In this document: positions 1 through 64,000 of the stretch, piece by piece
Layout: the number at the start of each line of letters is the position of its first letter
Numbering within the stretch: position 1 is the stretch's first letter
Source: Plicaturopsis crispa FD-325 SS-3
Lineage: Eukaryota; Basidiomycota; Agaricomycetes; Amylocorticiales; Amylocorticiaceae
Assembly (NCBI GenBank): GCA_000827205.1
Contig: KN832563.1
Span: forward strand, 1,126,863 to 1,190,862
Direction: 5' to 3'
Length of the DNA stretch: 64,000 nucleotides
Notes under the pieces: model-generated
What the model saw: the letters and a program-made list of their open reading frames with translations, nothing else
Told to the model about the DNA's origin: nothing
Database searches by the model: none
Program-made: the position numbers and the translations under genes

Positions 1-2450
1 ACCAAAGCGGGCCTGCGGCGTATCATGCCAGGCACCTACCGCAAGCTCGAGCGCAAAATGACGGTGCCCTATACGATGTCTTACAATAACCAAGTGCCGC
101 AGTCGGATGTACGCAGCGTTACGGGCAGCCTCGTGCAAGAGGAGCGGATGTTCCCGCGTTGGCTGCCTGCGATCTCCGGGCTCACCATCAATCGCAACTC
201 TGACTTCCGCACTGAGACCTTGAGTGACGACGAGCTGGAGAAGATCGGGGGCACGGAGTATCGTGCCCTGAGACTGCTGAGCTATGTTATCCCGATAGTA
301 TGTGTCGACATGCCTATACATGTGCATCGAAGTACTGAGGCTATTCAATCTGTCAGTACTTCGTCGGGACGCAGCTCTTCTCGTTCATCCTATTCGCGCC
401 ATGGCTATCCGCAGTGAGCACATACGACGACGTGTTCGCGGCGCAGCCTCGCAATGTGCAGAAGCCGTGGTTCTCGCTCTTCCAGGTTATGGGCGCGTAT
501 ACGGGCGGAGGCCTTTCCCTTGTAGACCAGTTAGTTCCAATTTCTAGTCTGACGTTCTGGTCAAATTGCCGACTCTCTTGCTCATAGGGGAATGGTGCCC
601 TTCCAGGGGGCGTACTTGATGATATGTAAGTTTGGTCGTTCCATTGTAGTGTGATCGTTCGATTCGAACCGCCTCCCCGTTTGAAGTCGCCATGATGTTT
701 GTTATTTTGGCTGGTAATCACGCCCTGGTATGTGCCCAAGCTATGTTACATTCCCCACCTCGCTAACGCTGCATTTTGCAGCCCATATTGTACGTCCATA
801 GAAAGTTTGAGCGACCTTTGGGGTATACTAACGGCCATCGGCCATAGTCTGAGGCTCATAGTGTATGTCTAAAACGTTTCCTTGTAAGCTGTGAGACTCA
901 CGGCCATTGAACAGATGGATTGGCACCAAAGTATCCACGGACGAGTCAGAGACGAAGAAAGCGTTCTATTTCCTGCTCGACCATCCGCGAAGGTGCTGCC
1001 CACTCCAGTCCCACCTTTACTAGTGCGCTGATGCCTTCATGCCAGATGTTTCTTGTACCTGTAGGCCTTGTACATTGCGATGCGCGTTAAATGCATGCTA
1101 ATTTACCCATATGCAGCTTCCCCAGTCACCAGACGTGGTTTTTGGTACGAGCTAATTCACCTCACTTTAGCTGCTGCTGATGATTCTTTCGCAGGTTCTG
1201 TGTCTCGTCGGATTTAGGTATGCCCGAGCATCATAACGATGCACCTTCCCATACTAATCTTCGTCAGCGCTATTGAATGGGTAGCGTTCGAAGTTTTGAG
1301 TGCGTTGAATGCTATCTCCTTGTGCTTTCCGGATTAACATATCCTTTCAGATACTGGCTTGGATGTGTACAAGTCATTAACCATCGGCCCGCGTACCGTT
1401 GCGGGCTTGTTTCAAAGCTTAGCCGTGCGCGCATCGGGATTCTCGATTGTGCCTATCGCGAGCCTGGCACCTGCGCTCCAGTAAGCTTGTTCTCCCATGA
1501 GGCAATACCGATAGATCCTCACTCGCTTGATTACAGATTTCTGTACTTGGTGATGATGTACATCGCTGTAAGTCCTGCACTGTGCTTCCCGTGAACTATG
1601 TAGTTCCTTACCAGCTTTTCTGCAGGTATATCCGGTGGCCATGAGTATCCGGGCAACGAATGTGTATGTGTTCGTCCTCCGGTGACCTCATACGGTGCTG
1701 ATGAGTGGATTCTGTATATCTACCAGCTACGAAGAGCGCTCTCTGGGCGTCTTTGAAGCCCCACCAGACGAAGAAGATGAGGAACCGACTGATCTGAATA
1801 CTTACGCGCCGCGCGAACGGGTAGGTAAATACCTCGGTTGGCACGTACGGCGGCAAATGTCTGTCGGTGCGTACATAGCATTGCTTGCTCGCGTATCTGT
1901 TTCAGCGGGCCTGACAATATTTGGCTGGTATAGATCTTTGGTGGCTCGTATGGGCGGTGTTTCTGATCGCCATCATCGAGCGCGACAGCCTACTCGACGA
2001 CTCGAAGAAATGGTTCGACATGTTCCGTGTCCTCTTCGAGCTCGTCTCTGCGTTCGGAGGAATTGGACTCAGCCTAGGATTTCCATCGGTAAGCCCCCAG
2101 TGTAGTACTAGTGCCTGAGCGTAGGGCGCTCATATGCGTTTTCTAGGATAACTACTCATTCGTGGGGACTTTGCGACCGCTTTCCAAGTTGGTCGTGATC
2201 GTCATCATGTATGCCCCGCTTCCTTCTGTTCCACCTTCCTTTTAACCGTAGCATTTCCAGGGTCCGTGGACGCCATCGAGGTCTCCCTGTCGCCGTAGAC
2301 CGCGCGGTGCTGCTTCCGAGCGAATTGGTTACCCAGCATGCAGGCGACAAACCTCCCGATGAGAAGGCCGTCATAGGTGGGGAGTTGGCTGCGCCAGCAC
2401 CTGAAACCATCGACATTCATGTAGAAAACGGTCATGAACTGCCAGTATGA
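1..2450 (+). CDS. TRK1: Trk-type potassium transporter, 3' part
   Basis: This is the C-terminal part of a fungal Trk/Ktr K+ uptake transporter of the plasma membrane; the N-terminus lies left of the window. Recognisable pieces, in order, are 'FSLFQVMGAYTGGGLSLVDQ' (a pore-loop region), 'GMVPFQGAYLM', 'FVILAGNHALPILLRL', 'FYFLLDHPRRC', 'ERDSLLDDSKKWFDMF', and the last pore/filter region 'SAFGGIGLSLGFPSDNYSF' followed by 'RGRHRGLPVAVDRAVLLP'. These are hallmark blocks of fungal TRK1/TRK2. At least eight short introns split it; for example exon 1 ends at 297 before GTATGT, and 'VDQ' joins 'GMVPFQ' across the next intron. The last exon ends with TGA at 2448-2450. It is convergent with PSO2, with 222 bases between stops. 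Family assignment is firm; which Trk paralogue it is cannot be told. Confidence 0.93.
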
Positions 2451-2672
2451 TATCGACACGGGGACTTTTGATAGGGATTTTTTCTAGATGAAACGCAACA
2501 TACACCACAACTATTCATACCACCTTCACTACCACTAATTATCTCTCCAATGGCATATTTATGAGACATGTGAATTAGAACAGCTCTGTACAGTACTACT
2601 ACTAAAGTATGCACTGCACATAGCGCGTTTTCAGAAATTTATGGAAAGGCGGGACTGCCGCGGGGGAAGTTG

Positions 2673-5482
2673 TCACCAATAATCAGCCTCTCTGTACGGG
2701 ATCACCGCCTCCTTCCCCCTCTTCTTCCTTTCCGCCTCCCACCTTGCAACCCATTTACCCATACGCGCGCGCGACGCCTCGCTGCCGACGTTGACTGTAG
2801 CGATCATTCGGCCCCAGTCGAGCGACATGGCAAAGCACGTCAGCTCAAAGAATGAGCTGTGCTCCGAGTACGGCACTCCGTACAGCTGCAACGCGTCGGT
2901 CGAGTTTCGGGACGGGTGCAGATTCGCGTGCGTGAATGTGCGGTGCTGCGTGCGCGCGATGACGTTGGCGATTGGCGGGTTCGGGTCAGAGCCCGTCGCC
3001 TGCGTGTACCTGTTTTAAAGATATCAGCGTCAGTGTCCACAATCGAGAGGCCAAGAAGAGCACTGACGTCCAGCCCGTAGGTCTAAATCCCACAGCTCTG
3101 GTGAATGTGCCCTTAAATCGCGTCACGTAATCCTTGAGTTTGTCGGAGGTGATGAGCCCTAGAGGGACGAGGTGGACACCCGCCTCTGATGCGTCCGAAG
3201 TAAGAAGGGCGTGCAGCTCCGGGTCGGGTTGACACCGCAGGATGGCGGCCTTGCGTGCATCGCAGTACACCTTCGTGTTCAATGCGTGCGCGATAGCTGA
3301 GAATGGGATCAGACATTGAGTGAGATATGAAAAGTGTTTTGCTTACCTTTGACTATTCGTTCCTTGCCGATGGAATATGTGCTATGAGAATGTCAGTAGT
3401 TTGTCTGAGAGATAGTGAAAGAAAGCATACCCAACAACGATCAGTAGCTGCCCTTTCTCCCGTGCCTTCCCCTTGCTCTCGGCTGCTTTCTCAGCTTTGC
3501 TGAACCACCCGTCCACGGTCTTGCCCGTACCACTCGCTTCGCCATCTACAAGCCTCTTCGCGAGCTCCGCACAGGCCTGGATCACAAGCGGCTGCGGCGG
3601 AAACGTGTACTTGGGGTCGAGATACGTCGTGTCGAGATACACATGGTCGATCTTCTTCCCTTTCACTGCGGGGTGCAGCACATGCGCCGGCGACGCGCGG
3701 AAGTCCCCGCAGTGCAGGTACCTGAACGTGCGCTTGGACCCGACGAAGGGCGAGCGGAACGCGCTGTCGCCGGCGTCGATGGTCTGCGGGCCTTCGTAGA
3801 GGAAGAGGCACGAGCCGGGGCAGTGGTTCGCCTCGATGAGGGTTACGCGGACGCCGCCCGTGTTCGGGATGACGGACGGCACGTCCATGGGGAGTGGATG
3901 CACCCATTTCGGGTCAACTTTCAGCATGTGTATGATTAGGTTCGCTGTCCCCTCTGTGTAGCATCGGGCGGTAAGTAAGTGGCGTTGTCATGAGGAAAGC
4001 AAATTGAACGTACGAGAGCAATATATTGGGCCGCTTGTCCAGTTGGCCGCAAGGTTCGTGTAGTGGTCTGAATGGGCATGTCTAGGAATAGGAAAATTTA
4101 ATTGGTACACTGCCTCGCCAGTAAAAGGTACTCACGTCAAAAAATACGCTTCCACGCCAGGTATCGTTCCGTATCTAAACGCGTCGACTGCAATAGGCAT
4201 TCCCTGTAATATCTTGTAGAATGGCGCCTTCCGCCTATTTGTCTTCGTCGGCCTAAAATTACGATCCTCTACTATTGATGCCTCCTTCCACGCCTCGTTC
4301 TCCTTGTGTGACGACATAAGTACGGAGAACGCCGACGTGTTTGGACGCTCGACAGAGCTGGAACTAGAGGTGCTGTGTGCATTTATATGTGGCGTTCGGA
4401 GCGATGAAAGCGGTTGAAGGGGCTTTGCCGGAGGTGTCACAGGAACGTTTAGCGGTATAGTGCGTGGTTCATCGTCTGAGGGGTTCGGAGGGGCAGAGTC
4501 GATACATTGATTCACATGGTCCTGGATTTCCTGCAAAAATGGGAGAAGTTGGTCAGCGTCAGGACACAGCCGTAAGTGTATGAGAACTAACGGTAGCTAA
4601 ACAGCCGCTCAGACGTTTCGCACAGATAGGACAAGACATTCCCTGATTCTCGTGCATTGCTGTCGGGTCCTCTTGCGACGAGGAGATGTCGATCTCTTCC
4701 ATTTCGACGTCGTCGTCAACAGGCTCGTCTAGTGCTTGCTCGTCGTCGCCCATGCCCCATTCCTCGTCGGCTTCAGTGATAGGTCCGGTAGTGAATAATG
4801 ACTCCTTTCCTTCGGTCAAACCGAATGCAGATTCCTGAAAGTCAGGCTCCGGAATACGCGAGGACGAGGCTATCGCGGGCGTGTCTTTCACAGGTTTCTC
4901 AGATAGCTGCAAGAGCACGGTAGGGACGCCAAACGATCCGGGGCCATTATCTTCGGCGCGTGCGGGAGGCGCGTAGGTCTCCCGAGCCTGAGGTCGAGTC
5001 GCGGAATCCTCCTTAGCAGGTGTATGTGCGACGGAAGACAGCAGAAGCTTCGGTTTTCCAAAGGATTCGCTAGCGGCTGCCTGAGGTGCTGGAGCATCCC
5101 GAGGCTTCAAGTCCTCTGCAAGTTTGGCGGGTTTCACGAACCAGCCGTTCGTCTTCTTCGCTGCTGGCGTAGTCTGCGGTCGGACATCCACCACGAGCAT
5201 CTTCTTGCTCGACGACGCAACAGGACGGTCCTCAACAATTTCGACGTCACTCGAGGAATCATCTCGAGCAGTCGGTCTTGTCCGAGGGTGTTCGTCGTCG
5301 TCTGAGTCAATAATGATGATCTCGTTGGAGGGGTTTGGCGTCGCGACTCGTTTCTTTCCTTTCAGTTTAGAGCTTCCAGAGCCAGCTAGTTTGCACTTGC
5401 CCTTCTTGACAGCGGGTGGTGTGAAAAAGCTGTGTAGAGTTGTGCTTTGCGAAGGGGGTTCTTTGCGTTTCTTCGAAGACAT
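2673..5482 (-). CDS. PSO2: DNA interstrand crosslink repair nuclease PSO2/SNM1
   Basis: This is a nuclear metallo-beta-lactamase/beta-CASP 5' exonuclease that acts in interstrand crosslink repair. The N-terminal ~300 residues are disordered and carry 'QSTTLHSFF' at residues 12-20, a PCNA-binding (PIP-box-like) sequence, then basic stretches. A UBZ4-type finger follows, with 'CPIC' before an intron and 'HVNQC' after it. The catalytic domain starts after 'GVEAYFLT', where an intron splits the metal-binding motif 'THAHSDH'. Later come '[10 protein letters not shown]', 'YLHCGDFR' and 'YLDTTY', all SNM1 signatures, and the DRMBL C-terminus '[11 protein letters not shown]'. The start at 5482 is the first ATG before the PIP-like segment. 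It is divergent from the aminotransferase across 577 bases. No damage to the gene was seen. Confidence 0.95.
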
Positions 5483-6059
5483 GACTTCCGGGTGTAGTTC
5501 AAACTGTGAGTTGACTTTGTTGACGGGACCACTGTTTTTTCAGTCACAGCGAATGGAGAGGACAAGGATGCTGTACTTTGCAGATATTTAGCGAGGAACT
5601 GCTATAAGCTGGTCGTGGTTGTGCAACAAGCTGAATTGGCCCCTATGTACGCTCTTCTCGAAGGTCTTCTCTCGGTGAGTTCGTTCAGTCCTGTTTTTTG
5701 CATCCCTCAAATTCAACGGGTTCGTCCAGGTTGAAGCAGAGTCGCCGTTTTGTCGTCAAAAATGTCCAGCGACGAGTACCTCTCGCCTCAAACACAGCTT
5801 GTAAAACGGTCGTCGGCTTCAAATGCTCACGGGATGGATCTGCGTCGTCTTCGACGTTCATGACCGTGTCCTTATCCCATCGCACTGAGAAAAGGAGGCC
5901 GATAACGGGTCAACTGATTAATATTAACGGCGTGGACCGTTCCAAAGCTCCAAAGGGTTCATGTTAATGAACTTATCGGCCGACAATTCTCTATCTGGTA
6001 CGATATAATCTCATTCGTCCTGTATCTCTCTGGTGAACACGTTTCTGACTCACTCTATC
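5483..6059. other. Divergent promoter region with one doubtful small ORF
   Basis: This spacer lies between the PSO2 and aminotransferase start codons and should hold both promoters. It contains a 66-codon reverse ORF (5685-5885, beginning MRWDKDTVMNVEDDADPS) with no recognised domain and no clear splice partners. It may be a small gene or chance. No other structure was seen. Confidence 0.4.
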
Positions 6060-7952
6060 ATGGCACCAGCGCTCACCACTCCCGCAATTTCCCCAGAGGC
6101 ACCCAGCCAGCCTACTAAGCTCAAGGCTGCATCCACGCTAAAGCCTACCTCTATCCTTCACAGAACGCCCTGGAGGCCACCCATCGCAACCGCTGCCGAG
6201 GGGATCTACATCGATCTCGAGGGCGGGAGGCGGGTGATCGATGGTGTCGGGGGTGCCGCCGTGGCCTGCATAGGCAGCGGCAACACCGAGGTCAAGAATG
6301 CGATCAAGGAGCAGGTCGACAAGATGTCATGTATGCTATTTTTGCTAGATTTAAACATGATTTCGCGCTAAAGCGATTGGACAGATGTTTATAACATGCA
6401 ACTTTCCAATGAGCCCGCAGAGGCCCTCGCGAAGAATCTTGTCGACAACAGCAATGGAGCGTTTGAGCTCGTAGGATTTGTTTCCGGAGGTATGTCCGTC
6501 GCCATCGTCTGTAAAGCAACCACTGATTCCCTATCGCACAGGATCTGAGGCCGTGGAGGGTCTCCTCAAAACAGCACGACAGGTCAGTGGTGTCTGACTT
6601 AGCCATCACGGATTACATTAATCTTTGTTGAACAGTACTTCGTCGAGACGGGGCAGCCCAACCGAAAGCACTTCATTGGGCGACATCTATCTTTCCACGG
6701 CAATACTCTAGGGACTCTTTCACTCGCGTACCACCCGGCCCGCCGTGCCCCGTATCTAGCCATTTTGAACGAAGATGCTTTCCACCACGTCTCCCCCGCA
6801 TATGCAGCCCGATTCCAGAAAGAGGGAGAGACCGAGGCGCAATATGTCGAACGTTTGAGGCAGGAGCTCGAGGACAAGTTCGTCGAACTCGGTCCGGACA
6901 CTGTCATAGGATGTGAGTTTCCCAACGGGAATACGCTCTACTCCATTCACTCAAGCGGGTTTCTTCCGGCACAGTTGTCGCCGAAACTGTTGTAGGGGCT
7001 ACCACTGGCGCTGTTCCTGCGCCAAAGGGATACTTCAAGGCTATGAAGTCTGTCTGCGATAAGTATGGGGCATTGTTCATGCTCGATGAAGTCATGTCTG
7101 GAATGGGCCGTGAGTTCTCAGTCTCGCCCGGATATATATGGCACGTATACTTAGCTTCATCGTATTAGGAATGGGGACAATGCATGCTTGGGAAAGCTTT
7201 GGGGATGGAGTTGCCCCTGACATCCAGGCCGTCGCGAAGGGACTCGGCGGAGGGTAAGATGACTCCTGGGACGACATAAGGTTTACTGAAAACCTAATTC
7301 CTCCAGGTACGCCTCTATTGGGGCTGTCCTCATGTCTCCCCGGGTAGCACGCGGGATTCGTGACAACGCCGGCCTATGGAAGCACGGACACACCTACCAA
7401 GTATGTTCTCTCGTACAACAGTTGCGCCAATCCACACTAAGGGTGTACTCATAGGCCCACCCGATGGCCTGCGCCGCATCGCTCGCCGTCCAGCACGTCA
7501 TCGCAGAAAACAAACTTCTCGAAAATAACCGCACGCAAGGCGCGCTCCTCAGTTCCCTGCTAAGATCGCGCTTGCAGGGTGCCGGGACTGTCGCCGCACC
7601 CTACACATTTGACATTCGTGGGGGCGGGCTGTTCTGGGGCATAGAGTTCGATTTCCCGCCCGAGGCACCGCAACTAGATCTCAAGGGTGAAAGATTCGCG
7701 ATGCTTGTTCAAGCGAAAGCTTTGGAGAACGGTCTGATCATCTTGAGCTTTACCGATGGTGCCAATGTGGAAGGAACCTTAGGTACGTTATTCTCCGTGG
7801 AGATATAAAGCAACGCTCATCAACTTTCTGCAGGCGACCACTGCATTCTCTCCCCTGCGTACAACGTCACAAAGGAAGAGGTTGAGAAGATTGTTGACAT
7901 CTTCGTTGCGAGTGTCGAGCAGGTTCTCCGAGAATCTTTCGTGCAGCCTTGA
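6060..7952 (+). CDS. Class-III PLP-dependent aminotransferase
   Basis: This is a fold-type I PLP enzyme of the GABA/ornithine/diaminobutyrate aminotransferase family. The ATG at 6060 is chosen because it precedes MAPALTTPAI; upstream in frame there is only a GTG. Eight short introns can be placed by reading-frame continuity. Visible motifs are 'GIYIDLEGGRRVIDG' (N-terminal family block), 'FVSGGSEAVEG' (cofactor phosphate contact), 'HLSFHGNTLG', 'LFMLDEVMSGMGR' (the Asp that contacts the pyridine nitrogen), and 'IQAVAKGLGGGY' with the Schiff-base lysine. The C-terminus 'ILSPAYNVTKEEVEKIVDI' is also typical. All catalytic residues expected in the family are present, so the enzyme should be active. 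No targeting peptide is obvious. The amino donor cannot be inferred from sequence alone. Confidence 0.92.
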
Positions 7953-8249
7953 CCGACCAACCGGAAAATGCAATGGTAGACTGCCCGTAGGCTGTCGAAT
8001 TTTGGCTTCCCATTTTGCAAGATGTAGTGTACCACAGATGAATAGCCCAACGAATCGTGTAGCATTAGACCAATAATTACACTTTCGTAGTGCTCAGTGA
8101 AGGGTTGGGCACGCCACTTCGGCACAAATCTCCGCCCGAAACGGTGAAGTCCCCCGACACGACGTCCTCCTCGCTTGCTTTCGACCACGACAACAAACGA
8201 ACTCTTGAACGTTCAAGGTGTCGAATCGATGGCTGGGTGCAGGAACTAA

Positions 8250-11200
8250 ATGGACTTTCAAGCACAACAGCATAACGAAGCCACCAGTAGCTCGTCGTCG
8301 TCCGCACACCCCACACAGCACCAGCACCCCTCCGACACACAACCTTCCAACGTCGCCCCCACCGCCTCACAGGCCGATACGGAGACCAAAGTCTTGCGGT
8401 CCAGTGCACGAGTCAAGGCTGCGAAACAGAAGGGAAAGGAGAAAGAGAAGAATCCCGCTACTACGGCGGACCAGCCCTCTACTTCAGCGACATCCAGCGC
8501 TCGCGCCAACAACCAATCCTCCAAATCGAAGCGCAAAGGAAAGGCGAAAGAGACCCAGGAGGAGGAATCTACACGAACTAAACGGTCCGTCCGCATCGAT
8601 TGACTTCCGTCGTGCGATTGAAAGAATGCTCACTCCTGTTGTTCTCCCAGAGCTCGCCGCGCTACGTTCCCCTCATCAGCAGCACCCTTAACTATCAACG
8701 AACCCATCTCCGACCCCAAAGGCAAGAAACGCGCCGCACCCGAAGAAGACCAGGACGACGAGGAAGCCGTAGCCAACACTTCGTCCGCATCAGCAACCAA
8801 ACGCCCGAGGACATCCTATTCACTCCGCTCCAGAACCGACTCAACCACCCTAGTAGAACCCACAGAAATGACCAGAAAGACTAGGTATGTTGACTTCCAT
8901 GAGTACGTTTCTATAGTATGACTCATCTCATCCCCGCAGGACAACATCCCAGAAAGGCCAAATGGCCATCAAGAGCAAGGCCATGGCCGCCTCCGCTAGC
9001 TCGTCCTCGTCGAGAGTAGAAGATGAGGACGTTGAGATGATGGACGCGGAATACAAGCACGAGGAAGAGGGGTCGGAGCGTGAGGAAGAGGGTCCGGGCG
9101 GCGGGCAAGACCAAGACGAGATAGATGATGGAGAAGGGGGAGAGGATGACGACGATGAGGGCGCAGAGGACGAGGGTCCTTTGACATCGGGCGGTGGTGG
9201 AGGCGGCATCGGGGGCTTGGACGAATCCGCGGCCATGGCCATCTTTGGCGACTACCGTCAATTCGGCTCATACATGCTTTCGCTCTCGTCGCGCCTCAAG
9301 ACTATGCTCAACAACATCAAGACCACTGCGGATCCGACGACCCGTCTCATCACTCTCCAAGAGCTCAGCGAGCTTCTCAGCATCAGCACCGAGGATACGC
9401 TTGCAGGCTCGTTCCAGGTCGAACAGTTCGTCCGCGAGCTCGTCAAGATCTTGGGGGGCCGTGGTGCAACTGACGACGAAGACGACGAGGGAGAAGACCC
9501 ACAAGGACAAGACGAGGACGCGGCGCTCGCAGCTGCGTTGGCCATGTCCGGCGGAAATTCGTACCAAGGGGACGAAAATCTTGAAGCCCAGGTTTTGGCT
9601 TGCAGATGTCTGGCCAACCTAATGGAAGCACTTCCTGGTGTCGCTCATACAGTCGTTTATCACGGCGCGATCCCAGTGCTGTGTAGCAAGTTGATCGAGA
9701 TCTCGTACATCGACCTCGCTGAGCAGACCCTTAGTGTAAGACCGTTTTTTCTTCATGTCGGGTACATTTCTAATCATTTGAGCTCACAGACAATGGAAAA
9801 AATATCTGAAGAGTTTCCAAGTGCAATCGTCCGTGAGGGTGGTCTAGCGGCTCTGCTCAACTATCTCGATTTCTTCTCTATCGCCGTGCAACGGACTGCC
9901 CTTCAAGCTGCATCCAATTGCTGTCGTAATGTTTCTCCGGAGCATTTCCCTATGATCCACGGCGTATGGCCTATCATCAGGAACTGCCTAGCCTACTCTG
10001 ATCAGCGTCTCGTGGAATTTGCCTGCGTCTGTGTCATTCGGGTCATTGATTCCTACTACCGCTCCTCGACAGAAAACCTCGAATTACTGGTCGACACTGA
10101 CCTCATCAAGGCAGTCAACTTGCTTCTTCTACCTGCCGGTGGATCGCCCCTGATTGCGGTCAACACCTACACGTCCCTCTTGCGTGCCCTGGCAACTTCT
10201 GCTCGGGCAAGTCCGAAGATCACCTTGACGCTGCTGGAAGCTGGTATCGTAGACACCTTGTACCAGATCCTGACGGGCGTCTTGCCCTCCTCTGCCCACG
10301 GCGAGGAAGAGCAGGGAGATGCCAGCGGCGGCCAAGGTCTTGGCGGCGGATTGGCCGACATGACAGTCATGGAGAACCTCGCTCATCGTCCGAAGGAGCA
10401 GGTCGAGGAAGCATTAAGTCTTGTCTCGGAGCTGATGCCACCGCTGCCCAAGGGTATGCTGATTCTCGAAAAGCTGCAGCCCTCTTTACTCACTTATTAT
10501 ATCTAGATGGTGTATTTGACCACAAGGGATACACGGAGAAAGCGCTAGCCAGAATGATCAAGGCCAAAGGCAAGGCGGAGCGAGCTGCAGCACGACAACA
10601 AGCGGCGGCGGCGGTTGGCTTAGTTGCACCGCCGCAACCTCCTAGTGAAGTGCCAACGCCCACTGCCACGCCTGCACCTACCGGCCCTGGCGCGGAGTCG
10701 GGCTCTGGGGAACCCATTGTCCCTGATAACGATGAAGCGCCACCCCAACCTCCAGCGAAAGAACCTGCCGTTGACCGTACCGAGCTGCTTCGCTCCAAAC
10801 CCGAAGTAGTTGGCAAGTTCATGCAATCGATGGTCCCCATCCTGGTCGACGTATATGCCGCGAGCGTCATCACGCCTGTGAGAGTGAAGACCTTGACCGG
10901 CCTTTTGAAAGCGGTCAGCTTCCTGGATGCTCCAGGGTTGAAACAAGTATTGACGGTAAGCGATGGAGTCGATTAACAAGCTTTCTGCTCATATATGTTT
11001 CTCAGTATGTTCCCGTTGCGAGCTTCGCGTCCTCTATCCTCTCCTCGAAAGACCATCCTTCCCTCGTCATAGGCGCCCTACAACTCGCTGACCTCCTCTT
11101 GACAAAAGTCCCCACGGAGTATAAGCCCACCTTCCGCAGGGAAGGCGTTTTCCATGAGATAGAGGCATTGTCTGACAGGCTCACCGCATCTGCGAAGTCT

Positions 11201-14200
11201 AAAGAGAAGGATAAGGACAAGGACTCAGCCGAAGCACCATCACCTAGTGAGGCAGCGGCACTCGCCGCAATGCCACCACCGATATCAGCCTCGTTGGCGT
11301 CCGTGATACCTGGATTCAAGAAGTTATCGTCATTGTCGTTAGAGCCGGAGGACGCCATCACGCTACGTGCTCGTGTCATTCGTTTCAAGCATCTATCCGG
11401 AAGTGACGAAGCGGAGAGCGATAACGCCTTCGACACATTGCGCGCCTTAGTAGAGCGTGTGTCTGCTCCTGCTGCCTCCGAGAAAGAGCTGTCAGAGGCG
11501 CTGCGTTCACTCGCCGACCTGTTCGCGTCCCCTCACACCTCCGTATCCAGTTTCGAGTTGCTTCAGAGTGGCGTAGTGGATGCGTTGTTGCAGTTTTCGA
11601 CTGACACTGAGCGTGATGGTAATTTGATTTCACTTTCACTAAAAACCAGCACTGACGTATTGCGACAGTGAGCATGACCAAGCGACAAGAAATATTCTTG
11701 GACGCTTTCACTCTACGCAAAGTGAAAGGTCCTACAAGCACGCAGACGCCATTGAGCATCTTTGTCAAGAAATTGCAAGAGAGCTTGACGAGGATGGAAA
11801 CGTTCGATGTGGTTACGGTTGCACAGGGAATCGATGGTCAGTCATACGAGCCTTGCCTTGGAATTTTCGGTCAAAGCTAACCGACCTGTAGACTCGAAGC
11901 GAAGTTCGCCCTCGTTACTGGCGCGTCAACTGCGTCTCCGCCTTGTCGCTGACGATGACTCCGATATACCTCGGAATCTGCACAATATCGTCGTGTCAAT
12001 CCATGCCATCGCAACCTTCCAGGCTCTACACGATTATCTACGTCCACGAGTGTCGGGTCTCATGTCTGGAGGATCGAGGTTATCCGGCATGCTTGCAGCA
12101 TTGGCTGCCTCTGGCTACGGCCCTGGATCTTCAAGGGGCTTGAATGATGAGCAACCCCCGCCTCCTGTAGCTGCGCCGCCAGCACCTGCACTGGCGGAAA
12201 GCAGCACGTCCGCGTCCGCGTCGACCGGCCCTGGATCTGGAGTTACTCGCAGGCGTAGCATGCGTCTAAGCGCTAAGAATGCCGGCACTTCTGGAGCCAC
12301 TGGAGAATCTTCAGTAGACTCAGCAGATGGTGGCAACGCGCCTGCCAGTAGTGGTCCAGGCGACTCTACACTACCCGCGAGCTCTACGTCAGAACGGCCA
12401 GTTTCTACGGCCTCCGCCGTGGCTACTTCGGCAACAGAGACCGCTCAGAGCGACACGTTACTTAACGATACAGGCTTTGAAGCCGACTTCACTGATGACG
12501 AAGTTGACGCTGAGGCGCGTCCTTATCGTATCCAATTTTTTTATTAAACAATCCCTAACCGCGGTTAAACAGGTATTTGACGAAGACGTGGATCCTGATA
12601 ACTCTACAGAGAAAACCGTCACACTCTCTGTCGCCGAAGGTATGTTTTTCGTTGACTCTGATAAATGCACGGCTACTAATTTTCCTGAAGACGGTACCAA
12701 GATCGAAGCACAAACTCCTGACGGAACGCGCGTAGCAACACCGAGTACTTCAGGTTTGCCCTTGGGACCTCGTCAAGCATCGACGAGAGCATCATATGCT
12801 GCCGCATTGAAGGCCAAACCCAGTGACTGGCATCTCGAATTCTCTATGGATGAACACATCCTACCTCTGGACCTCACCATTTACGGGGCCATCCATCAAC
12901 ATGAATCGCGTAAAAAGTCGGGGCCTTTGCCTTCAAGCCTCATGTGGCAGGGTGTTTATACTGTCAAGTTCAAAAAGGTGTCCGGACCAGCGCCCTCTAC
13001 AGAATGTAAGTCTCCCTTTTGATGTTTAGCACGCCTTTCTAACGCCAATATGCATACTAGCTCGCGTAGATGGCTCAGAAGCGATCTCAAGGAATCGCTC
13101 GCCGAGTCCATCGCTATCCTCCTTGCCCGAAGACGCCCCCCATGCGAAGATCTTACGCCTTCTTCGCGTGCTGCACAAACTCAATACACTCGAGGGAGAA
13201 AGGTCGGTGTTTGCCGGGGACAAACGTACCCTACCGGAGTCAGCTTTCGTCAACAATAAGTTGACGGCAAAGCTGACAAGGCAATTGGAGGAACCAATGA
13301 TTGTTGCAAGGTATGTTCTGCTACTTCTCCAAGTGAAATCGCGTAATCTAAACGGTCCTTCAGCTCATGTCTGCCGGATTGGGCGTTGGACCTCCCTCAG
13401 CACTTCCCTTTCCTGTTCCCCTTCGCGACTCGCTACAACTTCCTTCAGTCGACCTCCTTCGGCTATGCTCGGCTCATCCTCAAATGGCAAAGTCAACAAA
13501 GCCGGGGCCAGGACAGCTCCCGGCGCGAGGAGAGCATCGGCTTTTTGGGTCGCCTGCAACGACAGAAAGTCCGCATATCGCGTAAACATATCCTCGAGTC
13601 TGCCGTTAAGGTGTTCGAGCTTTACGGCTCGTCGTCTTCGGTGCTCGAGGTCGAGTACTTTGAAGAAGTTGGGACTGGCTTGGGGCCCACACTCGAATTC
13701 TACTCGCTTGTGTCTAGGGAGTTCGCGCGGCGCGACCTGAAGATATGGCGCGATGCAGATCAGACACGGCCCGGTGTGTACGTCGACCATCCCTCGGGGC
13801 TTTTCCCGGCACCCATTAGCCCAGATGATATTGCGAAAGACGGTGGCCAGTGCGTTCTCTTTCACTCGAAGCTTTCAAATTCCGTGGATTTACAAATCTT
13901 GTGTAGGAAACGGACACATATTTTCCGCGTCATCGGACAATTTGTAGCGAAGGCCATGCTGGACTCCAGGATTATCGACTTGTCTATGAACAAGATCTTC
14001 ATCAAGCTCATTCTTGGGGAAGAAGTCGCGCTCACTATTGCGAACTTGAAGGTGGGCACTTTGTCGACATGAGTGGATATCCTGATCTTATATATCTCAT
14101 CAGCTCGTTGACGTGGAACTGGGCAACTCTCTTGCAAAGTTGCAAAGCCTAGTCTCGACGAGGCATACAGACTCTAATGACAAGGTACGCCTGTAATCGA

Positions 14201-15056
14201 CAATAGATTCTCATATCTCATATCGTCTAACCCTCCATCCTAGCTACGTCGGAAAGTCGCCGTAGTCGAACAAGTCAACATCGAGGACTTGTCCCTTGAC
14301 TTTACTATCCCCGGATATGACATCGACCTACGGGTGAGTCCTTTTACCAATTTTACCATATCGTCTGCTAAACAAAGACTTCGCAGCCCGATGGACGCGA
14401 CATTCCCGTAACGTCCGACAATGTCGAGGAGTACATACATGAGGTACTGGATGCAATCATCGGGCAAGGTGCACAACTACAGGCCAAAGCATTCCGTGAC
14501 GGGTTCTCGAAAGTCTTCCCGATCACCGACTTGCACGCGTTCTCGGCGGATGAGCTGGTTATGCTGTTCGGTAACGCTGACGAAGACTGGACCCCCGAAA
14601 GTGAGTTCACCAATTATCATGTCTTGACCATTCTACTGACATACATACAACACCAGCTCTCGGAGAAGTCCTCAAAGCCGACCACGGCTTCAATGTCGAA
14701 AGCCGGTCCATACGTGACCTCGTAGAAATCATGTCGGAGTACGATGCAGCCACCCGACGGGACTACCTTCAATTCATCACCGGAAGTCCCAAGTTGCCCA
14801 TTGGCGGTACGTCCCCCTCCCTCTCACCAACTGTTTCTTTTTGCTGACACTAGGCACAGGCTTCCGAGGCCTGAACCCCCCGCTGACAGTCGTGCGCAAG
14901 CCCCACGAAGCGCCCCTCACCGCGGACGATTACCTCCCGAGCGTGATGACGTGCGTGAACTACCTCAAGCTGCCGGAGTATAGCTCGAAGGCGGTCATGC
15001 GCGAGAAATTGCGGACGGCGTTCAAGGAGGGCGTCGGGAGCTTCCACCTCTCTTGA
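8250..15056 (+). CDS. UFD4: HECT-type E3 ubiquitin ligase, UFD4/TRIP12 family
   Basis: This is a large E3 ligase of the ubiquitin-fusion-degradation pathway. The ATG at 8250 opens a Ser/Lys-rich disordered N-terminus, followed by a basic/acidic stretch ([14 protein letters not shown]) and an acidic run. An armadillo-like region begins near 9220 ('[20 protein letters not shown]') and includes '[20 protein letters not shown]' and '[20 protein letters not shown]', characteristic of UFD4/TRIP12. A long low-complexity middle follows. The HECT domain is at the C-terminus: '[17 protein letters not shown]', '[20 protein letters not shown]', '[16 protein letters not shown]', then '[17 protein letters not shown]', where the Cys is the expected ubiquitin-accepting residue. 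More than ten introns interrupt it. The protein end 'GSFHLS' is close to the HECT consensus, so the gene looks complete. Confidence 0.94.
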
Positions 15057-15402
15057 GTGACCTGTCTCGTCTTGAGTGCTTTCTCCTCGTACGTATGTCG
15101 TGTGGTGTCGTACGTCGTCGTGTCCATTCCTCCTGTCTAGTCTAGTCGTTTTTGCTCTCTCTTTTTTCTGTCTATGTGCTTTTACCTGTGTCGTGCTAGA
15201 ATGAACCCAATTTACACTACTACTTAACGGACGCCCAGCTTGTACGTACCCCATACCATACCTATAAAACGAAGTCAATCCCTCATGTTTATTGAACAAA
15301 AAGAACAAGAGCTCGCTCGATGCGGGGTAAGAATTTGCGCTTGTTTGGCTTCACCGTCCCGACTCAACGCTCGCCTCTTGACTATCTCGTCAACTCATAC
15401 TT
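15057..15402. other. Spacer between UFD4 and the GST gene
   Basis: This 346-base spacer includes the UFD4 3' end and the GST promoter with pyrimidine-rich stretches. No ORF or repeat stands out. Confidence 0.5.
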
Positions 15403-16574
15403 ATGGCTACCTCTACTGGCACCGTGGTTGTTCATCACTTGAACAACTCTCGCTCGCAACGTATTCTCTGGCTACTTGTTCGTTCCGTTTAAATTCAATT
15501 ATCACTTCCTTTTGCTGACAACGCCCAGGAAGAACTCGGTGTACCATACACGCTCAAGAAATATGAACGCATGCCAGACAAGCGCGCGCCGAAAGAGCTC
15601 CTCGCCGTGCACCCTCTAGGAAAGAGCCCGGTAATCACAGATGGGCCCGTTACGCTTGCGGAAAGCGGCGCGATAGTCGGTACGTTTGCTTGCATATCCG
15701 ACGCGCTATCTCCCCGCTGACGCATCACGCAGAGTACCTCATCGAGAGATACGGCGCTGGGAAAGCGACACCACCCGAGTCTGGAAAGATAGACAATCTC
15801 TACTGTGAGCTTGCCCTCTGACTGTCCGGGCTCGACACTAATCCTGCTCAAGTCACGCACTACAGCGAGGGCACCTTGATGCCTCTGCGCGTCAATGGCT
15901 ATGTATTTTCTCTCGTCCCCGACCATTCACCTTTCTATCTCCGGCCTATCGTCCGCCTCATAATGTCACAGCTCCAGCGCACCCTCGTCGATCCCGGTGT
16001 CGAAGCAAATATTGCTTTTGTAACGGCTCCCTTTTGCTATCTAGTGCTCGTTCTTCGCTAACACGAGCACCCCAGATCGACGCCCACCTCGAAAAGACGG
16101 GTGGCCTCTTTGCGGGCGGCGAGAACCTGACATCTGCCGACTACATGATGTCTTTCCCGCTCGAGGCACTCGCCGCGTCGAGCATCACCACTCCGCGCAT
16201 CGACACATTCTTGCGTAGAATACAGGCACGTCCCGCATATCAACGGGTGAGTGGGTCCACATCGTTCTAGATCTGTTTGCTGCTCTCTTTCTACTGTTTC
16301 TGGTCCCGGCGGCTTTTGCATAGATAATCTATCATGCAGGATTGTGATTGTGTTAGCCGTCCTCCGAGGCTTCACGTCTGCCTGCTCGCAGACTTCCGAG
16401 TCTGTGCCCGCATCTCGCTGCCCCTTCCGGTCACCCTGTCCCTTTGCGTGGCTCGCTCTAGAACAGTCGCAAACTTGCTCGGCATTGTCACTGCTCACAA
16501 CAACCATTCACATTTACTCTACATAGGCCCTGGTGCAAGGTGGTGACTACGCGTATGCAGGCGCGAAGCTATAA
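15403..16574 (+). CDS. Glutathione S-transferase
   Basis: This is a cytosolic-type GST with a thioredoxin-fold N-domain and a helical C-domain. The ATG at 15403 starts MATSTGTVVVHHLNNSRSQR; 'NSRSQRILWLLEELGVPY' is the family N-terminus, with Ser/Arg at the catalytic position rather than Tyr. 'HPLGKSPVITDG' carries the cis-Pro region, and 'LAESGAIVEYLIERYG' is the glutathione-binding ES motif. In the C-domain, 'GGLFAGGENLTSADYMMSFP' is the N-capping box region. The last exon encodes ALVQGGDYAYAGAKL and ends at TAA 16572-16574, after an unusually long intron of about 280 bases. About five introns are present. It belongs to the fungal GTT1-like/Ure2-like group broadly; the exact class is not resolved. 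Likely role: detoxification by glutathione conjugation or peroxide reduction. Confidence 0.9.
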
Positions 16575-16873
16575 ACCCGGGGCTGGTGAAGTGTCGACGC
16601 TCCATGTAGACAATCGTGGGTGGGTGGTATAAGTACAGGGCAGGTATTAATAAAGGTACAAAGACGCAGCTGGGACATGAAGGAAGAGACTACAAAGTGG
16701 TGATACAAGTGCTGCTCGGAAATTGGGATGCAAGTTACAAACTTGAAACGAAATGTTCAAAAGAAAGATTGTCCGTGTCTTTCATGCCAAGGATTGCGGC
16801 GGGAATGTCCTCCGTGCCCGAAAGGCCATATCCTTCTTCTCTTGGTCTGCTGAGGCAACATTCCTATACGCCC

Positions 16874-17543
16874 TTAGTATGAGGCCTCGGAGGCGGGCGA
16901 TGGTGCCTCTGCCTTCACTTCCGTAATGGGCTTCTCGTTTTCAGACGCTGACAGACGACGTCAGTATGAATGCCAGGGAAACGTATCCCGGACTCACATT
17001 TCTTCTCTGTCTCGCCGACATCTTTGTCGGATTCGACGCGCTGCGCGTCCTCGCCGTTCCAGTCATGGTCGATCATGCCGTTGTCGGTACTTATATCCAT
17101 CGACGCCGTCGTCCACGAAATAATTGTCCTTCTGTAGCCTCGCCTTCACGATGCTCTTATAGTGCTCTTCCGAGACCTCATCGTACAGGGTCTCTTCCTA
17201 CAGAAGCAAAGAGATCAGTGAAAGTCGCGACGCGCCCTGAGTCCAGACCGATACCAGTACTACACTCACCTCGAACACTTGGTTGTCGGCGCCTTCGTCC
17301 ACGAATTGATTGTCCTTCTGCAGCCTCGCCTTCACGTTGCTCTGATACTGCTCCTGAGAGATCTCATCATACAGGTTTTCTTCCTACACAAGCAAAGATA
17401 TCAGTGGAATTCGCGACGCCCTGAGTTCTGATAGATAGACGTACCATCCACGCTCGGTTATTACCGTAATTTTCACGAGCTCTCTTGTACTCAGCGAATT
17501 TCTCGAGTTTGTACTTTTGTTCGCGTTGAGATACGTTAGACAT
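16874..17543 (-). pseudogene. Relic of DNA polymerase alpha catalytic subunit N-terminus, with a duplicated exon
   Basis: Four exons can be read: 17445-17543, 17270-17383, 16998-17197 and 16874-16947, with GT..AG introns. Exon 1 gives MSNVSQREQKYKLEKFAEYK, the start typical of pol alpha p180. Exons 2 and 3 are near copies: 'LYDEISQEQYQSNVKARLQK' and 'LYDEVSEEHYKSIVKARLQK', each followed by N-x-FVD(E/D)G. This is the N-terminal family block. After 'VDDGVDGY' the pol-alpha-like continuation 'DNGMIDHDWNGEDAQ' lies one base out of frame. The exon total of 487 bases also leaves one extra base, so without it a 161-codon product ending EASPASEASY-like would be read ('APSPASEASY', stop 16874-16876). 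The exonuclease, polymerase and zinc domains are all absent. It is a truncated duplicate of a host gene. A sequencing error at the extra base cannot be excluded. Confidence 0.75.
17198..17441 (-). repeat. Tandem exon-plus-intron duplication inside the pol alpha relic
   Basis: The second exon and its upstream intron are repeated as the third exon and its upstream intron. Both introns share the string tcagggcg..tcgcga, then ccactgat.tctttgctt.tgtag, so the copied unit included intron sequence. Exon similarity is high at nucleotide level over about 110 bases. The span given covers one intron, one exon and the next intron; the second exon copy lies at 16998-17197. Confidence 0.7.
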
Positions 17544-17761
17544 AGCAGTGAGACGGTTTATGCGATTTCTGGTATTGTTGGAAGTAAAGGAGAGGTCGTG
17601 TTTTGACGCGACGCGCTGGGAAAGCGTTCTGGCGGCGCTTGAACTTGTAGACTACAACTTCAGCTTCAAGACTGTCAAGTCAAGGAGAGTCAAGGTTACC
17701 TAGTGTCTGCTCTCCCAGAAGCGCTTAAGCTTGACGACTTGTAAGGAAACGATAGGAAACG

Positions 17762-17767
17762 ACGCGT
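17762..17767. promoter_or_regulatory. MCB-like box (ACGCGT) upstream of the pol alpha relic
   Basis: The palindrome ACGCGT sits about 220 bases upstream of the relic's start codon. MluI cell-cycle boxes of this sequence control DNA-synthesis genes, POL1 among them, in yeasts through MBF. Close by, two copies of catttacg(c/a)gatcacg lie about 22 bases apart (near 17774-17812). That this box is a retained promoter element is inference. Confidence 0.35.
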
Positions 17768-18018
17768 CGACCCATTTACGCGATCACGTGGAGCCATTTA
17801 CGAGATCACGACAGTCCTTATGGCTAACCAGACAACTGAGTGGTTAGGTAGAATCCAATAGCGCAGAGAGCAAGAGAAGTAAGTAAACATGTCAGTAAAT
17901 GCCACTATCCAAAAACCGTCAGAAAACCCCATCCAAAGAATCCTAAACCCCAACCATACCCCCCTCCCCTCCCCATTAAAATTACCACTCAACCAAAAAA
18001 AAACCATCACGTTGACGC

Positions 18019-19602
18019 TCAAAAGCCCTCCGCCTCCCCACCATACCTCTTCGGAATCTCGCCGTCCGCGATGACCTCGCCGAGCGCCTTCTTGATCCCG
18101 TGCGTCCCGCCGCTGACGACGCGCATCTTCGCGCGCGTGGCCGCGGAGATGAGGGGCGTGAAGGCCCAGAAGATCCAGGAGAGGAGGGAGGGGACGTTGA
18201 TGAAGAATTTGCGGGCCTGTGGTGTACGGTGAGTTTAAGTTTTAGACGACAAACAGCGAGAGGGGTGAAGAGAGCAGAAGAGGGCAGTAGATGGGAGGGG
18301 CGACTTACAAGGAACTCGGGGTAATAGTCGCTAAAGATGCTCGTCGCCTCGCGCGCGGCGGCCTTGGAGTTCGGGTCCCGCGAGGAGAGGAGCGAGACGC
18401 CGGCGTAGTCGTGGACCTGGATGACCTGGTCGGTGGTGGTGAAGTCGAGCAGGGCGATGGATTTCTCCATGAGTGAGACGCGCCAGCTGGGTAGTTATGG
18501 AAAGGGGTAAGTAGCCAGTATATTTACGAAGGGGGGCTTGGCACGACGGAGGGACGTACCGTAGGAACCTCTGAATATCACCAAACACACCAGCTACGTC
18601 CTTCGCTGCAGCGCCGTACAGATTATACCTATTTGCATTCGTCCGCCACTAATCAGGCACTGCAACGCTGAGTCAACTAGACAAGGGACATACGTGACCG
18701 GCCGCCCCTCCTTATCCTTCCCATAGTTATACCCAAGCCCGCCAAACACATCCTCGGGGAAGCTCTCGGTAGCGACTGTGTCCGCCTTGAAGGAGGCCCG
18801 CCAGCGCAGGGTGGCGACGAGCATGTCGCGCGCTGCGGAGGGGTTGAGGTTGCTGCATGAACGCATATGTTAATACTCAAATCGAGGACCAAGGAGCGGG
18901 AAATGTGAGTGCAATGGGGGGAATGGAAACGCACCGGGCCCTTAAGAACTTCATGAGTATAACGCTCGCGCGCGCATCCGCGGGCTCGGGGGAGATGGTC
19001 ACGCCCCATAGCACGAGTGGGCCAGCGGCGAGAGCGGCGTCGCCCTCGTCGGGGAATGCGGCTGCGAGGATGTTCGGAATGTCTGCCTGTGCGTGGATAT
19101 GCGGGTTAGTGGGTGTGAAGTGCAGTGAGGGAGGTGAGGTGGAAAGTGAAGTGAGGTGGGAAGGTGCAGGGAGGTGGAAGGAAAGGAGTAATAGGACGCA
19201 CGCGGAACTCCTTGAGCGCCTTCCACTCGTCCGCCGTGAATTTCTCGGTGAGCGCGTTCTGCGGCTCGGGCTTCTCCTTCTCTTCTGCTTTCGTTTCACC
19301 TCCGGCTTTCGTCTCCTCTACTTTCGATTCTTCTGCCTTAATCTCTTCCGGCTTGGCTATGCGTGGTGTTTAATGAGAGCGATACGGGTATGGAGGAGGG
19401 ACGTACCGGTAGCAGCAGGCGCAGGCGCAGACTCGGGCGCCGCAGCGTCTGTCGTGGGCGGCACAGGGGCTGCACCCGGCGCTGGCGCAGGAGCGTCCGT
19501 CGTCGTCGCCGCCGCTGCACTAGTCGTCGCTGTTTCCGGTGCACTAGTCGTCGTCGCAGGAGCGGGTGCGTCGGTGGCTGTGGTAGGCGTTGTTGAAGAC
19601 AT
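18019..19602 (-). CDS. SFH5: Phosphatidylinositol transfer protein SFH5 (CRAL-TRIO)
   Basis: This is a Sec14-like protein of the endoplasmic reticulum/plasma membrane periphery. The ATG at 19602 begins MSSTTPTTATDAPAPATTTS, a long Thr/Ala/Pro-rich and then Glu/Lys-rich low-complexity N-terminus of ~110 residues. The CRAL-TRIO-N region follows ('LTEKFTADEWKALKEFRADI', 'ASVILMKFLRAR', 'MLVATLRWRASFKAD'), then the lipid-binding domain with 'FGGLGYNYGKDKEGRPVTYN', 'IQVHDYAGVSLLSSRDPNSK', 'FSDYYPEFLARKFFINVP', 'FWAFTPLISAATRAKM' and the end 'PKRYGGEAEGF'. The His-Asp-Tyr triplet matches the site where yeast Sfh5 binds haem, so haem binding is a reasonable inference. Several short introns are present. 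A 74-codon upstream ORF (start 19768) overlaps the start in another frame and may lower translation. Confidence 0.92.
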
Positions 19603-20577
19603 GGTGGTGGTCGTTGTGGACAAGGCAGGGAGCGCGTGTTCGGGACGGTGGCGGTGGGAAGGAAGGCGAAGAAGGCGGGCGTACTAAAGATTTGTCATCT
19701 GATAAGATTGCGTTCAATGCATCGGTGTGGCGCTGCGGAGACTTGGGAAACTTGAGCTTGGGAGACATGGTATGTTTGTAGGTTGGCAAATTGTGAATAA
19801 TAGGTGTATTTGTGGTTTATGATGATACATGAGTAGTAATGAGGGGTTTTGAAGGTTTCGAGGCTAAGTAGTAACATCCCCGACTCTTGGAACAAGAGAG
19901 GGTTGTGTCGGCAAGAAACGTAGAAACGTCGATTGCAGCTCAACCCGTGTGAAGATTACATAAGATGCCCCTATGTCCAGTACTCTGACTCCCGCGCGTC
20001 GTCTGCTCGTCGTCGACGCCGCAGCTCCGACGTACGTTCTGTACTTCAATAACGCCACGTTATGCCACATCATAGAACTGCAACTGCGTCTCCTAAATAT
20101 CACTTTAAACCCAGTCGAGCAGGCATTGACACACATCCCGCGCTAATCTGGACAGCGCTTACATTGTGATCGCTCGACGCCGCGGACTCCGTGTCGACTG
20201 CACTCACTTGTACACATTTACGGTCTCTGGATGTTGCCGTTCATACAAAAAAAAATCAGCACGCATTCGAGGACAAGGACAATGACTGCCGACACTGCGA
20301 CGTGTTCGTACGAAATGCGTAGGCGCGTCCAGTCTCTGTGCTCCCGGGCCGCTATTAACTTTTTGTGGCACTAACGCCTCAGGTCCTCACGTAGGTCCTT
20401 ATTCATGCTCTAGTTGAAGTATTTGAATGTTCTGTGTGTGGACAATGTTGACAGAGAAACAGCGTTGAATGTAGTGCTGCTACTTGGATGGTTGTAGTCT
20501 GTTGTAGTGTGCTGCCTCGGTGCTACCTTAGACTACAGCAATTTCAGTCAAGGTGTGGTGTGATGCGTCGCGGACGA
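19603..20577. other. SFH5 promoter side and gene-free stretch up to the gap
   Basis: This region contains an upstream ORF on the reverse strand (19544-19768, beginning MSPKLKFPKSPQRHTDALNA) that overlaps the SFH5 start. Beyond it no coding signal was seen on either strand. The stretch ends in the assembly gap, so a gene could be cut by it. Confidence 0.4.
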
Positions 20578-21474
20578 NNNNNNNNNNNNNNNNNNNNNNN
20601 NNNNNNNNNNNNNNNNNNNNNNNNNNNNNNNNNNNNNNNNNNNNNNNNNNNNNNNNNNNNNNNNNNNNNNNNNNNNNNNNNNNNNNNNNNNNNNNNNNNN
20701 NNNNNNNNNNNNNNNNNNNNNNNNNNNNNNNNNNNNNNNNNNNNNNNNNNNNNNNNNNNNNNNNNNNNNNNNNNNNNNNNNNNNNNNNNNNNNNNNNNNN
20801 NNNNNNNNNNNNNNNNNNNNNNNNNNNNNNNNNNNNNNNNNNNNNNNNNNNNNNNNNNNNNNNNNNNNNNNNNNNNNNNNNNNNNNNNNNNNNNNNNNNN
20901 NNNNNNNNNNNNNNNNNNNNNNNNNNNNNNNNNNNNNNNNNNNNNNNNNNNNNNNNNNNNNNNNNNNNNNNNNNNNNNNNNNNNNNNNNNNNNNNNNNNN
21001 NNNNNNNNNNNNNNNNNNNNNNNNNNNNNNNNNNNNNNNNNNNNNNNNNNNNNNNNNNNNNNNNNNNNNNNNNNNNNNNNNNNNNNNNNNNNNNNNNNNN
21101 NNNNNNNNNNNNNNNNNNNNNNNNNNNNNNNNNNNNNNNNNNNNNNNNNNNNNNNNNNNNNNNNNNNNNNNNNNNNNNNNNNNNNNNNNNNNNNNNNNNN
21201 NNNNNNNNNNNNNNNNNNNNNNNNNNNNNNNNNNNNNNNNNNNNNNNNNNNNNNNNNNNNNNNNNNNNNNNNNNNNNNNNNNNNNNNNNNNNNNNNNNNN
21301 NNNNNNNNNNNNNNNNNNNNNNNNNNNNNNNNNNNNNNNNNNNNNNNNNNNNNNNNNNNNNNNNNNNNNNNNNNNNNNNNNNNNNNNNNNNNNNNNNNNN
21401 NNNNNNNNNNNNNNNNNNNNNNNNNNNNNNNNNNNNNNNNNNNNNNNNNNNNNNNNNNNNNNNNNNNNNNNNNN
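20578..21474. other. Assembly gap (897 N)
   Basis: A run of N directly precedes the foldback element. Repetitive sequence is the usual cause of such gaps, so further copies of mobile DNA may be hidden here. Confidence 0.99.
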
Positions 21475-21498
21475 GGTTGACCAGGGTAAACGGATAAA

Positions 21499-21893
21499 CA
21501 CAAGGCGTGGCGCCAAGTTTTAGGCTCCCAAAATTGTGCCCAAAATATAGAGCAAATATCAAGTTTTTGGGTGACGTTTTGGGAGTCAAAAAGAATAGGT
21601 TTTGGTACAGCAACATTCATCCCAAAAGGAACAGGGCTGGCTTCCCAAAATCTTACATTTCGCGCCCGCGAAAGGCTGCGGGAGCGCGAAAGATTATCTT
21701 TTGGGGCTAGCCGAGCCTTTCGCGGGCGCAAAATGTAAGCTTTTGGGATCGCTGAAAGGGAAGATTTTGGGTGGCGTCCTGGCGTGCCAAAAGGAAAGAT
21801 TTTGGGGCCGAAACACCTCACCCTATATATTTCTTTTTGGCACCGATTTTGGGTATAATTTTGGGAGCCCAAAATTTAGCGCCACCCCTTGTG
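21499..21893. mobile_element. Foldback MITE-like DNA element, 395 bases
   Basis: Terminal inverted repeats of about 48 bases are visible. The left end cacaaggcgtggcgccaag and the reverse complement of the right end cacaaggggtggcgctaaa match with few differences and continue through ggctcccaaaatt. A second, inner inverted repeat of 34 bases pairs 21644-21677 with 21714-21747 (core gcgcccgcgaaaggct). The strings TTTTGGG/CCCAAAA occur more than a dozen times. The flanks are aaa on both sides, so a 3-base target duplication is possible. There is no coding capacity, hence a non-autonomous element; its superfamily cannot be named from this sequence. Confidence 0.8.
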
Positions 21894-23379
21894 AAAAGGC
21901 CATAATCCAAGCGGTCCGGCCGGATGATTCAGAATCCTAAGATGATTGCGGGTTCCGTCGCAAAGAGTGGTCATAGTGGCGACGGGCATATCCTGGGCGC
22001 TCTGCTGAACAGAGGGCATACGGGCTCATGTCGAAGTGAGGGTTGTGTGGGGGATCAGATAATACACTGGATATAAGTCCGAAGGCACGGATAGAATTCG
22101 GAGGTGCTCACCGCATCAATAGCGTCTTCAATAGCACGCTTCGGTACCTGGGCACCTGACTCGCACAGGCGGATGACATACCACCTCAACGGAGAATATT
22201 TCCCGAGTAGCTCTCAGGCTTCAGCATCTATGGTCGGTTTAAGTGTGCCTTTGGGTCAAAGCGGGCGGTAACCTCGAGGCAAAGGCAAAGTGGGTATTAA
22301 GTCCGCGGGATGCCAGTAAACGGTTGATCTAGCGTCGTGCGCAGCGCAGTGTTGGGCGTTCTCTACGCGTCGCCTCTGAGCACACTGTGTGTGGCTCTGC
22401 CTAGTCAATTATCGTACGACTCGATGGATTTGTAGATGACGAAGACTTGACCAATGGTTGTTCGTGTCGTTCTCCGCTCTGCCTGCCGCATGGGCCGCTG
22501 CCAATTCATGTAAGAGTCTGCGGCTGCGACGTCCTTGGTTACTAGCGGGTGTAGAATCATCAGTTGTCGCTGTGTTATCGTTGGGCTACCGCAAACGATG
22601 TGGACCGACCGGCGACAGCTATTGTATGTAGCCCATCAGGACCGAGGAAAAAATCGAACTCCTTGAAGAGCAGTATCACGTTGCACAGAGCAACGTGTAC
22701 CACCGACATGAAATTTATCCAACGGTCAGAACATGAGCTATACGTATGGGAAGGTGATACATGAACGCACCTATGCGTAAAATCAGACGCGATCCCCGGC
22801 GCGTCCACGTCACTGGGAGTGTTGGGCGAATTCGGGTAGCGGTTCAGATGCTGCCACCGGTGTCGCCCTGCGGGTTGTTGCGTTTTCTTGTGATGCAGCT
22901 AGTGTGCCCATACGTACTACGGGGTGGGAACTGGGCCGGGAATCTGCGTTCATTGAACGCAGCCAGGTTCTCGCTCGCAGTTCGCGCGATGCCTGCGGTC
23001 ACGCTCGCAAGGGGGTCCTAAGCAGCGAATGGACTGACATAGCACTGCCTGAGAGAGAGCCCCAGAAAGAGTCTAGGAGGAGTCGAGGCGGTGTGCGAGC
23101 GAGGAGTCGGATGAGCCGCGATAGCTGGAACGCGCTGGAAAGTTGAAAGGAGAATCCGAAAGAGGGGAGTAATAGCCCCTGAGTGTTTACATGACGTTTT
23201 GTACGATCTGGGCTGGTTTGCTCATGACCCCCGCCCTGTTTGACTTCAATTTCCCCGCAGTTCCCCGCTCAAAAATCACTTATTCCAGTCCGTTCCTTCT
23301 CTCTTCCCTACCACCATCTCAAAACGAGACACACACACAAAACCTAACGAAAAGCACTTGCACAAAACCTGTAGCCGCA
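21894..23379. other. Gene-free stretch
   Basis: No ORF with domain content, splice structure or coding-like codon use was found on either strand over 1.5 kb. The last ~200 bases are the presumed promoter and 5' leader of the next gene, with a pyrimidine-rich stretch and an ACACAC run. Confidence 0.45.
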
Positions 23380-25562
23380 ATGACAAGCCCCGTAGACATT
23401 GTCCGTGCAGCCTCGTCGCCCAGATTGAGCGCACGTCGCGGTAGTGCTAGTGCATCGGACCCCCATGGGCGGAACCACGATCCTACGCTGTCCTCGTCGT
23501 CCACTATCACTATCGTGCGGGTCCCCTCTTCGTCCCCAGCATCCGGCTCGCAGCAGTCCGGCATGAACTTGAACTTAAAGGAGCCCCCGCGGCGCCATCG
23601 CAGGCAGGGATCCGCACCAGAGTCCCAGCGATTAAGCTTTGCGTTCTCGTCCTTTGGCGGTGCGTCTGGAAGCGGCGCCTCGGGTGGAAAAAACGGCGGC
23701 GGCGGCTCGCCAACGGGTTCGCCGAATATGCGTCCGTCTTCGCCTAATACCCCGCGCGCGCCCGGGTCCCCGTCCATGAGCCGGTCCATGCGCAATTCAA
23801 ACTCCATGCAGAACCCCAGGCTGTCGCCGGACCAGCTCTTCGACCTCGCCCGGCGGTCGTCCCAGCCCTCCACCGCACCCGAACCGGCAAACTTCACCCC
23901 CCTCGCAGACGATGTGTACCTCCCATTCGTCGACCGTCCCGGAGAGGTCGCAGCGCTGATCAATTCCGCTCCATCATCAAAGCTATTCTCCCTTCTCGCG
24001 CAGACGTTTACCCCCTTCACGGCCTCCCCCCGTCCCGTGCCTGATTCCCCCGCTACCCCGGCTGATGTCGATCTGAAGGCTCTACCTGATGACGCCACGA
24101 AATGGACGTATGCACAGCTTGTCGCCCACCTGACCCGAATTACGCGCGAGGAGGTCCCGGACGCACCGTGGACGAAGCGCGCGCGCGTGTGCATACGCAC
24201 GCATAGCGAGCTCATCTGGGAGCGTGTCAAGGCGGCGCTCGGTGTCCCCCCTGAGCTTGATGGCGACGGCGAGGAGAGCGAGGACGACAAGTCCGACGCG
24301 GAGCTCGAGGTGCTGCGACGGAAATGGGACGAGGCGGAGAACGATGCGGGCGAGCAGGTGCTGCACTCCCCGGCGTCTCTGGAGCCTTCGTCAGCTGGCG
24401 TGCTGCGTGAAGACACTGGCGTCTTCATCGAGCCGCTGTATGCATCCTCCACGTCCGCGTCCAGCTCGAGCGCGCTCACCAGTCCCAGCACCAACCCGTA
24501 CTTCAGCCCCGGATTTGCCGGTGGTCACGGTGGGAGTCCCAGTGGGCATATACGCTACAATCACGGATACGGCACACCGCCGCTGGTCAGCCCTGGCGGA
24601 ATCACCCCGCTCTCGCTCCCGCCCGGTGTGGGCTACGATCAGAAGCAGCTGGGAGCGGAGTCGCCGCAGCAGTTGGGTGATATCGGAGAGGAGGAGGAGG
24701 AGGACAACGGGGCGATGTCGCGGCAGCTGTCGACGGACACGGCGCGCCAAGGCCCAGGAGGAGATTCGGAGCGCCAAAGTTCCGGCGAGACAACCACGGC
24801 GGTGCCGTCGCCTTTGAACACTTGCACGGACGTCACGGAGAGCGGGACTGATGAGACGCTGCATGGCACCCAGATCGAGGAGCAGATTCGCGGGCTGCGC
24901 ATCAGCACGGCGCCCACGTCGCCACACATGTCTACACGGCCGATGCCCCTCTCGCAGAACAGGCCATCGTCCGAACACAACGTGCGGCCGCCGCTGGAGC
25001 AGGGCGTGCGCGCCACCTCTGAGCCCTCGCACGAATCCATCGGGCTGAAGAAACGCAGCGGCTCTGCGGGCTCCTTGTCCTCCCTGTCGAGCTTCGGCGG
25101 GTACGCCGGTGCGGGCGGCGGGGCGTACCGTGCGCCCCCGTCGCACCTCTCCCAGTCCAGCGTGGGCCACAACGTCCACTCGTGGGTGCGCACGCAGTCG
25201 CTCTCCGCTGGGTCGCACCATTCGCGCGCGGACATCGACGATGCGGACACCGATGGGGGGTACAACCCGGTGGGCGACCGCGCGCCCGGCAACCCGCTCT
25301 TCCCGAGCAATTTTGCACGCCTTGCTTTGGGCCCGACGTTGAGCGCAAAGTAAGTCCATCATATCTCTTTCTCTTCGCCCTCTCCCTCCTCTCTTTTGCT
25401 GTGTCCCACGTATTCAACGTGGGTTTTGTATTTCGCAGTAACCCAAGTTTGCGTCGGCCGTCGCGCCCGCCCCCGCCCGCGTATGGCGCGAATCCGCACT
25501 CCATACGGCTCGGGACTGGCACTGGCGGCAAGTCTTTCCTCACTTATTCCCCAGACGTGTAG
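23380..25562 (+). CDS. Uncharacterised, largely disordered protein
   Basis: The ATG at 23380 (MTSPVDIVRAASSPRLSARR) is preferred over an upstream in-frame ATG because it opens the Ser/Pro-rich sequence and follows an A-rich leader. One long exon runs to about 25349; an intron (GTAAGT.. TTTCGCAG) joins 'LGPTLSAN' to 'NPSLRRPSRPPPPAYGANP' and the stop at 25560-25562. About 700 residues are Ser/Pro/Gly-rich, with 'SPNTPRAPGSPSMSRSM' type repeats that offer many proline-directed phosphorylation sites. A compact part near residues 190-310 ('ADDVYLPFVDRPGEVAALIN', 'TKWTYAQLVAHLTRITREEV', 'RARVCIRTHSELIWERVKAA') looks folded and helical. I do not recognise the family. It may be a lineage-restricted regulatory or scaffold protein. 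Confidence 0.8.
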
Positions 25563-26396
25563 ATTGGGATACTGATGTATGTGTTGCGCGCTTGTATAGG
25601 GAAAGGCCGCCGCCGTCCGCCTAGCTGGGCTGCGGGGTGGGACGTGCAGAGCCAGGAGTACGCGGTGACCGTCGATAGCGGGAGCAGCGTCGGTGTCGGC
25701 GGGGGCGAATAATCATCCAATCTGCTCCATCGCATCGCAGCCCCTCCGTCCACCCCTCACAAAACATCAAAATCCAAAACGCAGGTGCCGGTTACGATTC
25801 TTACGACTCAGACCGTTCAGATTTATTGTTCCGAGTTTTTCCTTTTGGGCGACAGCATTATACACGGGATACGTATACGAATCATGACGACTTGCGATAA
25901 TACATACGTTCACGGTTGGGTTTCATTTTTGTTGTCGTTGCTATCGAAAGCTTTTCTGTAGCTCACTGGTTTTGGCGCCCTGCTCTCCATATATATATTG
26001 TATTTTTTCAATTAGTCTCGAGAAACGGATAGCTTTTGGATGCAAGATGACTTCGAGTGCAAGTGGACGGTGTTAACAGGCAACAGATACACGGAGGCGA
26101 CGTCGACAACAAAGCAGTTTGAAGATGGCGAGATTTCCGAAGGCGAATGCAAAATTGAAGCTACGACGACAGCGTCCGCAGTACCGTGCAATGCGCACAC
26201 TATCCGACGCGGAGGGATCGATCTGCCGGCAACTGACTGTGAAGTGATAGAGACGGCGGCGAAACAGTTAAAACGGAAGATGATGATTGCGGCGTGAACG
26301 ATAGCGAGGGGGAGGATACAGCAAGGAATTAGTACTACTTACAAGGAATTATCCGTGGTAGCGATGGCGAGTAACGTCTGGTAGCATACGCACTGA
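25563..26396. other. Spacer with one doubtful small ORF
   Basis: This spacer lies between convergent genes. An 85-codon forward ORF (26040-26297, MQDDFECKWTVLTGNRYTEA) has no recognised domain. A TA-rich stretch lies near 25990. Otherwise nothing was seen. Confidence 0.3.
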
Positions 26397-29300
26397 TCAA
26401 TCGTAGATAGGGTATTGAATGACGGGTGGAGGGTTCTCCACGTTTGCGATATGCCTGAGAGAGCCCAAGCGTCAGAATAAGCGACGCACTAGAGATTCAG
26501 CGTACGGCCACACACCTGAATCGCGGCATGTCCACAGGGCCCTTGAGGACATAGAATACATGTTTGTCGTCGTGCGTGTCGATAGCCTGGCACGCATCAC
26601 ACAGATCCTTACTGCAGTATGCACATCGGAACCATGCGCCCTGGATGCCGGTGCGCTCCATGCATCGGTCGCACAGGGCCGAGCGGTGCTGCAAGCTTTT
26701 CAGGTACTCTGTAGTAGCATGTAAGAGACGTGTCAGAGCGGCAGACGACATGCACAGACCTCGAGGATTTGTGGACGGGGAAAGGCCGCCTATAGGCCCA
26801 GCAGGCGCCTTATATCTGTATGGCGATATGGTTAGATGCAAATACAAATTAGAGAGGTCGTTGAACGAACAATATAGGCAAAAGTGCGAAAGCCGACTCG
26901 AGGGGGCGGTCCACCGGCCGTGGAATTTTGAAGAATAGGTGCATAGGATCATGGACGACATAGGACCGCGCTTCGCATGCAGCGCACTACGATCAACCCC
27001 GACAATGAGTATGGGCTCAGGGGAAGAGAAGACATGGCGCACCAGGCTGTAGCTGTGGGGTGAGGAGGGACAACACGCGCATTGATAGCGCACCCCGACG
27101 ATACGCTTCATTGAGAATTGATCAGAGTCTATACATGCGCATTGTAACATGTACGCACTCTCGAGCACCCGCTGCACATTATGTTGTGATCCGCTTCGTC
27201 GCTAAGGGGGTGGTCGCGTGGTCTGGAGCCTACGACGGTATGTGTATACGAGGACACGACCGAGCTCGGTTTCGAGCGAGACAGAGTGTGCCCGACAGTG
27301 GCTGCATCCCGCCCTTGCAGCAAATCCAAGGCACGCCGACTTGCAGTTCGTACTTCGGTTGATTTGACCGGTATAGGTATCTGAGATATAGAGTGAGATA
27401 AAGCACGCAGTGGAACAGAGTTCATGCAAGTGACCTTGATCATGATATGGGACGAATTGTGGCCATTCTCAGACGAGTCAAGGTTCCCAGGAAGCCCAGC
27501 AGAATCGCAGTTCGAGCAAATGTCGACGGATTCACACAGGGCACAGTGGAAGCGGGCACCAATAATGGGAAGCGCACAACTAGACGTGATGTTCAATAAA
27601 TGCACAGAGATACTCCAACCGATAGCAAGCTAAGTACTCACTGTGCGCATTTGATTCCGGCATGCTGCATAGCTGTATACGGCAATGTTTAATGTCGTCA
27701 CCGCAGACATGGTGGTTAAAAACTTACATTGTGGTCCGTTGACGTCCCGAGCGAGATCAGATTCGCTGTACGAGCGGATCGGTCTATCGGGTACAGCCAA
27801 AAATGCGTGCGATGGATGCACCTCATGCACTTGACTGTGAGATTCTGGTCAGAATACGACGCGCACTACAATCTCTGCAACTATGCCGATGGACTTACTG
27901 GTAGCAGGCGAGGCACAAATTAAAATTCTTGCACGATGCACACTTGTATCGTCGACTGATTATTGCAGTGCCACATGTGGAGCACCTGCAGCCGTTGACG
28001 TCCTCTTGTTCTAGATGGGACATGGAGTATCAGTATCGACGACGCTTATGAGTTTGACGCGGCACGTACGGACGTCCTCCCACCCGTCGTGGCCCCATAT
28101 CCTCTCGAGGTATGCGTGACGTACTTTACCCTTCGCGGGTGCTGCCCGACGCATCTGCGATAACGTGAGTCGGGTGTCTTCCGGTGAGGATGGGGATCCG
28201 CGCGCGGGCGATGATCCCAAAGAAAGATTCATCTCGAGCGCATGGTTGACGCCGGAGGTCTCGATACAGCCGGAACAGAGCTCGTAGCCGAGCTCGACGT
28301 CGGGGTGAGCGTGCTGTTGTCCGGGAATCAGAGATAGGTGAGGTAAAGACGGCAGCGGCTTGTGGACGTTGTCATAGGAAGAGTTGTCTTGAAACGCCTG
28401 ACCAACGAAGGTATGAGAGGAGGAGCTCGAGAGATTGCGGAAGCGGGATGGGGGGTAAGACATGGGCTCATCGGCAGGACTCATTGACCTGCCTTTGCCT
28501 TTGTCAAGCCATCTCGCTGGCTTCTTCACCCCGCATGTGGTACAAACGTAGCGAATGGAGTTGAGAAGAACCCCGCACTCCGAGCACTCCGTAAGCTCAT
28601 GTGGAGGTGGGCCTAGCAGAGGGGCAAGCTGGAAGTCTGTGTCCGCGCCGTCGCCGAATGAGTCATCCGTGGTCGTGAGCGAAAGTGTGCGACTGTTCGA
28701 AGGCTCTGAATACGATCGGCTGGGAAGGGCGGGCTTGACTTGCTGGGCTGCAAGCCAATCAAGGTTCATAGCTGACGGAGGTTTCACGCGCTCTTCGGCC
28801 ACGTCCGCGTCGCTGGCATCTTCACCGTTCACGCTGGGTCGGTCGTCGTACCCAGAATCGTGGGTCTGGGATGCGCTCGACGATCCTGTAGTAGTATAGG
28901 AGTAGTAAAACTTCCCGCGCGTGTCTCGCTTCAAGGAGAGTTCGCCGTCCATCTGCGCGCCGTTCTCCGGCGTCACTGAAGCCGCGTCAGACTCCGATGG
29001 CTCAGGCGATACGCCGAGCATCGTTGTGATGTTGCGAGCTTTCTGGTCTCGAAGCCAGGCGGCACCGCGAGAGGGAATAGAGGCGTCATGACCGGTATCG
29101 GTCTGGTTGCCCTCCGCCAACTTGAGACGTTCGAAGACTGCCGATGGGTCATTGACAACTCTCAAAGACTCTTCGCGGTAGTGATCATCGAATGGCGAGC
29201 GCTCTATGCGCTGCGTCTCTCCGCTGATACTGGGGGAGCGAGAAACAGGCGCATCGACGTCCTGATCGCCAGCTAGAGACGCCATAGACTGCGCCCATGC

Positions 29301-29938
29301 ATCGGATGGCTGCATCTGCCATGACATGGAAGCGGGGAGCTGCGGAGGCTGCTGACGGGAGGGGGAAGAAGGGTCATGCATGTAATCCTGCGTAGGCGCC
29401 GCGCCAGTATCTCTCGAGCTGACGGTAATTGAATCGTCGTCGTGCTCCACAGACGGCGGCGCACTGTACGAGAGCGAGAAATTGCTTCCATTGCGTCCAT
29501 TGTACTCCTCCATGCTCGCCAAAGAAGATGTGTCCGATAGGGAGCCCGTAAAGTCGACATTGATGTTAAACTTCATCGTTATCTTGCGACTGCCGAAGCT
29601 ACGCCCCGACAGGATCGAGGATGCGGACGACGTCGGTGGATCATCGGTGCCGGCTTGGAAATACTGGATGGCATCTGTTATGTCGAAATCTGTTGTGATG
29701 TTGCTGATTTCTCCGTCGTCGTCTATGTATGCGATCGTATAGGAGGTGCCATACAGCGAGAAACCCTGTTCGATCTGCGCTTTCGATGAGACCGTGTCCG
29801 CGAGTAGAGATTGTCCCGACGTACCTTTCCCTTCAGGAGATCTAATGTGCAGTTACGAGCCGAAGAAAAGGTGATTTTCTTCAATTTATCGTTGAACTCG
29901 CACTTTACGAGCAAGGGTTTGTCCGGTCTGTTGTGCAT
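26397..29938 (-). CDS. PB1 and multi-ZZ zinc-finger protein, NBR1/p62-like
   Basis: A PB1 domain opens the protein: 'KPLLVKCEFNDKLKKITFSS' from the ATG at 29938, with the OPCA-type acidic motif 'IDDDGEISNITTDFDITDAI' after the first intron. A Ser-rich disordered region of ~300 residues follows. Zinc modules come next: 'CSECGVLLNSIRYVCTTC', whose second half 'ELCSGC' lies ~90 residues on; a full ZZ 'CSTCGTAIISRRYKCASC' with 'LCLACY' and 'HEVHPSHAF'; 'CAHCALPIIGARFHCALC' with 'DICSNC'; 'CSGC' with 'VGVRYQCACC'; and 'CDRCMERTGIQGAWFRCAYC' with 'LCDACQ' and 'THDDKHVFYV'. The end is HIANVENPPPVIQYPIYD. PB1 plus ZZ repeats is the layout of NBR1/p62 selective-autophagy receptors. However, the FW (NBR1) domain and a clear UBA are not seen. 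Many short introns split the ZZ modules. Confidence 0.8.
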
Positions 29939-30434
29939 GACTGCGAGTGACCGTATCTAAAGTGTTGGTTCTGCGCGAATACGATCCAGTGGATCTGTCA
30001 GGGAGCCAGGAGACATGAAGGTAGGGTATAAGCGCTGTGTATTCTCATGGCGGGATTTACACTGACAGTTCCTGATTTCCACTGTCCGCAGCACTGAACG
30101 CTCCGAGGGCCGCGCCACTTTAATTTTGAACCGATACCACGTGGCTCATTATTTCTGAGCGACGCGTCGTACCAGGTCGTGCCAGTACAGTTACAGTACC
30201 ACTACCGTTGCAATGTACAGTAGACACTGAACACGGGCAGAATCTAATCACGCTGGTTCAATTATCGCATAGCCTACAAATCAAGTCATAGAATGAATTG
30301 AAATAAAAATTCCTCAGATCATCTGTGCGCGATGCTAACTTATACTAAATATCTTCCTCGGCCCGTAAGAAATCAATTAAGCAACGCACCGGGCACCAGC
30401 AAGGTACCAGCTTGTGGATTGTAGAAGGACGAGC
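29939..30434. other. Spacer
   Basis: This is the upstream region of the PB1/ZZ gene and the 3' flank of the split kinase-like gene. It is AT-rich around 30230-30380. No coding signal was seen. Confidence 0.4.
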
Positions 30435-30871
30435 CTACGCACTCGCTTCCCTGTCTCCGTCTTGAATCATCGCATGGCTAAACAGCTCCTGACGGCCCTG
30501 CCGCAGTGTGCGCGCGGCCGCGCGCAGACAGAGCGGAAAGAATCCTATCCAAAACAGTAGCCGTGAATCCACCCACCGCACAGGTGCATACATCTTAAGT
30601 TTAAACGCATTGCATGTCAACTCATGGAAGAGTTGGCAACAGTCCGATGCGGAAGGACGCTGTGCGGGATCGGAAAGTAGCATCTGTCGAACAAGAGGCT
30701 CTACGTATGGGATGCGCGACCGGATGTAGTCCTATGCCCTCGAATGATCAGCAGCGAGAACATAGGGGTAGAAGATTGTGCGCACCGTGAAAAAAAGATC
30801 GCGAAATACACATCCCAGTAAGTACACATCTGCTTTGAACGGGTCGAATGGGGTGGACCGATCTTCCGTGA

Positions 30872-33269
30872 CATCAGCAAACCTACATCTGTCTGATTCG
30901 TCTTATATGTCTGAAGCCACTGAACAGTCTGTAGTAATTATTTTCCAGACCATTCTAAGACAATTAAGACTACGAAATCGCTTTCAGAAATTAAGAGGGA
31001 GCGAAAAAAATCAGGAATTCAGAATACCACCCAAAAGATATACTACAGACATCCTTTATACATACGGGCTTTGCGCAACTAGATATATACGCGGTTCCGA
31101 AAGCTACACTGGCGTAGGTGAGTGGAACAGGAGGCATGGAACTTGAAAGACCGCAAGCTCGAAGCGCGGAGCCACAGGACCTTGCACCCGGCCGTGCGGA
31201 TGCTCGAGGTGCAGGCGTACACACAGCGGTGTGATGGCTTGCGTGCAGGGGGGATACGGAGATGCGTGAATGGGAAGAGCGAGCGTGCGGCGCAGCGTAA
31301 ATGCGGAGGGCTCAGGTGCAGCGGTAGTTTCTATACGTCGCACGAAACTGCCAGATAAGAAAAGGAGAATGGTCAGTAAGAGGAGGACGACGGGGATGAA
31401 TACTGTAGCCCACGACGGGAGGGAACCCCGGCTGGACCGTCACCGGGAGGTCATATCCCCGTCGGATGCTGGGACGGGGCTGTCATGGCACAGCCGGGAC
31501 TGGGGAAAGGGTCTTGGGGTCACCAAAGTACCCCGGGACATGATCCGGGGTGACACGGTGCTCCTAACGTGTGGTGTCTTTCGTGGTGATTTTTCTTGAG
31601 GACGTGGTGCTGGCGGTGCGCTGTCCTTTGGGTGCGAAATCGGTGGGTTGTGGGATTTCTTCGCGCTCTCGCTGGCGTCTCTGCTGTTGTTGTGGAAGAT
31701 CTGGGGGCAAGTCTGGCGGCATACGGCATAGCGCTGGCATAGCGAGAAGAGAAAATGAGACGAGAGTCGACAACGACGACGGCTCACGAACGCAAGTAGT
31801 TCAAACTCCGCTCGAATCAAAGTTCAATTGCCACGTCGACACCCTCACAGTTTACCACCGTGCGCACGTCTGTGTCTGTCGCCGTCTCTCTCAGCTTGTA
31901 CTCAAAGTGTGCTCCTTTCTGCTCCTCTTCAGTCCCGACCTAGGGCCTGGCTACCCGCAGAAGGCATGTCTGGCTGCGCACCAGGCCATGCACTATGCTT
32001 TCCTCGCCGGCATCAACGGTCGTCGTTTGACCGGCAACAGCACTCCTGCTAATGGGCTCAGTGCCCTGGGTATGTTCTCCCCTTTTGTTAATGTTCAATT
32101 TCGTGTATCTGACCATTTTCTCTAACTCATCAGTTTTCTCCGACGCGTACGACGCCATCGTGCTTTCATCGCGAAACTTCACGCCGCCACGACAGGGAAT
32201 GCCCGGTGCCGAAGACGATGCAGGACAAGAGAGGAGGAGCCGCGGGAGCTGTAGCAGCGCGACCACGAGGAACGATAAACAAGTAAGTCGCACCACTCCC
32301 ACTTGAGCGTGCGCTAGCACTCTCCGCGCCAGCCGACCACCTGATGATAGCGCCCCCTAGCAACTCCCATGCCGGCACGTACGCCAGCTCATTCCCCGGC
32401 GCGTGCCCCAAGCCTCGACGTTGCAGAACACGCACACCGCTCCATGCGAGTGCAGGCTACCCGCCGGCCAGCAAGTCCCATGCCCGCAAACGCCCCACGC
32501 CAGCGCGTTCCATCAGGCGACCCATGCCCAGTCGCTCACACACGCGCGTGCAGCGCGCGCTTCACACGAGCACACGTCAGTGCCAAACACCGGTGCGCTC
32601 CTTGCCCAGCCGTCGAAGAGCGCACCGCTCCTCTCGATCGCACGCTAACCACACAACAGCGTACACCACACGCCAGCGAACATCAGCGCGCACCACGACA
32701 TGCGCACGCTCGCGTACTCCCCACGCCGGCGCACACTAGCCGCACGCCACCATGGCTCTCGTGTCACGCCGCACGCATGCACGCTCGACACAGGGCGTGC
32801 ATACCGTGCATCTTTGTCGACGGCTAGGCGTAGGGCCAACACTGGCATGCGCTAAAGTGCGGACCGCGCGTGCCTGCACACACCCGACGCCTCGCCGTCG
32901 CATTGCCCACGGGACTTGCTTCATCCCGTCCACGCGAGATCCGCTTTCGCTTTGGAGGCGATTTCCTTACTTCGCCATGCCATAGCCCATGTAGTACTTC
33001 GTATCATGTATATTGTAATTTATATGCCTAATATAATTGATTTTAACCTACTTTTTGTGTGATCTGAGTGTATGGGCCCCCGTCTGACTGCAGATTGAAG
33101 TCTCTGGAATGGTCTGAATGTTGATCTTAAACGGTCTTATTCAGGTCTGAGCCCAGACATCGATGTCTTACTAAGAGGTACATAGCTTGATTCAGAATTT
33201 TTTCTGAGTGTCTGAAATGTCTTATTGCGCTTGGCTAAGACGATTCAGACGACTTGAGGTTTGCTGATG
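30872..33269. mobile_element. Non-autonomous DNA transposon inserted in the kinase-like gene
   Basis: The perfect 13-base terminal inverted repeat catcagcaaacct .. aggtttgctgatg extends imperfectly to ~30 bases (left gtctgattcgtctta, right complement gtctgaatcgtctta). Subterminal regions are rich in CAGAC/AAGAC/TCTGA motifs on both sides. The flanks show GA on each side, a probable 2-base target duplication; AT is an alternative if the ends are at cagcaaacct. No transposase, reverse transcriptase or other replication protein is recognisable in 2.4 kb, so it should depend on an autonomous relative elsewhere. The superfamily is not determined. The near-intact host gene halves suggest recent insertion. 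Confidence 0.75.
31933..32282 (+). other. Two exon-like pieces inside the transposon (possible captured gene fragment)
   Basis: An open stretch reads 'GYPQKACLAAHQAMHYAFLA' then 'GINGRRLTGNSTPANGLSAL'. It meets a canonical donor GTATGT at 32070 and an acceptor CAG ending at 32133, and continues in phase with 'FSDAYDAIVLSSRNFTPPRQ' to another donor-like GTAAGT at 32283. GC-rich third positions and phase continuity look like host coding sequence. The protein is not recognised, and its left boundary and start are unclear. Confidence 0.4.
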
Positions 33270-34283
33270 GACTTCGGGGACAACGTCGAGGGTCCTGTTG
33301 TTAGATAGCGGGAGCACGGGCTCACCGTCGGCGCACGCGACGGCGAGATCAAAGTCAATGTAGTAGTACTTGACTGGCCCTTGTGCGCGCACGAATCGGT
33401 CTGCATCTTGAACGTGTGCACCTTCCGGAAGGTGCGTCAAGAAGTACCATCCCCATGTATCATCTGGGTCTACGGGACGGGCATCCATCATGATGTTGCG
33501 CTTAAGAATGTCGCTAAACACGATAATGTTAAGCTCAACTTCAGTTGCATATACTGAAGAAACATACCCGTGTGCCATAGAATAGGCGTGTATGAACTCC
33601 AGGCCCTGTATGCATCGCACTCAGTCTAAAGTTAAGATGCTTTATACAGAGAAAATACGACCTCGAGTAATTGTGCTGTGAAACAGATCGCTTCCATGTT
33701 GAGAAGGAATAAAGGTTGTAACCACGTATAGAGGCGGGGCAATACGAGAAAGCCGATTTGCGGGTGCACCGAGCCATCCGGTAACAAACCGTCGAAATAC
33801 TCGATCAAAGGAACACAATGATTCCGTGGGTCGGGGCGAAGACTATCAGTATTGAAATATTCGATAAATGCCAGTTCGCGCATGTTGCTCCTGTGCTCCG
33901 TAGTGTCGGCGTAGCGCATGAGCTTGAGCATGACCTGTAAGCCATCCGAGATACGCACAGCATCCATGGCTACGTCTGCGGTCTAGAAATATATCGATAA
34001 ATTTAGGCATCATACTACGAGGGAGAGGACTGTATACCTCGGATGGTTTGCTATCTGGACATGATGCTGGGTCCGCGCCAGACTCCACCCAGGAGCCTAC
34101 CCAGCCCGGGTGATATCGGTCGCGCAGACGATAGCCTGCAATTTCCTCTAGAAACGGCTGCCAAGTAGCCCATGTATGCTCGTCCTCGGTCAATCCATAA
34201 GGGAAATTGATGTCCTGCGGCGCTTCAAGGACGCCCTGAGGTGGCGCCACATTTTCAGCACTTGGAAAATGAGTGGACTCCAT

Positions 34284-34894
34284 AGGTGAGGCAGAGATGT
34301 GCGAGGTAGCTGAAGGCGTCGAACTATGGCACAGAATTAGTCTCGCTGTAGCAGCCCGCCCACGACGTAGGGATAAAGTGCAGAACTGAGTGCAGGATTG
34401 ACGTCGCCTAGCGGCGGGCTCCTAAGTATCCACTGGCAGTCTGTAAGAAAGAAGAGATGCCACGCGGCAGGTCGCAATGAGGAACTTGACCTTGTAAGCA
34501 CGTCCTCCGCTGCCATCGTGTCTTTGCATTATGTAGTCCCCCGATTTTGTCGTGCTTAGTAGTGAACATCAAGTCGAAATTACACTGTAATGGATACACA
34601 TTTATATTGAGCGGGAGCTAGTGATCATGCATATGTACCGGCAACACCACAGAACAGTTTTTGGTGTATACTCTATAGGACAACGGAGCACTCAGAAAGC
34701 CAAGCAAGCACAAATGCAGACGCGGCGATGTGTACAGTATAAGCAAGCCTAGTAAGCCGGAGTAGAGATGAGCGACTTCAAGTTGCAAACAGACTGAAAG
34801 GCCGCGAACGAGATTCGAGTTGCTGTAAAACCTGTACCAACATAGCGGAAGGTGACAAGCGCATGGGCGTGTGGATCGTTGCAGTAGAGGGGCT
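34284..34894. other. Spacer between the kinase-like paralogues
   Basis: The stretch near 34450-34485 (gaaagaagagatgccacg..caatgaggaac) resembles the sequence near 36693-36735 upstream of the other paralogue, so the duplication seems to include 5' flank. No gene was found. Confidence 0.4.
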
Positions 34895-36374
34895 TTAGGT
34901 TACGCCACTGGCAGTGGAATGCCTATCTTCGTCATGAATCATGACATGGCTGAACAGCTCCTGACGACCATGCCGCAAAGTACGCGCGGCCGCGCGCAGA
35001 CATAGAGGAAAGAATACCAGCCAGAAAAATGTGCGAGATTCTATGCACCGCACGGGTGCATACAGCTTCAATTTGAAGGCATTGTGCGTTAGGCTGCGGA
35101 AAAGGTTGCAGCAGTCGAATATGGAAGGACGCTGAGCGGGATCCGGGATCAACATCTGTTGGACGAGAGGTTCCACGTATGGAATGCGGGACCGAATGTA
35201 GCCCTGTCGTGACGACGGTACGTACATTAGTCGCGGGAGCGTTTGCGGGAGCTACATACGCACCGTGAAGAAGGTGTCGCGAAATAAACATCCAAGCAGG
35301 TACACATCGGCCTTGAAAGGGTCAAAAGGGACGGACCCTTCCTCCACGACTTCGGGAACGTCATCTAGCGTTCTGTTATTAGGTAGCGGGAACACGGGCG
35401 TGTCGTCGAGGCAGACGGTGGCAAGATCGAAGTCGATATAGTAATATTTCACAGGTCCTTGGGCGCGCACGAACCGTTCTTCGTCGTCAATCTGGGCGCC
35501 CTCGGGTGCATGCGTCAGGAAGTACCACCCCCACCTGTCGGACGGATCTACAGGGTGTGCGTCCATCATGATATTTCGCTTGAGGATGTCCCTGATTCAC
35601 GATAACATGAGACGTCAGTCAGCAAATGTCCTCTAACGTACTTTATACATACCCGTGTGCTACACCGTAAACATGCATAAATTCTAAGCCCTGTAAGACT
35701 TTGAATTAGCGATGTGCGCAAATAACGTTCTCGTAGGAAATCCAACCTCAAGTAGTTGTGCTGTAAAACAGAGTGCCTCCGTGTTGAGGAGGAATATTGG
35801 TCGCTGCCATATGTACAGGCGCGGCAGCACAAGAAAGCCGATTTGCGGGTGCACTGAACCATCCGGTAGCATCCCATCGAAATATTCGATCAAGTGAACG
35901 CAATGGTTCCGTGGATCAGGGCGAAGGTTCTCGTCATTGAGATACTCAAGGATAGCCTTCTCACGTATATTGCACCTGTGCTCGCCTGCCTCGGTATGCC
36001 GCATGAGCTTCAGCATTACTTGTAGGCCATCCGAGATTCGCACAGCATCCATGGCTACGTCCGCTATCTAACGACACCAATATTATCATTACATATATTG
36101 GGTCAAAAGCAAAGGATGTATGTACCTCAGAAGATTTGCTATCTGGACATGTTGTCGGATCGGCGCCTGAAGCTACCCATGAGCCAACCCAGCCTAGATG
36201 ATATCTGTCGCGCAGGCGGTAGCCTGCAGATGTCTCCAGAAACGGCTGCCAAGTGACCCATGTATATTCATCCTCTGTCAGCCCATACGGGAAATTGATA
36301 TCTTGCGGTGCTTCGAGGTCGCCGGGTCCCGCCACATTTTCGAAACTTGGAAGATCACCGGACTCGGGCACCAT
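34895..36374 (-). CDS. Kinase-like protein with altered catalytic motifs
   Basis: The ATG at 36374 starts MVPESGDLPSFENVAGPGDL. The fold of a protein kinase can be followed: 'DGLQVMLKLM' (probable ATP-site lysine), 'HLIEYFDGMLPDGSVHPQIG' and 'FLVLPRLY' (hinge), 'AHGDILKRNIMMD' (catalytic loop, HGD instead of HRD, Asn kept), 'YYYIDFDLAT' (DFD instead of DFG), and 'FKADVYLLGCLF' (subdomain IX). There is an insertion between the last two blocks. The C-terminal part 'FKLKLYAPVRCIESRTFFWL' and 'VFFPLCLRAAARTLRHGRQE' has a hydrophobic, possibly membrane-touching segment. About five introns are present. Such divergent kinase-like genes are multi-copy in agaricomycetes. Whether it phosphorylates anything is open; Lys, Asp and Asn are kept, which favours some activity. 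The substrate is unknown. Confidence 0.8.
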
Positions 36375-37373
36375 CAGCTAGTGTAGGCGGTAACGGAAAT
36401 CCAGGATAAGCCTTTTGGTAGATAGGACCAGCTGTAACGGTCAATACAAAGACTAGAGAAGTACAATACGCGCGAGTTGGATCGCTGGAGTCCGATGGTG
36501 CCAACTCAAGCGACTCTGGTTTCAAATCGAGGTCTACTGACTAAGTGCGGGGGTCAGTGCCGCACAGTCAGTGCGCATTCAAGATATCGTGCGGTAACTC
36601 ACATGCTTTCTATGAATCCAGAAAAGTTGAAGGTGTGCGTAGCTGTAGTATGGTGCTATGTAAAGTGAACGTAGGCACATGCGGCCGCGTCGCGAAAGAA
36701 GTTGGAACCACGTGGGAGATCCCAATGAGGAACATGTTAGTTCGGTCGAATCAGACCTCACTGACCTTTACTCCGTGTCTGCGTTCTGTAGAGTTTGACG
36801 TTTGCCTTGCATATCTGGACGTGGTACCACTATATCAACGGAACTGCCGCCATGAAGCTGGTACATATCGTGGCAAAATCATCTCACGATCTCCGTTTGT
36901 TATAATAGTTTACCTCGATCGGGGTTGGATCGGGGTGACGACTCGTCCTTCAGCGCTCGGCGCTGAGTCTCAATAGATGACTTGCCTGGCTCCCAAGGAC
37001 TCGCGCGGATAGATGCTGTGTCAAGCTATGCATATACAGCGTACCAAATCAAGGAGATGTGTGAGTACTCTTTCGTTCTGACTCGACATTTTGTCTAGGG
37101 TGCTCTAACACTGCATTACAGTTTGTGGCGTGTTCAGCTTCGTCGGTTCATTTGTATCATTTATCAACCTCTCCGCATGACTCTTTCGATCACTTCTTTT
37201 TCCATTCCAAGAAGTAGAAGCTCTGAGCTCAACTTGAATGGATAAGATTTCGCGTCTGTGATAGTACGTGGATTTGTCGAGACTTTCATCTGCCCGAGCT
37301 AAACCGTCCCATTAGATACGTCGACCTCTTACTTATGCTGTGCCCTCAAGAGCGCCTACTCATACTTGTTCTC
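36375..37373. other. Spacer with no clear gene
   Basis: This spacer is the upstream flank of the intact kinase-like gene, partly similar to the flank of its paralogue. A 143-codon forward ORF (36545-36976) lies over that similar region and lacks coding character. A possible donor/acceptor pair (GTGAGT at 37057, ..TTACAG at 37121) might belong to 5' leader exons of the next gene. Confidence 0.35.
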
Positions 37374-38512
37374 ATGGACACCGCTCATGCAACACAAATC
37401 TGCCCATGTAGATCGTCCACAACTAGTATAAATAGCAAGCCTCCGTGTCTCTTGGGCGCTCCGTTGCGCAGCTTATCACAGATGCTGTCCCACCAGTACT
37501 GTATTCAATACGCACGCCGCGCAAGTCTTCTCTGTCCGGATCTTCGAGGGTTATTCGCTCGCAAAGGTATAAAAAGGTTCGCCGTATTTCCAAAATCTCA
37601 CAGACCACGCTCACTGATATTGGGGTAGTCCGGTCTATAACAGGTGTGCCAGCGCAGTCTGCGCCGCACACTCAAAGATCCCAGCGTGCCTCATCTCCGA
37701 GCTCTTATCCATCTCCACACCGCTCGACTCAGCCACCGACGTCAAGGCAGCCGCCATCGGGCAGTCGCTACCCCACTGATCGGTATGCTAGCGAATCACA
37801 GCGCTCGAACAGACTACAAGGGCGGGGTGCCGGGGCTGCGCCGATGCCATCCCAAGGTCCTAAACGTGTGCCTTTGGAACTTCCACCCGGGTACGCTTCC
37901 CTTCCAGCTCGCCCTCCGCCACGCTTTAGTGGTCTACGAGGTCGCAGCCCAGCCGTTCAGCAGTCTTTCTCACGCGGTTATGGCCAAGCACCTCCTGTGC
38001 CTACCCAGCGTCAGGGTGCGGGCTACCACGAGCCAGCGCAGACTTTCCCGTCGACACAGACTCCTCAACTTCAGTACCCATCGCCTCGTCAAGGACACCA
38101 GGATCCGGCTTCCTCGATGGGACGCCCACCGATTCCACCCCCTCATTATCAGGCTTCGCGCCCGTTTCCCCAAACACAAGGTCAAGGACAACATGATCCT
38201 CCTGTAGCTACGGGCCGCCCGCAGCGCCCACCTCAGGATCAGTATCCCTTGCGCCTCGTTCCACCTTCTGAGGCTCGAGGACAGGCCGGCCCAGCTTCGT
38301 CAATGAGACGCCCTCCGTTCGCACGCCCGGACCACTGCTCCTCGCGCCCGAATCCCCCGTCGCAGGGCCAGTATCCTGCCCAACCGCCGCAGCCATTCAG
38401 TAGTGCTGGACAGCAAGCGGGATCCAGTTCCGGTCAGTTCGGCCAGAACACGACTCCCGACGCTAGGTACCCGTCGCGACACAACAATCCTAATGGCAAA
38501 GGAAGGCCTTGA
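37374..38512 (+). CDS. Pro/Gln/Ser-rich low-complexity protein, start uncertain
   Basis: A long open frame encodes 'VPPVLYSIRTPRKSSLSGSS', a basic patch 'RVIRSQRYKKVRRISKIS', then ~280 residues rich in Pro, Gln, Ser and Arg with loose repeats such as 'GRPPIPPPHYQASRP' and 'RRPPFARPDHCSSRP', ending GKGRP and a stop at 38510-38512. The main frame has no suitable ATG at its beginning. A first exon starting at the ATG 37374 (MDTAHATQICP) joined by a 73-base intron (GTAGAT..TCACAG) to 'YAVPPVLYS' would supply one, but its donor is weak. No domain is recognised. The composition suggests an intrinsically disordered, perhaps RNA- or scaffold-type protein; this is inference. Confidence 0.45.
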
Positions 38513-38951
38513 GCAACGCCACTCCTCCTCTCGGGTGCGGGCCAGCACGCGCTTCGCAATAATATTGTGGCCATGGGTAACGTGTTTGCTGCTTATGTGG
38601 GTTTTATCGTGATGTTTTCAGTTTGTTTCGAATTTTCCCTGTGCGTGTTGTCGGTGCAATTGTCGCCTCTGCCGTGTCTGTGATGATCGTCGTATATGTC
38701 CTCGGTGTCCCCCGCTGTCAGACCAGTATTGTCTTTGCGTATTGTTTTTCCTGTGCTCCATAGTAAACCTCGACTCGAAATTATAATGGATAATCAATTT
38801 CGTTACTATGCCGTGCCGTGGTCGGCAATGCGCGCGTCAAACAATTCAAATGCAGGTAGCCACCGCTACGTACACCATGAGTGGAGAATTCATATATCTC
38901 ACAAGCAGTGATCCTACAAGTACAGAAAGCAAAAGCAAAAATACACGCAGC
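38513..38951. other. Spacer between convergent genes
   Basis: This is the shared 3' flank of the Pro/Gln-rich gene and the TMEM14 gene. T-rich and A-rich stretches may serve polyadenylation. No gene was found. Confidence 0.4.
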
Positions 38952-39439
38952 CTACAGATGGCCCGCCCTCCTAAGCTCGTAGATAGTCTTGCCGTAGTAG
39001 AACGCCGACGACGCGGCGGTGGTCGCAAGAACGACGGGAATGGGACCTTTTGTGACGCGTGGGAGGGACGAGAGGAGGAGGATTGCGGAAGCGCCTGCAC
39101 GTCGAAGTTCAGAAGTCAAGCCAAGCCATGAGGAAGAGGCGGTGCTCACCCAGTGCGGTCTCGAGACCGTTGTCTGTGCCGAGGCGGATAGAGTTGGCGC
39201 CGTACAGATACAGAAGACCGACACTGCGAGCACCATGAGACGATCGGTGAGCAAAAAGTGAGCGGTGTGAACGTACCCGACGCCTGCGACGAGAGATGGC
39301 ACCGAGCGAGTGCGAGCGAAGCCGGTGATGCCGCCGACGATGCAGAGGGCACTCATGGAGTAGGCTGGATACGCAGACTGCCCGTGCACGCCGTCAGTGA
39401 GTGCGCCAGGGATTGAAGGCGCAGAGGAGGACTTACCAT
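38952..39439 (-). CDS. TMEM14-family small membrane protein
   Basis: The coding sequence is M, then an intron, then 'SAYPAYSMSALCIVGGITGF', 'ARTRSVPSLVAGVGVGLLYL', 'YGANSIRLGTDNGLETALGA', 'SAILLLSSLPRVTKGPIPVV', 'LATTAASSAFYYGKTIYELR', and the end RAGHL. This gives about 110 residues with three to four hydrophobic helices and Gly-rich repeats, matching TMEM14 proteins, which in animals sit in the mitochondrial inner membrane or secretory membranes. The first coding exon holds only the ATG (39437-39439) before GTAAGT, an unusual but family-consistent structure. Four exons meet at standard sites, and the phase holds throughout. The precise transport role in fungi is unknown. Confidence 0.85.
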
Positions 39440-39720
39440 GTTGAAGAATGCGGGGAGGTGAGTGTGGGGAAACAGGAGCGCTAAATTGGCTCCGTGCTTT
39501 TATCACGAGCGGCCGGGCCGCAGCCACCGCCGCGCGTACTTTGCCGACTTTCTATAATTCACAGGTCTCGACTCGTCGTCTGGTCCTCTGGAGACACAAA
39601 TATATTTGAACATTGCATACAAGACAAGAAATGGTTGTAGAGAGAGCATACGAGACGACGAGCATAGGCATAGGACATAGCAGCTTACATACATGGTGCT
39701 TGAACAACAATTCCGACACT

Positions 39721-40503
39721 TTAGCTCAATTCCTCCTTCAACATTTCATTCGTGGCGGGGCGTACCAGAGGCCACAGAGGAGTCTTCAGTGCTAGTTCTT
39801 CCTCCTCAAGGGCTTTTTGTAGATGATCCGGCGCCGCCACAGCGTATTTCTTCGGACGGCCCAAGAAGCTCTCCCACACGCACGGCGGTAGGTCCAAGCA
39901 CGGCGGTGGTGTTGACAGGCCCCTAACCGTTGAGTATAGACTGGCATGCAGCGACGGAGCGGGCCCCCAGGCAGTGGGGGCCACCCGCTGCCAGGTAGGC
40001 CACATGCTGGGTTTTCTGGTAGTCGAATCCGCGAGCAACTTGATTGACGCATTGGCCTGCGAGGAACGGCGGCGTATTGCGTCCAGTGCCGTGCCTAAGG
40101 ACCAGATGGATGCGATGTCGGATGTTTGTAGGGTCATGCCGGGGCCGATTCCGAGCTGGACGCCCCGCAGGCACTGCTGTAGGAGGTGTACCAGACGCTC
40201 GGCATGGTCTTGTGCACGCCGCGGTGGGTCACTCTTAGCCTCAACGTGCGGCTGCACTGTCTCGCTTGTCGCGATTGGCGCGTCCGTGACCGCCACCGCC
40301 ACTGGTTCCGCATCCACCTCAGCGACGACAGCTACATCGGTATCGGTATCCGTGTTGGCGCCGGGGAGATTGGAGCCACGCGCTGCGAGCTTACGCACCC
40401 CCGCCTTTAAGCGACTCACTATGCGTACGATTAGCAGGGCACGGTGTAAGGCACCTCCACGGGGGCCAGGGTGTGGGTTTGGGCTTGGGCTTGGGCTTGA
40501 CAT
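39721..40503 (-). CDS. Uncharacterised protein, 260 residues
   Basis: A single uninterrupted ORF runs from the ATG 40503 (MSSPSPSPNPHPGPRGGALH) to the stop at 39721. The N-terminus is made of an 'agccca' hexamer repeat giving Ser-Pro pairs. A basic helix 'LLIVRIVSRLKAGVRKLA' may bind membranes or act as a targeting signal. The middle is Ala/Val/Asp-rich. The C-terminal half has 'LLQQCLRGVQLGIGPGMTLQ', 'PTWQRVAPTAWGPAPSLHAS', 'LPPCVWESFLGRPKKYAVAA' and 'LEEEELALKTPLWPLVRPAT', which look like conserved folded sequence. The family is not recognised. The length without stops and the codon use support a real gene. Confidence 0.65.
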   Translation of the reverse strand: MSSPSPSPNPHPGPRGGALHRALLIVRIVSRLKAGVRKLAARGSNLPGANTDTDTDVAVVAEVDAEPVAVAVTDAPIATSETVQPHVEAKSDPPRRAQDHAERLVHLLQQCLRGVQLGIGPGMTLQTSDIASIWSLGTALDAIRRRSSQANASIKLLADSTTRKPSMWPTWQRVAPTAWGPAPSLHASLYSTVRGLSTPPPCLDLPPCVWESFLGRPKKYAVAAPDHLQKALEEEELALKTPLWPLVRPATNEMLKEELS

Positions 40504-41172
40504 TCCTGTATAACACTACGCGATGAGCTTCGCGGACGTGTTTCATCCGACGTGGATATAGCACTCACCTAGAGATCTTCAGCGAAGGGGAGGGAGAACG
40601 GAAAGAAAGGTGCTCAGTATTTGTAGCCATGGAACAAAAGCATGCGCACAGACGGGAACCCGGAAGTTCACTTCGGGGGCGGCGGTATCTTGTCTAAGGC
40701 AGCTTCGAAAGGACAATTGGACTTTGTTTCTGAGCAGACTATAGTAGACTATAGTAAGCAGTAGAGCATCCAGTAAGCAGAGCGGTGTTCGGGCCTGCAT
40801 GGCTAAGGAGATGTATGGTGGTAAGTATGCAAATTAGTACGTTTGTCTACACCCGGGCGGCGGGCCGGGAAGCTTAGCAGGGCGCGCCGCCCTATTTTGA
40901 CCAAATTTTGACGAGCGTCGAAATGACTCCTCTGTCCAGCCTCTATCCAATCTTAGAATACGAAGAGGGAAACCTGTCCATATTATTTGTGTTTTGTATA
41001 TATTAGGGAGAAGTATTCTCAGAGAAAAGATCCATAGATGTGTGATAGAGGGCAAAAACAGGACTGAACGGGGGCGAGCGACACTCCAAGTTGGAGACAG
41101 TGAATAAGCAATATTAATCTGAACGCGAGTTAGTGAGGGCAGTGACAGAGAGAGGCAGACCACATACGTGAT
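40504..41172. other. Spacer
   Basis: No gene was seen. A GC-rich palindromic patch (cccgggcggcgggccggg) lies near 40854 within otherwise AT-richer DNA. A pentanucleotide-like doublet ctatagtagactatagtaag occurs near 40738-40760. Confidence 0.35.
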
Positions 41173-44100
41173 CTAGCCGAGGAACCCTTTGCTGGACCAA
41201 TGATGGACCCAAGCATTTACATCTTCGCGACCGACCGGCTCCAAATTTCGCATCGTAGGGCTGACAGCCTGAATTTTTGTCGTGGAGAGGTCCTTGAACC
41301 CACAGGCCTCAAGATCGGCGGCCCCGCTCGACAGCTGCCGCATCTCCGCGTCCGCCTTGCTCAACTCCCCAAAGAACTCCAGCAGCTTAATGGACGGCTA
41401 AAGACAAAGAGTCAGCATAGGTTTGACGCCGACAGTAAGCCCCATCTGGTACGTACGATGCTCTGCAGGTCCTGCTCAGTCGCATGCTCCGCACGCGCTT
41501 TCACGATCGCAAACCACTGCGCAAACGGCACTAGCGTCAACAACTTCTGCGTTTCTCGTGCCAAAGCCTCCTGCAGCGCCGTCATCAGCGTTCGCCAGCT
41601 GACAGGCCTCGGATGCACGAGGTTCAGCGCGAGAGGTGGATGCGCCTCGGCGAAAACGATGTCTACGATCGCCTGGCATACGGCGTGGGCGGGGATCCAG
41701 GACGCGACCTTAACGGAACGCGTCGTTCACATCAGTACGCACGCGGCGGAGTGGAGAAACGGAGGACTTACCCCTTCAGCGTCGGGCAAAGATCCGATGG
41801 CGAGACTGGACTTGACGAAGTTGGGCACCCAATCCGTCGTCGCCCATGCGCCGTTCGGGCGCCCGCCGGAGATCTGCCCTATCCGGATGGACGACGCGTG
41901 CAGGCCACTTTGTGCAAGAAGCTGAACAGAGACAAAAAGCAAGGAATGGACAGTCAGCGGGGTTTTGATACGTGAGCAGAATTTGCTGTCACGTACACGT
42001 TCGGATACGTATTTACTTTCGCCGTATCCGGCACCGACGGCAAAGCTCGCGTCGTATTGCACTTCCTCGGGGTATGCGCCCCGCGTGCGGTCCCAAGACT
42101 GCACAGATCCGATAGACGAGGTGAAGATGAAGCGCAGGCTGGCGGCATGCGGGGACGACAGCGCAAAGTCTACGAGATTGCGTGTGCCCCGGACGTTCGG
42201 CTCAAATGAGGACAGGGACAGGTTGAAATCGAGGCGCCATGCATTGTGAATAATGACAGTTGTCGACTCCAAGAGCTACGAACACACGCAAGTCAGCCCG
42301 ATGAGTAGATGACCGAGAGTGCCCTCCGCTAACCTCTTGGTAAGTGCTTTCGGGCAGTCCCAGATTGCTTTGCGAGGCGTCTCCTTCCACGAACACAACC
42401 TTGGGAGAGCTCACGAGGTTGACATCCATTCCACGGTCCTGGAAGGCCTCCTCTTGCCTCGACTGGATGGTGCGTCCTGAGGACGGGCGGTTGTAAGCGT
42501 ATACGCGCTTGACATTCGAGTCCTCCAAAAGTGCCGCTAACAGATGTGAGCCCAGAGCGCCCGTCGTGCCTGTTAGCAAAACAACAATGTCTACGAGCTT
42601 GGCCGGTGCATCGGGTACGGTGCCGCCCAGTCCCTGCGAGTATTTCTTGATCATGCTTTCGATTCGGGCGACGCCCTGTTCCTGCGCGCTAGCAGTGGCT
42701 TCAGCGGTGGGATGCACGAGTTGCACAACGCGGCTCGCAAGCTGGGTGATAGTCGGGTTGGAAAACACTATGTTCTGAGAAATAGCACCGACGGCCTGGT
42801 TCACCGCCACATCTTTGGACGAACGGAGCGCGCCAATAATGCGGTTTCGCAGGAATGTCGCGCTCAGGCTAGAAAAACAATGATTTTATGAATATGAGCT
42901 TACACCGACGTTTGTTCTCCATACGGGACGCACCTGTCGAAGCCTTGTTCGAAGAGATCAGTGTCCGTAGAAATGGCCTGACCGTCCTGGATGTCTGTGG
43001 CATGTGCCGCGAGCCACGTTTCTACGTCTACACGGGTCCAGGATTTCGGAGGCTCCACGGCCAGGCCAGCGGTTGCGGATTCCTCTACCGTTTGATATCT
43101 ACGGAACGAAAATATTTTTTTAGCTCTCTTCAAGTACGAAGGCGGACCAGACGGAGCTCTTACAATGCCTCGATGTCTTGCTCGTAAAGCTTCATGGTCG
43201 CTTTCCGCATCACAGTACCTTTCGGGGTTCGCAGCATCGGTCTGCTTAGGTCTGTCGCAATAATCATTTCTTTGAAGATGCGGCTGAACGCGGGTGCCTC
43301 CTCGTTAGCCCTCTCGACGAACGGCCTAGACACCAAGTGAGCGGAGCACTAGTGAATGTGTAGTGGAGTCAAAGCCAGCATACCAGATTTTGTTTCTGAA
43401 CGCCGCCAATGCGGCGGGGTCGCGCCCGTCTATCGCGTGGTCTGGGTGCGGCTCTAAGAGGATTCCCACTTGGTTTCGCTGTCGCCCAAACATGATCGCT
43501 CCCTGCACGATGGGGCTCTCTAAAATCGTGTGCTCCATCGGCGCGGGTACCGTTTTCTCGCCGGAAGACAGGATAAGGACATCGTCCAGACGACCGACGC
43601 TGGAAATGACGACACTGTGAGTCGTTATGGAAAGATACAAAACCATCTCGACACACATTTTGGCTAGATCGGGTTTGGTTGGGTGCCTCTCGAATAGATC
43701 ATGTGTAGCGTAACCCGGAACATCGGGGAGGTTCTCTATTGAGACTTGATGCGTCTTGCAATTCTATACCTGAGTGTGAGAACGGTATTCTATTTATGCA
43801 GGAGTCAACGGGAGACTCACGAGGACTTGAAGTTCAAATGTGCCATCATCCTGAGGGGCCCACCGTAGTTTCGCGAGCGGACAAAAGCGGATCCAGGCCC
43901 AGTTTCCTGCCTCAATGTCGGACTGGCGCATGGCAACGTGTATCGGGGCGCCGAACTCGGTAGCACCGTAGAATGAACGCAATTTTACGCTGGCCTTGAA
44001 CATCGAGTCCCCTTTCGCAGGCGCGAGAGGCCCGCCGCCGAACGCCTGGACAGTCCAGCGCACGACGTTATATATGGTCAGTGATACCAAAACGACTGCA

Positions 44101-45207
44101 ACTCACCACGAATGTCAAAGATTTCAAGAACTCTACGGAGCTAGGCTCGTGAGCCCAGGTTTCCAAAAATGTGGGCACAGTGATAAGGGCGGTTGCTCGC
44201 GTTCGTCGCGCGTGCTCAATGAAATTCTCGCTGTTCGGTATGATGGGTTGCCCCGTACCGCCATTTTTCGCCATCGGGGGATACAAACATGTTCCGCGTA
44301 AGCTAATCAGTGGAGAGAGAAGCTGGACGATGAGGCCTGTCGCATGGAACGGCGGGAGTGCCATAGCTGCCAGGCGGATGGGAGGGGTAAATTCGCTCGT
44401 TTCTGCGACAATCGCTAAACGGAGGTGTAAGAACTCCGTCCGCCACGGCGCTGAAAAAAGCCTGTGTACTCACGGAAGGTGCACCATTGGATCATGCTGA
44501 GATGCGACTGCGGGATCGGCTTTGGGAATCCAGTACTACCTGACGAATGCAGGTAAAGGAGGATGTCGGACAACTTGGGACGCCGGTCTAGTGCCGGCTC
44601 GGGATACTCATCGAACGGGTCGCTGCTCGTTTCACGTCCCAGACAGGGGTACAGTAAGTCGAAGGCGGGTGCTTCGGATATCTCGAGCTCGAATGGCTCG
44701 CCCTTGGTCGCGATTTCGACCTCTATTTCGTCAAAAAGCGCGCGTAAGGAGGAGCGGGTGACAATGATACGATGGCAGTTCGTGTTGCGCAGCAGATCAA
44801 TGACTGCTGCCGCCGAATTGCGTTGCGAAATTGGAAAAGGCTGCGTAAAGAGGTTGTCAACTTGAATGAGACATTCCCATGGAGCAACGCCTGAGACTTA
44901 CCACCAAGCCAGCTCTGGCAAGGCCCATGACAAGGGCGTGGTAATGCAGAGTGTCTACATTCGCGATGATGGCTACGACAGCCCCGTCAACACCTGCGCG
45001 GCTGGGCCGCAGGACATGCGCAACGCGGTGGCTAGCACGAGCAAACTCGAGCTGGGACACTTTCGTGACTTCAGGCGAGCCGTCGCGCGAAAAATAGAAA
45101 AACGGTTCGTTCGGATTTTTGCGCGCATTGAAGTCGAGGATTTCAGGAAGCGTGAGCGAGCCATCCAGCGGTGGAGGTGTGGAGGTGGTTGGAAGTGTTA
45201 CAGTCAT
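41173..45207 (-). CDS. NRPS-like adenylate-forming reductase (A-PCP-R)
   Basis: This is a cytosolic enzyme that activates a carboxylic acid with ATP, loads it on a phosphopantetheine arm and reduces it with NAD(P)H. The adenylation domain from MTVTLPTTSTPPPLDGSLTL includes 'LYLHSSGSTGFPKPI' (phosphate loop), 'MALPPFHATGLIVQLLSPL', 'SFYGATEFGAP' and 'GRLDDVLILSSGEKTVP'. The carrier motif 'FEQGFDSLSATFLRN' is split by an intron right at the modified Ser. The reductase domain has 'VLLTGTTGALGSHLLAALL' (Rossmann NADPH site), 'FIFTSSIGSVQSW' and 'GYGESKYVSERLL' (catalytic Tyr and Lys). Its end is WVHHWSSKGFLG. There is no condensation domain, as in basidiomycete NPS reductases and L-aminoadipate-reductase-like enzymes. 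The substrate is not predictable here. More than ten introns are present. No other biosynthetic genes adjoin it. Confidence 0.92.
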
Positions 45208-45746
45208 TTCGACAGCAAATGGAGGGAGTAGAGACGAGTGCTTTAGCGTGTATGATCCTGAGGGACTGTAGAATGGCCATTGACACGAGTGCCGCGTTTT
45301 ATATGCAGTCGCGTATGATCATACCTATACTGTGCGGAAAGCGACGAAGAAGGGGATAAACGATTCAACTCTCGTGGGCATCCGTCGCGGCGCGGACGGG
45401 GACATGCCGTCTTCTGATCGGTCCTATGTCGGAGGCTACGGACTGGCGGCCGTGTCATTCATGGCTGTCGCGCATTTTTTGGGCTCAGCGTAAGGGCGTC
45501 AGGCTTGCTGAAAGACATCCCGAAAGTACATACGCCGTGGTGAAGTTTCTGCCATAGAAGGCATGTCCAGGCGGGTCCCTGTGCTTCGTGCTTCGAATGT
45601 GCGTGAGAGCACGGATAGACCTCTTGCCGCGGTCCGGTACCGCGGTGATTGGAGTGGAAACATTCGTCGGCATGGTTCAGTGCCGAGGTACGCACGAGGA
45701 AGCTACAAAAGATACTGATGAAGTAGCGCAGTGTTAGTGAGATGGA
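45208..45746. other. Spacer upstream of the NRPS-like gene
   Basis: This is the promoter side of the reductase gene. Several short overlapping ORFs lack coding character. No repeat was seen. Confidence 0.4.
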
Positions 45747-46138
45747 TTACGCTCTGAAACGTCGTATGTACGGAAACACGAAGGGCCACACCTTTCTGAT
45801 ATCGATACGTGATAAAGCCTTCAGGCCATTTACTATCCAATCAGGTTTCTGTGTAGCGCATTCAAAATAAGTTGATGGAGGACATCTCAAAAAGCAAGTG
45901 GCAGGATGGATACTTACCCCAATTGAATGACGCTCGACCTGTGCTACGAATGGCACTGTTTGTAGTCAATTAGCAACTCGAATGCCTCAATATACGTGTA
46001 GGAAGTGTCATCTGGCGTACGTGGTAAGTAAAGGAAAAGAGAGGTTCGTATAGTGCGAACAGACTTCGAAACGGAAGCAAAGTGCGCGCCACGTGTGGAT
46101 CTACTCAACGCTAATGTAGAAAAAAAATCGACTGTCAT
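45747..46138 (-). CDS. Doubtful small three-exon gene
   Basis: A spliced reading is possible: MTVDFFSTLALSRSTRGAHF .. 'SLFLYLP', donor GTACGC; acceptor CAAACAG to 'LPFVAQVERHSIG', donor GTAAGT; acceptor CTACACAG to 'KPDWIVNGLKALSRIDIRKV' and 'WPFVFPYIRRFRA', stop 45747-45749. It gives ~85 residues with a basic, Ser/Arg-rich N-terminus resembling a mitochondrial presequence. Phase holds at both junctions and the second donor is strong. No family is recognised, and it could be chance. Confidence 0.3.
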
Positions 46139-46332
46139 TTTTTGCTCGGAATTTTAGTCTGACTACGGGAGACTAACTCAACGCCAGCTCGCAAAGTCTC
46201 ATTTGACTCATTTCAGACCAGGAGGCAGAGGGCGGCTGCTGTACATGCTGGGCGTCCATGGCTACAAAAACTTTAGAGATAGACGACGATAAATTACATA
46301 CACAAGCGAAAGTAGCGATTTCGAGACGACTA

Positions 46333-47122
46333 TCACGAAGCTTTGGCAACAGCCCCCATATTGATAGAGTCCGACTTAGCTGCCAGTTGGACGTTTTGTA
46401 CAGCAGCGGAGGATGCGATCTGCACAGTAGCAGCCGACGCGTGCCTTGTACGTTGCCCACCGATGCGCCTCAGCTTTTGCATGCCCTCGGCAAACCCGCT
46501 GCTAATCTTAAAGATGCCACCAGCGCCTTTCAAGCTAGGACCACGCCCTAATCGGGCATGCAGCTGCTTTTCGTACGCGTCCAGCTGATGCCGGAAGCCC
46601 AAATTCGGGCACACGATCCCCCGTTTCGCCTGGCAAAATGCGATCGTCTCCGGTGCGAGCATGTCCGTCGACGCGACCAGATACGCACACACGACAGTAG
46701 CACTTCGGCTGATGCCCTGGAAGCAGTGCACCTATCCAGACCGGCCGTATTGAGCAATGAATTAGTGCGACGCATGCAGAAGTGCGGTAACTCACCAGGA
46801 CCTTGCTCGCAGGATCTGCCAGTGCCTCCACGATGAACCGCGTCGTCTTGTCGAGATGGCTAAGAATGTCGACGTCCGATCTGTCTGCGATGGGGACATG
46901 CAGCATGTGTATGCTCGCGGGGAATGTGGGCTTGTACTCGAGCACGGACACGACGTGTGTGATGCCGAGGGTTGCGAGCTGCTCTTCGTTGCGAGCCGTG
47001 AAGAGATCGCTCAAGTACAGGCGGGGGACTATGAGGCTGGCGCAGCGTGCACCTGGGTCGCGGAAGGGCCGGGTTTTTGGGATGAGGGAGGCTTGCCAGC
47101 TCGATGTGGGGAAAGAGAGCAT
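46333..47122 (-). CDS. Dual-specificity protein phosphatase
   Basis: This is a cysteine-based phosphatase of the DSP family acting on phospho-Tyr/Ser/Thr. It starts at ATG 47122 (MLSFPTSSWQASLIPKTRPF). 'IVPRLYLSDLFTARNEEQLA' and 'LGITHVVSVLEYKP' are the usual DSP opening, 'HVPIADRSDVDILSHLDKTT' includes the general-acid Asp region, and 'VHCFQGISRSATVVCAYLV' is the complete HCxxGxSRS active site. It is reached across one short intron placed just before the His. 'FCQAKRGIVCPNLGFRHQLD' completes the domain. The C-terminal ~60 residues are Ala/Gly-rich and hydrophilic without a known motif. The substrate is unknown. It is divergent from MED4 across 400 bases. Confidence 0.9.
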
Positions 47123-47522
47123 CGCGCAGAGATGGATAGTTGGAGGTTGTGACAAGAGGAACCTGGGGACAACCTAGGACATGTCTATATGGTATACAGC
47201 GACGAGGATCTGAGTCTGCGTGGGTGTATCAATTTCACCGTGGTACACGGTATCAGCGTTGATACGTCGTGGCGGCAGTGCGCGTCGTGCCTGTGCCAGA
47301 CGGCAAGGTCCTTCCGACTTGTTTACTCCGAGGAGTCTGCGTTACACTCCTTTAGCTTGAGAAAAAAGGATTCGAATCTTCAAAAAAAAAGTTATCGGCT
47401 GAAACGTAGTGGTGGTAAGGACGAAACGAGGAGGAACAGACGTCGTTGTATTTTCGACGCGACACGCGACGCGAATTCCATCCTCGACTCTTCCATAACT
47501 TCGACTTGAACAGCGACGACCA
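47123..47522. other. Bidirectional promoter, phosphatase and MED4
   Basis: The two start codons face away from each other, 400 bases apart. The MED4-proximal part is A-rich (two A-runs near 47365 and 47386) with CGACGCGACACGCGACGCG just upstream of 47473. No gene was found inside. Confidence 0.45.
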
Positions 47523-48367
47523 ATGTCACAAATTTACCGAAATGCAACAGCTGGACCGTCAAAACCGCCGCCAGAGCCGCCGTCTTCAATGACGGCCATT
47601 TTACTCAACCCACTAAACGAACTCCAAACGCTCTCCCAAACGCTCTTCCTCGCGCTTTCCCCGGCCCAAACCAGACCGCCGCCCCTTCCCCCCATATCCG
47701 CGTTCCTTGACTGCGATGTACGTCTCGCGGATGCGATCCATACTGCCCACCGCCATCAGATAAACCAGCGCAAGACCGAGGCACTCAAAGACGAGATATT
47801 GGATCTCGAAGCGCGGTGGCGCGAAATACTTAGGGAACTCGAGGGCGGGAAACGAGAGCTGGAGGCGATGATTGAAGAGGGCAATGAAAGGGCGAAGGCG
47901 ATAGACGCTGCAGCTGATGGTATAGTCCTCATCAATGCTCTCATCTGCTTAGTGCTGAACGGGTTATAGCGTCTATTCCGTATCCTGAGCTTCTTGCATA
48001 CGCGCAAAGCCTCAGTGCGTTCACGTCCGCACCACCCAACATGCCCGACCTCGCACTTCCGGGTCAACCGCCGCCACCGCTCTTCTTCCCGCCATTTCCG
48101 AACGAGGAGAAGATGCGCCGCGGAAGGCTCAATGCAGAGGCGCCGCTGGGCTTGCTTGGGGAGACGCATTCCGTTGGGCGCCGTATGTGGCTACCGCTGA
48201 TAACATGAGATCTATACTGACGATACTATCCGCTAGCACCCACCGCATCCCCTGCACCAGCTGAGGCCCAGCATATGGGTCCCGGCGTCAACCCGTACAG
48301 ACAGGATCTACGACCGCCACCGGCGCAGTTCTTTGACCTTGACCTCGACCTCAATCCGGACCTCTGA
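47523..48367 (+). CDS. MED4: Mediator complex subunit 4
   Basis: This is a subunit of the Mediator middle module, a nuclear bridge between activators and RNA polymerase II. The ATG 47523 starts MSQIYRNATAGPSKPPPEPP. A coiled coil follows ('QRKTEALKDEILDLEARWRE' to 'KRELEAMIEEGNERAKAID'). The MED4 signature 'SIPYPELLAYAQSLSAFTSA' then 'PPNMP' comes after the first intron (GTATAG..TTATAG). 'QPPPPLFFPPFPNEEKMRRG' is also typical, and the end 'FFDLDLDLNPDL' matches the conserved acidic tail of fungal MED4. Three exons; the stop is TGA at 48365-48367. At ~245 residues its length agrees with the family. Confidence 0.9.
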
Positions 48368-48810
48368 TCTTGGAACTCAGGAGGAGGTTCCAATCAACCT
48401 AAGGCTCGCCACCCGATGCCAAATTATTCGACCGTACATCTAAGTATGTCAATACATAGTGTATGGCTGAGAGCCACGCCACACTGAATGGCTCAATCTA
48501 GAGGGGCGATCAGCATGTACCTACTGGCAATGTATTATATATCACTATTCGCCATCCTGGTCCTTAGTACGCAGCTTTGCAGAGCTAAGGCAAACATTTT
48601 GACTTCAACGCGTCCGAGTCGCGTTCAATCCACTTTATAGACGCCCACGTGGTCTCACTGACTTGTGTCCTCAAGCTGTGGCTGCATTTCCGACTCGTAC
48701 TTCTGCAACTTGTTCAAGCTGCTGCTCCATTTTGACGCCAGAGCGCTCCTCGACGACTAACAGGTCTTTGCCCAGCCCGTCGTCTACCTAAACCCTTAGC
48801 GGTGGCGGCA
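48368..48810. other. Spacer
   Basis: This is the 3' flank of MED4 and the promoter of the chloride channel gene. No gene or repeat was seen. Confidence 0.4.
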
Positions 48811-51800
48811 ATGAGCAGGCCCGAGCCGAACACTCACCATGACGAGGAGGCCTTCGAGCTCACCGAAGATGGAAACCTCCTGCGCCAAGAATCATCGGGC
48901 GAACGCTTCAAATACAAGGACGGAGACACTATCGACTGGCTGCACGAGGAGAGTGTAGAACGCCAGCGACAGCAGCACTTGCGTTCGCATCGGGGCCTGC
49001 GCGGAGTGATCGCCCCACTCATGGATGCCTCGCGACTGTGGTTTATCATCGTTGTGACTGGGGTGGGTATTGGTCTCGCTGGAGCGTGGTTGGACGTTCT
49101 CGTGAAATGGTGTGTGCTACTTTGTGTGTAATTGGTTAAGGCTAATGCGGGCGAGGGCAGGTTAGCGGACCTGCGGGAGGGACGGTGCTCATACGGGTTC
49201 TTCTACAACCAGGTAGCCTGCTGTAGTGGTTTGGACGGTGACGAACCTTTCCTTTCTCGAAGAAATGCCTGTTCTGATGGTCTACCATTGTGTAGCTGGA
49301 GAGGTGTGCACAGAATGGCGGACATGGAGTCAATGGTGGAATATCCATTCAATATTGGGCGGGGTACTCATACAGATATTCATCTATGTCGCCCTGGCTG
49401 TTTGTCTATTTCCTACCACTCCCTCAATACCTTGCCAATGCCAACCCTTTTCCCAGGTAGTCTTTGCGGGCAGCGCTGCCATCCTTGTCGAGAACTACGC
49501 CCCATAGTAAGTGTTATCGTCTCATAGAAGCCCCCGTCAAAACCATAGCATTAAATATCCGTGCAGTGCTTTTCATACAGGAAGTGAGCTGCAACGTGTT
49601 CTCCCCGTTTTCTTGCGCTGAAATCTATCCACAGTTCCCGAGATCAAAGCTGTGAATCTCCAGTGCCTTATGGCTAACCAGCTGAAAGCTGACGAGTTTG
49701 TGCAGATCCTAGGCGGCTATGTGCTCGATTCGTTCCTCAGTCCTTGGACTCTCCTCATCAAGGCACTCGGTCTGGCCCTCTCTGTCGCGTCTGGGTTGTC
49801 GCTAGGAAAAGAGGTCAGTACACACTGTCGAACATAAGGTGCTTTTCGGACAACTGATCCAATCATGGCAGGGCCCCTTGGTTCACGTCGCGTGCTGCCT
49901 AGCATATCTAGTGTCTAAACCTTTCCCTCAGTTCGCACGGAATGAAGGTATTTTCACTATTCCCACTTCTCTTCGTGGGGCATAACTAAACGAGATGGTC
50001 GCTCCAGCTTTGAAACGAAAGTTATTGGCAGCTGCAGCATCCGCAGGTGTCTCCGTCGCGTTCGGTAGTCCCCTGGGTGGCGTTCTATTTGGTCTTGAAG
50101 GTAAACAGACCCTCTGTGTTTCTACTTCGCTCAATCTAACACTGCCGATAGAAATGGACACATTTGCAAACGAGAGCGACGTGATGTGGCGCGGATTCGT
50201 GACCTCTGTCATTGCGGCCGTGTCTCTACAATGGGTAAGCCGTGACGGTGTTAACTCGAGGGATAACACTGATGTGAATTATCTCGCTTTGCAGGTCGAT
50301 CCATTTGGAACAGCCCGATTAGTGCTTTTCGAAGTGCGTACGCCTATTTTCTTTCGTTTGTAGCTTGGGTGGTAACAGTCCAATGTTTGAGTAGGTAACT
50401 AGCGTAAGCGATACGTGGCGTACATTCGAATTGGTGTGCTTCCAGCCCTGTTTTTCTATGCATCCTTCTCAAATGACACGCCACTCCGCAGATCCCATGG
50501 CTCGCACTGGGCGTCATTGGTGTACGTGCCCACTTTACATCCAAATTTGACTCTTGAGCTAATACAATCGCTGCAGGGTGTGCTGGGGTCGCTCTTGATC
50601 AAGATGAATGTCGCCGTCGCGATCTTCAGGAGAGACAGTGGCTTGCATGAGTGGCCCATCCTGGAGGTGGTGGGCGTCAGCGCGGTCACGGCTGCCGTTA
50701 GTTACTTGGTGAGACTTTACAACCTGCCGCATTTAATCAATGTGCATTGACTGGTAGATCGGGTGGTGTAGGGTGTGTTTACTCGGTGCGTATTGCATGG
50801 CAAACTCCTAATGTAGTCGCGAATACTCACGGATGCTTACTTGCACTTTTCAGGGTACAGTCCTCGGAGCTGGTAGCGAACTTATTCCAGGAATGTGACC
50901 CCACCAAGGGTGACTATCATGGCTTGTGCAAGTAAGTGGGACCTATGCTCCTTCCTTCCAGGCGCCCGTTCGAGCTGATGCGCCCAGCCCTAATGCTGTC
51001 TGGGAAAACGGATTCCTCCTCATTCTCACCGCTGTAACCAAATTTCTCCTGACGGCGTGGACTTTTGGCATGATGGCAAGTTCTTGGGATCCCGAAATGT
51101 TTGTTGGCCCAAGCACTGACATACACTCAAGGTACCTGCAGGAATCTTCCTACCGACGATCGCGATCGGTGCATCTCTGGGACGCGTCCTCGGGCTATTG
51201 ACGTACGTCCGGCACACATATTTTGCGGTGCCTCATTGTAATATCCAAATGTGAAGTCAGGGACTGCAGAGAGCGTATCCCACTGCCTGGATATTCTCGA
51301 CTTGCCCACCCGATCCGTCTGTGCGTTGTGTGTCGCCCGGTTTCTACGCCGTCATCGGGGCTTCGGCAATGCTTGGCGGTGTGACCCGCATGACGAGTGA
51401 GTGCACCCCAAATTTATTGTCAAACCGCAGTGTTGATTCGTGCCCCCCAGTTTCCCTGGTGGTCATTCTGTTCGAAGTATGTTGCAGTTCCCTTGCACGA
51501 CTTTCGTTAGCTGACTGACAGAAATAGCTGACGGGCGCCCTCTCGCACGTCCTGCCAATCATGATATCCGTGATGACAGCGAAGTGGGTCGGCGATGCGT
51601 TTGGGAAGGAGGGCATATACTCCGTGTGGATCGCGATGCGGCGCTACCCTTGGCTCCCGCCCGTGGAGTACCACGACGAGGGCGAAACGGCCAAGAATAT
51701 CATGAAGCCGTTGGTGGATCTCGTCGTCATCGAGGATGCAAGGGATACTGTGCGCGATTTGGGTGAGTGCGACGTCGCGATGTGGATTGAGGGCAGGTGC

Positions 51801-52389
51801 TGAAGTACTTATTTTGAAGATGCACTTTTGGGTAAGCGCAACTTTAATGGGTTTCCGGTCGTGCGCGGCCAGGCCCTCGTGGGTCAGTGATTTCTGGTTC
51901 AGTTCCTGTATGCCTCTGAAAGCTAAACAATTCCAGGCTACGTTTCTCGCGACAAACTTCGTTCGGCTATAGGTACGTTTGTGCAGATATGTATACGTTT
52001 CTCATCCACTCTAACGCAAAACACTATATAGACTCTCTGGAGTCAGATAACCATGAACGTATCTGCTCCTTCCTGCCGGACAATACTGGCAATACCGTCG
52101 ACCTGTCCACGATACTGGAAGAATCTGTCCTGCACCTGCGACAGGACGTCCCTCAGGAGCTTGTCGTTAGTATGTTTCAAAAAATGGCAAGTATTCCTTT
52201 GAATGTCTCTTGATATATTCTTTCTCATGAGTATTGCTTGTGCAGAATCTACGCCAGATCCTATTGACAGAGGGGGGAGGAAAGCTGGTGGGGATGGTGT
52301 CGAAGACGGATATCGTAGCGCTGCTAAACAGACACTTTCCGCATACCGGCGCACTGGAGGAGTACCGCGGGTATTTAGCACCTCGATAG
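48811..52389 (+). CDS. CLC-type chloride channel/exchanger with CBS pair
   Basis: This is a membrane protein of the CLC family, probably in endomembranes like yeast Gef1 or the plasma membrane. The ATG 48811 begins [20 protein letters not shown]. About ten to twelve hydrophobic helices follow '[20 protein letters not shown]'. Filter regions are visible: 'YAFHTGIPEIKAILGG' (usually GSGIPE), '[16 protein letters not shown]' with the gating Glu (usually GREGP), '[17 protein letters not shown]', and '[19 protein letters not shown]' (GxFxP). After '[20 protein letters not shown]' come two CBS domains, ending '[16 protein letters not shown]' and GYLAPR, with the stop at 52387-52389. About fifteen short introns. 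All transport-critical blocks are present, so it should be functional. Channel versus H+ exchanger is not decided. Confidence 0.92.
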
Positions 52390-52669
52390 CGTTGTATTAT
52401 TATTTTTCTCTGGGTATCTTGCATTTGCTGTGTTTGAACTTTGCGTGTCGAGTTTCGACGGAGGCGAAAGTATTTTGGGATGTACTTCCGTGATTTTGGA
52501 CCCAGCGATGCCGCACGGCGTTTGCCGTCCAACGGTGCCGGTCGCGTTGTCACGAAACGGGCGAGCTCTGAATCGACGTATGGCCCACCGCAAACGCGTC
52601 TCTTTCTCTTGCCAATATCTCTGAAAGACTACAATACATCTTGTCTTTACTACCTGCCACACATTCACT
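52390..52669. other. Spacer
   Basis: This is a 280-base tandem spacer with no gene. It should hold the promoter of the next gene. Confidence 0.4.
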
Positions 52670-54073
52670 ATGTCTTCAGCCGCTAACGATGGCGACGTCT
52701 TTGGAGGTTCAAGCTCGCGTTTGCTATCACCGACCAAGGCCACGCCACGGAGATCGCCTTCGAAGCAGAGTCTCAGCTCCCGCCATTCGACAGCATCACT
52801 GCGGGGCTCGTCGAGCCTGGCACATGCACATGTCGTAGACGATGATTCTGCCAATGGACGCCACTCGTTAGCGCACGAGCTCGCTGCAGCACTTATGCCG
52901 GAACCTAGCGCCGGTTCTAAGTTATTGGCGGAGGAATTTGGGATCGAATACGATGAGGGCGCTGAGGGCATAGATGAGGACAGTCAAATGGGCCCTCCGT
53001 CGCCCACGAAAGCGAAGGCAGGACCGTCATTTGCAGATGAACAAGGCGATCCACAGACATTGGATGCGGCTTTCCAGGACGCGCCGGCATCCCCTTCGTA
53101 CAACGACACCTCTGCAGACCATGATCCTACGTTCGGCACCCCAGCAACTCCGAAACGTAAGAAGCGACCCGAACAGGACTCGTTGGAGATGCTATCGCAG
53201 GACCTGGCGTCCACAGATAAATTCCTCAATCATCTACGTCGACTCGATGTAGATCCCAGCTCGTCGATAGCGCCTTTAGAGAAGATCGCGTCGGACGTCA
53301 TCCGTCGACTGAACGAGACTGCACGGGACCGGGAGGGACAGGTCAGAGAGCTGCTGGAATACGAGCGGGAGTTCCGCAAAATCTCTGGGGAGCGTGGGGG
53401 GAGCGACGTTCTGGGCCAGCTGGAGGAGTTGGTGGATACGGAAGAGCTCTCTGAGCAAACGTCCCCCGTTAACGCGCTTCGGCCAGATCCTCCATCCAGC
53501 TTGCGGATGGACTCTGTGGAGGAAGATCCTCCTGCAGCCGCCGTCAATGACTGGGAACTAGACCCCGAGCAAAATCGTCTCGGAGACGAGGACGAGAACG
53601 AGGAGGACGATGACGATGACGATACACCGGCACCGTCTCCAATCAAAGATTCCTTCCCGCAGCCTCCGCCTGTTGTCGGGTATCCCACGCCCGCAAAAAC
53701 TATACCTCATCTAGCCCACCTGCGTACATTCACAAGCTCACTCATCACATCACTATCCACTATATCCGAACAAGCGCAGGTCAACGGTGCAGCGACCGCC
53801 GAAGCGGGGCGGAAGATCCGCGCTCTGAAGAATAAGCTTGGTGGTTGGCGCACGGATTGGGACAACGCGGAACGCAGTCGCGTCAGGATCGAGAAGTGGG
53901 AGGCTGGCGTAGAGGACAACGAGACGTTCGGCGGCGCGCCTATGACCCCCGTGCGATCTCCGTCTGCTAGGAGAATAGACGGGCGGAAGATGGTGCAGGA
54001 GCACCTACAGGCTTTCGAAAAGGCGCTCGCAGATGCCGGCGTTAAGACGCAGGCGATTATGGCTGCTTCATGA
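52670..54073 (+). CDS. Uncharacterised acidic protein with helical C-terminal module
   Basis: A single exon of 467 codons runs from MSSAANDGDVFGGSSSRLLS. The N-terminal ~160 residues are disordered, with many Ser-Pro sites ('RLLSPTKATPRRSPSKQ') and a basic 'PKRKKRPE' that may be a nuclear signal. A helical block follows: 'DSLEMLSQDLASTDKFLNHL' and 'VIRRLNETARDREGQVRELL'. An acidic linker ('DEDENEEDDDDDDT') leads to a conserved end: 'KTIPHLAHLRTFTSSLITSL', 'EAGRKIRALKNKLGGWRTDW' and 'DNAERSRVRIEKWEAG'. The C-terminal part looks like a coiled coil. I do not recognise the family. Phosphosite density and the nuclear-signal-like patch hint at a cell-cycle or chromosome role, which is inference. 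Confidence 0.82.
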   Translation: MSSAANDGDVFGGSSSRLLSPTKATPRRSPSKQSLSSRHSTASLRGSSSLAHAHVVDDDSANGRHSLAHELAAALMPEPSAGSKLLAEEFGIEYDEGAEGIDEDSQMGPPSPTKAKAGPSFADEQGDPQTLDAAFQDAPASPSYNDTSADHDPTFGTPATPKRKKRPEQDSLEMLSQDLASTDKFLNHLRRLDVDPSSSIAPLEKIASDVIRRLNETARDREGQVRELLEYEREFRKISGERGGSDVLGQLEELVDTEELSEQTSPVNALRPDPPSSLRMDSVEEDPPAAAVNDWELDPEQNRLGDEDENEEDDDDDDTPAPSPIKDSFPQPPPVVGYPTPAKTIPHLAHLRTFTSSLITSLSTISEQAQVNGAATAEAGRKIRALKNKLGGWRTDWDNAERSRVRIEKWEAGVEDNETFGGAPMTPVRSPSARRIDGRKMVQEHLQAFEKALADAGVKTQAIMAAS

Positions 54074-54268
54074 TCTACCGAGCATTTATTTCCTCCACCT
54101 CTCCTCCTAACGCTCACGTCGGAAAATCTATATCGATTCTTCCCTGTCTAGTATACATATATTTGTCTGCACTGTATCTGCACACGTCTCTTAGAAGACA
54201 CGGAATACCCACAATAATCTACACCTCTTGGTAACCTGGAAGGACGAATGAAGCAGCATACAAAGCTT

Positions 54269-57200
54269 TCATTTCCCGTTGTATTTGTACCAATTTGTGC
54301 TGTACAATTTGGTTAGAGGATGTAGGGAGAGATACTTGCATGAGCGCACCGAGCATCAACAGCTTCCTTCCGCACAGATCGCTTGGGGTCATCGAGTGCG
54401 ATAGCCAGCTGTCGGATAACATTGGCCTTGTACGGGTGCAGGACATCGTAGCGTACAATGCTCGGTAGCACAGCAAGGAAACGTAAGGCCGAAATTCGAA
54501 CACGCTATGACCGAGAAATTCAATTCGACGCCTGAAACGAGGGATCGCGTACTCACCGCCGAAGGTATTTTGTATGTGCTGTTGTTGAGCATCGCTGTCA
54601 CTAGCGTGGATGCATGCTCGGATATAGCATTTTGCTCATTGGAGCTCCCATCGGTGACGGCCAATAATGTGTCTATCACGTTCGCTCGGATGCTGTGATC
54701 ATCTAGCTCCAAGCCCCGCAAGAGTAGCGGCATAAGCTGCACGGTGTTGGAAGATGAGATTCAACACTTGAGGAGACGGGAAACACTGACTGCAGGAATC
54801 TCGGGTGCAAAAACCGTCTTGGGTAGAGATTTTATCAGGGACGTCAGTGCTACAAGGTACGCCGATTGGGTCTCCGGCTCTGGAAATACAAAGGAAAATG
54901 AGATAAATGGCTATTAATGAGGATAATGAGACGCACCGGCCGCATTCTTGGCACCATCCACTAGCCGCGGTAGTATTTGATTCAAAAACCGTTGTGCATA
55001 GAGGAGCTGCGGGTCTCAATTACTTTCGCCCTTCGTACAATGAGCAAATATCTTACCTTGATTATGGCATGGTTTCGCTTCGTCAGGATTTTATCACCAC
55101 CGCCGATAGTACCGATAGCTCGGGCAGCGTCCCATCCTATATCTTTGTCCCCGAAGATTTCAAAGAGGCGGTCCGTATATGCGCTCGCTTTAGGATGATT
55201 CCGAACCAACAGAGCTTTCGATATCTACAAGCAACAATGAGTAGATGCAATATGGACGGCAGGAGATGACTGACCCATATCCAGGCATTTATACCACTAC
55301 GACGTCTCTCCGCTGCGGCTGACGCGTTTGAAATTTCCTGGGACCAAAAAGTGTCTAGCGTCCACGATAAAAACTCAGTTACATCTGATAGAAAGGCGTT
55401 AGACCCGTCGGACTGTACCACATAATAGGAGACTTACCTTCGGCACGTTTGTTTATCACCGCAGAGATAATATGACAAGCTGCGGATTTCTGAACCAAGT
55501 TGTCGGCCGTAGAAATTTTCCACTGTGCAACTAGGCGTAAAAACTCGCTTGGGTTTGGCGAAGGTATTGTGATCTATGTCAGAGTATTAGAAGCCATGCT
55601 AGTGCATGTGTGTGCACTATGATGCTCGCCTCTTTGTGTAGAGCAACGACGGCCGCTGCGAATAAAGCAACTAGATTCCTCTGTACCGATGTTGCAGACG
55701 GCTGTGATGTACTGTTTGAGGGCATGCCTAAACAGTCTAAAGTATAGACGTACCTCGAAGGGGCGGAAGTTTGAGCCTGCGGCAATTTTCTGTTGTCCCT
55801 CAGCAACCTTGGAGTAATCTCCGTCGAGGAAGGCAGCGAACAACGATGATGCGTATGTCTCTTGCCTCCTGTGGCACCAATGGTGAGCACGTAAGGCAGT
55901 AGTGAGAAAGGCAAATAACTTGCTGCACAGGTACTGTTTGGACAATCAGTGTGATAATTTCGGCCGCAACACGAACAACCCTAGGATCAGTCGCTGGATT
56001 GTTGCTTTCGGGCTGTAGAGCGGAGTAGATGAAGAGATTGTAGAGCCGTGGAACTAAACGATCGATGTATTTCGGAACATCGGTATGGCCTTTGTCCACC
56101 TTGTCCGAAAGTGTGTTGGACAATGTCGTCAAAATAGAATGCGCATACGCTGCACTAGGCTCGGAGTCTGCGTCGGGTGTTGGCAATTTAGTCGGTGCAC
56201 AGATCAAATCCAGTTTGGTGGACAGGCGGATGACAAGGGTCTCGAAGAGTGCCGGCTGCAGGCAGAGTGTCCTGAGAGAGGAGAGCACACGCCAGCATTT
56301 CGCCCTTTCAGCTGCCGCGTCACGGGCCGGTGACTGGTCGGGAAGTGTGCTAAAGAGCAGAGGGAGTGTTTGTTCTTCGACGTGACGGGGTGTTGTGCTC
56401 GAGATGGTTGACAGTAAATCGAGTGTGGAGTCACTTATCCGAGAACGTTAGTCGAAAGTCAAGTGAGCAATATGTGAACTGACCTTGTGTCAAACTCGAG
56501 TTCATCGATGTCTGCTTGCAGGGCTTCGTTGGTATTGTGCACAACGAAACCAAGCTCATCGTCTGTCAACAGGTGCTTCGTTGTCACGAGGCCCTTGAGA
56601 CCAGCAAGCGCAGACCGTCGAGACGCTTGGGTCTTCAAACCTACAGTGAAAACACCAAGTACCGCATCCTTGAAGGGAAGTATGAAAACCTCCTCCGCGG
56701 CATCAGAATCTGACGACGCTACAGTGGCGGAGTCACGGGCTGCGACGATTAAATCCGACAGAAGCGACAGTACAGCGGGCCGATTGGACACTTCGTCAGG
56801 ATCGAGAAAGAGCTTGACAAAGTGCGGGACTGCCTGGGAGATTGTAAAGCGGCAGACAGAGGCTGCGCCATCGCGCAGTGAGCCTTAAATGACTCCGTCC
56901 TGTGCCGAAGAGACAGAAGACTCACGAGTTGTCGACATAAACGCGCACAAAACTTTGGTTGCCGGACGTGCTTGACTCTTCTCCGGCTCACGAAGGATTT
57001 CGATGCATTCCTGGCAAGCGTCTCGAGCAAGCCCTTGGATGTCAGTATCCATAGCGTCAGCGGAGGCACCATCTCCGTAAATCGTTTTGATCAAAGTCTG
57101 GGTCGCCTTAAGAGCTTCCTCCTCCGTGACGGGATCCGTCGGTTGGAATATCTGAATAAGGTGTCAGAAGAGCGTTTCGCATGAAGTCGTAAGGTGAATA

Positions 57201-58538
57201 CCTCGAGCTTGAAAGAGCTCCATAGTTTACGGGCAGACGTACGAGCCAGAGCTGCGCCGTACACAGGGAGACAAGCAGAAATTGTCTGAAGAGTATCTCT
57301 CTGAAAGGCAAAAATTTAGGTTCACTGAGCCTCCGTGAGGGCAAATGCACCGAACCTTGGTTGCAGGTGACCCAGCGGTTAGTTTGTCAATAAAGAGAGG
57401 AATAGATAATGGGCCAAATGCTGGGGTAGCGTTAAGGCATGCTCTGGATCCTACCATCAATTCGGGTAGACGTCGTATATATTGCAAAGTACTTGCCGCA
57501 GCGAATTCTTGAGATCATCGGGTGTCACTGCATGTTTGTAATCCGGTGGAGGCCTGAACGATATAGGAAAGTAGCAAAATGTGATATTGAATAGTCCCTA
57601 TGAAGGCATAAGGTTCTGCAGAAGGGGTTAGCTAAGAAAGGACCTTACCTCAACATTATCAGAGATATCGAATTCGATCAAGATGACGCGGGCTATGGCA
57701 AACGCCAGAAGCAGGTTACGAGGGTCTTTCTCGCCCTCCGCGATCCCAACGTATTTTGAAACGAATGATTTCCCCATTCCCTTCAAAGCTATGAAGTATG
57801 CAAGATTAATAAAATATATATATATACAACCACAGGAACCTACCATCACGGTGGCGTGCCATCAACGTGTCGAAAATCGTGAAGACCACGAAACGTGCAG
57901 GTTGCTCCAATGCTTTCATGGTGACATTGGCGAAGACGCTGTGTTTCAAGTCTTCGTTAACGATCCCCGCGCAAGCGTACAAGCCATGGTACGCACGCAT
58001 TCGCAATGTCGACCGCGTCTGTCGGTGTACATGATGGCAATGAGAGGAGAGAGACCATCCCTTTCAAGGCAGGTATGATGGTCTCTGTATCCTCGAGTTT
58101 TCCGCAATAAAAGACAGTGAGGACACGCGCTTTGACACAATTCCCACCATAAGCCGTAGATCTGCTCAAGCCTAGGAAATGTCCGCACCAGACTGTCGAT
58201 TAATCTTATCCGGTGAACATCGGAGTAGCACCGCTGATAGAAATTCAACTCCTAGATTTGAGATGGCGTGGCATGAAGATTTATTCGGAGCGGGACGGTT
58301 TACTAGCATTGAATGACTACCCTTCGTGCGCAAAACGTCCTCATCTGCAGTGAGATATTCTCCGAGGGCCTTGACGATATTAAGCAGCGTTATTTGGCCG
58401 TCCGACACTCCTGCCGTGAGGTTCGCAAATCGATGTATTGGACGCAGAAATACAGAGCATGCCTGACGCGGTCTCCTCTATTTCCTGATCCCGGCCGGAC
58501 GCTATCCAGGTGCGCACCAGTCGCTCCGCATTTTCCAT
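54269..58538 (-). CDS. MMS19: MMS19, cytosolic Fe-S targeting and DNA repair HEAT-repeat protein
   Basis: MMS19 is the adaptor of the cytosolic iron-sulfur assembly targeting complex; it delivers clusters to DNA polymerases and helicases such as XPD and is needed for excision repair and Pol II transcription. The start at ATG 58538 gives MENAERLVRTWIASGRDQEI. N-terminal signatures are 'LNIVKALGEYLTADEDVLRT', 'GVEFLSAVLLRCSPDKINRQ', 'LTVFYCGKLEDTETIIPALK' and 'GIAEGEKDPRNLLLAFAIAR'. HEAT repeats continue through 'YIDRLVPRLYNLFIYSALQP' and 'LPLLLRGLELDDHSIRANVI'. The final exon joins 'RSVRKEAVDAR' to 'TNWYKYNGK', the conserved MMS19 C-terminus, stop 54269-54271. About twenty short introns are present; one holds a (TA)n tract near 57815. 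It is divergent from the mitochondrial methyltransferase gene. Confidence 0.92.
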
Positions 58539-58912
58539 GGCGTTGCAGATGTATCGGATGCGTATTGGCAAATCGCAAGACCGTATACCGTTGTGTTTTC
58601 AGGTGATACGAGCAGCTTGAGAGCAATGCTCAGTTCGTGGTGGTGGAAAGCAAGAAGGAAGAGAAGAGGAAAAGCTCCGAGGCCGACGGTGCTCTCACTG
58701 TCGCGGCCGATCCGCGACGTCGACACGAGCAGATATTTGTGCTCTCCTCCTCCTGGACCTCATCCTTCAAAGCTCCAGTCTCGCGGGCTCGTATATCTTT
58801 TCTGTCTGAGGCGGCGGAAATCTTGCGCGTCCTTGAATCATCTCAAGCTCGCGCAGGCTTGCAGTTTCGGCTTGTACCTTGAGTGCACCTCGTCTACTAC
58901 CATACTATTTGC
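58539..58912. other. Bidirectional promoter, MMS19 and methyltransferase
   Basis: These 374 bases separate two outward start codons. Overlapping ORFs (for instance forward 58637-58882) have no domain or splice support. It should hold both promoters. Confidence 0.4.
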
Positions 58913-60600
58913 ATGCACTCGCTGGGATTGGCGGCGAGAGCCTCCCGCAGACAATGTTCACGTCCCCGGCTTTTCTCCACAACACCCATATGCTGCCGCG
59001 CAGGCGGTTCCGCCGCTAACAAGCCGCATTACACCAAACCGAAGCCGCCAGATAAATGGAACTACAATCAAAACGTCTCCTTCGACGAGACTGTCGATGC
59101 CACGCTCATCGACTACCCGACTGTCACCGCGAACGACCTCGAGCGCGAGCACACGCCGCGAACTGGCGTGAAGATGCTCGTACGCGATTTTATCGACGAC
59201 TCGCTATACAACCCCCATTACGGCTACTTCCCGAAGCAGGCGACCATCGTCACCTCTCCGGAGACGACATTTGACTTCGGGAAACTCAGAGACGAAGCGG
59301 AATTTCAGGTGGAAGTCTCGAACCGTTACGCTGCATACGGCGCGGATGAGCTTGTAGGCCCGGGCAGGCAGCTCTGGCATACCCCGACAGAGCTATTCAA
59401 GGTACCTATGCCTTTGAAATGAGTGCGTCACTGGCTGACTGAATCTACGTAGCCATGGTACGGCCAAGCCATCGCTCAATGCCTCGTCTCAGAATATTTG
59501 CTCAAATATTTTCCGTATGAAGATTTCATCATATATGAAATTGGCGCCGGGAACGGCACGCTTGCCATGGACGTCCTGGATTATATCAAACGGGAGTACC
59601 CTGACGTGTATGATCGCACGCGGTACAATATAATAGAAATCAGTGGCAGTCTCGTCAAACTGCAACGCCAGAAATTGACCAAGGCACACCCTTGTGTTAC
59701 CGTGTCGCACAAGAGTATATTCCACTGGAATAAATCGGAGCCCGCACCATGCTTTTTCTTAGCAATGGAAGTCATCGTGAGTTCCCTGTCTCTTTGACCT
59801 AGAATATTTTCTAATTATCTTTCCAGGATAACTTTGCACACGACGTTGTTCGCTATGATGTCCGCACGCTGGAGCCATACCAGGGCGTCGTGTCCATCGA
59901 CGAGCAAGGGGACTTCAACATGTTCTATACGCGTGTCACTGACCCTCTCATCCGCTCCTTCCTCGCCTTACGAAAACATCTACAACATCCCCTCCCCCTC
60001 GCCAAGGCCCTCATTGCATACCCCCGGCTACGCAATTTTGTCGCCTCTCTCCCTTTCGCGCCGAACCTTTCCGCCCCGGAATACATCCCTACGCGACTGC
60101 TTAGCCTCCTGCGCACACTACGGCAGCACTTCCCGCGCCACCGGCTGCTGCTGTCCGATTTCTCCTCGCTGCCCGACACGATTGCAGGGTACAACGCACC
60201 CGTCGTGCAGACGCGCTATCAGAACACAACGATCCCGTGCGAGACGCTGCTCGTGCGCCAGGGCTACTTCGACATCTTCTTCCCCACGAACTTCGAGCGC
60301 CTGCGCGACATGTACGAGCATATCATCGCGCAGCCGCGGGGCAGCGCGGAGGTCACCGCGTCGCCCCTGCGCACGAGCGTGATCGGCGCGGATTTCTTCT
60401 CCTCGTACGTGCCGAGCAACCGGCGGACGCCCCGCGACGGCGTCGTGAGTGCGAGCGGGCTGCCGGTGGGCGAGCGCAAGTCGAGCGTGTTCACGCATGC
60501 GGAGTTTCTGGAGACGTACGCAGATCTGTCGAAGACGCGGCTGCGGAACGGGGAGAATCCGATGCTGGATTTTTATCAGAATGTCAAGTTTTTGTTTTAG
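58913..60600 (+). CDS. Mitochondrial MidA/NDUFAF7-family SAM-dependent methyltransferase
   Basis: The ATG 58913 begins MHSLGLAARASRRQCSRPRL and continues FSTTPICCRAG, an Arg/Ser-rich mitochondrial presequence. The family N-terminus 'GVKMLVRDFIDDSLYNPHYG' and 'YFPKQ' follows, then 'PWYGQAIAQCLVSEYLLKYF' after an intron, the SAM-binding 'FIIYEIGAGNGTLAMDVLDY', and 'FFLAMEVIDNFAHDVVRYD', which replaces the 'NEFFDALPVH' of MidA proper. A second intron lies between 'AMEVI' and 'DNFAHD'. The C-terminal half includes 'HRLLLSDFSSLPDTIAGYNA' and 'GYFDIFFPTNFERLRDMYEH'. Human NDUFAF7 methylates complex I subunit NDUFS2; the changed motif suggests this protein is the divergent fungal branch, with an unknown substrate. 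Confidence 0.87.
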
Positions 60601-60909
60601 TCATTGTCAAGGGGATGTTTCGTCGATGCTGGACGCTGCGCTCGTCGCGTTAGATATCACTCACTGGCCATGTGAACCCCGCCTCACAATACGACAGGCG
60701 ACCTCGTGGCGCTGTATGAGAAGTTTAAAGAGGAGAACAATGGCGCACAACAAGACCACACCATCGGTTAAGTAGCGACCACGACCACAAAAGGACGGGC
60801 CTGTGCAAGGCCTGTGCTGTTCATTCTGCATCGACATCCTTCTTCAAGCTTCAAGTTCAAGTACTCGTGGTTGTAGTACTAGACAGTACTGTAGATTCGT
60901 ACCCGCACT
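60601..60909. other. Spacer
   Basis: This spacer carries the 3' flank of the methyltransferase gene and the promoter of the small KEN-box gene. No gene was seen. Confidence 0.4.
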
Positions 60910-61251
60910 ATGGCACGCGCGTTCGTCATTTTCCAAGACTCTCCTTCCTCATCCGACGTGCCCACCGACACCGCGCCGTCCTCGTCGCCTGCGCCCGCCG
61001 CCACGTCTACTGCGAAAGAGAACCTGCACCCCATCACCGGCGCACGGACGTCCACCAAATCGCGCAGGCCTTTGAAGGATGTGCTCACCACGAAGCAGCA
61101 CAATCCGCCGCCGAGCGGCAAGAGCGCTAAACCACGCACATCGTCTTCGTCACGGAAGGGCACGCGTGCCCAGGTAGTGCGCCTTGCGCGCGTCGAGGAG
61201 GACCCAGAGCTTGTTATCGTGGAGCGCGCAGACGCCGTGGCAAAGTGCTAA
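60910..61251 (+). CDS. Small protein with KEN box and D-box-like motif
   Basis: A single-exon 113-residue protein starts MARAFVIFQDSPSSSDVPTD. After a Ser/Pro/Ala-rich stretch comes 'STAKENLHPITGARTSTKSR' (a KEN box with the favoured downstream Pro), then 'RRPLKDVL' (RxxL, D-box-like), a basic Ser-rich patch 'KSAKPRTSSSSRKGTRAQVV' and an acidic end 'EEDPELVIVERADAVAKC'. KEN and D boxes are degrons recognised by the APC/C with Cdh1/Cdc20, so a protein made and destroyed during the cell cycle is a fair inference. I do not recognise it as securin or any named CDK inhibitor. The short length and good codon use support a real gene. Confidence 0.7.
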   Translation: MARAFVIFQDSPSSSDVPTDTAPSSSPAPAATSTAKENLHPITGARTSTKSRRPLKDVLTTKQHNPPPSGKSAKPRTSSSSRKGTRAQVVRLARVEEDPELVIVERADAVAKC

Positions 61252-61764
61252 ACGCCATTTCCTGAGGTACGTTTCAGGTCTTGCTCTCCTGACCCCTTGC
61301 CAGTTGCCTTGCTCAAGTTTTGTCCCAGGAATAATTCTTTCTCCCACCAGGAATCAGCGCTCAGCGCTAGTCCACCTCAGTCCGGCGTCGTTTTAATGTA
61401 TTCCCCGGTACCGTGGCATCCCATGACGCCGAATCGGACCGCATGCATTGGGCTACGCAGGGTCGCAGCCGTTTCCCTTTCCCGTAGCTATGCTTTCATC
61501 GTTGTCCAGCCGTCGTAAATGCTATGTTGTCTATGCATTCATACACCATGTCGCATTCAAACTACCCGCTAGTTTTTTAGGCTGTTTGTCATTGCGCTTT
61601 ATAGCCGTTCCTCCCGGCCATCGAGGAAGCCCCTATTCAGTATTCGGCTCAAGATCATCAACACCGATAGAAAGTTCTCCTTTCCCCATCTCTCAGCGCT
61701 AAATGTCACGATCATATAAGTACTGAGGTCTACTGCTCGCCAGCTTTTGTCATCCCCCCACGCC
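61252..61764. other. Spacer
   Basis: No coding signal was seen. This should contain the 3' end of the KEN-box gene and the promoter of the acyltransferase gene. Confidence 0.4.
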
Positions 61765-63009
61765 ATGTCCCTCGTCGACGCTAAGCCCCCGCTGCCCCCA
61801 TACCTCGCAGGGGCGACCGATCTTTCCCTCGCCGTCCTCGTTGCTCTGTCGCACACCCTCCCAGCGCCTCTACTTGCGGCTGGATTCGTCGCTTTCACCG
61901 TCCTCAGCTCCTACGGGTGGCAGTACACCGTTGGAGATGCCTGGCTTGACTACGGAGTCGGCGGGACTTTCATGATCGGGATCTTCACCGCGGTCCAATT
62001 TCTGTTTCTCAGCGATACCCTCACAACCATACACCACAAGGACGACAGGGGGCCAGCGCTACAGAAACCGTTTCTGAGCCGCGTATGGTGGGCGCTCTGT
62101 CTGAAGCAAAATATTCGCGGGATTGGGTGGAATATTGAGGTCAGCCTTCTGTTTCCGTCCACGTGCATGCAATTCATTTTGATGGCGCGTATCGGTTAGA
62201 ACGCTCACATCCCGCCGGCATCAAAAACTTCCCGCCGGCACTTTGTCCTCGTGTCGCTCGCGCGCGCAGCCGTCTATTGGCTTATCGCAGACGTATCGCA
62301 AGCGTACCTGCACGCAAATCCATTATTTTCTCTCCGTGGGCCTGATGCTGTTCCTATCACATCGCAAGGTCCATTTCTTCAAGCTCTCAATATTATCGCA
62401 TGGTGGGCTACGCCGTACGGCCTCACTGGTCTCGCCCACTCTCTTCTCGCAGCGTCGTCCGTTGCTGTAGGCATGTATCCACCCTCTGCATGGCCGGCCT
62501 TCTTCGGCGCTTGGAGTGATGCGTACACTCTACGCCGTTTCTGGTCGCGCACCTGGCACCATCTCGTCCGGCGCATCTGTGTCGCGTATGGCAAGGCCGT
62601 AGCGCGTGCGCTTGCCTTGAAACCCGGCACCAAGGCAAGCGCGTACACGCAGCTGTACGTCGCCTTCATCGTGTCGTCTATCGTGCACAGTGTCGGCGAC
62701 TACACCATCGACCCTGCGCGCATGGGCACGTCCGCGCCATTTTTCCTCATACAGGCGGTAGTGATCACGGCGGAGGATGCGGCGATTGGGTTGGGGAGGA
62801 TGGCGGGGCTTCGGGGCAGCCGCGCGTGGAAGTTACTGGGATATGTGTGGGTGGCTGGATGGTTCTTCGTAATGGTGCCGCCACTGAGCTGGATGTACGC
62901 ATATGGCGTTGGCGAGGTCTTGCCGGGGAGCATCATTCGACCGCTCTGGCGCGCGTGGGGCCCGCGGCTGGAGATCGACTGGAAAGTGCCTGTGAATGCT
63001 CAATACTGA
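61765..63009 (+). CDS. MBOAT wax-synthase-type acyltransferase
   Basis: This is an integral membrane O-acyltransferase (wax synthase domain, MBOAT_2), probably in the endoplasmic reticulum. The ATG 61765 begins MSLVDAKPPLPPYLAGATDL. There are about eight hydrophobic segments, for example 'LSLAVLVALSHTLPAPLLAA' and 'GTFMIGIFTAVQFLFLS'. 'LCLKQNIRGIGWNIE' is the typical 'R.RGIGW' block, after which one intron (GTCAGC..GGTTAG) leads to 'NAHIPPAS'. The signature 'WPAFFGAWSDAYTLRRFWSR' then 'TWHHLVRR' is conserved in fungal wax synthase-like proteins. 'YVAFIVSSIVHSVGDY' holds the catalytic His candidate. The end is VPVNAQY, stop 63007-63009. These enzymes esterify alcohols, including terpenoid or sterol products; the substrate is not predictable. 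Confidence 0.88.
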
Positions 63010-63404
63010 GCAAGGGGGCCTGTTCAACGTATCGTGCACTTGTAAGCTTTCGGGTCTTTATTTTTATTGTTGTTCCTCTTCATATTGCATGCTCTACAGT
63101 ATACTACATACCAATATTGTGCCTAGTATTTTACACAGGGATTTGGACTCAACGCTCCTCTTTGTTTTCCTCGCCTCCTTCTGATACAGTACGCCAACAG
63201 TAACGCTGCAGATTTTTACAGACTCGCGGCCGGCAAATGCCGCGGCTTGCTTATCCGCGATCATTCAAATTGTAGATCGTGCAAAGATCGTGCAATATTG
63301 GCGGTAATCTTCCTGACGGTTTCATTTCTACCACACCCATAGCGCCAACTTCCAGAACGCAAGGTTGGCAGTCCGCGGAGATCTTAAGTCGAGTCACTAT
63401 CTTC
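63010..63404. other. Spacer
   Basis: This is the 3' flank of the acyltransferase gene and promoter of the next gene. No gene or repeat was seen. Confidence 0.4.
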
Positions 63405-64000
63405 ATGAGCGTTCTGCCCAAGAAAAACGAAGAATACGGGTCCAAGGAATACTGGTCGGTTTCCGCTGGAAATTACATGCACAGAACAGTGACCCATACA
63501 AGTCTCTGACAGGGATAGCCGCTACACCGCGTCCGTGTTCTTTTGGATTCTTGTTGCATGAAGCGCTCATCCATTGTCTACAGGGAAGCGGCCGATGACG
63601 CGTCGTTTGATTGGTTCAAGTCGTACGCGGAGCTGGCGCCGTTTTTGCGCGAGCTCGTCCCAAGTAAAGATGCACGCGTCCTCATGCTAGGGTGCGGGAA
63701 CTCGAAGCTCAGTGAGGAGGTACGTGATGCATAATTATCACTGCTGGCGGCGCGGATTGGACTGATAGGGATACATGGTGTAGATGTGGGACGATGGATA
63801 CACGAATATTGTGAACACTGACGTGCGTGAATATCTTTGTTGCGCCGGAAGGACAGCGTTTACTTATGTTCCTAAACATAAAATGATAGTACTCAGCGGT
63901 TGTCATTGAACAGATGTCACGACGGCACGCTTCGCGCACTGGCATGTCTTGTAAGCAGAGTTAGCCTTGGTGTCATGTGGACGCTTACTGAAATGTGGAT
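63405..64000 (+). CDS. EEF1AKMT4/METTL13-like methyltransferase, 5' part
   Basis: The ATG 63405 begins MSVLPKKNEEYGSKEYW. An intron of about 135 bases joins it to 'EAADDASFDWFKSYAELAPF', after which 'DARVLMLGCGNSKLSEE' is the SAM-binding motif I, 'MWDDGYTNIVNTD' follows the next intron, and 'YSAVVIEQMSRRHASRTGMS' follows another. The layout (YGxxxYW, then DWF, LGCGNS, then DYSxVVIxxM) is that of the EEF1AKMT4 (ECE2-type) and METTL13 group, which methylates lysines of elongation factor eEF1A in animals. The right window edge cuts the gene inside an intron or soon after the donor near 63951. The fungal substrate is not established here. Confidence 0.88.

Follow-up and report, generated by a model that had tools for sequence, protein, structure and literature searches.

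A kinase-like gene in the window, the 64,000-nucleotide stretch of Plicaturopsis crispa DNA analyzed here, is split by an insertion of 2,398 bp. The locus raises the question of what kind of element made this insertion, which enzyme would move it, and where its internal sequence came from. Within an assembly of 33.2 Mb in 49 contigs, whose many Plavaka and KDZ genes and intron-bearing genes point to a mushroom-type fungus, the window is part of contig C10. With a probability of about 0.92, the insertion is a non-autonomous PlavakaB cut-and-paste transposon of the CACTA/EnSpm-Mirage-Chapaev-Transib group that was mobilized in trans and thereby split the kinase-like gene.

The insertion and its empty site

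The insertion extends from 30872 to 33269 and is bounded by exact CATCAGCAAACCT ends at 30872-30884 (plus strand) and 33257-33269 (minus strand), which have no other exact match within the window. When up to three mismatches are allowed, CATCAGCAAACCT has 25 matches in the window compared to a mean of 16 in shuffled sequence, a count of 25 being reached in 1 of 100 shuffles; such weak matches in the window therefore mean little. The inverted repeat is perfect over 13 bp and, with imperfections, extends to 34 nt (82%), giving a left terminal inverted repeat (TIR) at 30872-30905 on the plus strand and a right TIR at 33236-33269 on the minus strand. The two copies of the target site duplication (TSD), GA, flank the element at 30870-30871 and 33270-33271. 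Taking out the element together with one GA joins the flanks into VPEVTEDRSTPFDPF and restores a stop-free exon of 109 codons with the junction at codon 80. This exon aligns without gaps to the paralogue (VPEVVEEGSVPFDPF) at 79% amino acid identity, with the differences distributed over the codon positions as 16, 14, and 56. The first-pass annotation had described a mobile element with base-exact ends and a readable empty site, whose junction has the same length and frame as the intact paralogue; the 13-bp CATCAGCAAACCT ends, the GA duplication, and the ungapped exon alignment bear out both statements.

The interrupted kinase-like gene

The interrupted gene is encoded on the minus strand, with its 5' part at 33272-34421 (start codon not fixed) and its 3' part at 30435-30869, ending at the stop codon at 30435-30437. 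The uninterrupted paralogue is located on the same strand at 34895-36377 and shows 72% DNA identity with the interrupted gene over 1,457 aligned positions. Spliced by eye, the paralogue reaches 32.5 bits against PF00069 (cut-off, 31.7), which supports the kinase-like label given earlier; a Pfam search with five single open reading frame (ORF) pieces from both kinase-like genes gave no match. The downstream exon stretch of the interrupted gene, 95 codons in length, is 75% identical to the paralogue and is also free of stops.

Read-through from the kinase-like gene into the element meets a stop after 15 codons, at 33222-33224, and the interrupted gene is presumably inactive. This stop codon also speaks against the insertion being spliced out like an intron in a gene that still works. 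The added length of 2,400 bp is a multiple of three, and a plant CACTA insertion has reportedly been spliced out, but 2.4 kb would be an unusual size in fungi, whose introns are rarely that long, which makes splicing of the insertion unlikely.

Copies of the element

A second full-length copy, 96.7% identical, is found at C24:38125-40542 with its own CT duplication. Its ends are identical but its duplication is different, and the insertion in the window is therefore more than a chance arrangement. The two copies agree at 2,306 of 2,384 aligned positions; the differences comprise 53 transitions, of which 23 affect CpG, and 25 transversions, besides 9 indel events. On C7, a truncated copy runs from the right end only as far as element position 865, and it agrees with the window's copy at 1,465 of 1,523 positions; no left end with up to two mismatches occurs up to C7:1562000. 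An older relative on C18 has a length of 2,066 bp and ends that are ∼80% alike with the first base changed; it shows no clean duplication, its flanks being CT and CA. A lone left end resembling that of the window is located at C27:15520. The earlier concern that the element might be single copy with no related ends elsewhere is answered by these further ends and by the second full-length copy. Its proposed recent mobility holds in a relative sense only, given the 78 differing positions and the indel events between the full-length copies; on the host side, the interrupted gene shows neither stop nor frameshift across the two exon stretches compared.

The break of the C7 copy at C7:1558350 lies just inside the exon fragment described below, and beyond it the short repeat GCGACCCGCTTCGCACTTATAG occurs twice.

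End type and target site duplications in the genome

The end of the window's element is CATCAGCAAACC, in contrast to CATCAGSAAAAC, the majority form among PlavakaB-type ends in this genome. CATCAGSAAAAC occurs at 99 places compared to 6 for the reversed control, while the window's 13-base end with at most one mismatch occurs at 66 places compared to 44, a much weaker excess. Neighboring CATCAGSAAAAC ends within 10 kb (n = 22) are facing in 18 cases, with 3 in "--" orientation, 1 in "++", and none in "-+". The sample of 20 fetched pairs comprises 17 from the 18 that face each other, the outer rather than the inner pair on C3, and another two in which one end is a variant; pairs outside this sample include C8:1355707/1359098 and the wide pairs at C15:403433 and C1:2112270. 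An exact 2-bp duplication flanks 18 of the 20, a 3-bp duplication flanks 1, and the last has none. With the inclusion of the pair at C9:668251 (AA), the window's element (GA), the C24 copy (CT), and the C18 relative, an exact 2-bp duplication is present in 21 of 24 cases. Sixteen of the 20 fetched pairs, spanning 1.6 to 5.8 kb, contain no Plavaka match.

At C19:170838-176632, facing CATCAGCAAAAC ends with an AC duplication enclose 5.8 kb with no Plavaka match within. Four elements of ∼2.0 kb at C9:1325582, C2:753047, C2:991732, and C1:1681455 have ends that resemble each other closely (CATCAGGAAAACCCTGAACCGTGAATTT on one side) and their own 2-bp duplications; they are a separate non-autonomous PlavakaB-like subfamily.

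Association with Plavaka transposases

The Plavaka transposase profile PF18759 has 84 matches in the genome, which were assigned manually to 37 clusters. Two facing ends within 8 kb enclose four of these clusters (on C3, C5, C7, and C10), all with a 2-bp duplication and with CATCAGSAAAAC ends, not exact CATCAGCAAACC. Of the 37, 9 have one or more facing ends within 8 kb and 4 have an outward-facing end; the rates at random places on 16 contigs are 0.0024 for two facing ends and 0.022 for one. One exon of the C7 element is recognized on its own as Plavaka with 86.9 bits (cut-off, 26.3). PlavakaA, decay, or variant ends may account for the Plavaka clusters without facing ends.

A second shared feature is a subterminal repeat, GTCTKA, counted on both strands. 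The left subterminal region (30872-31121, plus strand) contains 5 copies per 250 bp (shuffled mean, 0.30), and the right subterminal region (33020-33269, minus strand) contains 9 (shuffled mean, 0.39), with none in the middle 1,598 bp of the element; none of 300 shuffles gives counts as high on either side. The Plavaka-bearing element at C7:718962-725465 (6,504 bp) has 6 and 3 copies at its ends and 1 in the middle 5,704 bp, an element of 1,876 bp on C22 has 7 and 10 at its ends and none in the middle, and the ends adjoining the Plavaka clusters on C1 and C17 have 3 each in ∼250 bp. The ends and the subterminal motif are thus common to the window's element and transposase-bearing elements. The right-end arrays of the Plavaka elements on C10 and C5 are of a GTCTTG type without GTCTKA, their left ends having 2 GTCTKA each per 106 bp, and GTCTKA is absent from both ends of the Plavaka element on C3, so that these are less likely partners than those on C7, C1, and C17. 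Most of the short pairs lack GTCTKA, which indicates that it is characteristic of only part of the family.

Plant CACTA elements have subterminal repeats as well, and such arrays are transposase-binding sites; by analogy, the GTCTKA arrays are likely to be binding sites for the transposase. The same likeness lends something to the reading of the insertion as a non-autonomous CACTA/EnSpm element proper, with a similar general mechanism but an EnSpm transposase doing the cutting. A BLAST comparison (E value of 0.01) of the element with all fetched Plavaka-bearing loci gave no alignable DNA, ends included. Any of these loci is therefore only a candidate for the transposase source, and confidence in PlavakaB is slightly lower than it would be if at least the ends aligned. 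The putative link to the Plavaka-bearing elements is formed by the first 12 to 13 bases, the motif array, and the duplication.

Superfamily assignment

PlavakaB is a CACTA-related fungal lineage with the termini CATCA..TGATG and a TSD of 2 or 3 bp, according to the portions of Kojima 2025 (PMC12730594) used here. The element has these termini and 2-bp duplications (GA in the window and CT on C24), and ends of the same type surround PF18759 transposases in the genome. The assignment to PlavakaB follows from these two defining end features together with the association with PF18759. The 13-base ends and the GA duplication had been given correctly in the first-pass annotation, which could name no superfamily for them; the ends and the 2-bp duplication now supply the name. 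A Plavaka transposase of its own was not found in the element: the PF18759 search of the genome gave no match inside its range in the window, none of the 9 stop-to-stop ORFs of at least 100 amino acids overlapping it exceeds a Pfam cut-off, and a spliced peptide from its ORF pieces has no Pfam match. The element is therefore classed as non-autonomous.

The other candidates were PlavakaA (TGT..ACA termini and a 2-bp TSD), fungal EnSpm/CACTA proper (CAC..GTG and a 3-bp TSD in the families described), and Zisupton (8-bp TSD), as characterized in the same portions of PMC12730594; they were rejected on ends and duplication length, PlavakaA because the element lacks TGT..ACA termini. An EnSpm element proper would be consistent with CA..TG termini and 2- to 5-bp duplications, which that text gives as common to the whole CACTA-related group, but the CAC..GTG ends and 3-bp duplications of the described families contrast with CATCA and 2 bp here, and PF18759 domains are enclosed by the same end type, which makes this reading very improbable. 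Transposases of the KDZ group (Zisupton, Kyakuja, and Dileera) are abundant in the genome, with 43 matches in 31 clusters, yet none of the 31 lies between two facing ends, 2 have one facing end, and none has an outward-facing end; considering also the 8-bp duplications of Zisupton (PMC12730594, as excerpted), the probability of a KDZ derivative is negligible.

For the PlavakaB element, a multistep mechanism can be proposed. A PlavakaB transposase produced from another locus would bind the GTCTKA subterminal repeats and cut at CATCA..TGATG, and insertion at a 2-bp staggered target would produce the GA duplication and split the kinase-like gene. The element family would have taken up a host exon fragment before the two full-length copies separated. 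Cross-mobilization in trans and the cutting and joining steps are inferred.

The EST1-family exon fragment

The segment at 31567-31757 (minus strand) corresponds to the start-codon exon of an EST1-family gene, with C8:1562445-1562666 as its presumed source. The match consists of two blocks at 31628-31757 (82%) and 31567-31616 (94%), with the start codon at ∼31722; they correspond to element positions 757-886 (82% over 133 bp) and 696-745 (94% over 50 bp). The genome search gave E values of 7.3e-30 and 2.8e-13, and ∼65 bp of the donor is missing between the blocks. On C8, a long reading frame begins with MPPESPPDIPQKQQRRQREREEIPQPTDFAAK, whereas the element reads MPPDLPPDLPQQQQRRQREREEIPQPTDFAPK followed by the gap of ∼65 bp and continues out of frame. 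Spliced by eye, the donor gene scores 31.9 bits against EST1_DNA_bind (cut-off, 22) over 44 of 282 profile positions; When less of the gene was used, EST1-type families stayed below the cut-off, which EST1_DNA_bind passed once a larger part was included. A Pfam search of the donor's raw ORFs gave no match at an E value of 0.01, and no solved structures were found for the part of the donor gene searched.

The fragment of ∼190 bp is carried only by the copies on C10 and C24. The C7 copy breaks ∼20 bp inside its edge, and the C18 relative shows no match to it. Judging from this distribution, the fragment was probably gained once the C10 and C24 copies had diverged from C18 but before these two parted. 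The direction of transfer was presumably from gene to element. A sequence match alone has no direction, and the EST1-like stretch might instead have passed from the transposon into the gene. At C8, however, a long reading frame begins in frame with this stretch, and the EST1_DNA_bind match follows downstream, while the version in the element is frameshifted by the gap and the older C18 relative has no matching fragment, so that transfer in this reverse direction is improbable.

Comparison with known systems

The PlavakaB elements in the available text of Kojima 2025 (PMC12730594) share with the element described here the CATCA..TGATG termini, the 2-bp TSD, and a fungal genome in which PF18759 is found between such ends; the element differs in that no transposase was found in it and in its host gene fragment. 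In Marasmius oreades, as far as the consulted sections of PMC8290104 extend, Plavaka is defined by pfam18759 and nonautonomous elements are classed by the TIR and TSD they have in common with autonomous families, the same logic of classification as that used here; those elements are mostly <1,000 bp, compared to 2.4 kb. As a result, a previously unplaced element can be named as PlavakaB, in one genome with a well-populated PlavakaB family that has base-precise ends and duplications, and GTCTKA subterminal repeats are tied to part of this family as likely transposase-binding sites.

With ∼190 bp of an EST1-family exon in the copies on C10 and C24, the element is Pack-like. In line with the features that define Pack-TYPE elements, it is non-autonomous, has TIRs and a TSD, matches a coding gene, and is present in more than one copy, the fragment being in two copies only. 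It resembles the plant Pack-CACTA and Pack-TYPE elements in the accessible part of PMC8903248, which are likewise non-autonomous CACTA-related TIR elements with copied coding DNA inside, but it is fungal, belongs to PlavakaB, and holds a single short 5' exon fragment. Host-like coding sequence between TIRs is also found in the hAT and Tc1/Mariner transduplications of Pyrenophora tritici-repentis (PMC3538342, in part), which involve other superfamilies, whole ORFs, and families of 10 to 46 copies. The excerpts found from the Plavaka literature mention carried TET/JBP genes and make no mention of captured host gene fragments. The element thus provides one clear example of a PlavakaB element holding a host-exon fragment. 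That the short PlavakaB elements of mushroom-forming fungi form a Pack-type system, in which, with a transposase supplied in trans, they copy parts of host exons (in this case the start of an EST1-family gene) and place them in other genes like the kinase-like one, so that PlavakaB would shuffle exons in general or give rise to antisense RNA directed at the donors, is a speculative and rather doubtful extension.

Remaining interior of the element

Two ORF pieces on the plus strand at 31931-32279 (31931-32074 and 32127-32279), separated by an intron-like gap, have no Pfam match. In a protein search of the same genome, they match only the window, C24, and C7 copies; the C24 and C7 copies contain stops in places, and the pieces are probably no longer coding. 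No source was found for element positions 209-699 beyond the two full-length copies, and scanning the window for Rfam families and tRNAs gave no matches. The mostly GC-rich interior at 32242-33153 is shared at ∼62 to 84% identity with five diverged places (on C4, C27, C13, and twice on C7), with a further 62 bp to the left on C27. The fetched surroundings of these five places contain no end with fewer than two mismatches and no GTCTKA cluster. The loci C7:1610500-1615000 and C7:1655500-1660500, near stretches related to the element interior, have ∼1.25 kb in common at 67%, which is an older repeat. Elsewhere in the window, positions 20578-21474 are a run of N, either a gap in the assembly or a withheld stretch, which accounts for the apparent G+C content of 27.5% at 20001-22000.
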